Below, piece by piece: positions 1 to 45,584 of a stretch of DNA of 45,584 nucleotides (position 1 is the stretch's first letter; the number at the start of each line of letters is the position of its first letter). The notes beneath the pieces were generated by a model. The model was given only the letters and a program-made list of their open reading frames with translations, was not told the DNA's origin and ran no database searches. This DNA comes from Saprospiraceae bacterium (GTDB lineage Bacteria > Bacteroidota > Bacteroidia > Chitinophagales > Saprospiraceae): contig JAIBCG010000020.1 in assembly GCA_019694295.1 (NCBI GenBank), positions 1 through 45,584 of the forward strand, read 5' to 3'. Made by a program: the position numbers and the translations under genes.

Positions 1-520
1 AGTTAAGCAGGCTCGCCATCGTATCAAGATCTAGTATATGCACTATCCCATTACTGTCACCAATATAAGCCTTACCACTCTTTTCGGAATGAACAAACGA
101 CCTTAGCGAAGTGTAACTTAACTGAAAGCTCTGTAAGGCATCCATTCTGTGAAGATCCCATTTTACAAGCCAGCCGTCTTTTCCGATAGAATAAAGGTAC
201 TCACCTACTACATTCAAAGCAAAAATTTCACCTTGATGGGCATACTTTTTTACTACATTACCTGTATTTTCAATAAAGTAAAGTACACCATTCCTGTCAC
301 CTGCAAGGATGAGTTTGGCAGGTTCGAAATAGTTCAGGCAAAATACAGAAGTGTCTGCCTGTGCGATCAAGCGGCCGTTCTCAGGGTCAGCTATATCCCA
401 GCTTGTGATCCAGCCTTCACCACCACCGGACAATATTTGACCACTAACATAATGCGCAAGCCCATAAACCGGTGAACGATGCCCCTTGCTTTCGAAGTGT
501 TTTTTAACAACTATGTCCAT
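1..520 (-). CDS. WD40 beta-propeller protein, 3' end cut by window
   Basis: A reading frame opens on the minus strand with ATG at 520-518 and is still open at the window edge, giving 173 visible residues. The translation has repeated propeller strands with the pattern G-x-I-x-S-W-D, such as GWITSWDIAD, GDRNGVLYFIE, GKDGWLVKWDL and GDSNGIVHILDLD, spaced about 40 residues apart as in WD40 blades. There is no signal peptide, so the visible part is probably cytoplasmic. WD40 proteins act as binding scaffolds, and nothing here points to a particular partner. It diverges from the phosphopantetheinyl transferase gene across a 56-bp gap, with a near-consensus box (CAATTTTG) touching the start codon. 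The plus-strand open frame over the same bases has no recognisable protein pattern. The family is fairly sure, the function is unknown. Confidence 0.72.
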   Translation of the reverse strand, partial: MDIVVKKHFESKGHRSPVYGLAHYVSGQILSGGGEGWITSWDIADPENGRLIAQADTSVFCLNYFEPAKLILAGDRNGVLYFIENTGNVVKKYAHQGEIFALNVVGEYLYSIGKDGWLVKWDLHRMDALQSFQLSYTSLRSFVHSEKSGKAYIGDSNGIVHILDLDTMASLLN

Positions 521-526
521 GCAAAA

Positions 527-558
527 TTGAAGATTTTTGTAAAATTTGGCTAATTTTG
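527..558 (+). promoter_or_regulatory. Bacteroidota promoter of the phosphopantetheinyl transferase gene
   Basis: TTG at 527-529 and an exact TAnnTTTG box (TAATTTTG, 551-558) are separated by 21 bp, which fits the -33/-7 promoter of Bacteroidota. Transcription would start near 563-565, just before the TTG codon at 577, which supports that unusual start. Confidence 0.6.
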
Positions 559-576
559 TGATGTAAAAATACGGAT

Positions 577-1209
577 TTGATTCAAAAGGCAATTCATGCA
601 CATACAATCCTGGCGTGGTCTGAACTAGAAGAAGTTCCTGGATGTAACAAAGATGACGAGGCATTTGTTCGTGAGAAAAATATTCACCATCCTTTGAAGC
701 AAAAACAGTTTTATGCTGGCAGGAGATTGCTCCGTTCGCTTGTAGGTGCTGAAGCTGTCATCAACTACGACCAGTATGGCGGACCGATAGTTGCCAACAA
801 AAGGAATGCCGAAGTATCTTTGTCGCATTCTGCCAATATGGTAGCCTGTGCTTACAGTGATATTGCCATCGGAATAGATATTCAACAGGCAGATGAAAAA
901 TTTGAACGGGTAAAATTTCGTTTTATGTCATCTGATGAATTGTCTGAATCAGAAAAAACAAACCGTGCTGACTATGTCCAGTTTTGCTGGTCGGCCAAGG
1001 AGGCGATGTTCAAGGCATTCCGTAAGGGAAACATCAATTTCAGACAACAATTAATGCCAAATATTCCTTTAGACGAGTTGGATCTTGACGAATTTGAATC
1101 TACCGGACACTTAATAATTGGCAATAAGTTAATAGCAATGAGGTTAAATTATTATAAACACGATTCGTACACGATAGTATCAGCTTCCTTTGATGCATCA
1201 AAATATTAA
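577..1209 (+). CDS. 4'-phosphopantetheinyl transferase, Sfp type
   Basis: This 210-residue protein matches the Sfp/AcpT superfamily, which moves the phosphopantetheine arm from CoA to a serine of acyl- or peptidyl-carrier proteins. Visible family motifs are the basic GRRLLRSL segment near residue 50, SLSHS near 81, the magnesium-binding GIDIQ near 99, and WSAKEAMFKAF near 138, where W-x-x-K-E-A is the signature. The start is a TTG codon; a stop lies 18 bases upstream in frame and no ATG occurs before the conserved region, so TTG is nearly forced. A promoter box ends 18 bases before it. The small lipoprotein gene begins 3 bases after the stop, so they are probably cotranscribed. Which carrier protein it serves (fatty acid or secondary metabolism) cannot be told. 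Confidence 0.9.
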   Translation: MIQKAIHAHTILAWSELEEVPGCNKDDEAFVREKNIHHPLKQKQFYAGRRLLRSLVGAEAVINYDQYGGPIVANKRNAEVSLSHSANMVACAYSDIAIGIDIQQADEKFERVKFRFMSSDELSESEKTNRADYVQFCWSAKEAMFKAFRKGNINFRQQLMPNIPLDELDLDEFESTGHLIIGNKLIAMRLNYYKHDSYTIVSASFDASKY

Positions 1210-1212
1210 TTC

Positions 1213-1647
1213 ATGAAAAAACTCCTATTTGTTATCCTTGCATTCAGTATGCTTATTTCCTGTAAGGAAAAACAAAAAAAAATTACAGGTGAAACATCGG
1301 GAAATTTGCCTGCCGGATTTGAAGCATTTTATAAAAAATTTCATCAAGACAGTTTTTACCAGATTGAGCATTGTGTTTTCCCGATGGAAGGGTTGCCGGA
1401 CCAGGCAGATTCTTCTTTAAACACTGCGGGCTTCCGTTGGACACCTGAAAACTGGCGCATGCACAAAGAGTTATCCGACACATCATCTGGTATGAAGAGA
1501 ACATGGGATATCATCAGTGATCAAATGGTCAATGAAAGGATGCTGAACGAACAACAAGGCATTGGTATGGAAAGACGCTTCGCTAAAATGAATGATGAGT
1601 GGTACCTTATATATTATGTAGGCGTCAACCAGTACCGCAAGCACTAA
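1213..1647 (+). CDS. Small lipoprotein, possibly DUF4348-like
   Basis: A 144-residue protein starts with a lipoprotein signal peptide: MKK, a hydrophobic stretch, then the lipobox LISC with the lipidated Cys at residue 17, followed by a charged KEKQKK tail. The mature part contains F-x-x-F-x-x-x-F-x-x-D-S-x-F-Y-Q (about residues 36-50) and a conserved-looking FPMEG, then tryptophan-rich segments FRWTPENWRMHKEL. The spacing resembles the Bacteroidota family DUF4348, but that match is from memory of the pattern and is tentative. It probably sits in the outer membrane or at the inner membrane face of the periplasm. It follows the phosphopantetheinyl transferase by 3 bp, although no functional link is evident. 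Confidence 0.7.
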   Translation: MKKLLFVILAFSMLISCKEKQKKITGETSGNLPAGFEAFYKKFHQDSFYQIEHCVFPMEGLPDQADSSLNTAGFRWTPENWRMHKELSDTSSGMKRTWDIISDQMVNERMLNEQQGIGMERRFAKMNDEWYLIYYVGVNQYRKH

Positions 1648-1662
1648 AAGCCCGAGTGATAT

Positions 1663-2241
1663 TCAAATTATTCTTCTGAAAGTAATATTAATTCGCTCTT
1701 CGGCCTTTGATTTTTTTGGTACACAGTGTTCCCAGCAAGATTGTGACTTACCACGCATGACCAGCAGACTACCCGGTTCAAGGATTATTGATTGTTTGAC
1801 CGATTTGTCGGCAAAATTCCTAAGCGAGAATTTTCGTGCAGCTCCAAGACTAAATGAGGCGATGATCGGTTCGGTACCAAGTTCGGGTTCGTTATCGCGG
1901 TGCCAGCCCATACTATCTTTCCCGTCTCGGTAATAGTTTAGCAATGCCACATTAAATAGCGTTCCGGAATATGATTCTGACAGATTTTTAAGCTGTAACA
2001 GTGCCGGAGTCCATGCCAATGGTTCTAAGCGCAAGCCGGAATATGAATAACATTTACCAGCATCACCATAGAAACAGGTGAGCCTTGGTTCAGGAATCCA
2101 TTTCCCGAAAATTTTTACCGATTGTTGTTGCCAGGGTGTTTCATCCTTTATTACTTGGCAATACAGCCGCTCACTGTCTGCATCCAACACATCAGGAAAA
2201 TAAAATATTTCACCATCAAAAGGAAGAATATTTGCTGCCAT
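1663..2241 (-). CDS. AlkB-like 2-oxoglutarate/Fe(II) dioxygenase
   Basis: The protein belongs to the AlkB family, which repairs N-alkylated bases in DNA or RNA by oxidative demethylation with iron and 2-oxoglutarate. Iron ligands are visible in GWHRDNEPELG (H-x-D) and in the later EHCVPK histidine; RINITFRRI supplies the two arginines that bind 2-oxoglutarate. Substrate-binding LLNYYRDGKDSMGWH is also typical. The frame is open to 2304, but I place the start at the ATG at 2241 (193 residues). An exact promoter (TTTG-N18-TACTTTTG) lies at 2248-2277, inside the longer frame, and the homologous part begins with NILPFDGEIFYFPDVL. Starts at 2286 or 2304 would put coding sequence across the promoter. 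It converges with the lipoprotein gene with 15 bp between stops. Confidence 0.9.
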   Translation of the reverse strand: MAANILPFDGEIFYFPDVLDADSERLYCQVIKDETPWQQQSVKIFGKWIPEPRLTCFYGDAGKCYSYSGLRLEPLAWTPALLQLKNLSESYSGTLFNVALLNYYRDGKDSMGWHRDNEPELGTEPIIASFSLGAARKFSLRNFADKSVKQSIILEPGSLLVMRGKSQSCWEHCVPKKSKAEERINITFRRII

Positions 2242-2247
2242 CAAATA

Positions 2248-2277
2248 CAAAAGTAAAACATAATTAAACAAATCAAA
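2248..2277 (-). promoter_or_regulatory. Promoter of the AlkB-like gene
   Basis: On the minus strand TTTG (2277-2274) is followed after 18 bp by TACTTTTG (2255-2248), an exact match to the Bacteroidota consensus. Only 6 bp separate the box from the ATG at 2241, so the transcript would be leaderless or nearly so. Confidence 0.6.
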
Positions 2278-2422
2278 CCGTTTCATGTAGTTGCAATTGG
2301 CCAAATGTGGTCATTGAGTTAAAAAACTCAGGCAGTTGACGGTTTAACAGAAATTTAAAGCCAAATAAGCCGATGTTTAATTGACAGATAGGCTATAATG
2401 TTATAATTTGTGGTCAAAAACT

Positions 2423-3475
2423 ATGTACAGGTATTTTTATACTGTTGTCCTTGGAATATTGCTTGGGTCCTGCAGTTCGCACACCACTGCCATTCGGGCT
2501 CTAAAGCCTGCTACCATCACCTTACCCGATCATATACAGTCGATCGGCACTATAGACAGGAGTATGCCAGAGAAAGGATTCAGCGGAATATTGGAAGGTG
2601 CCCTGACCGGAGAGCAGATAGGCCAGGACAAACGAGGTCGGCAGGCGGCCATTGAAGGATTTGCAAAAACACTGACACAAACACCGAGATTCAGTATCAG
2701 GCCGATAGCTACGGAATTGACAGGTAGCAAAGACGGCTCCACTATGAGCAGGCCACTGTCTTGGACAGAGATTGACAAACTTTGTAAAATGTATCAGGTA
2801 GATGCAATAGCTGCCTTAGAGTTATTCGATTCTGATCAGTTTTTTTCAAAATCCAGCAAAAACGAAAGCTATAAAGACAAAGAAGGGAAAGAACACAGCC
2901 GGTTACGTTATTACATTGACCGCAAAATGGAAGTGCGCACAGGATTTAGGGTTTATGACAATGTGAATAAAGATATCATAGACGAATTTGTCACTTCCGG
3001 GCAAAATTCGGATTCAGGAAACGGACTCACAGAGACCGATGCACAAAATAATTTAAGAAATGTCTATGACCAGGTACGAGAAGTGGGCACTACAAGCGGA
3101 CGAATTTATGCTCAAAGGATTGCACCATTGTACGAAACCATACACCGAAGCTTCATTAAGAAAGTGCCAACCAACAAAGATGCACACGAAAAAGCACTGA
3201 ATGCAGCGAAAGCAAAAGATTGGACCAAGGCAGCAGAAATATGGAATACTATGGCAAGCCAGTCAACAGATGTAAAAACCAAAGGAATAGCTGCTTACAA
3301 CATGGCCATCGTATGCGAAGCTCAAGGAAAAATAGACCTGGCTATTGATTGGGCTAAGAAATCGTACTATGAACATGGCTATAAAAAAGCATCAAGATAT
3401 TTGGTACAACTCAAGGACAGAAAATATGATCTTGAAAGGCTCGAAATACAAATGAAGTCCAGAAATAATACCTAA
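2423..3475 (+). CDS. TPR-containing lipoprotein, DUF6340-like
   Basis: The protein is about 350 residues with a lipoprotein signal (YRYFYTVVLGILLGSC, lipidated Cys followed by SSH). The central part has a repeated alpha/beta look with DHIQSIGTIDRS and a conserved-looking VDAIAALELFDSD segment, as seen in Bacteroidota proteins annotated DUF6340. The C-terminal 100 residues form TPR-like helices (ALNAAKAKDWTKAAEIW and GIAAYNMAIVCEAQGKIDLAIDW). The frame could begin at a TTG at 2408, but the ATG at 2423 gives the cleaner signal peptide and sits about 13 bases after a weak promoter-like TTG-N18-TAATTTG. Role unknown; it probably faces the periplasm as a scaffold. It is followed after 58 bp by the OmpA-domain locus on the same strand. 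Confidence 0.75.
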   Translation: MYRYFYTVVLGILLGSCSSHTTAIRALKPATITLPDHIQSIGTIDRSMPEKGFSGILEGALTGEQIGQDKRGRQAAIEGFAKTLTQTPRFSIRPIATELTGSKDGSTMSRPLSWTEIDKLCKMYQVDAIAALELFDSDQFFSKSSKNESYKDKEGKEHSRLRYYIDRKMEVRTGFRVYDNVNKDIIDEFVTSGQNSDSGNGLTETDAQNNLRNVYDQVREVGTTSGRIYAQRIAPLYETIHRSFIKKVPTNKDAHEKALNAAKAKDWTKAAEIWNTMASQSTDVKTKGIAAYNMAIVCEAQGKIDLAIDWAKKSYYEHGYKKASRYLVQLKDRKYDLERLEIQMKSRNNT

Positions 3476-3533
3476 CAAATTAAGGCTAAAAATCGGAACA
3501 TTTTTTGCGTAATTCCGTTAATAAGGCCAGATC

Positions 3534-4292
3534 ATGAAATATTTACAAAAACTGATTTTCATTACAAGCATTAATTTGTTCTGCTTGTATTGTATAGGCC
3601 AAAATACTTACACGGTACAAAGCGATATCAATTCTGTTAGACAAAAATTCACTACACTTACAAATAGTGATGCTTATGCGCAAATTCGTTTCAGGAATGC
3701 TGCAACCGGGCAATATTTTACACCACAATCTGTCATCATAACAGAAAAATCAACAGCTCAGATTTACCAACATATCGCCAGGCAAGATTCCAATGCTGCC
3801 GAACGGGCACAACAGACAGACAATAAAATACTCAGAGAATACACAATCCATGGTGGTACGGTGAAGTTCAGGGTCAAGGAACATTGCGATTATATTATTT
3901 CAGTAAAAGATCCGCAATATTCAAATGCTGAAATAAGCTTCAATTGGCTTGAACTGATTGGCAACAATGTAGTCATTGCCAATGTTTCACCTATTCTGGA
4001 ATTAATGTTGAATGGAGTCGTTACTGCTGATGGCAAATATTACCAAAAGACAGAACTTGTAATAACTTACCAAGACGAACAAACCAGGCAGCTCCAGAGA
4101 GCAAGCTTCAAGCCTGACGGCACATGCGAACTACTGGTAAAATTTGGAGCGCAATATTTATTGAAAATAAAGCAACCTAGCAGCAAAGAAGTTAGTTTCG
4201 ATTTAGAAATTCCGTCAGACATCATGCTGTTCCGACCTGTCACCCTTAAATCTGGCCTTATCGAATTATATCTTGACATTGCCAGAAAATAA
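3534..4292 (+). CDS. Secreted N-terminal part of a split OmpA-domain protein
   Basis: This 252-residue frame starts with a signal peptide (MKYLQKLIFITSINLFCLYCIGQ) and continues into repeated beta-rich segments with patterns such as VKFRVKEHCDYIISVKDPQYSNA and CELLVKFGAQYLLKIKQPSS, reminiscent of carboxypeptidase-regulatory-like (Ig-fold) domains that precede OmpA domains in Bacteroidota envelope proteins. The frame ends at a TAA at 4290-4292, while the next frame, carrying the OmpA domain but no signal peptide, opens 20 bases earlier. Removing one A from the AAAA run at 4286-4289 joins the two into one protein of about 404 residues. I therefore read this as the front half of a single gene, interrupted by a real or artefactual frameshift. 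Confidence 0.65.
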   Translation: MKYLQKLIFITSINLFCLYCIGQNTYTVQSDINSVRQKFTTLTNSDAYAQIRFRNAATGQYFTPQSVIITEKSTAQIYQHIARQDSNAAERAQQTDNKILREYTIHGGTVKFRVKEHCDYIISVKDPQYSNAEISFNWLELIGNNVVIANVSPILELMLNGVVTADGKYYQKTELVITYQDEQTRQLQRASFKPDGTCELLVKFGAQYLLKIKQPSSKEVSFDLEIPSDIMLFRPVTLKSGLIELYLDIARK

Positions 4293-4749
4293 GCCTGTTT
4301 CGGCGACACCGGCTATCAGAGAAGAAGCAAATACTGAAAATGCCGAAGATTTTTTCTTAAAAAATAGTGGAGACCTTCATTTCACCAAAGGACAGACATT
4401 CAAACTAAGTAATTATCAGTTTGACTACCAGGCACATATACTTACAGACAAATGTATGTATGAACTTGATCTATTGACGCAAATACTTAAGTCAAGGCCA
4501 GGAGTCAAAATCTCTATCCGCGTATATACAGATGCACGTGGCAACAACGAGTATAATACACGACTCACAAAAGAGATAGCTGAAAAAATGGTCAGTTATA
4601 TCGCAGGCAAAGGTATCAACCGGTCTAGATTGTTAGGACTTGGTATGGGTAGTGAGCAAACAAACCAGCTAAACAACATGGATAAAGACCATATAGAAAA
4701 CCATTACCTTGCCAGTCGCAAAGCAGAGATTCAGATACTGAGTATGTAA
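4273..4749 (+). CDS. OmpA C-terminal-like peptidoglycan-binding half of the split gene
   Basis: This 158-residue frame has a low-complexity linker (about residues 1-35) and then an OmpA/MotB-type domain: KLSNYQFDYQAHIL (the usual N-I-x-F-D strand), ELDLLTQILKSRPGVKISI, VYTDARGNNEYN (equivalent to GHTDxxGxxxxN), LTKEIAEKMVSYIAGKGI and RLLGLGMG. The domain binds diaminopimelate in peptidoglycan and so must be periplasmic, yet this frame has no signal peptide and its only start is a TTG at 4273. That makes independent expression unlikely. A +1 shift at 4286-4289 would fuse it to the preceding secreted frame. Two usual features are weak: the second Asp/Arg helix reads NHYLASRKAEIQIL instead of NRRVEI. 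It ends 7 bp from the stop of sucC on the other strand. Confidence 0.6.
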   Translation: MTLPENKPVSATPAIREEANTENAEDFFLKNSGDLHFTKGQTFKLSNYQFDYQAHILTDKCMYELDLLTQILKSRPGVKISIRVYTDARGNNEYNTRLTKEIAEKMVSYIAGKGINRSRLLGLGMGSEQTNQLNNMDKDHIENHYLASRKAEIQILSM

Positions 4750-4756
4750 GTCACTA

Positions 4757-5947
4757 TTACTTAAGCACCTTCGAAATAAGGTCAGCGGCTTCTTTAAGGA
4801 GAATAGCTGAGTGTACTTTCAGGCCCGATTCATCAATGATTTTTTTACCTTCATCAGCATTCGTTCCTTGAAGTCTTACAATAATCGGTACCGGTATATC
4901 GCCAATTGACTTATATGCATCGACTACGCCTTGAGCAACGCGATCACAACGTACGATACCACCAAATATATTGATAAGAATAGCTTTAACGTTAGGATCT
5001 TTGAGAATGATTCTGAAAGCCTTCTCCACCCTATTGGCATCGGCTGTACCTCCGACATCAAGAAAATTGGCAGGATCGCCACCTGAAAGTTTAATAATAT
5101 CCATTGTAGCCATAGCAAGGCCGGCACCATTGACCATACAGCCGACGTTACCATCAAGTTTTACGTAATTGAGGTCATGCTCTTTGGCTTCCACTTCTAT
5201 CGGGTCTTCTTCATCCGTATCACGCATTGCTTCCAGGTCAGCATGTCTGAACAAGCCGTTGTCATCAAGGCTTACCTTTGTATCAGCAGCAATGATGAGG
5301 TTGTCTGAAGATTTTAGGCAAGGGTTAATTTCGATGAGGCTTGCATCCGAACTGACAAACGCATTGTATATATTAGAAATAAAAGAGCGCATTTCTTTAA
5401 AGGCAGTGCCACTCAGGCCAAGATTAAAGGCAATTTTGTTAAGTTGAAATGCCCTAAGCCCATAGGCAGGGTCTATCATTTCTTTATGTACCAGGTGTGG
5501 TGTTTTCTCAGCTACTTCTTCGATGTTCATTCCACCTTCAGTTGAATAAATAATGACATTACATTGTCTGCCCCGGTCGGTGAGTACACTTACGTAAAAT
5601 TCCTTTGTTTCGGTTTCTCCCGGATAATAAACATCCTGAGCAATGAGAACTTTGCGTACCAGTTTTCCTTCAGCGGATGTTTGAGGCGTAATCAGGTGCA
5701 TACCAATGATATTGGATGCGTGCATTTTGGCTTCATCGGGGCTTTTGGCCAGCTTGACACCACCACCTTTACCACGACCGCCTGCATGTACCTGTGCTTT
5801 AACCACACACCAGCCGGAGTTATATTTTTCTTTTAATTCGATTGCTGCATGATAAGCCTCTTCAGGCGTATGAGCGACGATACCTTCCTGAATGCGTACG
5901 CCGAAAGACTTCAATAATTCTTTTCCCTGATATTCGTGTAAATCCAT
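4757..5947 (-). CDS. sucC: Succinyl-CoA synthetase beta subunit (ADP-forming)
   Basis: The 396-residue product is the beta chain of succinyl-CoA ligase, which makes ATP (or GTP) from succinyl-CoA in the TCA cycle as a complex with SucD. It starts with the family hallmark [12 protein letters not shown], followed by the ATP-grasp fold with [18 protein letters not shown], and closes with the CoA-ligase domain, [39 protein letters not shown] and [14 protein letters not shown]. Length is normal (about 390). A promoter with both elements lies 40-71 bp upstream. sucD is not adjacent, which is common in Bacteroidota. It converges with the OmpA-domain locus. Confidence 0.98.
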
Positions 5948-5986
5948 GATAAGTTTAGCTTGATTTGTATTTCAAAAATTGCGCCC

Positions 5987-6018
5987 CAAAAGTAGGAAAA
6001 AATTTGATTGTACCCAAA
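5987..6018 (-). promoter_or_regulatory. sucC promoter
   Basis: Minus-strand TTTG (6018-6015), a 20-bp spacer, and TACTTTTG (5994-5987) match the Bacteroidota -33/-7 consensus exactly. The start codon is 40 bp downstream of the box. Confidence 0.65.
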
Positions 6019-6125
6019 GGAATTTTCAGCTTGTTGGATAAAGACGTTCATTTTCATAAAAAAAAGCCGCGAGAATATGAATAAGCTTATGTAAAACAGT
6101 GTAGAATGCCGGAACAAAAGGCCGT

Positions 6126-6166
6126 AAAAAACAAGAAGCCGCCTTTAGGTAGAGGCGACTTCTTGT
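6126..6166 (-). terminator. Intrinsic terminator ending a minus-strand transcript upstream of sucC
   Basis: Arms ACAAGAAG (6131-6138) and CTTCTTGT (6159-6166), then CGCCT (6140-6144) with AGGCG (6153-6157), form a 13-bp stem with one mismatch and an 8-base loop. On the minus strand it is followed by six T. The plus strand lacks a T run, so it works for the minus strand, where no protein gene lies upstream. Confidence 0.7.
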
Positions 6167-6204
6167 GACAAATTATAATCCCATGAACATATCCATAATC
6201 AGTG

Positions 6205-6308
6205 TGACATTACATACCGGAGTATAATACTATAACCTCCTCTTTACCGATATATTTTAATATATATATGTGTTTAACAAATCCATAACACTCCGGTACT
6301 CAATGTCA
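6205..6308. repeat. Imperfect 19-bp inverted repeat with 66-bp loop
   Basis: TGACATTACATACCGGAGT (6205-6223) and ACTCCGGTACTCAATGTCA (6290-6308) are reverse complements except for three central bases. The loop contains an A/T palindrome near 6250-6268. It falls within the candidate RNA. Confidence 0.75.
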
Positions 6309-6434
6309 ATTTTAGGTTTTTGGGTTTGGTTTTCTTTACTTACCACTTGCATTATTGCAAAGGTTCGTTATTTGACGGATGAAATATTAACCCTTTTTGT
6401 TTCAGTGACTAACTTTATAATCACATTGACAATA

Positions 6435-6465
6435 CAAAGATGCGGCACTAGTGGCTGCTTACAAA
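6435..6465 (-). promoter_or_regulatory. Promoter candidate for the small RNA
   Basis: Minus-strand TTTG (6465-6462), a 19-bp spacer, and CATCTTTG (6442-6435) fit the consensus with one mismatch in the -7 box. It faces the terminator about 270 bp away. Confidence 0.4.
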
Positions 6466-6819
6466 AAACAAAAAAATCAAGTTGTGAATTACATTATATT
6501 CACATACGTAATAATTATTTGCTTATCTTATTATTATACAACTGTTTATACTTCATTAAAATTCCAAATATATTATATTTTGTGAATAATTAAAATACAT
6601 TTTTTTCCTATTTTCGACCAATATTTTTATTATTTTTATGAAAATTCACAAAAATTCCTATAAAAAATTCATACACATACCATTTGCGCAGCAAAAAAAC
6701 TGATGTATTTGAATGTTTCAAACCTTATTTATGGATATTCAAATGGCCTGGTTTAGTTGGCAACCGGAAACTTTTAAGACCTTTAGCTTGTTGTGTTTAC
6801 AGACCAACAATCGGAATCA
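6466..6819. other. A/T-rich spacer before msrB, no gene seen
   Basis: This stretch is very A/T rich, with runs such as ATATTATATTTTG and many short T or A tracts. A plus-strand open frame (6270-6593) enters it but is biased by the base composition and has no signal of coding. No clear promoter for msrB is visible; the closest is a degenerate TAGCTTGT just before 6793. Confidence 0.5.
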
Positions 6820-7191
6820 ATGGAATATAACAAACTAACAGATGAAGAAGAGAGGGTTATTCTCCACAAAGGGACTGAAATGCCTTTTACCAATGAATAC
6901 AATAATCATTTCAAGCCGGGGAAATATATATGCAGACAATGTAATGCTGTACTATATCATTCGGATGACAAATTTCATTCAGGTTGTGGCTGGCCTTCGT
7001 TTGATGACACAGTGTCTAATGCTGTCACCGAAGTAGCTGATGCCGACGGCAGACGTACAGAAATAATATGCACGAACTGCAAAGGGCATCTGGGTCATGT
7101 ATTCAGAGGTGAAAGATTTACCGAAAAAAATACCAGACACTGCGTAAATTCGTTATCAATAAGATTTATACCAAGTACACATATATCATGA
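6820..7191 (+). CDS. msrB: Peptide-methionine (R)-S-oxide reductase
   Basis: This 123-residue protein reduces the R epimer of methionine sulfoxide in proteins. It carries the structural zinc CxxC pairs (CRQC and CTNC), the substrate pocket GCGWPSFDD, the GHLGHVF segment and the C-terminal catalytic RHCVNSLSIRF with the nucleophilic Cys. The frame also has a GTG at 6793, but the ATG at 6820 (MEYNKLTDEE) starts right where the family begins. It has no signal peptide and so should be cytoplasmic. Its stop overlaps the msrA start in ATGA, so the two are translationally coupled and cover both sulfoxide epimers. Confidence 0.96.
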   Translation: MEYNKLTDEEERVILHKGTEMPFTNEYNNHFKPGKYICRQCNAVLYHSDDKFHSGCGWPSFDDTVSNAVTEVADADGRRTEIICTNCKGHLGHVFRGERFTEKNTRHCVNSLSIRFIPSTHIS

Positions 7192-7838
7192 ACAGATTAT
7201 TTTTCATTCCCGCATTATTTTTTTTCACGCTATTGTCATGTGGCAACAAACCATCTGAAAACAAAAATCTTATGGAATCAAACCTCGTACAAAACAGTTT
7301 ACCGCAGGGTGGTACGGAGTCTATCGTACTAGGTGGTGGATGCTTTTGGTGTATTGAAGCAGTATTGAAGGAACTAAAGGGAGTGTCAAAAGTGGTGTCG
7401 GGCTATGCCGGTGGCACGGTCAGGAACCCGACTTACAGAGAAGTAAGTGCAGGTCTCACCGGTCATGCTGAAGTAGTGCAGGTAAGTTTTGACCCAAAAG
7501 TCATCACTCTTGAAGAATTGCTTGAGGTATTCTGGACATTGCACGACCCAACAACACTTAACAGACAGGGTGCAGACGTAGGCACACAATACAGATCTGT
7601 AATATTTTTTAGCAATCCGGCCCAAAAAAACGCAGCCGAAAAGGTAAAGAAGGAAGTAGCAGCAAAGATCTGGGATGATCCTGTAATCACCGAAATTAGC
7701 CCATTGAAAGAATTTTATCCGGCGGAAGACTACCATCAGAATTATTATGAACTCAACAAGACCCAACCATACTGCCAGATAGTGATTAACCCGAAGGTAA
7801 AAAAACTGAAAGAAAAGTTTGGTACGAAATTAAAATAA
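7188..7838 (+). CDS. msrA: Peptide-methionine (S)-S-oxide reductase, lipoprotein form
   Basis: MsrA reduces the S epimer of methionine sulfoxide. The catalytic GGGCFWCIEAVL lies near residue 48, followed by GVSKVVSGYAGG, GHAEVVQVSFDP, EVFWTLHDPTTLNRQGADVGTQYRS and YHQNYY, all family hallmarks. The N terminus is a lipoprotein signal (hydrophobic FFIPALFFFTLLSC, Cys 18), with a 30-residue linker before the catalytic domain, so the enzyme should work in the periplasm, anchored to a membrane. Its start overlaps the msrB stop by 4 bases. The partner MsrB has no export signal, so the pair appears split between compartments. It converges with gpsA, with 9 bp between stops and no clear terminator. 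Confidence 0.96.
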   Translation: MNRLFFIPALFFFTLLSCGNKPSENKNLMESNLVQNSLPQGGTESIVLGGGCFWCIEAVLKELKGVSKVVSGYAGGTVRNPTYREVSAGLTGHAEVVQVSFDPKVITLEELLEVFWTLHDPTTLNRQGADVGTQYRSVIFFSNPAQKNAAEKVKKEVAAKIWDDPVITEISPLKEFYPAEDYHQNYYELNKTQPYCQIVINPKVKKLKEKFGTKLK

Positions 7839-7847
7839 CCGAAGTCT

Positions 7848-8912
7848 TCAAAGGAAGTCAACATCCTGGTTGAACGGATAGTTCATAAGCAAATTGATAG
7901 CCCTGTCTATATCCAGCTTGTTATATACAATACTGTGAAGCATGGAGGTAATGGGTACATGCAGCTTGTAATGGCGGGCTAGTTGCTGGGATATCTTCAA
8001 CGTACGAACACCTTCGGCGAGTTCGGGCATTGTTTGCATAATATCGTCAAACGTCTCTCCTTTTCCAAGACGAGTACCAAACTGATAATTGCGGCTTTGT
8101 GTACTGGTAGCTGTAGCAATTAGGTCTCCCACACCTGCTGTACCCAGAAAATCCTGAGGACTTGCTCCCATAGCCTTACCGAAGTAAATCATTTCTATCA
8201 ACCCTCGTGATATGAGCATCGCCTGGATATTTCGGCCCATGCCTACCCCATTAAGAATACCCGACCCGATGGCAAAAATATTTTTAAGTGCACCTGCCAG
8301 CTCGGCGCCCAGCATCCCGTTTGATCCAAAGAGGTGAAACTTATGGCTATTCAAAGCCAGCTGTCCTATTTGGATGACTTCATCAAAATGGCTTGCTATC
8401 AATGAGGCAGTTGGCTGGCCTTCGAGTATCTCTGCGCTCAAATTTGGGCCTGACAAACAACCTACCCTGAGTACAGAGCTCTCTTCAAGAATAACATCGC
8501 TCATTGTGCGGATATTCTCTCTAGTAATGTTGTTGTTGTCAAGATCATTATAGTCAACACCTACCAGGTCAAATCCCTTAGTGCCATGAATGAGTATATG
8601 TGCCGGTGTGAGCAGAGGTCCGAGCGACCGCATCATTTCCCGGAATTTATTGGAAGGCACGATCGGAAAAATCACTTTACAAGTAGCAGCCACCTCCTGC
8701 ATATTGCTGGTAGCTACTATACGCGGTGAAATTTTGATACCTGCAAATTCGTGGTGCACATTCACTTGTTCTACCAACTCTGCTCTTCGGGTAAACAACA
8801 TGACATTACAATTAAAGGAAAGCAGATTGGCGATTGCTTTACCAAAGCTACCTGAACCTACCACACCTACCGTTTCCGGTGCCAATTGGCTATTTCTCCT
8901 TTTTACTGCCAT
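7848..8912 (-). CDS. gpsA: Glycerol-3-phosphate dehydrogenase [NAD(P)+]
   Basis: The 354-residue protein makes sn-glycerol 3-phosphate from dihydroxyacetone phosphate for phospholipid synthesis. It shows the Rossmann motif VGVVGSGSFGKAIANLL near residues 15-31, the SGPNLSAEILEGQPTA segment (GPSFAxE type), GALKNIFAIGSGILNGVGMGRN (catalytic Lys and substrate site), and GTAGVGDLIATATSTQSRNYQFG, all characteristic. Length is normal. An exact TAnnTTTG box (TAACTTTG, 8992-8985) lies 72 bp upstream without a clear -33 partner, so the leader may be long. It is followed convergently by msrA. Confidence 0.97.
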   Translation of the reverse strand: MAVKRRNSQLAPETVGVVGSGSFGKAIANLLSFNCNVMLFTRRAELVEQVNVHHEFAGIKISPRIVATSNMQEVAATCKVIFPIVPSNKFREMMRSLGPLLTPAHILIHGTKGFDLVGVDYNDLDNNNITRENIRTMSDVILEESSVLRVGCLSGPNLSAEILEGQPTASLIASHFDEVIQIGQLALNSHKFHLFGSNGMLGAELAGALKNIFAIGSGILNGVGMGRNIQAMLISRGLIEMIYFGKAMGASPQDFLGTAGVGDLIATATSTQSRNYQFGTRLGKGETFDDIMQTMPELAEGVRTLKISQQLARHYKLHVPITSMLHSIVYNKLDIDRAINLLMNYPFNQDVDFL

Positions 8913-9036
8913 GATAAAAATCTACGATTTGTAAAGATAAAAACTTATACACATTAAGCCGTGATTGATAAACAATGTTTTTGACAAAGTTACACCTCCC
9001 AACAGGCTACGGCTAAAAACATGACGTTACTCTAAC

Positions 9037-9063
9037 AAAAAAGCCATCCTGTAGGACGGCTTT
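9037..9063 (-). terminator. Terminator of the DUF2795 gene
   Basis: AAAGCC (9040-9045) and GGCTTT (9058-9063) plus TCC/GGA form a stem with a TGTA loop and one mismatch. On the minus strand it runs into TTTTTT (9042-9037), 23 bp after the stop of the gene at 9086. The plus side also has a T-rich tail, so it may work both ways. Confidence 0.7.
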
Positions 9064-9085
9064 GATTATTTTTACTTAAACAGTA

Positions 9086-9307
9086 TTAATATTCGTCTTC
9101 ATTAAAGAAGAAATCATCTCTTCGTGGATAGTCTGGCCATATATCTTCAATTGATTCATAGATATCACCGTCATCTTCCATTTGCTGAAGATTCTCTATT
9201 ACTTCAAGCGGTGTTCCTGAACGTATGGCGAAGTCGATGAGTTCATCTCTGGTAGCCGGCCATGGTGCATCTTCGAGGTGTGAGGCTAGTTCAAGTGTCC
9301 AATACAT
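9086..9307 (-). CDS. DUF2795 domain protein
   Basis: This 73-residue acidic protein, MYWTLELASHLEDAPWPATR at its start and DDFFFNEDEY at its end, is a strongly conserved small Bacteroidota protein carrying the DUF2795 helical domain (LIDFAIRSGTPLEVIENLQQMEDDG, about residues 24-48). The function is not known; DUF2795 is otherwise seen in short soluble proteins, and the tail of acidic and aromatic residues is constant in the phylum as I recall it. It has its own exact promoter box (TACGTTTG, 9358-9351) 43 bp upstream and its own terminator, so it is probably a single-gene unit, expressed separately from queA upstream. Confidence 0.88.
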   Translation of the reverse strand: MYWTLELASHLEDAPWPATRDELIDFAIRSGTPLEVIENLQQMEDDGDIYESIEDIWPDYPRRDDFFFNEDEY

Positions 9308-9350
9308 AAAACGATATTATTTAAATAATTATTTATAATGTTATTGCCTG

Positions 9351-9358
9351 CAAACGTA
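9351..9358 (-). promoter_or_regulatory. -7 box of the DUF2795 gene
   Basis: TACGTTTG on the minus strand is an exact TAnnTTTG match. A -33 TTTG is not perfect; TTCG sits 19 bp upstream. Confidence 0.5.
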
Positions 9359-9405
9359 CTGAATCTAAAAAAAGTTCCGAAAAAATTGAATATTTATTAA
9401 CAATA

Positions 9406-10470
9406 TTAAATTATCATCATTGCATCACCGTAGCTGTAAAACCGATACTTTTCTTTTATCGCTTCGTGATATGCTTCCATTATTAGTTCGTACCCTGCAA
9501 ATGCAGCAACCATGATGATCAGACTTGATTTTGGTAAATGAAAATTAGTAATCATCGAATTGGCGATACTGAAATCATAGGGTGGATAAATAAATTTGTT
9601 CGTCCAACCTTCTGCAGCCTTCAGAAAACCTTCAGCAGATACGGATGACTCTATGGCACGCATACTTGTTGTACCGACAGCACACACTCGGCGACCAGCT
9701 TCTTTTGCATCGTTGACATATTTTGCTGCCTTCTCAGGAATCCTGAAATACTCGGCATCCATTTTATGTTTTGACAGATCTTCTACATCAATGGTTCTGA
9801 ATGTACCCAAGCCAACGTGCAAAGTAAGCTCTGCGAAATTCACGCCTTTGAGTTCGAGACGTTTCATCAGTTCTTGGCTAAAGTGGAGTCCGGCAGTCGG
9901 TGCAGCTACAGCGCCCAATTCTTTGGCGTATATGGTTTGGTACCGTTCCTTGTCAAATGTATCCGCATCTCGGTTGATGTATTTAGGCAGTGGTGTATTG
10001 CCAAGATAATCAAGATCGGCATTAAACTGATCGTCTGTACCGTCATAAAGAAAGCGAATGGTTCTGCCACGACTTGTAGTGTTGTCCACTACTTCTGCGA
10101 CGAGTATGTCGTTGTTCTTGTCGTCGGTAAAATAGAGTTTATTACCTACTCTGATTTTTCTTGCCGGGTCAACAAGTACGTCCCATAGTCTTTGTTCGTG
10201 ATTAAGCTCGCGCAATAGGAATACTTCGATATCAGCTCCTGTTTTTTCCTTTTTGCCATACAATCGGGCAGGAAATACTTTGGTATTGTTGTATATCAGT
10301 ACGTCATTTTCGTCTAGATACCAAACGAGTTCTTTGAATATTTTGTGTTCAATTTTTCCGGTTGCTCTATCGATTACCATCAGCCGCGACTCGTCACGTG
10401 AATCGGCCGGGTGTTGTGCAATCAACTCTTCGGGTAGGTCAAATTTGAAATTAGACAGTTTTGTCCGCAT
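9406..10470 (-). CDS. queA: S-adenosylmethionine:tRNA ribosyltransferase-isomerase
   Basis: QueA moves the ribosyl part of SAM onto 7-aminomethyl-7-deazaguanine in tRNA, forming epoxyqueuosine. The 354-residue protein has the family start ([18 protein letters not shown]), the [18 protein letters not shown] strand, [15 protein letters not shown], the [17 protein letters not shown] motif near residue 185, [27 protein letters not shown] and the C-terminal [19 protein letters not shown]. Length is typical. A TATCTTTG box (10505-10498) lies 27 bp before the ATG. No other queuosine gene is in the window. Confidence 0.98.
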
Positions 10471-10856
10471 AAATTATCCTGATTTTTTAAGAATGCGCAA
10501 AGATAATAAATCTACTATATTTAAATAACACTAAAAAGGGTAACAGACAATAAAAAAAAATACTTCTTATTTCACTTAAGCCTTAACGAACAGAATGTTA
10601 AAAAGTTTTAAACATTTCCTCATTATTTAACCAAACAAACCCAAGTGATATCAACTATTTATACAAAACTGCTAAACCTAATTTTTATCTGGCTGAAAAA
10701 GCAATCGGTAAGTATAAAAATATTTTCACAACATTTAATTCATAATAGCTATGATATAATTTGAATTATTTCCTTAAAAAAATTGTCTGTTAACTGCAGT
10801 ATAATAACTACATAACTCCTCATTAAGTTGCAAGTTAGAATGTATATTACCAACCA
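10471..10856. other. A/T-rich spacer between queA and a secreted-protein gene
   Basis: Apart from the queA promoter box, I see no coding frame, tRNA-like fold or strong hairpin here. It holds A tracts (near 10551-10560) and T tracts. The gene ending at 10857 reads into this spacer without a visible terminator. Confidence 0.5.
10498..10505 (-). promoter_or_regulatory. -7 box of queA
   Basis: TATCTTTG on the minus strand matches TAnnTTTG exactly, 27 bp before the start codon. The -33 element is poor. Confidence 0.5.
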
Positions 10857-13073
10857 CTACCTCAACAAAGAAATGTCGCCCTTGATCTGTACAGGTTCTA
10901 TCGTTCCTTCGTTATTGAAATGGTAGCTTACCACATAAACATACACATCGGTAGGGGCCGGAGAATCATTGAATAAACCATCCCAACCTTCTTTGACATT
11001 TTCTGACTCAAACACCTGCTTCCCCCAACGATTATATACTCTGAGCGAATAATTCGATATCCTTGACGGACATGCGGCATACGGTCTGAAATGATCATTT
11101 TTGCCGTCACCATTTGGTGTAAACACATTAGGCATCACAAGTGTACAGTTGCACTCTTTTACAGTAATGTTGTAAAGGGCAATTTTCTTACATGGTGTGC
11201 CGGCAATAGTGTCTTTATATACACCGGCTTGTGTTACCTGAATATTTCCGATTTTGATGGAATCGCCCATACAAAGTACTGAGTCAATGGTTATTGTCTC
11301 CAACGGATTAAGAAAAACCAGTGTGTTTACAATGCTGTCACATTTTGCAGTGGCAATGGTGTCGCTGTACATGCCGGCTATATGTACATACGTGCCGTTT
11401 ATCAGAATGCTATCTCCTTCACAAATGTATTGCTGCTGAAGTGTTGTGACAACTGGATCAACGACCACATTCTTTGTAGCGGTGCTTTCCTTACAGCCAT
11501 CTGTTATCTTGACCGAGAGTACATAATTACCTTGCTGCGAATAGGTATGACTGGCTGCTGAACCACCGGTAACGATTGTCTGATCACCAAAGTTCCAGGT
11601 AGTACCAATGACGCTGCCATTCGTAGTCAATACGAATTCGCCTTTGCTATTCTGGCAAATTTGCTCTGGACCGGATATCTGAACCGACAATTCCGGGAAA
11701 TTGTTGCAATAAGCTTCTGAATTCAAATATGATCCTTTGGTCTCCTTAGGAGCATCCAAGAAAACTCCTCCTGTCTCACTCGAGTGAGGTGCACTTTGTA
11801 TATCCCATCCGTCTGACTGGGTGGCAAGTTCGTTCGTTACAACTATCTGATTGCAGCCACTGTCAAAATCTTCATCCATCTTGATAAACAATGGTGTAAA
11901 GAGTCCCTGACTGATATTGAGATTTGTAAAAGCAGACAAGATATAGCCACCGTCATAAGCCGGCTGCAGTTTGGTGTAATGCGAACCTCCCTGATTGTAC
12001 AAAACGGCCTTATTTAGATTGCCCACCGGGCTTATCCTGAACACTGCATTCTTGTTTGGCACAAAACCGACAGTATGGTTTGAAAACGAAAATGTAGCAA
12101 CACCAATTGCAAAATCGCCTGTTGATTCCTCCACCACAGAAGTGCCGCTATCCGATCCATCCGTACCTGAGATGCTGTAATAAATTTTCGAAAAAACAGG
12201 ATTGCCGGCGGTATCCGTTTTGATGACAAATACATCATGATAATCCTGAAATGAACTTTTGTTGATGGTAGTACCTCCGGTAATGACGTAATTTTTTTGG
12301 TCTTTAGTGACGAGTACATCGTAACCGGTAGTTGACTGGTTGGCAGCACCGTAGGCTTTTAGGAATTTGGCAACACCTTCTGCATTGGTCTTTAACAGAA
12401 AAGAATAAAATGTACCGTCAACGATATAACGACCAGTAGTCAGCAAATTGCCATAAGCGTCTTCTGCTATACCATAAGCCTCATCGATATTCTTATTGTT
12501 GCCGTATGTTTTACTCCATAATACTTCACCAGTAGCATCAAATTTTACCAAATATACATCCGACCAGTTATTGAGGACATCAGTACCATAACTTTTAGTC
12601 ATCCCTGCCACAGCAAAACCGCCGTCCTGAGTCTCGACGAGAGCCTGTCCGCGGGTTTCTCCAACTGTCACCATCCTTTTCTTCCATTTTACAATACCAT
12701 CATAACCAATTCTGATGACAATCATCGCGTAATTGTTAAAACTACCTGTGTTGGATACAACGACTATGTCATTTTCGCGTGTATCAATTACCCTGGGAGA
12801 AACATTATTGGCCGTACTTGAAGTACCGAACTCTCTTACCCATTCCACTTCACCATCACATTTCAGTTTTGTAAGTCTTACAAACGAGCCACCGGTAGTG
12901 TCGGCGATGCCAATCATAGCATACCCACCGTCTTTCAGGGCTGTACAATTGAGGGTTTGTGTCTGGAAATCTCTTTTGTAAATTTTTTGAAATGTGTATT
13001 TCTGTGCGAAAGATTGTTGGTTAAAACCACATAAAATGATCGATATGCAAATTAATTTCAAGAATTGTTTCAT
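10857..13073 (-). CDS. Type IX-secreted protein with PKD domain and gliding-type C-terminal domain
   Basis: A 738-residue secreted protein. Residues 1-24 are a signal peptide (LICISIILCGFNQQSFAQ). The first 420 residues hold repeated propeller-like strands (GGYAMIGIADT, GGFAVAGMTKS, GNLLTTGRYIV, GGYILSAFTN), each about 50 residues. A PKD fold follows near residues 480-540 (TTWNFGDQTIV, HTYSQQGNYVLSVKITDGC), then two short Cys-containing repeats (YICEGDSILINGTY, VLCMGDSIKIGNIQV). The last 85 residues are the CHU_C/gliding motility C-terminal domain (MPNVFTPNGDGKNDHF, RVYNRWGKQVFES, GWDGLFND), a type B secretion signal. A TTG at 13085 is possible, but the ATG at 13073 precedes the signal peptide directly. 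The target surface role is unknown. Confidence 0.88.
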   Translation of the reverse strand: MKQFLKLICISIILCGFNQQSFAQKYTFQKIYKRDFQTQTLNCTALKDGGYAMIGIADTTGGSFVRLTKLKCDGEVEWVREFGTSSTANNVSPRVIDTRENDIVVVSNTGSFNNYAMIVIRIGYDGIVKWKKRMVTVGETRGQALVETQDGGFAVAGMTKSYGTDVLNNWSDVYLVKFDATGEVLWSKTYGNNKNIDEAYGIAEDAYGNLLTTGRYIVDGTFYSFLLKTNAEGVAKFLKAYGAANQSTTGYDVLVTKDQKNYVITGGTTINKSSFQDYHDVFVIKTDTAGNPVFSKIYYSISGTDGSDSGTSVVEESTGDFAIGVATFSFSNHTVGFVPNKNAVFRISPVGNLNKAVLYNQGGSHYTKLQPAYDGGYILSAFTNLNISQGLFTPLFIKMDEDFDSGCNQIVVTNELATQSDGWDIQSAPHSSETGGVFLDAPKETKGSYLNSEAYCNNFPELSVQISGPEQICQNSKGEFVLTTNGSVIGTTWNFGDQTIVTGGSAASHTYSQQGNYVLSVKITDGCKESTATKNVVVDPVVTTLQQQYICEGDSILINGTYVHIAGMYSDTIATAKCDSIVNTLVFLNPLETITIDSVLCMGDSIKIGNIQVTQAGVYKDTIAGTPCKKIALYNITVKECNCTLVMPNVFTPNGDGKNDHFRPYAACPSRISNYSLRVYNRWGKQVFESENVKEGWDGLFNDSPAPTDVYVYVVSYHFNNEGTIEPVQIKGDISLLR

Positions 13074-13173
13074 AGTATTACCCAAAATTCAGTTATCTTT
13101 ATTTCAAAGTATAAAGGTATAAAAAATCTGATTATTTCGTTCCATTGTGAATGGGCACTTAAATTTTCAACGT

Positions 13174-14466
13174 ATGGTTAATAGAAGAAAGTTTTTCCAA
13201 ATTGCAGGAAGTACTGCACTTGCCATGAGTCCGGTGACCAGGATGCTATGCAAAACAGATGAAAGGGCTGTCCGGCAAAATTTCAATCTGCCCGACTACT
13301 ATCCTATTGAAGAATCAATTGAAGATGAAGATTTTTGGTACCAGGTACGTATGGCTTACACGGTTTTCCCAAACCTTATAAACCTAAACAACGGTGGTGT
13401 GAGTCCATCGCCAAAGATTGTACAAGAAGCAGTAGAGCGCTACAACAAACTTACCAATGAGGCTCCTTCGTATTACATGTGGCGCATACTTGATCAGGGA
13501 CGAGAACCATTGCGCGAAAAGCTGGCTTTGCTTGCCGGTTGTGATACAGATGAAATCGCCATCAACCGCAATTCGTCTGAAGCACTCGAAACCATCATTT
13601 TCGGGCTCAGGCTTAAGCAAGGTGATGAGGTGGTTCTTACCAGGCAAGACTATCCCAACATGATTAATGCCTGGAAACAACGTGAAAAACGCGATGGAAT
13701 AGTCCTCAAATGGATCGACCTGCCACTGCCTATGGAAAATGACGATCAAATTGTACAAAAATATTCTGAACAGTTTTCAACAAAAACCAAAATCGTACAC
13801 ATTACCCACATTATTAACTGGACCGGTCAGATCATTCCCGCAAGGAAAATAGCAGATATTGCCCACCAAAAAGGGATAGATGTACTTGTAGATGCAGCGC
13901 ATTCGTTTGTGCACATTGGTTATAAGATACCAGACTTAGATTGCGACTATTTTGGCACCAGCCTGCACAAATGGCTTTGCGCACCTATCGGGTCAGGAAT
14001 GCTCTATGTAAAAAAGGAAAAAATCAGCCAACTCTATCCACTTTTTGCTGCTGGCGACCCAGAAAGTGCCGATATACGAAAATTTGAAAACCTCGGCACA
14101 CGCTCTTTCCCGATAGAGCAAGGCATCAGCGAGGCCATCGATTTTCAGAATATGCTCGGTATGGAGCGAAAGGAAAAACGGCTTCGTTACCTTAAAAACT
14201 ACTGGACAACAAAAGTACAGGATTTGCCGGGCGTCAAATTAAACACCTCATTGAAGGATAACTACAGTTGTGCCATAGCCAATTTTAGCATCGAAGGCAA
14301 AAAACCTGAAGAAATAGAAAATACGCTGTTCAGCAAATACAAGATTCATACAGTGGCCATTAACTGGGAGAATATACACGGTGTACGCGTGACTCCTAAT
14401 GTATATACGCTCACCTCAGACCTCGACAAATTGGTAAAAGGTATAAGAGAGATTATCAAAACCTAA
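13174..14466 (+). CDS. Tat-exported class V aminotransferase-fold enzyme
   Basis: This 430-residue protein is a pyridoxal-phosphate enzyme of the class V aminotransferase/cysteine desulfurase fold, closest in look to isopenicillin N epimerase-like proteins. The start MVNRRKFFQIAGSTALAMSP is a twin-arginine signal, R-R-K-F-F followed by a hydrophobic stretch. NLNNGGVSPSPKIV resembles the substrate site, NRNSSEALETIIFGL the cofactor phosphate site, DVLVDAAHSFVHIG carries the PLP-binding Asp, and FGTSLHKWLCAPIGSGMLY the Schiff-base Lys. A GTG at 13147 would add nine residues in front; the ATG is preferred because it places the twin arginines at positions 4-5. Tat export fits an enzyme that folds with its cofactor before transport. 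The substrate is unknown. It diverges from the type IX substrate gene. Confidence 0.85.
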   Translation: MVNRRKFFQIAGSTALAMSPVTRMLCKTDERAVRQNFNLPDYYPIEESIEDEDFWYQVRMAYTVFPNLINLNNGGVSPSPKIVQEAVERYNKLTNEAPSYYMWRILDQGREPLREKLALLAGCDTDEIAINRNSSEALETIIFGLRLKQGDEVVLTRQDYPNMINAWKQREKRDGIVLKWIDLPLPMENDDQIVQKYSEQFSTKTKIVHITHIINWTGQIIPARKIADIAHQKGIDVLVDAAHSFVHIGYKIPDLDCDYFGTSLHKWLCAPIGSGMLYVKKEKISQLYPLFAAGDPESADIRKFENLGTRSFPIEQGISEAIDFQNMLGMERKEKRLRYLKNYWTTKVQDLPGVKLNTSLKDNYSCAIANFSIEGKKPEEIENTLFSKYKIHTVAINWENIHGVRVTPNVYTLTSDLDKLVKGIREIIKT

Positions 14467-14475
14467 AACAACAGC

Positions 14476-16956
14476 TTACTTTACTTTTGCCCAAGTATTA
14501 CCTTTCTTAGTACAAACGTATGCATCTTTAAATCCTGCTTTCATAGCATTTTCGAGTGATGCCTTAGCTCCGGTCAGGTCTTTGTAGTAACCAAGATATA
14601 CTCTCGTCCATTCGCCGGCAGGTTCAGTTAAAACAATGCCGAGTGCTGCAAGCTTAGGATCATCCGAGAATTTCGGGTCGCGTACTGCTGCAATCCGGAC
14701 CCTGAAATTATCTTCCGGTTTAGGTTCTTCTTTCACTACTGTAGCAGGCTTCACCGCTATGGGTTTTGCTTCTGCTTGAGCTGGTTTTACATCTACCGCT
14801 TTTGTTTCTGGAACTTTTGTCACAACTTTTGGTTCAGATGGTTTTACTTTTGCCGGTTTGTTTTCTTCGGGTTTGGCTGCTACAGGCTCCTCAGCCTTTT
14901 TAACAGAAACATACTCTTTGTCTTCAACTATGAAACAACCCTTTACGTCATTTTGGGTAAGCAGACGGATGGCAGTCTGAGCGTCGGCTTTGGTAGCGAA
15001 ATTACCGATGCGTAGCTTTGATTTTTGACCGTCATCTTCAGTTGTATAGGCAATGGCACCTTTTACGATCTTGTTATATTTAGCATAATCGATCGGAGTC
15101 GAATTTTTCACAACACCTACCTGCACAGCATAAAGCCCCTTTGACCGGTAATTTTTGTTGGCTTCATTTTTCAATTGCTTGAAATACGCCTCAGTTGGTT
15201 CAAGCGTAACTATCATTTTTATCTTTTCTTCTGACTTAGCTGAAGTATTAACGAGTTTCGATTCCGATTTAAAATTATCAGACATTGTTTTGAAGAAATA
15301 CATTTTGTCCTTGGTTAGGTTGATTTTCAATTCACCTGCTGCATCAGACAAGAGTTTTTGGACAGACTCGCCTGCCTGAGTCGATATCTCGACCGGAATG
15401 GAAGGTACCGGGTCGCCATTTGATTTCATGATGAGTTGAAAGGTATATTCGATGATTCTTGGCTGGAGTACTACTTTACGGGTTTGTGAGCCAAAAACCT
15501 CATCTCTGGTCACCTCCAGTTTTTGAGTCTCATAGCCATCAAGCGAAATGGTACAGCTACATTTTTCTTTAGGCAATGTCTTAAAGAAAACTTTCCCTTC
15601 AGTATTGGTTGACATGACACTCAAGCCACAGTCATTGGCATCCACTACAGCCAGGTCAATGGTTTCACCTGTAGGTGTTTCTACTATCAGTGTGTAAGGC
15701 GCACCAATGTTTCTGACCCGGTAGATGTCGTCACCACCCTTGCCACCTTCACGGTTTGATGTAAAATAACCTGTATTCTTATCGGTATTCCAGACAAAAG
15801 CATAATCATCGTAGCTGGAGTTAATGCCCGTAAGCAAAACCTGTGGATTTTGCCATTTTTGGTCATCTTTCTGTGCAATGCAAATATCAAATCCGCCGAA
15901 AACTGAATACCAGTCGGATGAAAAATACATTTTGTCTCCCATAATAAAAGGTGAAATCTCTTCACCTGCCGTATTGACTTTATCACCAATATTAGCCGGC
16001 TCCGACCATTTATCGCCGAAGCGCTGCGACACATATATGTCATAACCTCCGTAACCGCCCGGCCTGTTACTTGCAAAGTATAGTTTTTGTCCGTTTTCCG
16101 CCAAAAATGGCCATGTAGTAGAATAACCGTTCACGTTAAAAGGCATTGCTTTGACATCCATCCACACGCCTCTGTCATTGACGCGTGCTATGTAAAGGTT
16201 GTGCTCCTTGCCTGTACCTGAGAATGGTCGTTCATGTTCATAATAACTACCCTTTGTAAAGACCACCCATTTATTGTCTGTGCTAAAAGATACCGGCATG
16301 TCGTTATTCTGATCCTGCAATTCGGAATGAAACAAAGCAGGTGGTTTTAGATAGCCGTTTTGGTCAGGTGTACTTGTTACCAACCTATTGAATGCCTTTC
16401 CTTCACCCGGTAGCTTGAGTTTTTTACCAGGCAACACGAGATCGGTACGACCTGAACCATACACAAACATATTGTTGTAAAATGCGCCACTGAAATCCTT
16501 TGATGGTGAATTAATGTATTCGTTTTTGACTTCGTGCACAGGTGTCTTTCCTTTGTTGGCGATTGCTGTTTCGCACATTTTCAGGTAGTGCGGAGCTGCT
16601 ATTGTGTCTTTTGCCTGGAGGATTTTAAACCATATCTTCGCTTCGTCGGTACTGCCTGTTGAACGCAAAGCCTGAGCATAATGCAAGGTATATTTTGGGT
16701 CAACATCGGGTTCGTTTATTTTTTTTTCATACCATTCTATGGCATCCCGCATTTTATTTGTAAAATAAAAGCATTCAGCTATCTGGAGATAAGCGCTCGA
16801 TTCGTTTGGATATTTCTCGATGACCCTAAGGTAGGCATCAATGGCTTTTTCGAATTGCTGGAGTTCAAAGAATTTATCAGCTTTCTTAGTATTGGTCTGA
16901 GCAAAGATATTTGCAGTAGAAAAAACGATTATCGCGAATAACAAAATGAATCTCAT
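14476..16956 (-). CDS. TPR / PD40 propeller envelope protein with two SPOR domains
   Basis: An 826-residue periplasmic protein. After a signal peptide (MRFILLFAIIVFSTANIFAQ) come TPR helices (about 20-130: KADKFFELQQFEKAIDAYLR, AYLQIAECFYFTNKMRDAIEWY). PD40 propeller repeats follow (about 200-430), with KLYFASNRPGGYGGYDIYVS, KMYFSSDWYSVFGGFDI and TGYFTSNREGGKGGDDIY. Then regulatory-like Ig folds (about 430-600), a SPOR domain (609-685), a 64-residue Lys/Pro/Glu linker, and a C-terminal SPOR domain (750-826). The frame opens at 17007, but only the ATG at 16956 gives the signal peptide. SPOR binds denuded glycan strands. The build is PorE-like, with SPOR in place of OmpA. It follows the PorE-like gene but is separated by a terminator. 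Its role in secretion or gliding is inferred. Confidence 0.82.
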   Translation of the reverse strand: MRFILLFAIIVFSTANIFAQTNTKKADKFFELQQFEKAIDAYLRVIEKYPNESSAYLQIAECFYFTNKMRDAIEWYEKKINEPDVDPKYTLHYAQALRSTGSTDEAKIWFKILQAKDTIAAPHYLKMCETAIANKGKTPVHEVKNEYINSPSKDFSGAFYNNMFVYGSGRTDLVLPGKKLKLPGEGKAFNRLVTSTPDQNGYLKPPALFHSELQDQNNDMPVSFSTDNKWVVFTKGSYYEHERPFSGTGKEHNLYIARVNDRGVWMDVKAMPFNVNGYSTTWPFLAENGQKLYFASNRPGGYGGYDIYVSQRFGDKWSEPANIGDKVNTAGEEISPFIMGDKMYFSSDWYSVFGGFDICIAQKDDQKWQNPQVLLTGINSSYDDYAFVWNTDKNTGYFTSNREGGKGGDDIYRVRNIGAPYTLIVETPTGETIDLAVVDANDCGLSVMSTNTEGKVFFKTLPKEKCSCTISLDGYETQKLEVTRDEVFGSQTRKVVLQPRIIEYTFQLIMKSNGDPVPSIPVEISTQAGESVQKLLSDAAGELKINLTKDKMYFFKTMSDNFKSESKLVNTSAKSEEKIKMIVTLEPTEAYFKQLKNEANKNYRSKGLYAVQVGVVKNSTPIDYAKYNKIVKGAIAYTTEDDGQKSKLRIGNFATKADAQTAIRLLTQNDVKGCFIVEDKEYVSVKKAEEPVAAKPEENKPAKVKPSEPKVVTKVPETKAVDVKPAQAEAKPIAVKPATVVKEEPKPEDNFRVRIAAVRDPKFSDDPKLAALGIVLTEPAGEWTRVYLGYYKDLTGAKASLENAMKAGFKDAYVCTKKGNTWAKVK

Positions 16957-17113
16957 GAGAATATTGTTTATTAGTAATTTTAATATGTTCAGCTGCGAAG
17001 TTATCACAAAAACGCTAAATATGGCAAATACTTATGCTATTTGAAGAAAAATGTGGCAAAAAATATACAATCCCCGACGGCTATTGGCCAAAAATGGCAA
17101 ATTTCATCTTCAT

Positions 17114-17158
17114 AAAAATTAGAAATGGGTTGCAAAACATACATCGTGCAACCCATTT
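17114..17158 (-). terminator. Terminator after the PorE-like gene
   Basis: AAATGGGTTGCA (17123-17134) and TGCAACCCATTT (17147-17158) form a perfect 12-bp stem with a 12-base loop. On the minus strand a TTTTT run follows (17118-17114). It closes the adhesin-PorP-PorE unit 33 bp after the stop codon. Confidence 0.7.
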
Positions 17159-17190
17159 GTAAATGTGAAAATTAAGATTTTACAATCGCA

Positions 17191-19638
17191 TCAGAAAGGG
17201 CAATTGATACATGGGTCAACCTTTGCTTTCTCGTTTGGTTTTGAAATTTTCTTCGTTTTGAAATCGGTACAACCTTTGCATCCTATAATTTTGAATTCAG
17301 TACGGCGGTTCATCTGATGTTGTTGTTCACTACATTTTACGGTATTTGCGCAGCCATTTGTAAGCATCGATTCTCCATAACCTTTAGGAACCATTCTGTC
17401 ACGAGCTACACCTTTATCGACCATCCAGTCAACAACTGATTGAGCACGTTTTTGAGACAGTTTTTTATTGTATCGAGACCCACCACGTGCGTCAGTGAAT
17501 GAGCAGATTTCGATGATGAGCTTATCGTTTTCTTGCATCATGGTGAGCAGTTTATTCAATTCAGGCATAGACTCATCGCGCAGGTCAAATTTATCAAAAT
17601 CATAATAAACATCTAGCAAATAAGCCACCGGTAGTCCATCACCATTTGTGTACTGGCTTGGTTCAAACATATTTGACTTTCCGGTAATGACTCCATCTTT
17701 ATAGGCGATACCATTAGACACACCTGTGAAAGGCATTCCGGTATCAGAATTTATGTATTTGCCTGTTTTAAGATCTTTAACAACCTTCTGTGGTTTAGCT
17801 GTCAGTGCGTTACCCATCGTAGGCTGTAAATACAGATTGCCCATTAGGTGAGCTTCTTCGGGCAGATTGACTGTACACAGGCTATCCTGAGAGTCTGCCA
17901 GGTAGTTGAGTTTTTCACCCTTCACCTTGAAGCAGCAATTTTCATCCACGCTAAACGAATAACGGCCTTCTTTGTCTGTTGTCAGATTGGTATTTTTGGT
18001 AGCATCGCAGTAGCTGGTGAGATACACAGTTGCGCCTTCAAGCGGCAATCCTGTACTTTGGTCGAACACAACACCTTCGAGGACAAACTGCTTTTTCTTT
18101 TTCATCGGTATTTTTGCCATTACCTTATCGCCAAGCATAGCATCTTTTGCACAGGTTTCAACCGTTTTTTGTGCGTATAGTTCTTTATCAGCAGTAAGCT
18201 TACAGCATTCGTTTAGTTTTATGTCAAAATATGCAAGCCCTTCTTTATTGGTAGTACGGGTAATGTTTCGGCAATTACTTTTTACGACAGCGCCTTCAAT
18301 AGGCAAGCCTGATAATTCGTCATACACTAATACTTCGAGTGGTGAGGCGGTTTTCTTAAAATAATAAATATCATCGCGTCCCAGTCCACCGTCACGGTCT
18401 GATGAGAAGAAGCCACAAAGACCATCTTCAGAAACAATCAAACCAAAGTCATCTGCATTGGTGTTAATAGGATAACCAATATTTTCGAGTACGCCCATGG
18501 AGCCATCAGGCTGTATTGATACCATAAAAATATCAAGACCACCCAAACCGGTATGACCGTCGGATGAGAAATACAGTCTGTTGCTGGCATGCCATACGGG
18601 AAATATTTCGTTACCTTCTGTATTGATATCTGCACCCAAATTCACCGGAGGTGACCATCTGCCATTCTCCTTCACACTTTTATACAGATCCATACCACCA
18701 AATCCTCCGGGCATATTGGAAGAAAAATACAGTGTATTGCCATCACCTGTTAAGGCCGGATGCGCAACAGAGTATTCGTCGCTGTTAAAAGGCAGACTTT
18801 CCTGTTCGCCCCAACCATCGCCCTGGCTTTTTGCAGTATAGATTTTCAGGTTTACGATATTTTCATCGCTCTTACCGGTTTTGCCAGACAAATAATTATT
18901 GCGTGTAAAATATATCTCTGAATAATCACTATTAAATGCTACCGCAGCATCGTGATACTTAGTATTGAGTGATGCGTTGAATTTTTTAGGTTTTCCGAAT
19001 GCAAGAGGTGTACAAGTTTTATTGTTGAGGTCTTTTGAGTCAACCTGAAACAAGTCGAGAAAAGGAAGGCCCGTCCAGGTATGTTCGCGTTTGACAGCAT
19101 ATCCTTTGTCGCGCTCGGAGGCAAACACAAGAGCACCTTTATAGAAAACCGGACCAAAATCATCGAGGTTAGAATTAAATGGCAAATAGTCGATTGTATA
19201 AATATCACCGTTTTTATTCATCAGGTCTTCCTGCATATCACATGCTGCAAGCAATTGTTTGCCCCTGACATCACCAGGTACAGCTTCGTTATATTTTTTG
19301 AAATATTCCTTTGCTTTATCGCACTTGCCATTTTTCTGCAATGCCTCACCGTAATATAACTGGTGAATGGGTTGAGCTTCAGGTAGGATGACCACTTGTC
19401 CGTACCAGTACTCGGCATTTTCAGCATCGTCGATTTTGCGGTAAGCTTCTGCAATATTTATTTTTGCTTCAGCATTATCGCGTTTCTCCAGTACTTTGTT
19501 GTAAATACGAATTGCTTCCTTGTATTCAAGATTTTTCATCATTTTTCCGGCACGTTTCAGGTCTGCTCTCTGGGCTTCTGCTACAGACGCAAGCATTACG
19601 ATGCTCATGACGATTAAAATTACTTTTCTGACTGACAT
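17191..19638 (-). CDS. PorE-like type IX secretion protein (TPR, PD40, regulatory fold, OmpA)
   Basis: An 815-residue protein with the domain order of PorE of Porphyromonas, which links the type IX apparatus to peptidoglycan. After a signal peptide (KVILIVMSIVMLASVAEAQ) there are TPR helices (AGKMMKNLEYKEAIRIYNKVL), PD40 propeller repeats (TLYFSSNMPGGFGGMDLY, RLYFSSDGHTGLGGLDIFM, GFFSSDRDGGLGRDDIYYF), carboxypeptidase-regulatory-like folds (LPIEGAVVKSNCRNI, LPLEGATVYLTSYC), and a C-terminal OmpA domain (DVYYDFDKFDLRDES, SFTDARGGSRYNKKLSQKRA, PKGYGESMLTNGC, NRRTEFKIIGC). The frame allows a TTG two codons upstream; the ATG at 19638 is chosen. It follows porP by 32 bp, so they are one transcript. 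Whether it is the housekeeping PorE or a dedicated paralogue is not clear. Confidence 0.82.
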   Translation of the reverse strand: MSVRKVILIVMSIVMLASVAEAQRADLKRAGKMMKNLEYKEAIRIYNKVLEKRDNAEAKINIAEAYRKIDDAENAEYWYGQVVILPEAQPIHQLYYGEALQKNGKCDKAKEYFKKYNEAVPGDVRGKQLLAACDMQEDLMNKNGDIYTIDYLPFNSNLDDFGPVFYKGALVFASERDKGYAVKREHTWTGLPFLDLFQVDSKDLNNKTCTPLAFGKPKKFNASLNTKYHDAAVAFNSDYSEIYFTRNNYLSGKTGKSDENIVNLKIYTAKSQGDGWGEQESLPFNSDEYSVAHPALTGDGNTLYFSSNMPGGFGGMDLYKSVKENGRWSPPVNLGADINTEGNEIFPVWHASNRLYFSSDGHTGLGGLDIFMVSIQPDGSMGVLENIGYPINTNADDFGLIVSEDGLCGFFSSDRDGGLGRDDIYYFKKTASPLEVLVYDELSGLPIEGAVVKSNCRNITRTTNKEGLAYFDIKLNECCKLTADKELYAQKTVETCAKDAMLGDKVMAKIPMKKKKQFVLEGVVFDQSTGLPLEGATVYLTSYCDATKNTNLTTDKEGRYSFSVDENCCFKVKGEKLNYLADSQDSLCTVNLPEEAHLMGNLYLQPTMGNALTAKPQKVVKDLKTGKYINSDTGMPFTGVSNGIAYKDGVITGKSNMFEPSQYTNGDGLPVAYLLDVYYDFDKFDLRDESMPELNKLLTMMQENDKLIIEICSFTDARGGSRYNKKLSQKRAQSVVDWMVDKGVARDRMVPKGYGESMLTNGCANTVKCSEQQHQMNRRTEFKIIGCKGCTDFKTKKISKPNEKAKVDPCINCPF

Positions 19639-19670
19639 ATTCAATGGTTTATGGAATGTTCGTGGAATAT

Positions 19671-20660
19671 TTAGAAATATCTTGGTGTTACGATCTTATT
19701 TGTCTTGTAGTCGAATTCGTATCCGAGCATAACTTCGAATGAACCATCGTTGATGGCACGTAGCTGTTTGGGTAGTGAATAATCATAAGCAACACCGATG
19801 CGGAGGCCGTTGCTCATCAGGTAGCTCGCCCATACATCCCATGAGTCGTATGTACTTCTATCGTTATCAAATGCCTCTACAGACGAACGGAATGCTGTAC
19901 CCACCCACAGCGACTGATAGAACAAGAATGAAAGGTCGATATCAAACTCTGTTGGAGCAGTCACAGACTGGAAAGCAACTTCTTTGCTATACTTGCTTAG
20001 CAGACCAACATTTTTAATAAGCAATGATGGTTTGAAGACAACGTCCGGCCCATTGACATTAATGGCTCCGCCCATTGAGAAATAATAGTGTCTGTATTGT
20101 TTTGCATACAGGTCATTATCTACTTCTTTCGGAGATAGATCGTACTCTATCAGATGTGGCACACCAAGGCCGGCGTAGAATCTGTTGGTATAATAATATA
20201 CGCCTGCTCCAAAGTTAGGCAGCCATTTGTTGGGTGTAACTTCAAAGTTCGGATCAGGATCCTGAATGGTTAGTTTTGACCAATCGGCTCTGAAATTATT
20301 AACACCTGCCTGCAATGCGAAGGACAATCGACCAAAACCAACCGGTATGTGGTAAGCGTATGCCAGATTAGCCAGTAGTGTGTTGGTCGGGCCTATTTTG
20401 TCGTTCACAAGGTTAAAACCAATACCAACCTTATCATTTCGTAATGGTGTGTGTATGGTAAAAGTCTGGGTAGTAGGTGCACCTTGGAGGCCAATCCACT
20501 GAGATCGGTGAATGAGGGAAATCGACATGTGATCTTGCGAACCTGCATAAGCCGGATTATACCAAAGACTGTTGAACATATATTTGGTAAACATCGGGTC
20601 CTGCTGGCTGAAAACATTGCCCGCATAAAGGAACAAGAATGCTATTAATAATTTTTTCAC
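19671..20660 (-). CDS. PorP/SprF family type IX secretion outer-membrane protein
   Basis: A 329-residue beta-barrel protein. The signal peptide (KKLLIAFLFLYAGNVFSQ) is followed by the family hallmark QDPMFTKYMFNSLWYNPAYAG and then SISLIHRSQWIGLQGAPTTQ, typical of PorP/SprF. Alternating strands such as GIGFNLVNDKIGPTNTLLANLAYAY and LRIGVAYDYSLPKQL continue to the C-terminal F (VTPRYF), a usual barrel ending. Family members such as SprF are required for secretion or anchoring of the neighbouring adhesin with a type B C-terminal domain. Here the gene sits directly after such an adhesin (59 bp gap) and before the PorE-like gene, so it is probably the dedicated partner of the 1667-residue protein. 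Confidence 0.93.
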   Translation of the reverse strand: MKKLLIAFLFLYAGNVFSQQDPMFTKYMFNSLWYNPAYAGSQDHMSISLIHRSQWIGLQGAPTTQTFTIHTPLRNDKVGIGFNLVNDKIGPTNTLLANLAYAYHIPVGFGRLSFALQAGVNNFRADWSKLTIQDPDPNFEVTPNKWLPNFGAGVYYYTNRFYAGLGVPHLIEYDLSPKEVDNDLYAKQYRHYYFSMGGAINVNGPDVVFKPSLLIKNVGLLSKYSKEVAFQSVTAPTEFDIDLSFLFYQSLWVGTAFRSSVEAFDNDRSTYDSWDVWASYLMSNGLRIGVAYDYSLPKQLRAINDGSFEVMLGYEFDYKTNKIVTPRYF

Positions 20661-20719
20661 TTGATGTCTTTTTTTAATTCGTTGTTAATCAAATACATAA
20701 TTTGGGTCAATTTAAATCT

Positions 20720-23700
20720 TTACCTATAAATTACCAAATATCCTGAGTATGTTTTGCCTTTTCCGTCTTCAATGATGTAGAAATATGTACCGTCCGGCAG
20801 TGGCTTATTCTCCCATGTGCCTTCCCAGGTATTCAGATATTTCTCTTCAAAATAAACCCTGTTGCCCCATCTGTTGAAAATGTAGAGTTTGTTGTCAGGG
20901 AATTTTTCAATATTCTTTATGGTGAATACGTCATTTTTTCCGTCACCGTTCGGTGAAAATCCATTAAATACCTCAAGCGTATCTGTTTGATTAGGCGGGC
21001 ATTCTATGTTGATTATCACCACAGCAGGGTCGCAGTTTTGTCCAATGCACAACAAGTATGTGAATATATCTTCGCCACAATAACCATCATCCGGGATGTA
21101 GGTAATGCTACCATCAGCATTGACTGTCGCTGTTCCGTGGTTTGGACCTGTACCGCCCAATGATGGAGGCAATATCGTAACAACACCGGCACCACCCGGA
21201 TTTACATCATTGCCAAGCACATTGATGACTACCGGAACATTAATATTCGTACTCACCGAATCATCAACTGCTATCGGGTTTGCGTTGTTTTCGATGACTG
21301 TTATGAAAATGGTAGTAGAGTCGCAGATGCCAAAGGTATCGCAATATACCAAGCACAGTGTGTCTTTGCCCGGCACAAGTCCGGTAACAGTAACACAAGC
21401 CGTCTGCTCGTTGATGGTATATGATATATTGCCACTACTCTGGTCAGGACAAATATTTACAACACTTAGAACATTGCCAGCCAGTTCGGTCGTATCAAGA
21501 CAATATACTTTTGTACTGTCAACATGAATGATGTCTGTAATAATGTCCGGAGCAGGCGGAATGACCGTAACGATAATGTGCGTTAGCAACGAATTACTGT
21601 CAGCATCTGATATTTTAATACATGCTGTATCCGTACCAATGCCTAGGCCTGTATAATACACACAGGCGGTGTCGCCCGAAATGGTAAAATCTACAAACGT
21701 GCCCGATTCATCCGGACAGATATTCTCAATCTTTATAGTATTAGGATCAAAACCACTGATATCAAAGCATAAAGTATCCTTAAAATGTACAAGAATTGTA
21801 TCATACACTATTTTGACATCATCTTTATAGACATTGGTAATCAATGTTACCGTATCGCAATAACCGAGATTATTGCAGATGACAAAGCATGCTGTATCAG
21901 GTCCACCTACTGCAATACCTACTATGGTCACACAGGTATCTGTAAGCAGGTAAAAATAAGCTGCGTTGGTACCCGACTGTTGAGGGCAGATATTGACAAT
22001 AGATGAAATGTTACCGCCTATGAGGTCAGGATCAAAACAATGCTGGAGTGACCCGCCTTCTTTCACATTGAAATAGAGTGTGTCGGGGAATTGTTTCTTT
22101 ACGACTTGGACAATGATAGTAGTAGTATCGCAGAATCCATTGGAGCCACAGATAACTATGCAGGCAGTATCCGTACCAAATGCCTGAATGCCTTTAAACT
22201 CTATACAATGCGTATTACTATCATAGCTCATCGAAGCATTTTGCCCCATTGACTGTGGGCAGAAATTGATAAAACTCACAATAGCAGACCCGATTTCTGT
22301 AGTGTCGAGGCAATATTTTACTGTAGCGCCTTCATATACTGTAAGATTGACTGTTTCAGGTGTTATTATTTTTGGAATGACATTTACAAATATTATTGTC
22401 GTATCACAGAAACCTGTACTGTCACAAGCCACCATACAGAAGATATCCTGACCAAAAGGCTGTACACCGATGAAAGTAAAGCAATTGGTAACAGGATCAA
22501 AGCTGGACTGTGTATAATTGCCACTTTGCTGAGGGCATAGATTCTGAATGCTTGCCACACCTGTAGAAAGATCAGACAAGTCAAGACAATACTGAATGGT
22601 GTCGGTGACATCAATGGTCAGATTAACCACTAGAGGCGGATTGTTCTTTTCTATCACATGAATGAGCAATGTGACTGTATCGCATTTATTAGGTCCGCAG
22701 CAAAATGCCAGACAAAGTGTATCTGTACCCGGGGCTGCCACTCCTTTTATTTTAGCACATAGCGTAATGCTGTCAAATACTATTGAAGAATTATCAAAAA
22801 CAGTATTTCCACAAATATTTTCAATAGAAAGCACAGGCATACAAACACCGGCTTCCGTAAAACAATACTCAAGCGTTTTACCTTTTTCGACTGTTACTTC
22901 TACAGTCTGATTATTCTTATAAGGCAATACATGGACGATAAGTGTAACCGTATCGGATGTTGTACCACAATTGACTACCAGGCAAAGTGAATCATCGCCT
23001 TGTTTGAAACCGGTAATCTTAGCACAAATATTATATGGATCGAGCTGGATGAGTGCATTTTCACCCGAAGCATCCGGGCAGATATTTTCAACAGAAAGTA
23101 TTGGTGAGCAGAGTTCTTTTTCATCAAAACAATACAGTATTTCATCACCAACCTTGATGGTTATTTCTTTAAGGTTTTTATTTACAGGTGGTGTTACCTG
23201 CACAATGACTATGACTGTATCCGACTGTCCTGCACATTTAATTACCAGGCAGAGAGAGTCTGCCCCATTTGCTTTGATTCCCTGAATAAATGCGCAGCCG
23301 GTAGATGCGTCAAAATCTATGATGGCGTTTTCTCCGGAAGCACCAGGGCAAATATTTTCAATACTCAGAATAGGTGAACATAAAGCAGTCGGGTCAAGGC
23401 AATAAACCATTGTCTCCCCTTCCGGAACGGATAGATTTACAACTTCTTTGGTACCGTCTTTAATGACATGAACAGCTACTATTACCGTATCGGTCACATT
23501 GCCACAATTAAACACCAGACAAATAGAATCTGTGCCACCCGCTTCGAGCCCATCTATGAGTACGCAGCCGGTATTTGGTTCGTAGGCTATCTGCGCATAA
23601 GTACCTGCAGAACCCTGGCAAATATTCTGTACAGACAAGATAGGCGAACAAACAGTATTAGGGTCTATACAATATTTTAAAAATTCTTCTTCCTTAACGG

Positions 23701-25723
23701 TGAGTTGGATGAGTTTATGGTGCGAAGCAGGCAGTACATTGATGATTAGGAAAACTGTATCACAGTTGCCAAAATCGCAGCAGATATTCAGGCACAATGT
23801 ATCTTTACCGCCCGGATTTATACCGGCAATATTAAAACACAGTGGATCGTTACCGGGTGTTATCTCCGAATTGTCAAATAATTTGTCGGGGCAGAAGTTT
23901 TGTACTGAAATAATTGGTGTACAAACCAAATACTGATCAATACAATATTGAATAGTGGTACCTTCTACAACGTCAACAATAATTTCAGTTGGGTCGGTGT
24001 GTTCTACCACGTGATAGATAATGATGGTAGTGTCACAGATGCCGGCATCCGTACAAACAACGATACAGGCAGAATCGACACCTGGCAATATTCCTAAAGC
24101 ATACACGCAATAGGTAGCCGGATCAGGTGCCACATCGGCATTAACGCCTGACTTATCGGGACACACATTCGTGATAGAAACAAGGTTGCCCGAAAGTTGC
24201 GTTGTATCAATACAATAAGAAATAACTTCATTGTATTCGATGGTAATATCTATGACCTTTGGCGGATTTGGATCCTTGTAAACATCGATGATGACAATAA
24301 TGGTATCACATATATTGCTGGCATCGCATACCACATAACAGGCAGTGTCCTTACCGGGTGCTTTCAAACCCTTGATGCCCATACAGGCTGAGGCGAAGTC
24401 AAAAGAGATTTTTGCATTATCACCTGCTGCATTGGGGCAAATATTTTCAATTGACTTATAGCCATTGGGCAATTCGCTAAGATCGAGACAATATACAATC
24501 GAGTTTTTTTCCTTTACCTTCAGATAAACCGTATCAGCTTTTGGTAATGGCAGCACATTTACTATAAGCTTGAATGTGTCGCAATACGACGAATCTGTAC
24601 ATATAACATAGCAGGCAGTATCAGAACCGACCGATAAGCCGGTCAGGAATACACAGTAATCAACATTATTTGTATAAAAATCAACATCGCCATCGGCTGC
24701 ATCCGGACAGATATTTACCATAGAAACAGCATTGCCCGGAAGTTGTGAAATGTCAAAACAGTGAAGTGTGTCTGTGAGCTCAAAAATATTGATAACAATA
24801 TCATTCGAACCTGTAGGAGGTGTTACCTTAGTAATAATGGTAGTAGTGTCACAGATACCATTGGCATCACAATATTTTGCACAAAAGGTATCTACCCCAA
24901 CTTCGAGCCCGGTAAACTGGATACAATTGTTTGCTAATATACTGTAGGTGACATTACTGCCACTATGATCCGGACAAATATTAATAACAGATACAATCGG
25001 ACCGGTAAGTTCGCTTGCATCAAGGCAGTAAACGTCCGATTTAGATTTTTGTACAGTATTATATACCACAGAAGGTTTTACACATACATATTGGAGATCG
25101 ACTGTGTCTGAAACGTTCGTTATAGTATTTGTAAAAATGATATGGTGTTTGCCTGTCTCCAAAAAGATCTTCACTCCTGTTCCGTTAATGCCGATATTAA
25201 GCCCGATATAACCTTTTGCACCACCAAGGGATAGAACTGTCACGTCCATTTCTGAATAATCGGAGCCCGATTTACCTCCGGAAATGAGGAAGGTATTGGG
25301 GTCATAAGTCCAGTTGCCAGCCGGGTCCCAGTTGTTCATTAAAATCAGGAGTTCATCCGGGTTTTGGAAAAAACCGGAAAAAACCTGCCCATTTACTTCC
25401 CATTTATCGAGATGATACGGACCTAATTTTCCAAATCCGTACAAAGTAAACAATGTGTAGATGAAGCTTGAGTCTTCCTGACAATTAGCGATTGAGCCGG
25501 TATATACACTGTCGTTCACAGTAATCTGTAGATCGCCGGGGTTGGCAAGATCATCGAGACACAAGTCTAGCTTTGCAGTACAGTCATTGGTCTGTTTGAA
25601 AAGCTCAGAAGGTAAATGAATGGTATCGGGGTTAAAATAAGAAGGAGTATAACCTTGTATAAAACTCAGGTTAGCAAAAAATACCAAGCATACTATTAAC
25701 CTTAGATGTACTTTTACTTTCAT
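20720..25723 (-). CDS. Giant Cys-rich repeat adhesin with type B (gliding) C-terminal domain
   Basis: A 1667-residue surface protein. A signal peptide (residues 1-24) leads into an N-terminal region of about 195 residues with no recognised family. Then 14 tandem repeats of about 90 residues (about 220-1482) each carry YCLD, NICP, a central Cys, DTACxVxC and CDTT. Next comes an Ig/cadherin-like fold (1483-1579: AVDDSVSTNINVPVVINVLG, HGTATVNADGSITYIPDDGY). The last 88 residues are the CHU_C domain (NGFSPNGDGKNDVFTI, YIFNRWGNRVYFEE), a type IX signal of type B. Repeats 5-9 are a separate subfamily with changed cysteines. It heads an operon with PorP and PorE-like genes. By comparison with SprB it is likely a cell-surface adhesin, perhaps in gliding; this is inference. 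The repeats are not close to a family I can name. Confidence 0.87.
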   Translation of the reverse strand: MKVKVHLRLIVCLVFFANLSFIQGYTPSYFNPDTIHLPSELFKQTNDCTAKLDLCLDDLANPGDLQITVNDSVYTGSIANCQEDSSFIYTLFTLYGFGKLGPYHLDKWEVNGQVFSGFFQNPDELLILMNNWDPAGNWTYDPNTFLISGGKSGSDYSEMDVTVLSLGGAKGYIGLNIGINGTGVKIFLETGKHHIIFTNTITNVSDTVDLQYVCVKPSVVYNTVQKSKSDVYCLDASELTGPIVSVINICPDHSGSNVTYSILANNCIQFTGLEVGVDTFCAKYCDANGICDTTTIITKVTPPTGSNDIVINIFELTDTLHCFDISQLPGNAVSMVNICPDAADGDVDFYTNNVDYCVFLTGLSVGSDTACYVICTDSSYCDTFKLIVNVLPLPKADTVYLKVKEKNSIVYCLDLSELPNGYKSIENICPNAAGDNAKISFDFASACMGIKGLKAPGKDTACYVVCDASNICDTIIVIIDVYKDPNPPKVIDITIEYNEVISYCIDTTQLSGNLVSITNVCPDKSGVNADVAPDPATYCVYALGILPGVDSACIVVCTDAGICDTTIIIYHVVEHTDPTEIIVDVVEGTTIQYCIDQYLVCTPIISVQNFCPDKLFDNSEITPGNDPLCFNIAGINPGGKDTLCLNICCDFGNCDTVFLIINVLPASHHKLIQLTVKEEEFLKYCIDPNTVCSPILSVQNICQGSAGTYAQIAYEPNTGCVLIDGLEAGGTDSICLVFNCGNVTDTVIVAVHVIKDGTKEVVNLSVPEGETMVYCLDPTALCSPILSIENICPGASGENAIIDFDASTGCAFIQGIKANGADSLCLVIKCAGQSDTVIVIVQVTPPVNKNLKEITIKVGDEILYCFDEKELCSPILSVENICPDASGENALIQLDPYNICAKITGFKQGDDSLCLVVNCGTTSDTVTLIVHVLPYKNNQTVEVTVEKGKTLEYCFTEAGVCMPVLSIENICGNTVFDNSSIVFDSITLCAKIKGVAAPGTDTLCLAFCCGPNKCDTVTLLIHVIEKNNPPLVVNLTIDVTDTIQYCLDLSDLSTGVASIQNLCPQQSGNYTQSSFDPVTNCFTFIGVQPFGQDIFCMVACDSTGFCDTTIIFVNVIPKIITPETVNLTVYEGATVKYCLDTTEIGSAIVSFINFCPQSMGQNASMSYDSNTHCIEFKGIQAFGTDTACIVICGSNGFCDTTTIIVQVVKKQFPDTLYFNVKEGGSLQHCFDPDLIGGNISSIVNICPQQSGTNAAYFYLLTDTCVTIVGIAVGGPDTACFVICNNLGYCDTVTLITNVYKDDVKIVYDTILVHFKDTLCFDISGFDPNTIKIENICPDESGTFVDFTISGDTACVYYTGLGIGTDTACIKISDADSNSLLTHIIVTVIPPAPDIITDIIHVDSTKVYCLDTTELAGNVLSVVNICPDQSSGNISYTINEQTACVTVTGLVPGKDTLCLVYCDTFGICDSTTIFITVIENNANPIAVDDSVSTNINVPVVINVLGNDVNPGGAGVVTILPPSLGGTGPNHGTATVNADGSITYIPDDGYCGEDIFTYLLCIGQNCDPAVVIINIECPPNQTDTLEVFNGFSPNGDGKNDVFTIKNIEKFPDNKLYIFNRWGNRVYFEEKYLNTWEGTWENKPLPDGTYFYIIEDGKGKTYSGYLVIYR
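21278..25066 (-). repeat. Fourteen tandem coding repeats of about 270 bp
   Basis: The region encodes 14 repeats (about 90 residues each) in the giant adhesin. They are clear at the protein level but diverged in DNA, so recent copying by recombination is not evident. Repeats 5-9 (about 22633-24000) are more like one another (CSPILS motif) than like the rest. Confidence 0.85.
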
Positions 25724-26047
25724 AATCGGTATTTACGGAATGTCAGGGACAAAATTTGTCTTTATTTTTTTATATGTAAAAAAAATATAATTAAACCTTC
25801 TCTAAAATTATGCCAAAATGATTCCATCTACATTCAGGCTATCTAAAAGCTTGAAAAAGACTGAAATAAGGATGAATGAGCATTTCAGAATAAGCATTGA
25901 AGACAAAAACAATAAATTTAGAAAGAAAAATGTTACACAAAAAACTATTAACTATAATAATCTGACGCAATTTTAATCTAAATGTCACAAATAAAAAAAG
26001 CACATTAAGCAAACAGTGCTACATCAAATAAGTAGGACACACAATGT
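25724..26047. other. A/T-rich spacer upstream of the adhesin gene
   Basis: No coding frame is supported. The best promoter-like boxes for the adhesin operon are imperfect (AAATTTTG near 25758 and TCATTTTG near 25820 on the minus strand). It is bounded on the right by a strong terminator. Confidence 0.45.
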
Positions 26048-26095
26048 AATAAAACAGAATGGTCTGTGCAACTATTTGTTACACAGACCATTCTG
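26048..26095 (-). terminator. Terminator of the DUF1573 gene
   Basis: CAGAATGGTCTGTG (26055-26068) and CACAGACCATTCTG (26082-26095) form a perfect 14-bp stem with a 13-base loop. On the minus strand it is followed by TTTTATT. It lies 22 bp after the stop of the lipoprotein gene. Confidence 0.78.
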
Positions 26096-26117
26096 AGGAA
26101 AATTATTCTCTAAAAAT

Positions 26118-26711
26118 TTATTTAACAGGCGTCACCTCACCCTTGATGGTTAGGAAAGTCTGTGCAGGATTGGTATTTGCAGTAAGGGTAACTTTCTTGC
26201 TTTGTGGCCCCAATTTACCCTTAGAGTTAAACTCTACGTGGATAACACCCGTTTTACCCGGAGCGATAGGGTCTTTTGGCCAAGTTGGTACAGTACATCC
26301 ACAGCTACCTTTTGCATCGCTGATGATGAGCGGTTCTTTACCTGTGTTGGTGAAAGTATATTCGTGCTTAGATACATCACCATCCTTGATTTTACCAAAA
26401 TCAAAAGTGGTTTCCTTGAAGGTAATGTTAGTGGTAGGGCCTACAGGAGCTGCTGCTGCGGCACCTTCAGGAGAAGAACCAACACTTACCGGTTGTTGAG
26501 AGTTAACGGTAACGTTCGTACCATTAGCATTGGTAGTAGTGGTGGTCACAGAACCAGTCTGTTCAGCAGAAACCGGAGTAGCTACTGCCTGGCCATCGGT
26601 TGGTGTTGTAGTGGCTGCTGTAGTGTCAGCTGCTTTGTCTGACTTGCAAGATGTGAATGTCACAAGGCTGCATGACACTACAAAAGCAAGTAAAAAAAGA
26701 GATTTTTTCAT
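26118..26711 (-). CDS. DUF1573 lipoprotein
   Basis: A 197-residue lipoprotein: the signal ends in FTSC with the lipidated Cys at 22, followed by a low-complexity Thr/Ala/Pro/Val linker to about residue 90. The C-terminal domain (about 92-195) is the DUF1573 fold found throughout Bacteroidota, an Ig-like domain with the pattern F-x-F-G-x-I (TTFDFGKIKDGD), HEYTFTNTGKEPLII, the CGCTVP turn, and GVIHVEFNSKGKLG. The function of DUF1573 is unknown. A TAACTTTG box lies 48 bp before the ATG and a strong terminator follows, so it is a single-gene unit. Confidence 0.92.
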   Translation of the reverse strand: MKKSLFLLAFVVSCSLVTFTSCKSDKAADTTAATTTPTDGQAVATPVSAEQTGSVTTTTTNANGTNVTVNSQQPVSVGSSPEGAAAAAPVGPTTNITFKETTFDFGKIKDGDVSKHEYTFTNTGKEPLIISDAKGSCGCTVPTWPKDPIAPGKTGVIHVEFNSKGKLGPQSKKVTLTANTNPAQTFLTIKGEVTPVK

Positions 26712-26758
26712 TTTGTAAAGAATTTTTTGTTTAAAAGATTACTTTTGAAATTTAAACG

Positions 26759-26766
26759 CAAAGTTA
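26759..26766 (-). promoter_or_regulatory. -7 box of the DUF1573 gene
   Basis: TAACTTTG on the minus strand is an exact match to TAnnTTTG, 48 bp before the ATG. No good -33 element is seen. Confidence 0.5.
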
Positions 26767-26829
26767 TCAATATTGTAATGATTATTGCTGTTAAGGTGAT
26801 GTTAAAAATTTTCCAATAGTTTATTAATA

Positions 26830-28482
26830 TCACTTGTTATGGAGCCAGTGTTCGAATCGGCTACGCGACATGGAATTCAGGCAGGCATCTGCAGTGAGTC
26901 CACCTTTTTGAGCAGCATTTATGCCAAAACGTATATCAAATATACCTGATTTGTTATGTGCATCCGGATTAATGGCTATGAGTACAGATTTCTGCATGGC
27001 ATAGGGTATCCACGACCAGTCGATATCAAGACGGAGTGGATTGGCATTCAATTCTATTGCTACGTTATTGGCTGCACAGGCATCTATGAGTCTGGCATGA
27101 TCGACAGGGTATCCCTTACGGGCAAGCAGCAACCGGCCTGTTGGGTGCCCAAGTATCCTGGTAAAAGGATTTTCAACAGCTGCAATGAGCCGTTTCATAG
27201 CTTTATCAATATCCATATTGAGGTTGCTGTGTACAGATGCTATGACCAGATCGAAACCTGCTAGTACTTCATCCGGATAATCGAGTGAACCATCGCTTAG
27301 TATGTCTGATTCAATGCTTTTATATATCTTGAAATCAATGTAATCTTTATTCAGGCTTTCAATTTCGTTCCATTGTGCCCGCACCCTTTCTTCTGAGAGG
27401 CCATTGGCATAAAATGCAGATTTTGAATGATCGGAAATTACAAAATATTCAAATCCGTTTGATTTTACATGCTCTGACATTTCATGTAGTGTATGAATGC
27501 CATCGCTCCAGGTAGAGTGATTATGTACGATGCCTTTGATGTCCTTGTATTCGATTAATTGTATTGATTTTTTATCCTTTAAGAAATTATCCACTTCAAA
27601 ATCATTATCGCGCAATACCGGAGGGAAGTAATCCAGCTGAGCTGCTTCGAACACAGCCGATTCATCAGCAATATTTTTTGGCACCTGATAATGAGAGCGA
27701 AATTTCTCTACAAATTCAGAAGGGCCGGTGGTTTCGAACAATACTGTTCCAAAAGAATCTTCAGATGCAGGTATTATTATTATTTCATCAAAATCTTCGC
27801 GTGACAAAATCAGATTCCCTTCATAATTTTCAGCTACGTCGCCCAGCTGGGCAAGTATATTTAAAAGATCAGGTACGTCATTACAGACCAGTTCGATTTT
27901 TTCGATAATTTGGCATTTACGCCGTAACTCACCGGTGAATTGAATATTAAGCCTTGGATATTTTTCATTGAGTTCGTCCAGTATAGTTTGAAGTGTTTCT
28001 GATACTTTCGGATAAAGATATTTGCCGGAGGCATTAAAGTAAAATGCAAGTTTTGATTTTACATCTTCTTGTGTTTTTGTACCAAAGCCCGGGAGTTCGA
28101 CGAGTCGGTTTTCATCACATGCGTAAAGTAATTCGCCGGGAGATTCTATCCCAAGTTTTCGCCAGATGACATCTATCTTTTTGGGACCCAGGCCGTGTAC
28201 TTTCAGCATTTCCCGAACACCTTCAGGCACTATTGCTCTATATTTTTCGAGTGTAGGCATCTTGCCGGTACTCACTATTTGGGTAATTTTTTCAGCGATA
28301 GCCTTACCAACTCCCGGCAATACTTCCATTTCTGTTTGCGAAAGCGTATTTAGGGGCGTATCAATTTTGCGAAGGCTCACATGAGCGTTTCTGTATGATT
28401 TTATTTTGAACGGGTTCTCATTCTGCAATTCCATTAGGTCTGCAAGTTCGGAGAAAAGTTTTGCTATTTCTTTGTTATTCAT
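26830..28482 (-). CDS. polX: PolX family protein: HhH, degenerate polymerase, PHP exonuclease
   Basis: A 550-residue protein with the PolX layout: helix-hairpin-helix segments (VLPGVGKAIAEKI near 55, VHGLGPKKIDVIW near 95, LPGFGTKTQEDV near 130), a polymerase-beta-like region, and a C-terminal PHP domain (from about 315). The PHP metal-binding motifs are complete: HNHSTWSDG, ISDHS, SIESDIL, ASVHS, GHPTGRLL and PDAHN, which predict 3'-5' exonuclease or phosphatase-like activity on DNA ends. The polymerase motif that should read GSxRRxxETxGDID is GELRRKCQIIEKIE (184-197), losing both catalytic Asp. So it is likely a repair nuclease without polymerase activity. It diverges from the MORN lipoprotein gene. 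Confidence 0.88.
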   Translation of the reverse strand: MNNKEIAKLFSELADLMELQNENPFKIKSYRNAHVSLRKIDTPLNTLSQTEMEVLPGVGKAIAEKITQIVSTGKMPTLEKYRAIVPEGVREMLKVHGLGPKKIDVIWRKLGIESPGELLYACDENRLVELPGFGTKTQEDVKSKLAFYFNASGKYLYPKVSETLQTILDELNEKYPRLNIQFTGELRRKCQIIEKIELVCNDVPDLLNILAQLGDVAENYEGNLILSREDFDEIIIIPASEDSFGTVLFETTGPSEFVEKFRSHYQVPKNIADESAVFEAAQLDYFPPVLRDNDFEVDNFLKDKKSIQLIEYKDIKGIVHNHSTWSDGIHTLHEMSEHVKSNGFEYFVISDHSKSAFYANGLSEERVRAQWNEIESLNKDYIDFKIYKSIESDILSDGSLDYPDEVLAGFDLVIASVHSNLNMDIDKAMKRLIAAVENPFTRILGHPTGRLLLARKGYPVDHARLIDACAANNVAIELNANPLRLDIDWSWIPYAMQKSVLIAINPDAHNKSGIFDIRFGINAAQKGGLTADACLNSMSRSRFEHWLHNK

Positions 28483-28587
28483 TTGTCCGAAGATTATTAT
28501 CTAAAGATAGATAAACAAATCATTTTACCATCGGTTGAAACTTATTTTTATTTGAAATCGTAAAGTACACATTAAAATATAAGAACT

Positions 28588-29247
28588 ATGAAATTGCATT
28601 TTCTCTTTATAATCAGCTTAATAGCCTTCATTTCATGTAAGGAAGGAGCCAAAACAAATACTGCCACATCCACACCAACCGACAATTCGGTACAGGGATC
28701 GGGTGATATGAAGGATTTTGAGATAGCAGACATTCCCGGTAGCAATTACAAAAGAGCGACTAAGAAAGACGAAAACGGGCATACCATTGAGGAAGGATTT
28801 TTTCTTGATGGAAAAAAGACAGGTACATGGTTTAACTATTATCCGGACGGGCGTGTTGTAGCCATCAGGAGTTTTATTGATGGAAAAGTGGACGGAACAT
28901 TTATTACCATTGATGACCGCGGTCGGATATTGCTTCAAGCACTTTATCGCGACAATTTTCTGAACGGTGTGGTCACAGAATATAAAAACGGTAGTCGCCG
29001 AATGAAGGAGACATTTTATAAGGATGGAAAAAAGAACGGTGTGCAGCGTGAATATTTTGAACTTGGCCCACCAAGAAAAGAGGTTGATTATAAGGATGAT
29101 GTAGTCGATGGTAAAGTAAAATTTTTCAATGATAAGAGCGTACTAATTGCCGAGTATGAATATAAGAATGGTCAAAAAGTAGGAGGCGGTGTTGTTAGCG
29201 GAGCTGATTCGACAGGCTTGAACATTGCATTACCTGAAGGGAAATAA
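28588..29247 (+). CDS. MORN-repeat lipoprotein (YwqK-like)
   Basis: A 219-residue lipoprotein: signal MKLHFLFIISLIAFISC with the Cys at 17, a Thr/Ser-rich linker, and then repeats of the MORN-variant type (G-x-x-x-x-G-x-W-x-x-Y-x-x-x-G): EGFFLDGKKTGTWFNYYPDG, SFIDGKVDGTFITIDDRG, LYRDNFLNGVVTEYKNGS, TFYKDGKKNGVQREYFE. Databases often label this repeat YwqK antitoxin, but the secreted lipoproteins of Bacteroidota are unlikely to be antitoxins. Function unknown; probably envelope binding. A short hairpin (CCAATT/AATTGG at 29260-29274) follows the stop but lacks a good T run. Confidence 0.85.
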   Translation: MKLHFLFIISLIAFISCKEGAKTNTATSTPTDNSVQGSGDMKDFEIADIPGSNYKRATKKDENGHTIEEGFFLDGKKTGTWFNYYPDGRVVAIRSFIDGKVDGTFITIDDRGRILLQALYRDNFLNGVVTEYKNGSRRMKETFYKDGKKNGVQREYFELGPPRKEVDYKDDVVDGKVKFFNDKSVLIAEYEYKNGQKVGGGVVSGADSTGLNIALPEGK

Positions 29248-29454
29248 ACCTTATAGAACCCAATTGAGAATTGGATCTTTCACATCTTAGGCTTTGTAGA
29301 AAACAAATCGTTGATATAGAGCAGAAAAGCTATTCTCACATAATACTGATTGACAAATAATTACAAAATTATTTTTTATCGATGATTTGAATTTTTACTT
29401 AATATTTGGCAAGAAAGAAAAAAATATATTTACTTTTAGCCAAAATATCAAAGT

Positions 29455-31071
29455 ATGTTCAGACGCATAACAGCTTCAATTGCCGGGTTATTATTTGTTG
29501 GAAATATTTATGCTGCCGGAATTGACGAGACGATCGACAAGGCAGTAAAACCTGCATCAGATTTTATTGAAAAGTACGTATTCTACCCTATTCCCTTACC
29601 CGGGGATAATGCGATGCCACTTGTACTGTGTTTTTTGATTTTTGCGGCTGTATATTGTACAATTTACTTTGGTTTTCCTAATATAAGATACTTTAAACAT
29701 GCCATTAGCACCTTGCGTGGAAAGTATAAAAACATTGAAAGTATAAAGCATCCGATATACACAAGTAGTTTGGTAAATATAGTGGATGAAGACATTGTAG
29801 ATACCATCAGAGACGAATCGGTGCAAGGAGAAGTTAGTCATTTTCAAGCATTATCGAGTGCACTTTCAGGTACCATTGGCTTAGGTAACATAGCAGGAGT
29901 AGCCATTGCAATAGCTATTGGAGGACCCGGAGCAACCGTATGGATGATCATATCAGGTTTTCTGGGCATGTCATCGAAATTCACTGAATGTACCCTGGGC
30001 ACAAAATACCGTGATATAGGTCCTGACGGTACCGTATATGGAGGGCCGATGTATTATTTATCAAAAGGCTTAGCAGAGAAAGGATATAAGACCATTGGTA
30101 AAATATTAGCTGTTGTATTCGCTATATTTTGTGTTGGTGGTTCACTTGGTGGCGGCAACATGTTTCAGTCTAACCAATCGGCGGCAATTGTCAAAGACAT
30201 TTTTAAGCTCGATTCCGGAAATACGGGTTTCTTTATTGGTATTTTTCTGGCTATTTTGACAGGTGTGGTTATCATTGGTGGAATAAAACGCATAGGTTCT
30301 GTGGCTGAAAAAATAGTACCATTCATGTGTGGTATATATATTATTGCTGGCCTTGTGGTTATTGGGATTAACTACAGTTATGTACCTGCTGCATTTGGAG
30401 CTATATTCGAGGGTGCATTGTCTGCCCAATCGATAGCAGGAGGTGTCATTGGAGTATTAATTGCGGGGTTTAGGCGGGCGGCATTTTCGAATGAAGCCGG
30501 CGTGGGTTCGGCGGCCATTGCCCACTCTGCAGTACGCACCAGATATCCTGCATCTGAAGGCATTGTAGCATTGCTCGAACCATTTATTGATACCATAATA
30601 GTATGCACCATGACTGCATTAATCATTGTCATTAGCAATACCAATCATCATTTTCTGGAGTATGGTTCCGGCACCGGATTGAATGGCGTGGCGCTTACAT
30701 CGGCTGCTTTTGAAACTACGTTACCGGGTTTTTCTTATATACTGGCTCTGGCTGTATTTTTATTTGCATTTTCTACCATGATTAGCTGGAGCTATTACGG
30801 GCTTCAGGCGTGGTTGTATTTATTTGGCAGGACAAAAAGCAATGAACTCTCATACAAGGTAATATTTCTGATATTTGTGGTGATTGGGGGCAGTATTCAG
30901 CTCAACAGTGTTATCGGCATCTCCGATTCAATGATACTGGCTATGGTCTTCCCTAACCTTATTGGTTTGCTTGTATTATCTCCGGTGGTGAAAGAAGAAG
31001 TAAGTAGATATTTAGCAGCTATCAAAATGCTTTTGGGTGGGAAAAGTGATGGTCAACCCAATCGAACATAG
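29455..31071 (+). CDS. Alanine/glycine:cation symporter (AGCS family)
   Basis: A 538-residue inner-membrane transporter that imports alanine or glycine with sodium or protons. Family motifs include FQALSSALSGTIGLGNIAGVAIAIAIGGPGA, MSSKFTECTLGTKYRD, GPMYYLSKGL, RRAAFSNEAGVGSAAIAHSAV and the late MISWSYYGLQAWLYLFG. About ten to eleven hydrophobic segments are visible after a long N-terminal extension (residues 1-100) with its own hydrophobic stretch, typical of the longer AGCS class. The 207-bp leader has a promoter-like TACTTTTA about 22 bp before the ATG. Its last 50 bases overlap the end of the convergent hydrolase gene. Substrate choice among small amino acids cannot be read from the sequence. 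Confidence 0.94.
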   Translation: MFRRITASIAGLLFVGNIYAAGIDETIDKAVKPASDFIEKYVFYPIPLPGDNAMPLVLCFLIFAAVYCTIYFGFPNIRYFKHAISTLRGKYKNIESIKHPIYTSSLVNIVDEDIVDTIRDESVQGEVSHFQALSSALSGTIGLGNIAGVAIAIAIGGPGATVWMIISGFLGMSSKFTECTLGTKYRDIGPDGTVYGGPMYYLSKGLAEKGYKTIGKILAVVFAIFCVGGSLGGGNMFQSNQSAAIVKDIFKLDSGNTGFFIGIFLAILTGVVIIGGIKRIGSVAEKIVPFMCGIYIIAGLVVIGINYSYVPAAFGAIFEGALSAQSIAGGVIGVLIAGFRRAAFSNEAGVGSAAIAHSAVRTRYPASEGIVALLEPFIDTIIVCTMTALIIVISNTNHHFLEYGSGTGLNGVALTSAAFETTLPGFSYILALAVFLFAFSTMISWSYYGLQAWLYLFGRTKSNELSYKVIFLIFVVIGGSIQLNSVIGISDSMILAMVFPNLIGLLVLSPVVKEEVSRYLAAIKMLLGGKSDGQPNRT

Positions 31072-31951
31072 TCATGAGTACTTCTTTCGATTTGATAACC
31101 CTGAAATGACCCAGCCCGTGTGTCACATAAAGCGTTGATGACTGCCAGGCATTAACTGAATCAATAGCTGTATAGAGTGGCACCAGATTATCTTTTTCAT
31201 CATGGAATAAAAGCCCATTTACATTTTGGAATTTTGTTGAAAGATGTGCTACGCTCAGTTCGTCTGCGGAGTAATTTGTTGATTCGTAGATCTTTTTCTC
31301 AATCAATTCCTGGACAGGACGTTCGAGGTGTAAAAAACGGTACATGCCTTGGAGTGCGAGTTTGGTAGAGGCTGGAAGCCCTGCCATTATAACATTTGGA
31401 ACCATGAATCCGGGAATTTCGACAAGAGCATAACTAAGAGCCAGGCCACCAAATGAGTGTGCCACTGCTATATCAAATCCTCCGAACTCTCTGGCTACCT
31501 GCCCAATTAAATGTGCATATTCGATTACATTGGTTTGTTTGCCTTCCGATTCACCATGTGCCGGCGCATCAATGGCATATACTGTAAAACCACGTTCGCG
31601 TAGTTGTGGCACTACAGTTCTCAGAGCGGTCGCCCTTGATTCCCAGCCATGGGCCAAAACGGCCTTTTTATCGCCGCCCTTCCATTCATAAACACGTATT
31701 TTTTTATTGTCAAATATCGTTTCGTGCCTGATAACTTCCTTCAACAATTCATCTTCGAAGCTATGTTTTGCTCTCCGCATAGGTGTAATGAACAAAGAGA
31801 AAGCCTTTTCAGCGGACCATTTTGGAGCAATTTTCTGCATGACAGAAAACCCAAACTGAAGCAATCCTGCACCTTTTGGTCTTTTTATTTCAACATGTAT
31901 ATCTGCTTTGTGCTTTTCAGTTTCAAGGTAATGAATTCTGTTATTGGTCAT
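31022..31951 (-). CDS. Alpha/beta hydrolase
   Basis: A 309-residue alpha/beta-hydrolase. The N-terminal 90 residues are basic and helical; the fold follows with AVLAHGWESRATAL (oxyanion region), VYAIDAPAHGESEG, and the nucleophile elbow VAHSFGGLAL (G/A-H-S-F-G-G), with an acidic residue in HDEKDNLVPL and the catalytic His in THGLGHFRVI, a complete Ser-Asp-His triad. No signal peptide is seen, so it is cytoplasmic. Substrate unknown. A TAACTTTG box (31984-31977) lies 26 bp before the ATG. Its last 50 bases lie inside the 3' end of the AGCS gene, which is unusual. Confidence 0.88.
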   Translation of the reverse strand: MTNNRIHYLETEKHKADIHVEIKRPKGAGLLQFGFSVMQKIAPKWSAEKAFSLFITPMRRAKHSFEDELLKEVIRHETIFDNKKIRVYEWKGGDKKAVLAHGWESRATALRTVVPQLRERGFTVYAIDAPAHGESEGKQTNVIEYAHLIGQVAREFGGFDIAVAHSFGGLALSYALVEIPGFMVPNVIMAGLPASTKLALQGMYRFLHLERPVQELIEKKIYESTNYSADELSVAHLSTKFQNVNGLLFHDEKDNLVPLYTAIDSVNAWQSSTLYVTHGLGHFRVIKSKEVLMTMFDWVDHHFSHPKAF

Positions 31952-31976
31952 CAGGTTGCTCTAATTATTGATGGCT

Positions 31977-31984
31977 CAAAGTTA
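31977..31984 (-). promoter_or_regulatory. -7 box of the hydrolase gene
   Basis: TAACTTTG on the minus strand matches TAnnTTTG exactly, 26 bp from the ATG. The -33 element is poor. Confidence 0.5.
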
Positions 31985-32090
31985 AGGCCTTTACTTTGAT
32001 ATAAGTAGAAAATAGTTGGAGTGTTAATTATTCACATAATTTCTGAAGAAAACTTACCGAAAATCTTTACAATTTCACTAATTTTACGCA

Positions 32091-32585
32091 ATGATGACGA
32101 GGACCAAAGTCTTCTTGCTGTTGGGTAGCAATATAGGAGACAAAAAACAACAACTAGAGAATGCTGTAAAACTTATCCACAAAGAATGTGGGTTGGTAAA
32201 GAAGAAATCTTCAATATACGAGACCGAACCATGGAAGGTAGAAGGTCAGGAAGTCTATTACAACATGGCAATTGAAATCGAAACCACCTTTACACCAGAT
32301 TTACTATTAGCACGAATCAAAAGGATAGAGAAGGAACTTGGTAGAGAGAAAAGGGAAAAATGGGCACCACGTGAGATAGACATCGACATTTTGTTCTTTG
32401 GTCGCAAGGTCATCAAGCAGAAAGATTTGCAGATACCCCATCCGCACATGCACGAGCGCAACTTTGCTATATTGCCAATGATGGAAATAGCTCCGGAATT
32501 CAAGCATCCGTTGCTACACCACAATATGGAAGAACTGTATCTGAGGTCAAAAGATAATTATGAAGTAGTCATTTTGGGTAAATAG
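32091..32585 (+). CDS. folK: Hydroxymethyl-dihydropterin pyrophosphokinase
   Basis: FolK transfers pyrophosphate from ATP to 6-hydroxymethyl-7,8-dihydropterin in folate synthesis. The 164-residue protein has the family hallmarks VFLLLGSNIGDKKQQLENAV, SSIYETEPWKVEGQ, YYNMAIEIETTF, IEKELGREKREKWAPREIDIDILFFG (the signature with the magnesium-binding Asp pair) and IPHPHMHERNFAILPM. Two ATG codons in a row open the frame, and either may be used. The deoxynucleoside kinase starts 1 base after the stop, so the two are coupled and serve nucleotide and one-carbon metabolism. Confidence 0.97.
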   Translation: MMTRTKVFLLLGSNIGDKKQQLENAVKLIHKECGLVKKKSSIYETEPWKVEGQEVYYNMAIEIETTFTPDLLLARIKRIEKELGREKREKWAPREIDIDILFFGRKVIKQKDLQIPHPHMHERNFAILPMMEIAPEFKHPLLHHNMEELYLRSKDNYEVVILGK

Positions 32586-32586
32586 T

Positions 32587-33240
32587 ATGGAACAACAGAC
32601 AATCCCTTACAGTTATATTGCAATTGAAGGTAACATCGGAGCCGGCAAAACTACATTGGCAACAATGCTTGCCGAACAATTTGATTGCCGTCTGATACTT
32701 GAGCAATTTACAGATAACCCATTTCTTCCTTATTTCTATAATGAACCCGATCGTTATGCTTTTCCGCTTGAACTTTTCTTTATGACTGAGCGGTACAAAC
32801 AGCTTCAGAGCATGTTGCCACAACAGGAATTATTCAGTGACCTCACCATTTCAGATTATTTTTACACAAAAACACTTTTGTTTGCTCGCAACAACCTAAA
32901 GGATGAAGAATACAGGATGTTCCAAAAGATGTTCCATACACTGAGTTCTGCCTTCCCTAAGCCGCAAATAATACTTTACCTGCACAGAAAAGTTGATAAT
33001 CTGCTCGATAACATTCAGAAAAGAGGCCGACAGTTTGAAGCGCCGATCACATCTGAATATCTGAAGAAAATACAGGATGTTTATTTTGACTATTTCAGGG
33101 TAGAAACAAGCATCCCGATCGTGATACTTGATGTAACTAATGTTGACTTCATAAACAATATCAGGTTTTTCAATGAAGTAGCAAATTGTTTAAGTAAGCT
33201 ATACCGGCCTGGCATACATCATTTAACGATTAGCTTATGA
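32587..33240 (+). CDS. Deoxynucleoside kinase (dNK/dGK type)
   Basis: A 217-residue kinase phosphorylating deoxynucleosides for salvage. It has the P-loop AIEGNIGAGKTTLA (about 12-25), the substrate-pocket EQF near residue 40, ELFFMTERYKQLQ, DLTISDYFYTKTLLFARNNL (the ERS/DRS-like region is not exact), and LYLHRKVDNLLDNIQKRGRQFEAPITSEYLKKI, the lid with arginines. Length and order fit the dNK family of Bacteroidota. It lies 1 bp after folK. Which deoxynucleoside is preferred (dA/dG most likely in this group) is inferred. Confidence 0.93.
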   Translation: MEQQTIPYSYIAIEGNIGAGKTTLATMLAEQFDCRLILEQFTDNPFLPYFYNEPDRYAFPLELFFMTERYKQLQSMLPQQELFSDLTISDYFYTKTLLFARNNLKDEEYRMFQKMFHTLSSAFPKPQIILYLHRKVDNLLDNIQKRGRQFEAPITSEYLKKIQDVYFDYFRVETSIPIVILDVTNVDFINNIRFFNEVANCLSKLYRPGIHHLTISL

Positions 33241-33305
33241 TTTAACCCAGAATCCGCATTTGGTTAAAGTTGAGAAAATACGGCATTCGAGCAAGCTACA
33301 TTAGC

Positions 33306-34475
33306 TCATTCACTAAAATCAAGATAAGGGACGAGCTTATTAAGCTCTGCCGGTTCAAAGGCTCTGCTTTTGCGAACATCTTCCAGGCTCTGCATTTTGC
33401 CATGTTGTTGAATATAGTTGCTCAATATCAATGCTTGCGGATGACTTATGTACGGGTGCCTGGCAAGATCCGATTTATTTAACTGATTAATTTTCAACTT
33501 GTTGACATCACCATTTACAGTAAGCTGGGGTGCGATCGACTTAACCAAGGTATCAGGCAAACCACGGGTTTCGGCTAATTGTGCTACCGTCACAAAGCCA
33601 CCCAAGGCATCGCGGAATTTTATAATCTTCTCAGCATAAAATGGTCCTACTCCTTTTATTTTCATCAAATCTTCCTTTGTTGCAGTATTAATATTAAATA
33701 CTTCAGATTTATGAACTTCTGTACGGTAATTTTTCGGCTTCACATTGCTTTGGCGTTCTTCGGCGAATGCTGATTCAAACGTAGTACGGGGTGATTCATT
33801 TGCACTTATGCTTACAAAAGGCAAAAGTGATTCAATCCATTCGGGTTTCATTCCGTAGATTTTTGCAAGGTCGTTCTTTTCATAGAATCTTCCGCCTTTA
33901 TCTCTAAAATTGGAAATCGTTTGAATAATTCTCAGAGGTAAACCCATGGCTGCCAGTTCTTCCTTTGATACTGAATTTGGATCAAAGTCGAAAGGTTTGA
34001 GCACCGCATTACCAGTGGCTGAAGCGTCCTGTTCAGGAAAAAGGACTTTCTCTCTAATGCTGTTCAATTCATTTGCGGTAATACCATAAATTTTCTTAAA
34101 TGAATCCAGATTGCGGAATTGTCCGCCTTTGTCGCGGTATTTGATGATGATAGCTGCGGTTTTTGAGCTAATACCTATTGATTTCAGTTGTTTAAATGAA
34201 GCAGTATTTACATCCAACTTTCCTGAATATTTGTATTCATGTTCGGTTACCTCCCGTTCGGCACTCCTTGTGTTTGATGATTTTGCATGAATATGTTCTA
34301 ATGCACGATTGTCCGCATCCTGCAATTCATTACTGGTTGTTGGTTTGGCCAAGAATCCTGACTGTTGGAAAAATTTCGGTACAAAAAGCAAACAAAACGA
34401 AAGAAAACACACAACGAGAATACCAATTCGTTCATTTTTCGTAAAATAAAAATACGCTCTCAGATTGTTGTCCAT
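33306..34475 (-). CDS. Membrane-anchored four-repeat helix-hairpin-helix protein (ComEA-like)
   Basis: A 389-residue protein with one N-terminal membrane segment (IGILVVCFLSFCLLFVPKFF, about residues 17-36) and four ComEA-type HhH units: KLDVNTASFKQLKSIGISSK, DFDPNSVSKEELAAMGLP, VFNINTATKEDLMKIKGVGP and KLKINQLNKSDLARHPYISH. Each unit is followed by KFRDxxGGF-like and IYGI segments about 65 residues long. HhH domains bind DNA without sequence preference. Its start lies 3 bases after the stop of the comEC gene; a TTG at 34481 would overlap but the ATG at 34475 is preferred. The location next to comEC suggests that it holds incoming DNA on the periplasmic side, as ComEA does. A classic ComEA has only one HhH pair, so this is a larger version. 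Confidence 0.88.
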   Translation of the reverse strand: MDNNLRAYFYFTKNERIGILVVCFLSFCLLFVPKFFQQSGFLAKPTTSNELQDADNRALEHIHAKSSNTRSAEREVTEHEYKYSGKLDVNTASFKQLKSIGISSKTAAIIIKYRDKGGQFRNLDSFKKIYGITANELNSIREKVLFPEQDASATGNAVLKPFDFDPNSVSKEELAAMGLPLRIIQTISNFRDKGGRFYEKNDLAKIYGMKPEWIESLLPFVSISANESPRTTFESAFAEERQSNVKPKNYRTEVHKSEVFNINTATKEDLMKIKGVGPFYAEKIIKFRDALGGFVTVAQLAETRGLPDTLVKSIAPQLTVNGDVNKLKINQLNKSDLARHPYISHPQALILSNYIQQHGKMQSLEDVRKSRAFEPAELNKLVPYLDFSE

Positions 34476-34477
34476 AA

Positions 34478-36556
34478 TCAAAGTTTTAAAACGTAAGATT
34501 CTGATTTCAAATCAATACACCTGATGTTATTGTCAGCACAAAACTTTTTCCAGTTTTTTCTGGTTCTAAAGTCTATTTTACTACCTAGAAAAACCATTTG
34601 CGGAATTTTATCTTTTACACAATCTTCACTTCTAACATCCTCGCATACATAGACGCTTGTACCCTCTCCGATTCCATAAAAGTTTTCAGAATTTTTAAAT
34701 AAAAATTTCAACCTATAATTTCTGACACTTAACAAGCCTTCATCGGAATTATAAATACCCGAATAAGATTGGCCGGTATGTATGTTGGTCGTTTCAAGAA
34801 TACGGTAAGCCATTCGAGCTCCGGACGCAACATATTTCTCTTCACGTTGGTCTGTATTTTCTCTGAGGCTGATACATGAATTTCCATTAAAATAATCAAC
34901 AAACACATTTTCCTTTGTATTATAAAATATAAGAATCTGCTGGGCTGAATGAGCATAATTAAAAGCAATCCGTGTGATGCTAAATATCAAAAAAGCTGCC
35001 AATGCCATATAAAGTAAAGCTTTACGTCTCAATGAAACATAAACCGTAACAAAGACAACAGTTGTAGATAATAAAAGGAATTCCCAAGTATTGAATGGAA
35101 TATCTGTGATGAGATTATATGGCATTCCTGCGATGGCGTATATGATAGAATTCATTGCGAAAACAGACCAATACATGATGGTTCCTGCCAATTTGGCCAA
35201 CACTGGAACAATCCAGTGAAATATTGCTAAACCTACACCAGCGTATAGCGCAAAAGAAGAAATGGGTACTACAAAAATGCCTGAAATGAGAAAATAAAGG
35301 CTCGTTTGGTGAAAATAGTAAAGTGCAATGGGCAGTGTTGCCAGTTGTGCAGCAATGGTGACAGTTGTCAATTCCCAAGCTCCGTGTATAATTTTATTTT
35401 CGGAATGGTAAAGTTGCAGTAAAAATGGCTGAAGCGCTATGATACCAAGCACTGCTGAAAGAGAAAGATGGAACCCGACATCAAACAACATTTGAGGACA
35501 CCATATTAATATAACAAACACAGACGCAGCTATCGTGTTATAAATATATTTCCGACGAAGCAACAACTGTCCGGTATGAATAAAACTAAACATAACAGCT
35601 GCTCTCACAACAGAAGCACCTGCACCTGTAAGCAGCACAAAAAACCAGATGAAGCCGAGTATTACAGTAAGTTTTATCAAGCGAACGGTCAAATTATTTT
35701 TCTTAAAAAAATTCAGAAAAAGCATCAAAATACCACTTACCAGACCAACATGCAGACCCGAAACAGCAAGAATGTGGATAGATCCGGTGTTGATGTAAGC
35801 GTTATTGAGTTCGTCGCTCAAGTCATTGCGGTAGCCGAGTAACAACGCGGCAGCTACAGAATTTTCCCCTTCGGGTTTTACATATTCTTTAATGAGAGCC
35901 ACTAGCCGCAAACGGAGATTTGAAGCAAGGATTGACAGATTTATATCCTTATACCCGGTAACTGTCCATTCATCTTTTCTGGCAAATATTTCATACAATA
36001 CATCCTTTCGGAACAGGTATTTTCTATAGTCAAAAGCTTCTGGATTCAAGGGTGGTGGCACCTCCATAAGCTTGCCGGATACACAGACAACATCACCAGG
36101 CAAGAGAGTAGCACTATCGCGGGCAGCAAATAGCAGGATTTTCCCGTTGCTTAGATGCCATACTTTATTGGAGTCAAGTGTACGAATGACGGTGCCATTA
36201 ATTTTGAACCAATTATCGGAAGGATCAAGGTCATCAATACGGATAACAAGGCTGGCTTTTTGTAGTGGGGTAAAATGTTTAAAATATTGATCAGATAAGC
36301 CAGGGTCGTGTATTCGAATTGTAAATATACCAAGCAGAAAAAATAAAAAGTACAACAAAATGCCATCTGGCCAAGCTGCGGAAGGTCTTCTTTTAAAAAA
36401 TTGAAATAAAAAAACTCCTGCTAAAGTAAGTAGAAATAAAATGAGTGAATAATAATAATTGGGAAAGAAAGAGATATCAGCAAGTACGACACCTGCAACA
36501 AATGGAAGCAATAATCGCACAAAGGGATACCGGCGCCATCTGATTTGTTTATGCAT
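34478..36556 (-). CDS. comEC: ComEC/Rec2-type DNA uptake channel without a metallo-beta-lactamase domain
   Basis: A 692-residue inner-membrane protein for natural transformation. It begins with hydrophobic segments (PFVRLLLPFVAGVVLADISF), then the OB-like DUF4131 region (about 90-210, VVCVSGKLMEVPPPLNPEAFDYRKYLFRKD), then the ComEC channel domain with AAALLLGYRNDLSDELNNAYINTGSIHILAVSGLHVGL and several membrane helices to about residue 540. ComEC often ends in a metallo-beta-lactamase nuclease domain; here the last 150 residues carry no HxHxDH motif and look like a short soluble beta domain. A TATTTTTG promoter box is 17 bp before the ATG. The gene is cotranscribed with the HhH gene. Confidence 0.92.
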   Translation of the reverse strand: MHKQIRWRRYPFVRLLLPFVAGVVLADISFFPNYYYSLILFLLTLAGVFLFQFFKRRPSAAWPDGILLYFLFFLLGIFTIRIHDPGLSDQYFKHFTPLQKASLVIRIDDLDPSDNWFKINGTVIRTLDSNKVWHLSNGKILLFAARDSATLLPGDVVCVSGKLMEVPPPLNPEAFDYRKYLFRKDVLYEIFARKDEWTVTGYKDINLSILASNLRLRLVALIKEYVKPEGENSVAAALLLGYRNDLSDELNNAYINTGSIHILAVSGLHVGLVSGILMLFLNFFKKNNLTVRLIKLTVILGFIWFFVLLTGAGASVVRAAVMFSFIHTGQLLLRRKYIYNTIAASVFVILIWCPQMLFDVGFHLSLSAVLGIIALQPFLLQLYHSENKIIHGAWELTTVTIAAQLATLPIALYYFHQTSLYFLISGIFVVPISSFALYAGVGLAIFHWIVPVLAKLAGTIMYWSVFAMNSIIYAIAGMPYNLITDIPFNTWEFLLLSTTVVFVTVYVSLRRKALLYMALAAFLIFSITRIAFNYAHSAQQILIFYNTKENVFVDYFNGNSCISLRENTDQREEKYVASGARMAYRILETTNIHTGQSYSGIYNSDEGLLSVRNYRLKFLFKNSENFYGIGEGTSVYVCEDVRSEDCVKDKIPQMVFLGSKIDFRTRKNWKKFCADNNIRCIDLKSESYVLKL

Positions 36557-36572
36557 AAGTGTGCTGTTATGA

Positions 36573-36580
36573 CAAAAATA
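36573..36580 (-). promoter_or_regulatory. -7 box of comEC
   Basis: TATTTTTG on the minus strand matches TAnnTTTG, 17 bp before the ATG. A -33 element is only approximate. Confidence 0.45.
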
Positions 36581-36723
36581 TGTATTAAACTAAATCGAAG
36601 TATCCATTGTTGGAAAAAAATTTCAATTGGCAGCCTTTTCAGCTACATAAGTGAAATTATATTCCGATAAAGGCCACATGCGGTAATTTGTATTATAAGG
36701 GCTAAAAATTATGTAAAAAAGCC

Positions 36724-36731
36724 TAACTTTG
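36724..36731 (+). promoter_or_regulatory. -7 box of the PhnA/YjdM gene
   Basis: TAACTTTG is an exact TAnnTTTG match 29 bp before the ATG at 36761. No convincing -33 element. Confidence 0.5.
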
Positions 36732-36760
36732 CTACATTAAGAATTAATAGAAAGAACAAT

Positions 36761-37099
36761 ATGTCAGATTTTCCACCTTGTCCACAGTGCAAATCCACTT
36801 ATACTTACCAAATGGACGAATTATTTGTTTGTCCTGACTGCGCCCATGAATGGAATCCGGCAGAAGAACCTGCGGAAGAATCAGGCCTGGTAGTAAAAGA
36901 TGCCAATGGTAATATCCTTCAAAACGGTGACTCGGTGATCGTAGTCAAAAACCTGCCGGTAAAAGGAATGGCACAAGGCATAAAAGCCGGAACCAAGGTT
37001 AGGAATATCAGGCTAGTGGATGGTGACCACAACATCGACTGCAAAATAGACGGATTCGGAGCGATGGGCTTAAAATCAGAATTTGTCAAAAAAGCATAA
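36761..37099 (+). CDS. yjdM: PhnA/YjdM zinc-ribbon protein
   Basis: A 112-residue protein with the PhnA layout: an N-terminal zinc ribbon (CPQC near 8-11 and CPDC near 27-30) followed by the YjdM beta domain ([26 protein letters not shown] and VKNIRL-like [33 protein letters not shown]). Despite the name, the family is not proven to act in phosphonate use; in many bacteria it stands alone, and its role is uncertain. It is cytoplasmic. It converges with the ferredoxin gene, 22 bp apart. Confidence 0.95.
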
Positions 37100-37121
37100 T
37101 ACTAACAAAACTTTGTTTCTA

Positions 37122-37445
37122 TTAGTTTTCTTCGTCTTCGGGTGCTAGTTGTACACGGAGACCATTCATATTATCTGTAATTTTTAGCTGACAACCTAGA
37201 CGGCTGTTCGACTTAACGAAAAAGGCTGTATCGAGAATGGCTTCTTCATCGGCGGTCATTTCAGGCAATTGCTGGTCAGACAGAACATAAACATGGCAAG
37301 TAGAACATAGTGCCATGCCACCGCATGTACCTTTTACCGGGAGTTCGTACGCCTTACATAGCTCCATCATGTTGAGGTTCATATCGGTAGGTGCTTCCAG
37401 CAGGTGTTCCTGCCCTTTTCTGTCAATAACGGTTATTTCTATCAT
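37122..37445 (-). CDS. 2Fe-2S ferredoxin (adrenodoxin type)
   Basis: A 107-residue ferredoxin. The cluster ligands are visible in GTCGGMALCSTCHVY (three Cys) and the fourth in RLGCQLKI, in the C-x5-C-x2-C...C pattern of vertebrate-type/ISC ferredoxins. LPEMTADEEAILD is the usual acidic interaction helix. Its start overlaps the stop of the reductase gene in ATGA, so the two are translated together; the reductase most likely reduces this ferredoxin from NADPH. It could also serve Fe-S assembly or a monooxygenase; no such gene is close by. Confidence 0.95.
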   Translation of the reverse strand: MIEITVIDRKGQEHLLEAPTDMNLNMMELCKAYELPVKGTCGGMALCSTCHVYVLSDQQLPEMTADEEAILDTAFFVKSNSRLGCQLKITDNMNGLRVQLAPEDEEN

Positions 37446-38449
37446 AATCTGGCTTCTATACCTGTGACTGTAGTGTATTTGAAAGAAAGTTTTTGATCTG
37501 GGTGAATGATTTTAAAAGCACTCTGCACCATCAATGTAGCTTCGTGAAAGCCACAAAGAATGAGTTTGAGTTTGCCATCATAGGTATTAATATCGCCAAT
37601 AGCAAAAATGCCGGGGACATTGGTTGAATAGTCAAAAGTGTTGACTTCGATAGCTTGTTTATCAATATTGAGGCCCCAGTTAGCAATTGGGCCGAGTTTT
37701 GGTGTTAGGCCGAACAGTGGAATAAAGTGATCAACATCTCTGGTGAGTGTGCCGAGCTTGTCATGCTCGATGTTAACCGTACGGAGTCTTCCATTTCCGC
37801 CTAAGCCTGTCACCTGAGACTCAGTTATAAGTTCGACGACACCTTGTTGAGCAAGGTATTTCACCTTATCGACAGAATCCGGTGCACCGCGAAAATCGTT
37901 TCTTCTGTGTACCATTATCACTTTTTCGGCAATATCAGCCAGGTAGATAGTCCAGTCGAGAGCAGAGTCACCGCCACCGGCTATCAGTACAGTTTTATCG
38001 GCATATATTTCAGGATCTTTGATGATATATTCAACACCTTTATCTTCGAACTCAGCGATATTGTCAATTGGTGGTTTGCGAGGCTCAAAACAACCCAGGC
38101 CACCGGCAATAGCAATAACGGGAGCTTTATGTCGGGTACCGCGGCTTGTGATAACCGTAAAACTGCCATCTTCGTTTTTTTCAATGATGTCTGCCCTTTC
38201 ACCAAGCGTAAAGCCCGGTTTGAATGGTTGTATTTGTTCCATCAGGTTATCTACGAGTTCGCCGGCGAGTACTTCCGGAAAACCAGGTATATCATAGATT
38301 GGTTTTTTAGGATAAATTTCAGAAAGTTGGCCACCCGGCTGAGGCAAATAATCAATAAGGTGGCAACGCAGTTTGAGCAAACCTGCTTCAAAAACAGTAA
38401 ATAATCCTGCCGGACCGGCACCAATAATAATAATATCTGTTTCGATCAT
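37442..38449 (-). CDS. Ferredoxin--NADP+ reductase, thioredoxin-reductase type
   Basis: A 335-residue FAD protein. It has the FAD Rossmann motif IIIIGAGPAGLFTVFEA (about 6-22), the DYLPQPGGQLSEIYPKKPIYDIPGFP region, the NADPH motif VLIAGGGDSALDWTIYLADIA (near 163), VHRRNDFRGAP, and the late FAD motif GIFAIGDINTYDGKLKLI. The CxxC of thioredoxin reductase is absent, and the long C-terminal part fits the FNR class described in Bacillus and Chlorobium (YumC type). It overlaps the ferredoxin gene. A TATCTTTG box lies 25 bp before the ATG with a TTTG 16 bp further upstream. Confidence 0.95.
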   Translation of the reverse strand: MIETDIIIIGAGPAGLFTVFEAGLLKLRCHLIDYLPQPGGQLSEIYPKKPIYDIPGFPEVLAGELVDNLMEQIQPFKPGFTLGERADIIEKNEDGSFTVITSRGTRHKAPVIAIAGGLGCFEPRKPPIDNIAEFEDKGVEYIIKDPEIYADKTVLIAGGGDSALDWTIYLADIAEKVIMVHRRNDFRGAPDSVDKVKYLAQQGVVELITESQVTGLGGNGRLRTVNIEHDKLGTLTRDVDHFIPLFGLTPKLGPIANWGLNIDKQAIEVNTFDYSTNVPGIFAIGDINTYDGKLKLILCGFHEATLMVQSAFKIIHPDQKLSFKYTTVTGIEARL

Positions 38450-38473
38450 TGTAACACATTAATCATTCAATCG

Positions 38474-38481
38474 CAAAGATA
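38474..38481 (-). promoter_or_regulatory. -7 box of the FNR-ferredoxin operon
   Basis: TATCTTTG on the minus strand is an exact match; a TTTG lies 16 bp upstream, one base shorter than the usual spacing. Confidence 0.5.
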
Positions 38482-38525
38482 ACACATCAATAACGATCAA
38501 AGTTCATGACTATAATCAGTAACAA

Positions 38526-39308
38526 TTATGATTTTCTGAATTCGGGTGTTCTTTTTTCAAGAAATGCATTGATACCTTCTATTGATTCCGGTTGGCGGAA
38601 CAGTGACCCAAAAATCCTTTGCTCGGCAGAGAAGCCATTTTCGGTGCCATTATAGAAGATATTCGTAAGTTCGATAACTTTAGCGACCGCCTTAGGGCCT
38701 TTGGTAGCAATTTTTTCAATGATTGAAATAGCTTTCGGTACTTCTTCACCGGCAGCAACAGCATGATTTGCTATTCCGAGCTTAGTGGCTTCCTCAGCTC
38801 CTATCATATCGGTAGTCATCAGCATTTCAAGAGCTTTTGCCTTGCCAATCAACTGATGAAGTCGTTGTGTACCAGCATAACCGGGCACCAACCCGAGATT
38901 AACCTCCGGCAGGCCAAACTTGGCTTTTTCGCCAGCTATACGAAGGTGACAGGCAAGGGCAAGTTCGAATCCTCCGCCGAGTGCAAAACCATTGACGGCT
39001 GCTATAACCGGCACGTGGAATCCTTCTATTGTGTCAAATACATCATGCCCCCTTTTAGAGAGAGCCTGTGCCTGCTCGGCAGTAAAATCCATAAATTCCT
39101 TAATGTCTGCGCCTGCGGCGAAAGCTTTAGTACCTGAACCGGTAATGACCACACCTTTGATGTGTGGAAAATCGAGATGGCCTTTTGTAAAAAAATAATC
39201 CAGATCATCAAACACCGACTTATTGAGTGCATTGAGAGAAGCTTCACGGTTGATGGTCAGGATAATGACATTATTCTGGTTTTCGATTAATATGGTAGAA
39301 AGATTCAT
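38526..39308 (-). CDS. Enoyl-CoA hydratase/isomerase family protein
   Basis: A 260-residue crotonase-family protein. The oxyanion-hole loop AFAAGADIKEF, the catalytic ALGGGFELALACHLRIAGEKAKFGLPEVNLGLVPGYAGTQRL with both glutamates (in GGFE and LPEV), and LEMLMTTDMIGAEEATKLGIANHAV are all present. Both acids suggest hydration of enoyl-CoA, so a role in fatty-acid or amino-acid degradation is likely, although the substrate is not fixed by the sequence. A longer frame from 39350 exists, but the family starts at MNLSTILIE (39308), and the exact promoter box at 39335-39328 lies inside the longer frame, supporting this start. It sits alone between the reductase operon and the flippase gene. Confidence 0.93.
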   Translation of the reverse strand: MNLSTILIENQNNVIILTINREASLNALNKSVFDDLDYFFTKGHLDFPHIKGVVITGSGTKAFAAGADIKEFMDFTAEQAQALSKRGHDVFDTIEGFHVPVIAAVNGFALGGGFELALACHLRIAGEKAKFGLPEVNLGLVPGYAGTQRLHQLIGKAKALEMLMTTDMIGAEEATKLGIANHAVAAGEEVPKAISIIEKIATKGPKAVAKVIELTNIFYNGTENGFSAEQRIFGSLFRQPESIEGINAFLEKRTPEFRKS

Positions 39309-39327
39309 GTTGATAAAATATTTCAGG

Positions 39328-39335
39328 CAAAAATA
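39328..39335 (-). promoter_or_regulatory. -7 box of the enoyl-CoA hydratase gene
   Basis: TATTTTTG on the minus strand matches TAnnTTTG exactly, 20 bp before the ATG at 39308. A TTG is present but only 12 bp upstream. Confidence 0.45.
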
Positions 39336-39372
39336 GTTAATTAAATCCAATCGGAAATAATACCGTGAGATT

Positions 39373-40866
39373 CTACTTCAATTTTAATAATTTCAAGGCT
39401 TTAGAGATTATGTTATCCAGAATTGAATTAACATCTTCAGATATTTTTGAAAAATAAATAGCAGGTACGAAAATTGCGGCAAGCAAAGCAGAATTGATGC
39501 AAAGATTGATAAAATGGTTTTCAAAATCAGGAACAAAATAAAGTAAGATATAAGCAGCAACAGATATAAGAATAAGTACAAAGGTCTTAACGGTAAACGG
39601 GTACATATTGAAAGCCCACTTTATATACACAAGTTTGACAAGATTAAAGATGACCGAAGCTATCATTGGCGAAATAGCGGCACCAAGCAGACCGTATTGG
39701 GGGATCAAAAGCAGATTGCCGACGATATTAAGTATAGCCAGCAACAACAGTGAATAAAAATTAAGCTTGTAGTGCCCCGAATAAGCTGTAATAGAATCAT
39801 TAACACCCGTAGCCATGTCGAAAAGTTTGGCAACAGCAAGCAGTAAAACGATGTCTTTATGCGCAATCATTTCGTCATTATCCGGCATGAGTCCGAACAA
39901 GTCATCAAGATTAACCCAAACAAGTAAAAACAAGAAACAACCGGCTACCAACAAAGTGATGGATGATTTTTTGTATATTTTTTCGACTTCTTTCCAGTTA
40001 TTGACAGAAATGGCTTGTGAAATGATAGGTGCAGAAATAGCTGTAACCGCATTGATAGGTATGCCGATATTGAGTGCCACAAGTGCAGCGATTGAATATA
40101 TACCGGTGCGATTCAGGTCAATCATGGATGCCACCATAAACGTATCGATGCGGGTAGCGATGATGGCACCGGCACTACCAAGGGTAAAGTAAGCTGCATA
40201 GCGATAAAATTCTCTTTTCTCGATTCCCCATGTAGTTGTTTTGGGTAATTTTAGCTTAACGGCACCGGATTTCATCACATACCACAAAGACAAAGCCATT
40301 ATGGTAAAGAGAAAAATACCAACACCCATTATTACCCAGTCAAGATGGATATAGTGCCAGTAATAAGCAAGAAACAAGGCCGGAAAAACGATTTTAATGG
40401 AGCCCTCCAAAGCTGAAGGCCACACTATCTTCCCGTAGTTGGCCACTATTTGCCTGCTAAGGCCAAAAACAGCATTGGCAAAAAGAAACGGTATAATAAA
40501 CCAGAGATATTCAAGATACTGTCTTTCAGGTTTTTGACCATAATAATCAATAATTGGCTTTCGGAAAGCAAAAATTACAAGACATACCAATATAAAACCG
40601 ATGAGTGCCAATTTATAAAGCTGTGTAATAAACTCGCCTTCCTTGTGTTTATTGCCTTTAAAAACCGGAAAAAATTTAACACTAAGAGCAGGTGTGCCGA
40701 TTAATACAGCCGGTACAAGCAGGTAAGAAGTATCTATCAAAAACCTAAACAAGCCATAGACTTGCTTGTCAAGCGGATAAATAAACACCGTACTAATAAC
40801 CCCAATCAGAACGGCTATATAATTGATGAAGCTGTACTTCAGACTTTGTTTGATAATGATTCCCAT
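39373..40866 (-). CDS. Oligosaccharide flippase / polysaccharide exporter (MVF/Wzx type)
   Basis: A 497-residue integral membrane protein with 12-14 hydrophobic segments and the look of the MOP flippase superfamily: IIIKQSLKYSFINYIAVLIGVISTVFIYPL at the start, YRYAAYFTLGSAGAIIATRIDTFMVASMID near the middle (the usual R-x-D membrane helix), SAPIISQAISVNNWKEVEKIYKKSS, and LLLAILNIVGNLLLIPQYGLLGAAISPMIA. Such proteins flip lipid-linked sugars over the inner membrane. No glycosyltransferases are nearby, so the substrate is unknown. A TATCTTTG box lies 19 bp before the ATG. Confidence 0.9.
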   Translation of the reverse strand: MGIIIKQSLKYSFINYIAVLIGVISTVFIYPLDKQVYGLFRFLIDTSYLLVPAVLIGTPALSVKFFPVFKGNKHKEGEFITQLYKLALIGFILVCLVIFAFRKPIIDYYGQKPERQYLEYLWFIIPFLFANAVFGLSRQIVANYGKIVWPSALEGSIKIVFPALFLAYYWHYIHLDWVIMGVGIFLFTIMALSLWYVMKSGAVKLKLPKTTTWGIEKREFYRYAAYFTLGSAGAIIATRIDTFMVASMIDLNRTGIYSIAALVALNIGIPINAVTAISAPIISQAISVNNWKEVEKIYKKSSITLLVAGCFLFLLVWVNLDDLFGLMPDNDEMIAHKDIVLLLAVAKLFDMATGVNDSITAYSGHYKLNFYSLLLLAILNIVGNLLLIPQYGLLGAAISPMIASVIFNLVKLVYIKWAFNMYPFTVKTFVLILISVAAYILLYFVPDFENHFINLCINSALLAAIFVPAIYFSKISEDVNSILDNIISKALKLLKLK

Positions 40867-41187
40867 TTGGGTACTATATTGGTGTCAAAGATAAAAAATA
40901 GTGGATTGAGCAGAAAAATTATTTCCGTTAAAGGCAAATTGGGCTTTATTTACAACGAAATTTAATCTGAGTTATGCAATCGGGCATAATTCTTATCTGT
41001 AATAGACTCATTTTGACCAAGGTAATACTTATTTGAATTTCACCAATTTGGTTAATCTTCTCATAGAGTATAGTGCCAAGTCTGTCACTCCAATATGCAT
41101 ATTTCAGGTTAAACAAAAAATGGCAAAACGGAATAAGTGCACTATACAAGGAAGCGTCTGCTTCATATTCCAAAAAAATATCGTCCC
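40867..41187. other. Spacer between flippase and dnaE2
   Basis: Apart from the flippase promoter I see no supported gene. A minus-strand open frame of 81 codons (41191-40946) begins with TTG overlapping the dnaE2 stop but shows no domain. A 6-bp hairpin (TTATGC 40972-40977, GCATAA 40984-40989) has no T run. No clear terminator for the dinB-dnaE2 cassette is seen. Confidence 0.5.
40886..40893 (-). promoter_or_regulatory. -7 box of the flippase gene
   Basis: TATCTTTG on the minus strand is an exact match 19 bp before the ATG. Confidence 0.5.
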
Positions 41188-44124
41188 TCAATACCGTACA
41201 TCTTTTACATAAGGCAGTTTTTCCATCCGGTCCACTTCGAGGTTGGGGAATCCGAAGTCAAGGACAATCCGGCCACAGATATAATAAACGCCCCTTCCTT
41301 TGAACGGAAATTTCTTTAATGAATCGGGGAAATGGACTGTATCGAAAAACTGCCCTTTCGTATCTACCCATGTACCAAACTGCATCAGCTCGCGTTTAAT
41401 GGTCGTCACGGGCTTGGTTGTCACATAATAGCCCAGCATATATACATGCCGACCGGCATGGCGTAGCATTTCTTCAGCTGCTATGTATTGTCGGGGCAGA
41501 TTTTCTACCAGTTCAAAAGGAGAACACAAGGGGAAGCCAAGTAGCTCAATTTCGTCAAATGCCTGATCGAACGGCCCTTCTGCCAGCACCGGAAGCGTGT
41601 AAGTCTCAGCCTCTTCTCTGAAAAGTCTTATGCCCTCACACACCTTCACTTCGGGGTTGTACACAGCATTCTTTTCCCACATGAGCTCATACTTATTATA
41701 ACCCGTAAAACGGAATGCGCCGATGCGTATGAGCAGATCGAGTTGGTCAGAGGCGATGTCCACCCTTGATGTAAAGTCTGCCAGACTTAGAAAATGTCCG
41801 TCTCTTTCGCGCTCATTTGTGATGGCTTGAGCAATTTTCCTTTCCATGCCGTTCAGATGTATGAAGCCCAGCCATATATCATTACCGTCAATGGTAGTCA
41901 GATAACGGCTGTGGTTAACGCAGGGTGCATGAATGTTGCCGCCCTGCATGCGAGCCTCATGTACATAGAGTTCAGTATGGTAAAATCCGCCAAAATTATT
42001 GATTACTGCTACCATAAACTCAAGTGGATAGTACGATTTCAGGAAAAGGCTCTGAAATGATTCTGCAGCATAGCTCGCTGAGTGTGCTTTACAAAAAGAA
42101 TATCCGCTGAAGCTCTCTACCTGCCGCCATACTTCTTGTGCGAGCTCATCGGGGTACCCGCGCTGACGGCAGTTTTCGAAGTATTTGGTCATGAGGCGTT
42201 CGAATGTATCAGATGTTTTTTTCTTGCCGCTCATTATCCGTCTGAGTATATCCGATTCATCCAGGTCGAGCCCTGCAAAATGGTGTACGATCTTCATCAC
42301 GTCTTCCTGATAAACCATTATACCGAAGGTCTCTCCCAGATGCTGCGCAAACACCGAGTGTATGTACTCAAAACTTTCGGGTCGGTGAAATCGTTGTATA
42401 TATTCACGCATCATACCTGATTTTGCCACACCGGGGCGTATAATCGAGCTGGCGGCTACCAGGTGTGTGTAATTGTCACACCTGAGTTTTGAGAGAAGAC
42501 CTCGCATGGCAGGTGATTCAATATAAAAGCAACCAATACACTGACCTGACCTCAGCTGTGCCTTTACTTTTTCATCTTCCTTAATCTTGGGCATATCATG
42601 AATATCCACAGTTTCATTGCGGTTTTGTCTTACGAGTTCGACAGTATCCCTGATGTGGCCAAGCCCTCGCTGACTCAGGATATCATATTTGTGAAATCCG
42701 AGATCTTCGGCGCCGTACATATCAAAATGTGTAATCGGGAAGCCCTTGGGCATCATTTGTAGTGCAGTGTGGTAATTTAACGGTCGCTCACTGATGAGCA
42801 CACCACCCGCGTGTATAGAAAGGTAATTGGGGAATCCTTCAATCAGTTTTCCGTATTTAAAAATCGATTCTGCCAACGGATGATGTCTGTCGCGGGCAAG
42901 TGGCTGCTTTACCATCAGGTCTATTTCTGGTTTAGGCAATCCGGCCACTTTACCTATCTCGCGCAGTATAGATCTTCCTTTGAATGTATTGTAAGTGCCA
43001 AGGAGTGCAGTGTATTCCTTGCCATAGCGCTTGAATATATAGTCGGTAACATCATCGCGGTCAGACCATGAAAAGTCAATGTCAAAATCGGGTGGTGAAG
43101 TCCGGTATGGGTTAATAAACCGTTCGAAATAGAGGTCGAGCTCAAGCGGATCGACATCAGTAATATACAAGCAATATGCCACAATAGAGTTGGCACCACT
43201 ACCCCGCCCTACATGGTTATAGCCGACCGACTGTCCGTAGCGGATGATGTCCCAGGTAATGAGAAAATACGGTGCAAAACCAAGTTGGGCAATCACGCCC
43301 AGTTCCTTTTGTATTCTCGCTACAGCCTTGGCCAGTACTTTGCCGCGATACCTTTTGGCTGCTCCGTTCTCAGTGAGTTTGGTCAGCAGACTCATGTCGC
43401 CGTTTTTACTTCCCGTAAAACTCTGTCTGTTATTCCTGTCGTCAGCAGGCATATCTATTGTACAAGTATCAAACAACCTTTGTGCATTTCTTAGCATATC
43501 CGGATATGCACCGTAGATTCTCTCCAGATCCTGTACGGTATAAAAATGCTCATCCTGTGTAGCAAGGTCTTCGGGCCCGAGCCGGCTGATGATGGTATTC
43601 AGGTCAATGGCACGCAAAATACGGTGCGTCTGGTAGCCTCTTTTATCCGGGAAAGTAACCGGACAGTATGCCACCATTTTATGGGTATGGCGTCTCCAAG
43701 GAGCCGAAAAAACCTTATTGACCATCCCCGGCCTGATGCCAATAAACTCGTACTCTGTAAAATCCTCAACCGGTCTGGGCGGTACAGTATATATAATATA
43801 TACATGCTCCATCTGTGGTGGCACCTCGGGTAGTGGTTTATCATCGTGCGAATGTCGGGTAAGCAAACTGCACAACTCTCGAAATCCTTCGCTATTGCGT
43901 GCGATGCCGGTGTAAAGCAGCCTACCATTATTCCTGAACTCTATACCCAGCAATGGCCGTATATTGGCATTGCGGCATTTTACAATAAAATCAAATGCAC
44001 AGGAAGTATTGTTGATATCCGTAAGCACAAGTGTATCTACACCATATCCGCCAGCACACTGTACCAGTTCGGCAGGCGAAAAAACACCGTATTTCAGGCT
44101 AAAATAAGTATGTGCAAAAAACAT
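41188..44124 (-). CDS. dnaE2: Error-prone DNA polymerase III alpha subunit (DnaE2/ImuC-like)
   Basis: A 978-residue C-family polymerase, shorter than a replicative DnaE (about 1150-1200). Catalytic PDFDIDF (345-351) supplies two Asp, and KYDILSQRGL the third; GRGSGANSIVAYCLYITDVDPLELDLYFERFINPYR is the finger/palm signature, and NNFGGFYHTELYVHEARMQGG is also typical. The N-terminal PHP domain is weak (HTYFSLKYGVFSPAEL, VLTDINNT) and probably inactive as a nuclease. An OB-fold (HVYMLGYYVTTKPVTTIKREL) ends the chain, and the replicative tau-binding tail is missing. It follows dinB by 207 bp, as in lesion-bypass cassettes. A replicative DnaE with this length cannot be fully excluded. Confidence 0.9.
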   Translation of the reverse strand: MFFAHTYFSLKYGVFSPAELVQCAGGYGVDTLVLTDINNTSCAFDFIVKCRNANIRPLLGIEFRNNGRLLYTGIARNSEGFRELCSLLTRHSHDDKPLPEVPPQMEHVYIIYTVPPRPVEDFTEYEFIGIRPGMVNKVFSAPWRRHTHKMVAYCPVTFPDKRGYQTHRILRAIDLNTIISRLGPEDLATQDEHFYTVQDLERIYGAYPDMLRNAQRLFDTCTIDMPADDRNNRQSFTGSKNGDMSLLTKLTENGAAKRYRGKVLAKAVARIQKELGVIAQLGFAPYFLITWDIIRYGQSVGYNHVGRGSGANSIVAYCLYITDVDPLELDLYFERFINPYRTSPPDFDIDFSWSDRDDVTDYIFKRYGKEYTALLGTYNTFKGRSILREIGKVAGLPKPEIDLMVKQPLARDRHHPLAESIFKYGKLIEGFPNYLSIHAGGVLISERPLNYHTALQMMPKGFPITHFDMYGAEDLGFHKYDILSQRGLGHIRDTVELVRQNRNETVDIHDMPKIKEDEKVKAQLRSGQCIGCFYIESPAMRGLLSKLRCDNYTHLVAASSIIRPGVAKSGMMREYIQRFHRPESFEYIHSVFAQHLGETFGIMVYQEDVMKIVHHFAGLDLDESDILRRIMSGKKKTSDTFERLMTKYFENCRQRGYPDELAQEVWRQVESFSGYSFCKAHSASYAAESFQSLFLKSYYPLEFMVAVINNFGGFYHTELYVHEARMQGGNIHAPCVNHSRYLTTIDGNDIWLGFIHLNGMERKIAQAITNERERDGHFLSLADFTSRVDIASDQLDLLIRIGAFRFTGYNKYELMWEKNAVYNPEVKVCEGIRLFREEAETYTLPVLAEGPFDQAFDEIELLGFPLCSPFELVENLPRQYIAAEEMLRHAGRHVYMLGYYVTTKPVTTIKRELMQFGTWVDTKGQFFDTVHFPDSLKKFPFKGRGVYYICGRIVLDFGFPNLEVDRMEKLPYVKDVRY

Positions 44125-44331
44125 ATCTCCAATATTTTATTCGGACACAAATAGTGTGTACACCGAACCACCACAGCCCGGTGTCACATAAAAAACAGTA
44201 CATCGTATCTGCGACTTCAACATCGCAGAAGTTGGAAAAATAATAAGTCACAAAAAAACGCTCGTCATCCGACTATGCTATGCCACACCGGCTCAGCTAC
44301 CTGCTGCATTATAAGAATACAGCAACAAATG

Positions 44332-45477
44332 TCAAAACACCGAAGCCGCCCTACCAATAGCCTTGCTACCAAACCTCGTCCTGATTCTGTCAAGTTGCTG
44401 GAGCAGACTGATATCCTCAGCCGTATCGTCAAACAGACTGATCTGGTAACATCCGCGCACCAGTCCGCTGAAGCGTACGCCCACCAACCGAATCAACTGT
44501 CTGCGCTGATACAGTTTATCAAAGAGCTCATGAGCATAAGCGATCAACTCCTTGTCTTGTGCAGTATAGGAAATCCGCTTCTGCATGGTGTAGGTATTAA
44601 AGTCGGTATAGCGTATCTTTACCGTTATGCAGGATGTCAGCTTCCCCGACTTGCGCAGATCAAAAGCCAGTGCCATAATCATGTTGGTGAGTACATTCTT
44701 TATTCGTTTCACATCAGTAGTATCTGTCTGGAAAGTACGTTCGGTTGACATCGATTTTTGCTCGTCGTAGGGCACTACCGGGCTGTCGTCGATGGCATTG
44801 GCTTTCTTCCAGAGGCTGGTACCGTGTTTGCCGAATTCACGTTCGAGCAGTTTGACGGGGATCTCGCGCAGTGTATGCACAGTACGCACACCCATAAAAC
44901 TGAGCTTCTTATAGGTTTCCTTACCTATTGAAGGGATTTTGGCCGTTGACAATGGTGCCAGGAAGTCGCGTTCGGTACCCGGAGCTATGCGTATTGTTCC
45001 GTTGGGTTTTGCTTCACCTGTGCCTACTTTCGAAACCAGCTTGTTAACCGACAGGCCGAATGAGATGGGCAGACCGGTTTCGCGTGTCACTTTCTGCCTC
45101 AGCTCTCTTGCCCACTGATAGCAGCCCACATAGCGGTCCATACCGGTGAGATCGAGGTAAAACTCGTCAATGGATGATTTTTCGAATACCGGTGCATCCT
45201 GCCGGACAATCTCTGTAATCAGCTTTGAATACTGCGAGTAGGTTTCCATGTCGCCTCGCAGCACAATGGCATCCGGGCATAGTCTCAGAGCCATCTTCAT
45301 GGGCATGGCCGAGCGTACACCATATCGCCTGGCTTCATAACTGCACGAAGCCACAACACCACGGTCACTGAGTCCGCCTATGATGAGCGGCTTACCCAAG
45401 AAGGCAGTGTTGCGCAGACATTCTACCGATACAAAAAACGAATCAAGGTCCATGTGCAAAATCGCTTTATCGTACAT
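44332..45477 (-). CDS. dinB: DNA polymerase IV (Y family)
   Basis: A 381-residue Y-family polymerase for bypass of damaged DNA. The active site reads HMDLDSFFVSVE and SSIDEFYLDLTG (catalytic Asp and Asp-Glu), with the steric-gate Phe in DSFF; the ASCSYEARRYGVRSAMPMKMA fingers and SFGLSVNKLVSKVGTGEAKPNG thumb approach are standard. IPSIGKETYKKLSFMGVRTVHTL is the helix-hairpin-helix. The little-finger domain ends in QISLF (345-349), a good beta-clamp-binding motif, followed by an ImuB/DinB-like tail with RIRTRFG. The start lies 39 bp after an exact promoter box with flanking repeats, so damage or repressor control is likely. It heads the dinB-dnaE2 cassette. Confidence 0.96.
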   Translation of the reverse strand: MYDKAILHMDLDSFFVSVECLRNTAFLGKPLIIGGLSDRGVVASCSYEARRYGVRSAMPMKMALRLCPDAIVLRGDMETYSQYSKLITEIVRQDAPVFEKSSIDEFYLDLTGMDRYVGCYQWARELRQKVTRETGLPISFGLSVNKLVSKVGTGEAKPNGTIRIAPGTERDFLAPLSTAKIPSIGKETYKKLSFMGVRTVHTLREIPVKLLEREFGKHGTSLWKKANAIDDSPVVPYDEQKSMSTERTFQTDTTDVKRIKNVLTNMIMALAFDLRKSGKLTSCITVKIRYTDFNTYTMQKRISYTAQDKELIAYAHELFDKLYQRRQLIRLVGVRFSGLVRGCYQISLFDDTAEDISLLQQLDRIRTRFGSKAIGRAASVF

Positions 45478-45492
45478 TTTTATTTGATTAAA

Positions 45493-45576
45493 ATTTTATT
45501 TAAAACATTTTGTGTCAAATGTACGTACTTTTTATTTTATTTAAAACTTTTTGTTTATTTTATTTAAAAATATTTT
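45493..45576. repeat. Three A/T-rich direct repeats in the dinB promoter
   Basis: Copies at 45493-45512 and 45534-45553 share 19 of 20 bases (core ATTTTATTTAAAAC), and a weaker one lies at 45557-45576. Their starts are 41 and 23 bp apart, near whole helical turns. They bracket the -7 box: one spans the expected transcript start, one the -33 region. Inferred: operators for a repressor. Confidence 0.6.
45516..45523 (-). promoter_or_regulatory. -7 box of the dinB-dnaE2 cassette
   Basis: TACATTTG on the minus strand is an exact TAnnTTTG match 38 bp before the dinB ATG, lying between direct repeats. Confidence 0.55.
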
Positions 45577-45584
45577 TTTCAAAA

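Follow-up and report, generated by a model that had tools for sequence, protein, structure and literature searches.

Covarying cysteines suggest optional disulfide staples in the Ig-like stalk repeats of a type IX secretion system type B surface protein

The genome of a Saprospiraceae bacterium encodes a cysteine-rich protein made largely of repeats, in which some cysteines are invariant while others come and go in pairs. This raises the question of whether the paired cysteines form disulfide bonds that can be lost or gained by single repeats. We analysed a stretch of 45,584 nucleotides (the window), in which the protein, adhesin-like and 1667 amino acids long with 95 Cys, is encoded on the minus strand at 20720-25723; all features of the protein and its neighbors described below lie on this strand. 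Its C-terminal sorting domain (20723-20974) matches both the CHU_C profile PF13585 (95.1 bits against a cut-off of 27) and TIGR04131 (61.7 bits against 35). Assignment as a type B C-terminal domain cargo of the type IX secretion system (T9SS) was judged by this sorting domain and by a nearby PorP/SprF-like gene, both of which are present. The N-terminal region (amino acids 1-215, 25079-25723) has a signal-peptide-like start, MKVKVHLRLIVCLVFFANLSFIQG, and gave no match when searched against Pfam.

Between these ends lie 14 repeats (R1-R14), each of 89-92 amino acids and 20-52% identical to one another in pairs. The first-pass annotation had marked the span 21278-25066, which is the repeat array that we place at 21287-25078 (amino acids 216-1479), shifted only in phase. 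It had also described four cysteines kept by every repeat, and our alignment agrees: columns 18, 35, 53 and 68 (C1-C4) are Cys in all 14. Of the variable cysteines, e (column 72) and f (column 78) were said to be either both present or both absent, and a second pair, g (column 25) and h (the position directly after e), to be confined to R5-R9. The alignment matches this exactly. In addition to C1-C4, e and f are found in R1 (24812-25078), R2 (24542-24811), R3 (24266-24541), R4 (23996-24265), R10 (22364-22639), R11 (22091-22363), R12 (21821-22090) and R14 (21287-21553). R6 (23453-23722), R7 (23183-23452) and R8 (22916-23182) have g and h in addition to C1-C4, and a turn between strands F and G that is shorter by one residue. 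Both pairs, and thus eight Cys, are found in R5 (23723-23995; g at amino acid 601, e at 648, h at 649 and f at 654) and R9 (22640-22915), while R13 (21554-21820) has C1-C4 only. The annotation had taken the two pairs for alternative disulfides; this fits R6-R8, which carry g and h without e and f, but the pairs are not strict alternatives, as R5 and R9 carry both.

If the repeats were independent, the chance of such identical sets in 14 repeats would be 1/1001 for e and f and 1/2002 for g and h. Kinship violates this assumption: R5-R9 form one clade (see below), and the evidence within the protein therefore amounts to about three concerted events. This small number would suit a reading in which the cysteines occur and vanish together only because they were inherited within a few repeat types, without being linked structurally. 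The force of the evidence comes from a larger sample of repeats, drawn from homologues.

A profile built from the 14 repeats picks out two more proteins in the same genome and, across 150 genomes of the family, has matches in 80; where relatives have named records, nearly all of these are from Saprospiraceae. The repeats are therefore members of a widespread Saprospiraceae domain family. The first-pass annotation knew of no named family with this pattern, and among 101 repeats tested we found no Pfam or NCBIfam model for them: just one touches a tandem-95 model, and just two touch Big_9 at E <= 0.01, a profile that matches the Big_9/cadherin-like Ig domain between the array and the sorting domain (21011-21286; PF17963, 55.4 bits against a cut-off of 23.6). 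A sequence search of the PDB with the repeats returned nothing (E 1.1). In all, 738 repeats were gathered, from which we took a non-redundant set of 557 (<80% mutual identity) from 158 ORFs. The search pattern for part of these relatives required e and f; in the 418 repeats gathered without it, e and f are both present in 331, single in 6 and 2, and both absent in 79, which leaves the result below unchanged.

If e and f are bonded to each other, homologues should seldom carry one without the other. We found both in 447 of the 557 repeats, a single one in 6 and 2, and neither in 102 (phi 0.954), so that 549 are concordant and only 8 discordant. Six of these eight are copies in one tandem protein (L182; G284 C14, an ORF of ~9951 aa) that keep e and have Lys in place of f. 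Shared descent does not account for this agreement. Both e/f states are present in 63 of the 158 ORFs, and when f was shuffled within ORFs (2000 shuffles) the number of discordant repeats averaged 120 and never fell below 96. A tree made with the trait columns left out has 51 changes of e and 50 of f, and the two move together: on well-supported branches they change jointly in 6 of 7 independent pairs and never in opposite directions (p 0.03), while the control pairs e/C4 and e/C1 show no such linked change. For e and f, the sampled sequences thus contradict the shared-descent reading already, and we give it next to no credence. From the family tree, we propose that most repeats of the family carry e-f by default and that the two cysteines have repeatedly been lost or regained jointly. 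That bonded cysteines come and go together is an established principle for assigning disulfide connectivity (PMC3548674); in contrast to that use of correlated mutations, the signal here was read inside one repeat array and then confirmed in the family.

A bond also requires that the two cysteines can meet. Structure prediction, suggested by the first-pass annotation, was carried out with AlphaFold2 on the single repeats R5 and R7, with 101 aligned repeats each. Both models (mean pLDDT 93; 93.3 for R5 and 93.2 for R7) are Ig-like with seven strands, which in R5, lettered by their order along the repeat, span 3-11 (A), 14-18 (B), 28-33 (C), 43-47 (D), 53-58 (E), 64-73 (F) and 78-88 (G). At the tip of the R5 model, F ends with e (72) and h (73), G begins with f (78) and the B-C loop holds g (25), so that e and f are opposed across the F-G hairpin with g and h at the same tip. 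The R7 model has a shorter F-G turn (strands 63-73 and 76-87), consistent with a one-residue deletion in R6-R8. In the core, C1 (18) ends B, C3 (53) starts E, C2 (35) lies just past C, and C4 (68) lies within F.

Couplings between alignment columns give the same picture. By mean-field direct coupling analysis (DCA), the pairs 70-76 (e-f), 17-52 (C1-C3) and 34-66 (C2-C4) rank 1-3 among 3403, with 5-82 next, and these first three ranks hold when all repeats of the window are removed. The F-G pairs 62-84, 64-82, 68-78 and 70-76 have the common index sum 146, from which we infer that e and f are cross-strand partners in the hairpin. Taken together, the covariation over 557 repeats, the top-ranking coupling and the facing positions make it very likely that e-f is a disulfide bond, as had been suggested from the 14 repeats.

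The predicted seven-stranded beta sandwich resembles that of Ig-like and cadherin-like domains such as Big_9, Rib, dystroglycan and titin Ig domains, although identity to these is only ~6-18%. Solved structures that match the models (Ig, cadherin, Rib and dystroglycan domains) reach Z ~7-8, the best of them Z ~8 over 83-89 residues. We read these matches as a common fold, which does not establish kinship. Among the best is the collar of phage Milano, and here too we rejected kinship and took Z ~8 as common fold. The bonds set the repeats apart from the classical Ig domain: where the latter has a B-F disulfide, the predicted bonds of the repeats run B-E, C-F, F-G and from the B-C loop to F.

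For the two core bonds, covariation and the models assign C1 to C3, linking strands B and E, and C2 to C4, linking strands C and F. C1 and C3 are both present in 520 of the 557 repeats, single in 2 and 3 and both absent in 32 (phi 0.923); the corresponding counts for C2 and C4 are 487, 3, 15 and 52 (phi 0.840). On the tree, these pairs offer too few supported changes for a test of their own. A further optional bond may exist in relatives, though it is absent from this protein, between column 5 in strand A, or the linker that precedes it, and column 82 in strand G (both in 18 repeats, single in 1 and 22, neither in 516; phi 0.637). We considered column 82 as a link between repeats and rejected it: its partner is apparently the Cys of column 5 or, in many of the repeats that lack the latter, a linker Cys just before the domain, and we therefore read it as an A-G bond. 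The even number of cysteines per repeat noted by the first-pass annotation holds for all 14 here (6, 6, 6, 6, 8, 6, 6, 6, 8, 6, 6, 6, 4 and 6 from R1 to R14) but does not extend to the family, where 94 of 557 repeats (17%) have an odd number; some family cysteines are therefore not paired inside the aligned domain.

How the two optional pairs came to be distributed along the array depends on the history of the repeats. With the trait columns masked, R5-R9 form one clade (support 99/81, or 83/79 with fewer relatives). Inside it, the unmasked tree separates (R5, R9) from (R6, R7, R8), which implies that g-h was gained once and e-f lost once, by way of an ancestor with both, as the first-pass annotation had supposed for this block. 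The masked trees instead group R8 with R5 and R9. However, a tree with R6-R8 together is not rejected (1.4 log units higher, p-AU 0.58), and the one-residue deletion common to R6-R8 favors a single loss of e-f. The intermediate with both pairs is thus compatible with the trees and plausible. By this account, g-h would have been gained once, in the ancestor of R5-R9, and would have replaced e-f at the same tip in R6-R8; e-f would have been lost there and in R13.

The state of R13 is shared by an orthologue. A same-genus contig (L109; G092 contig 589) carries an orthologue of R11-R14, 70% identical over 328 amino acids, with 20 of 20 Cys kept and synonymous sites near saturation, and its R13 likewise has neither e nor f. 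At ~987-989 in L109, a TGA stands at the e codon of repeat 14 (CFVF*DDLGVCDTT) and the frame continues beyond it; the TGA probably reflects either an error in sequencing or a nonsense mutation.

For g-h the support is weaker. Both cysteines are present in 6 of the 557 repeats, g without h in 22, h without g in none, and neither in 529 (phi 0.454). No close relative of the R5-R9 block was found outside this protein, and a wider profile search of 398 genomes returned ordinary repeats only; in this sample the pair appears essentially private to the protein and to one clade. An order-level relative (L183), which has VCAPS and one additional Cys located between e and f, may represent a parallel case. 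By the first-pass annotation, the disulfide reading would fail if one member of a pair were commonly found without the other. The e-f pair withstands this; for g-h the picture is ambiguous, as h is never alone but 22 other repeats have a Cys near g and no h. These repeats (L191, L061, L110 and the L053/L068/L064 group) are mostly from divergent subfamilies, in which the partners differ or the Cys count is odd. Most have lost a core Cys or have a Cys at column 80, and g would therefore pair differently there. In one five-Cys subfamily (L053, L068, L064, L091, L251 and L264), ESCFD near g occurs with a column 80 Cys (DTTC), C2 is lost and C4 kept; this may represent another bond layout or one free thiol.

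One could argue from these data that g and h are not bonded within a repeat, and that the extra cysteines of R5-R9 pair between neighboring repeats or molecules, or stay free, being shared by descent only. As R5-R9 are one clade, the co-occurrence of g and h counts as one event, and the seemingly unpaired cysteines elsewhere in the family lend this argument some weight. However, the two positions are coupled in relatives that have no Cys there: with all window repeats and every repeat bearing a Cys in the g/h region left out, 23-71 ranks 9 and 26-72 ranks 16 of 3403 DCA pairs, although ~5% of random blocks of this size contain a pair ranked as high. R6-R8 keep an even Cys count without e-f, and bonding of g to the h of the next repeat would leave the block with an unpaired Cys at both ends. 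The B-C and F-G loops adjoin in Ig-like folds, as do CDR1 and CDR3 in antibodies, and a g-h bond therefore fits. We regard this alternative as unlikely and an intra-repeat g-h disulfide as probable, on the strength of the coupled regions and the common tip and with the reservation that the Cys pair itself comes from one clade of one protein.

In R5 and R9, e and h are adjacent and form a vicinal CC, which places four Cys near one tip. This could suggest that the tip cysteines bind metal or do redox chemistry and are not structural disulfides. We consider this very improbable, as e-f is gained and lost strictly as a pair, most repeats have just two tip Cys, and known metal-binding families give no match. 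Equally doubtful, in our estimation, is a switch at the CC, driven by force or a change in redox state, from e-f with g-h to e-g or h-f and back, which would make R5-R9 a tunable mechanical element and would resemble the disulfide isomerization reported for titin Ig domains (PMC5766482). Structural staples are thus our preferred reading of both pairs: e-f would shut the F-G hairpin, and g-h would fasten the B-C loop to strand F at its end.

The genes around the protein suggest where such a stalk would stand. The next gene downstream (19671-20660) encodes a PorP/SprF-like outer-membrane protein (PF11751, 238 bits), followed by a PorE-like protein with TPR, PD40 propeller, CarboxypepD_reg and OmpA domains (17191-19644; the PorE architecture of PMC9143113) and by a second PorE-like protein with SPOR in place of OmpA (14476-17007), the SPOR being its likely peptidoglycan-binding part. 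Another T9SS type B protein (742 aa, 10857-13085) combines a PKD domain with an SBBP-like propeller region. This arrangement shares with PG1035-PorP-PorE of Porphyromonas gingivalis (PMC9143113) the type B sorting domain and the order of a PorP/SprF-like and then a PorE-like gene on the same strand; it differs in the 14-repeat Cys-rich Ig-like stalk and in having two PorE-like genes, the second with SPOR. Type B proteins bind PorP-like proteins in experiments in P. gingivalis and F. johnsoniae, and PorE-like proteins have been postulated to link non-mobile type B proteins to the cell wall (PMC9143113). The gliding adhesin SprB of Flavobacterium johnsoniae is likewise a repetitive surface protein with a type B C-terminal domain beside an SprF-like gene. 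During gliding, however, a twin-Cys in the C-tail of SprF joins SprF to GldK (PMC12635249), whereas the PorP/SprF-like protein here contains no Cys, so that it lacks this tail and a disulfide of the SprF-GldK type is impossible. By analogy, a fixed surface protein on a non-mobile anchor is the better guess, given the Cys-less partner and the PorE-like neighbors: the PorP-like partner would hold the protein on the outer membrane and the PorE-like proteins would tie it to the cell wall. A role as an adhesin is suggested by architecture alone.

Disulfide formation would take place either in the periplasm or outside the cell. Disulfides are documented in the Bacteroidota periplasm (PMC12635249), but the ~84 repeat Cys raise the question of how they are oxidized, as searches of the genome for DsbB, VKOR and Thioredoxin_4 gave no match. 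The sole DsbA-family protein found (G000 C2:2227-2814; L284 1303-2304) is FrnE-like; its N-terminus is signal-like and it carries a CSSC motif.

Altogether, we hold with considerable confidence that the stalk of this T9SS type B cargo consists of the 14 repeats as Ig-like beta-sandwich domains in tandem, each with two core disulfides and with optional staples at the B-C/F-G loop tip that would stiffen a long, thin surface protein. They belong to a so far unnamed family of Cys-rich Ig-like repeats with optional, non-canonical disulfides, and define an unmodelled Ig-like domain family in Saprospiraceae surface proteins. The pattern illustrates how sequence by itself can point to the bonded cysteines, and to a bond that a repeat can lose or shift without losing its integrity. 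It also provides a natural series within one protein, from R13 with two predicted bonds through R4 and R7 with three in different places to R5 with four, which could be used to measure the contribution of each disulfide to stability and stiffness.
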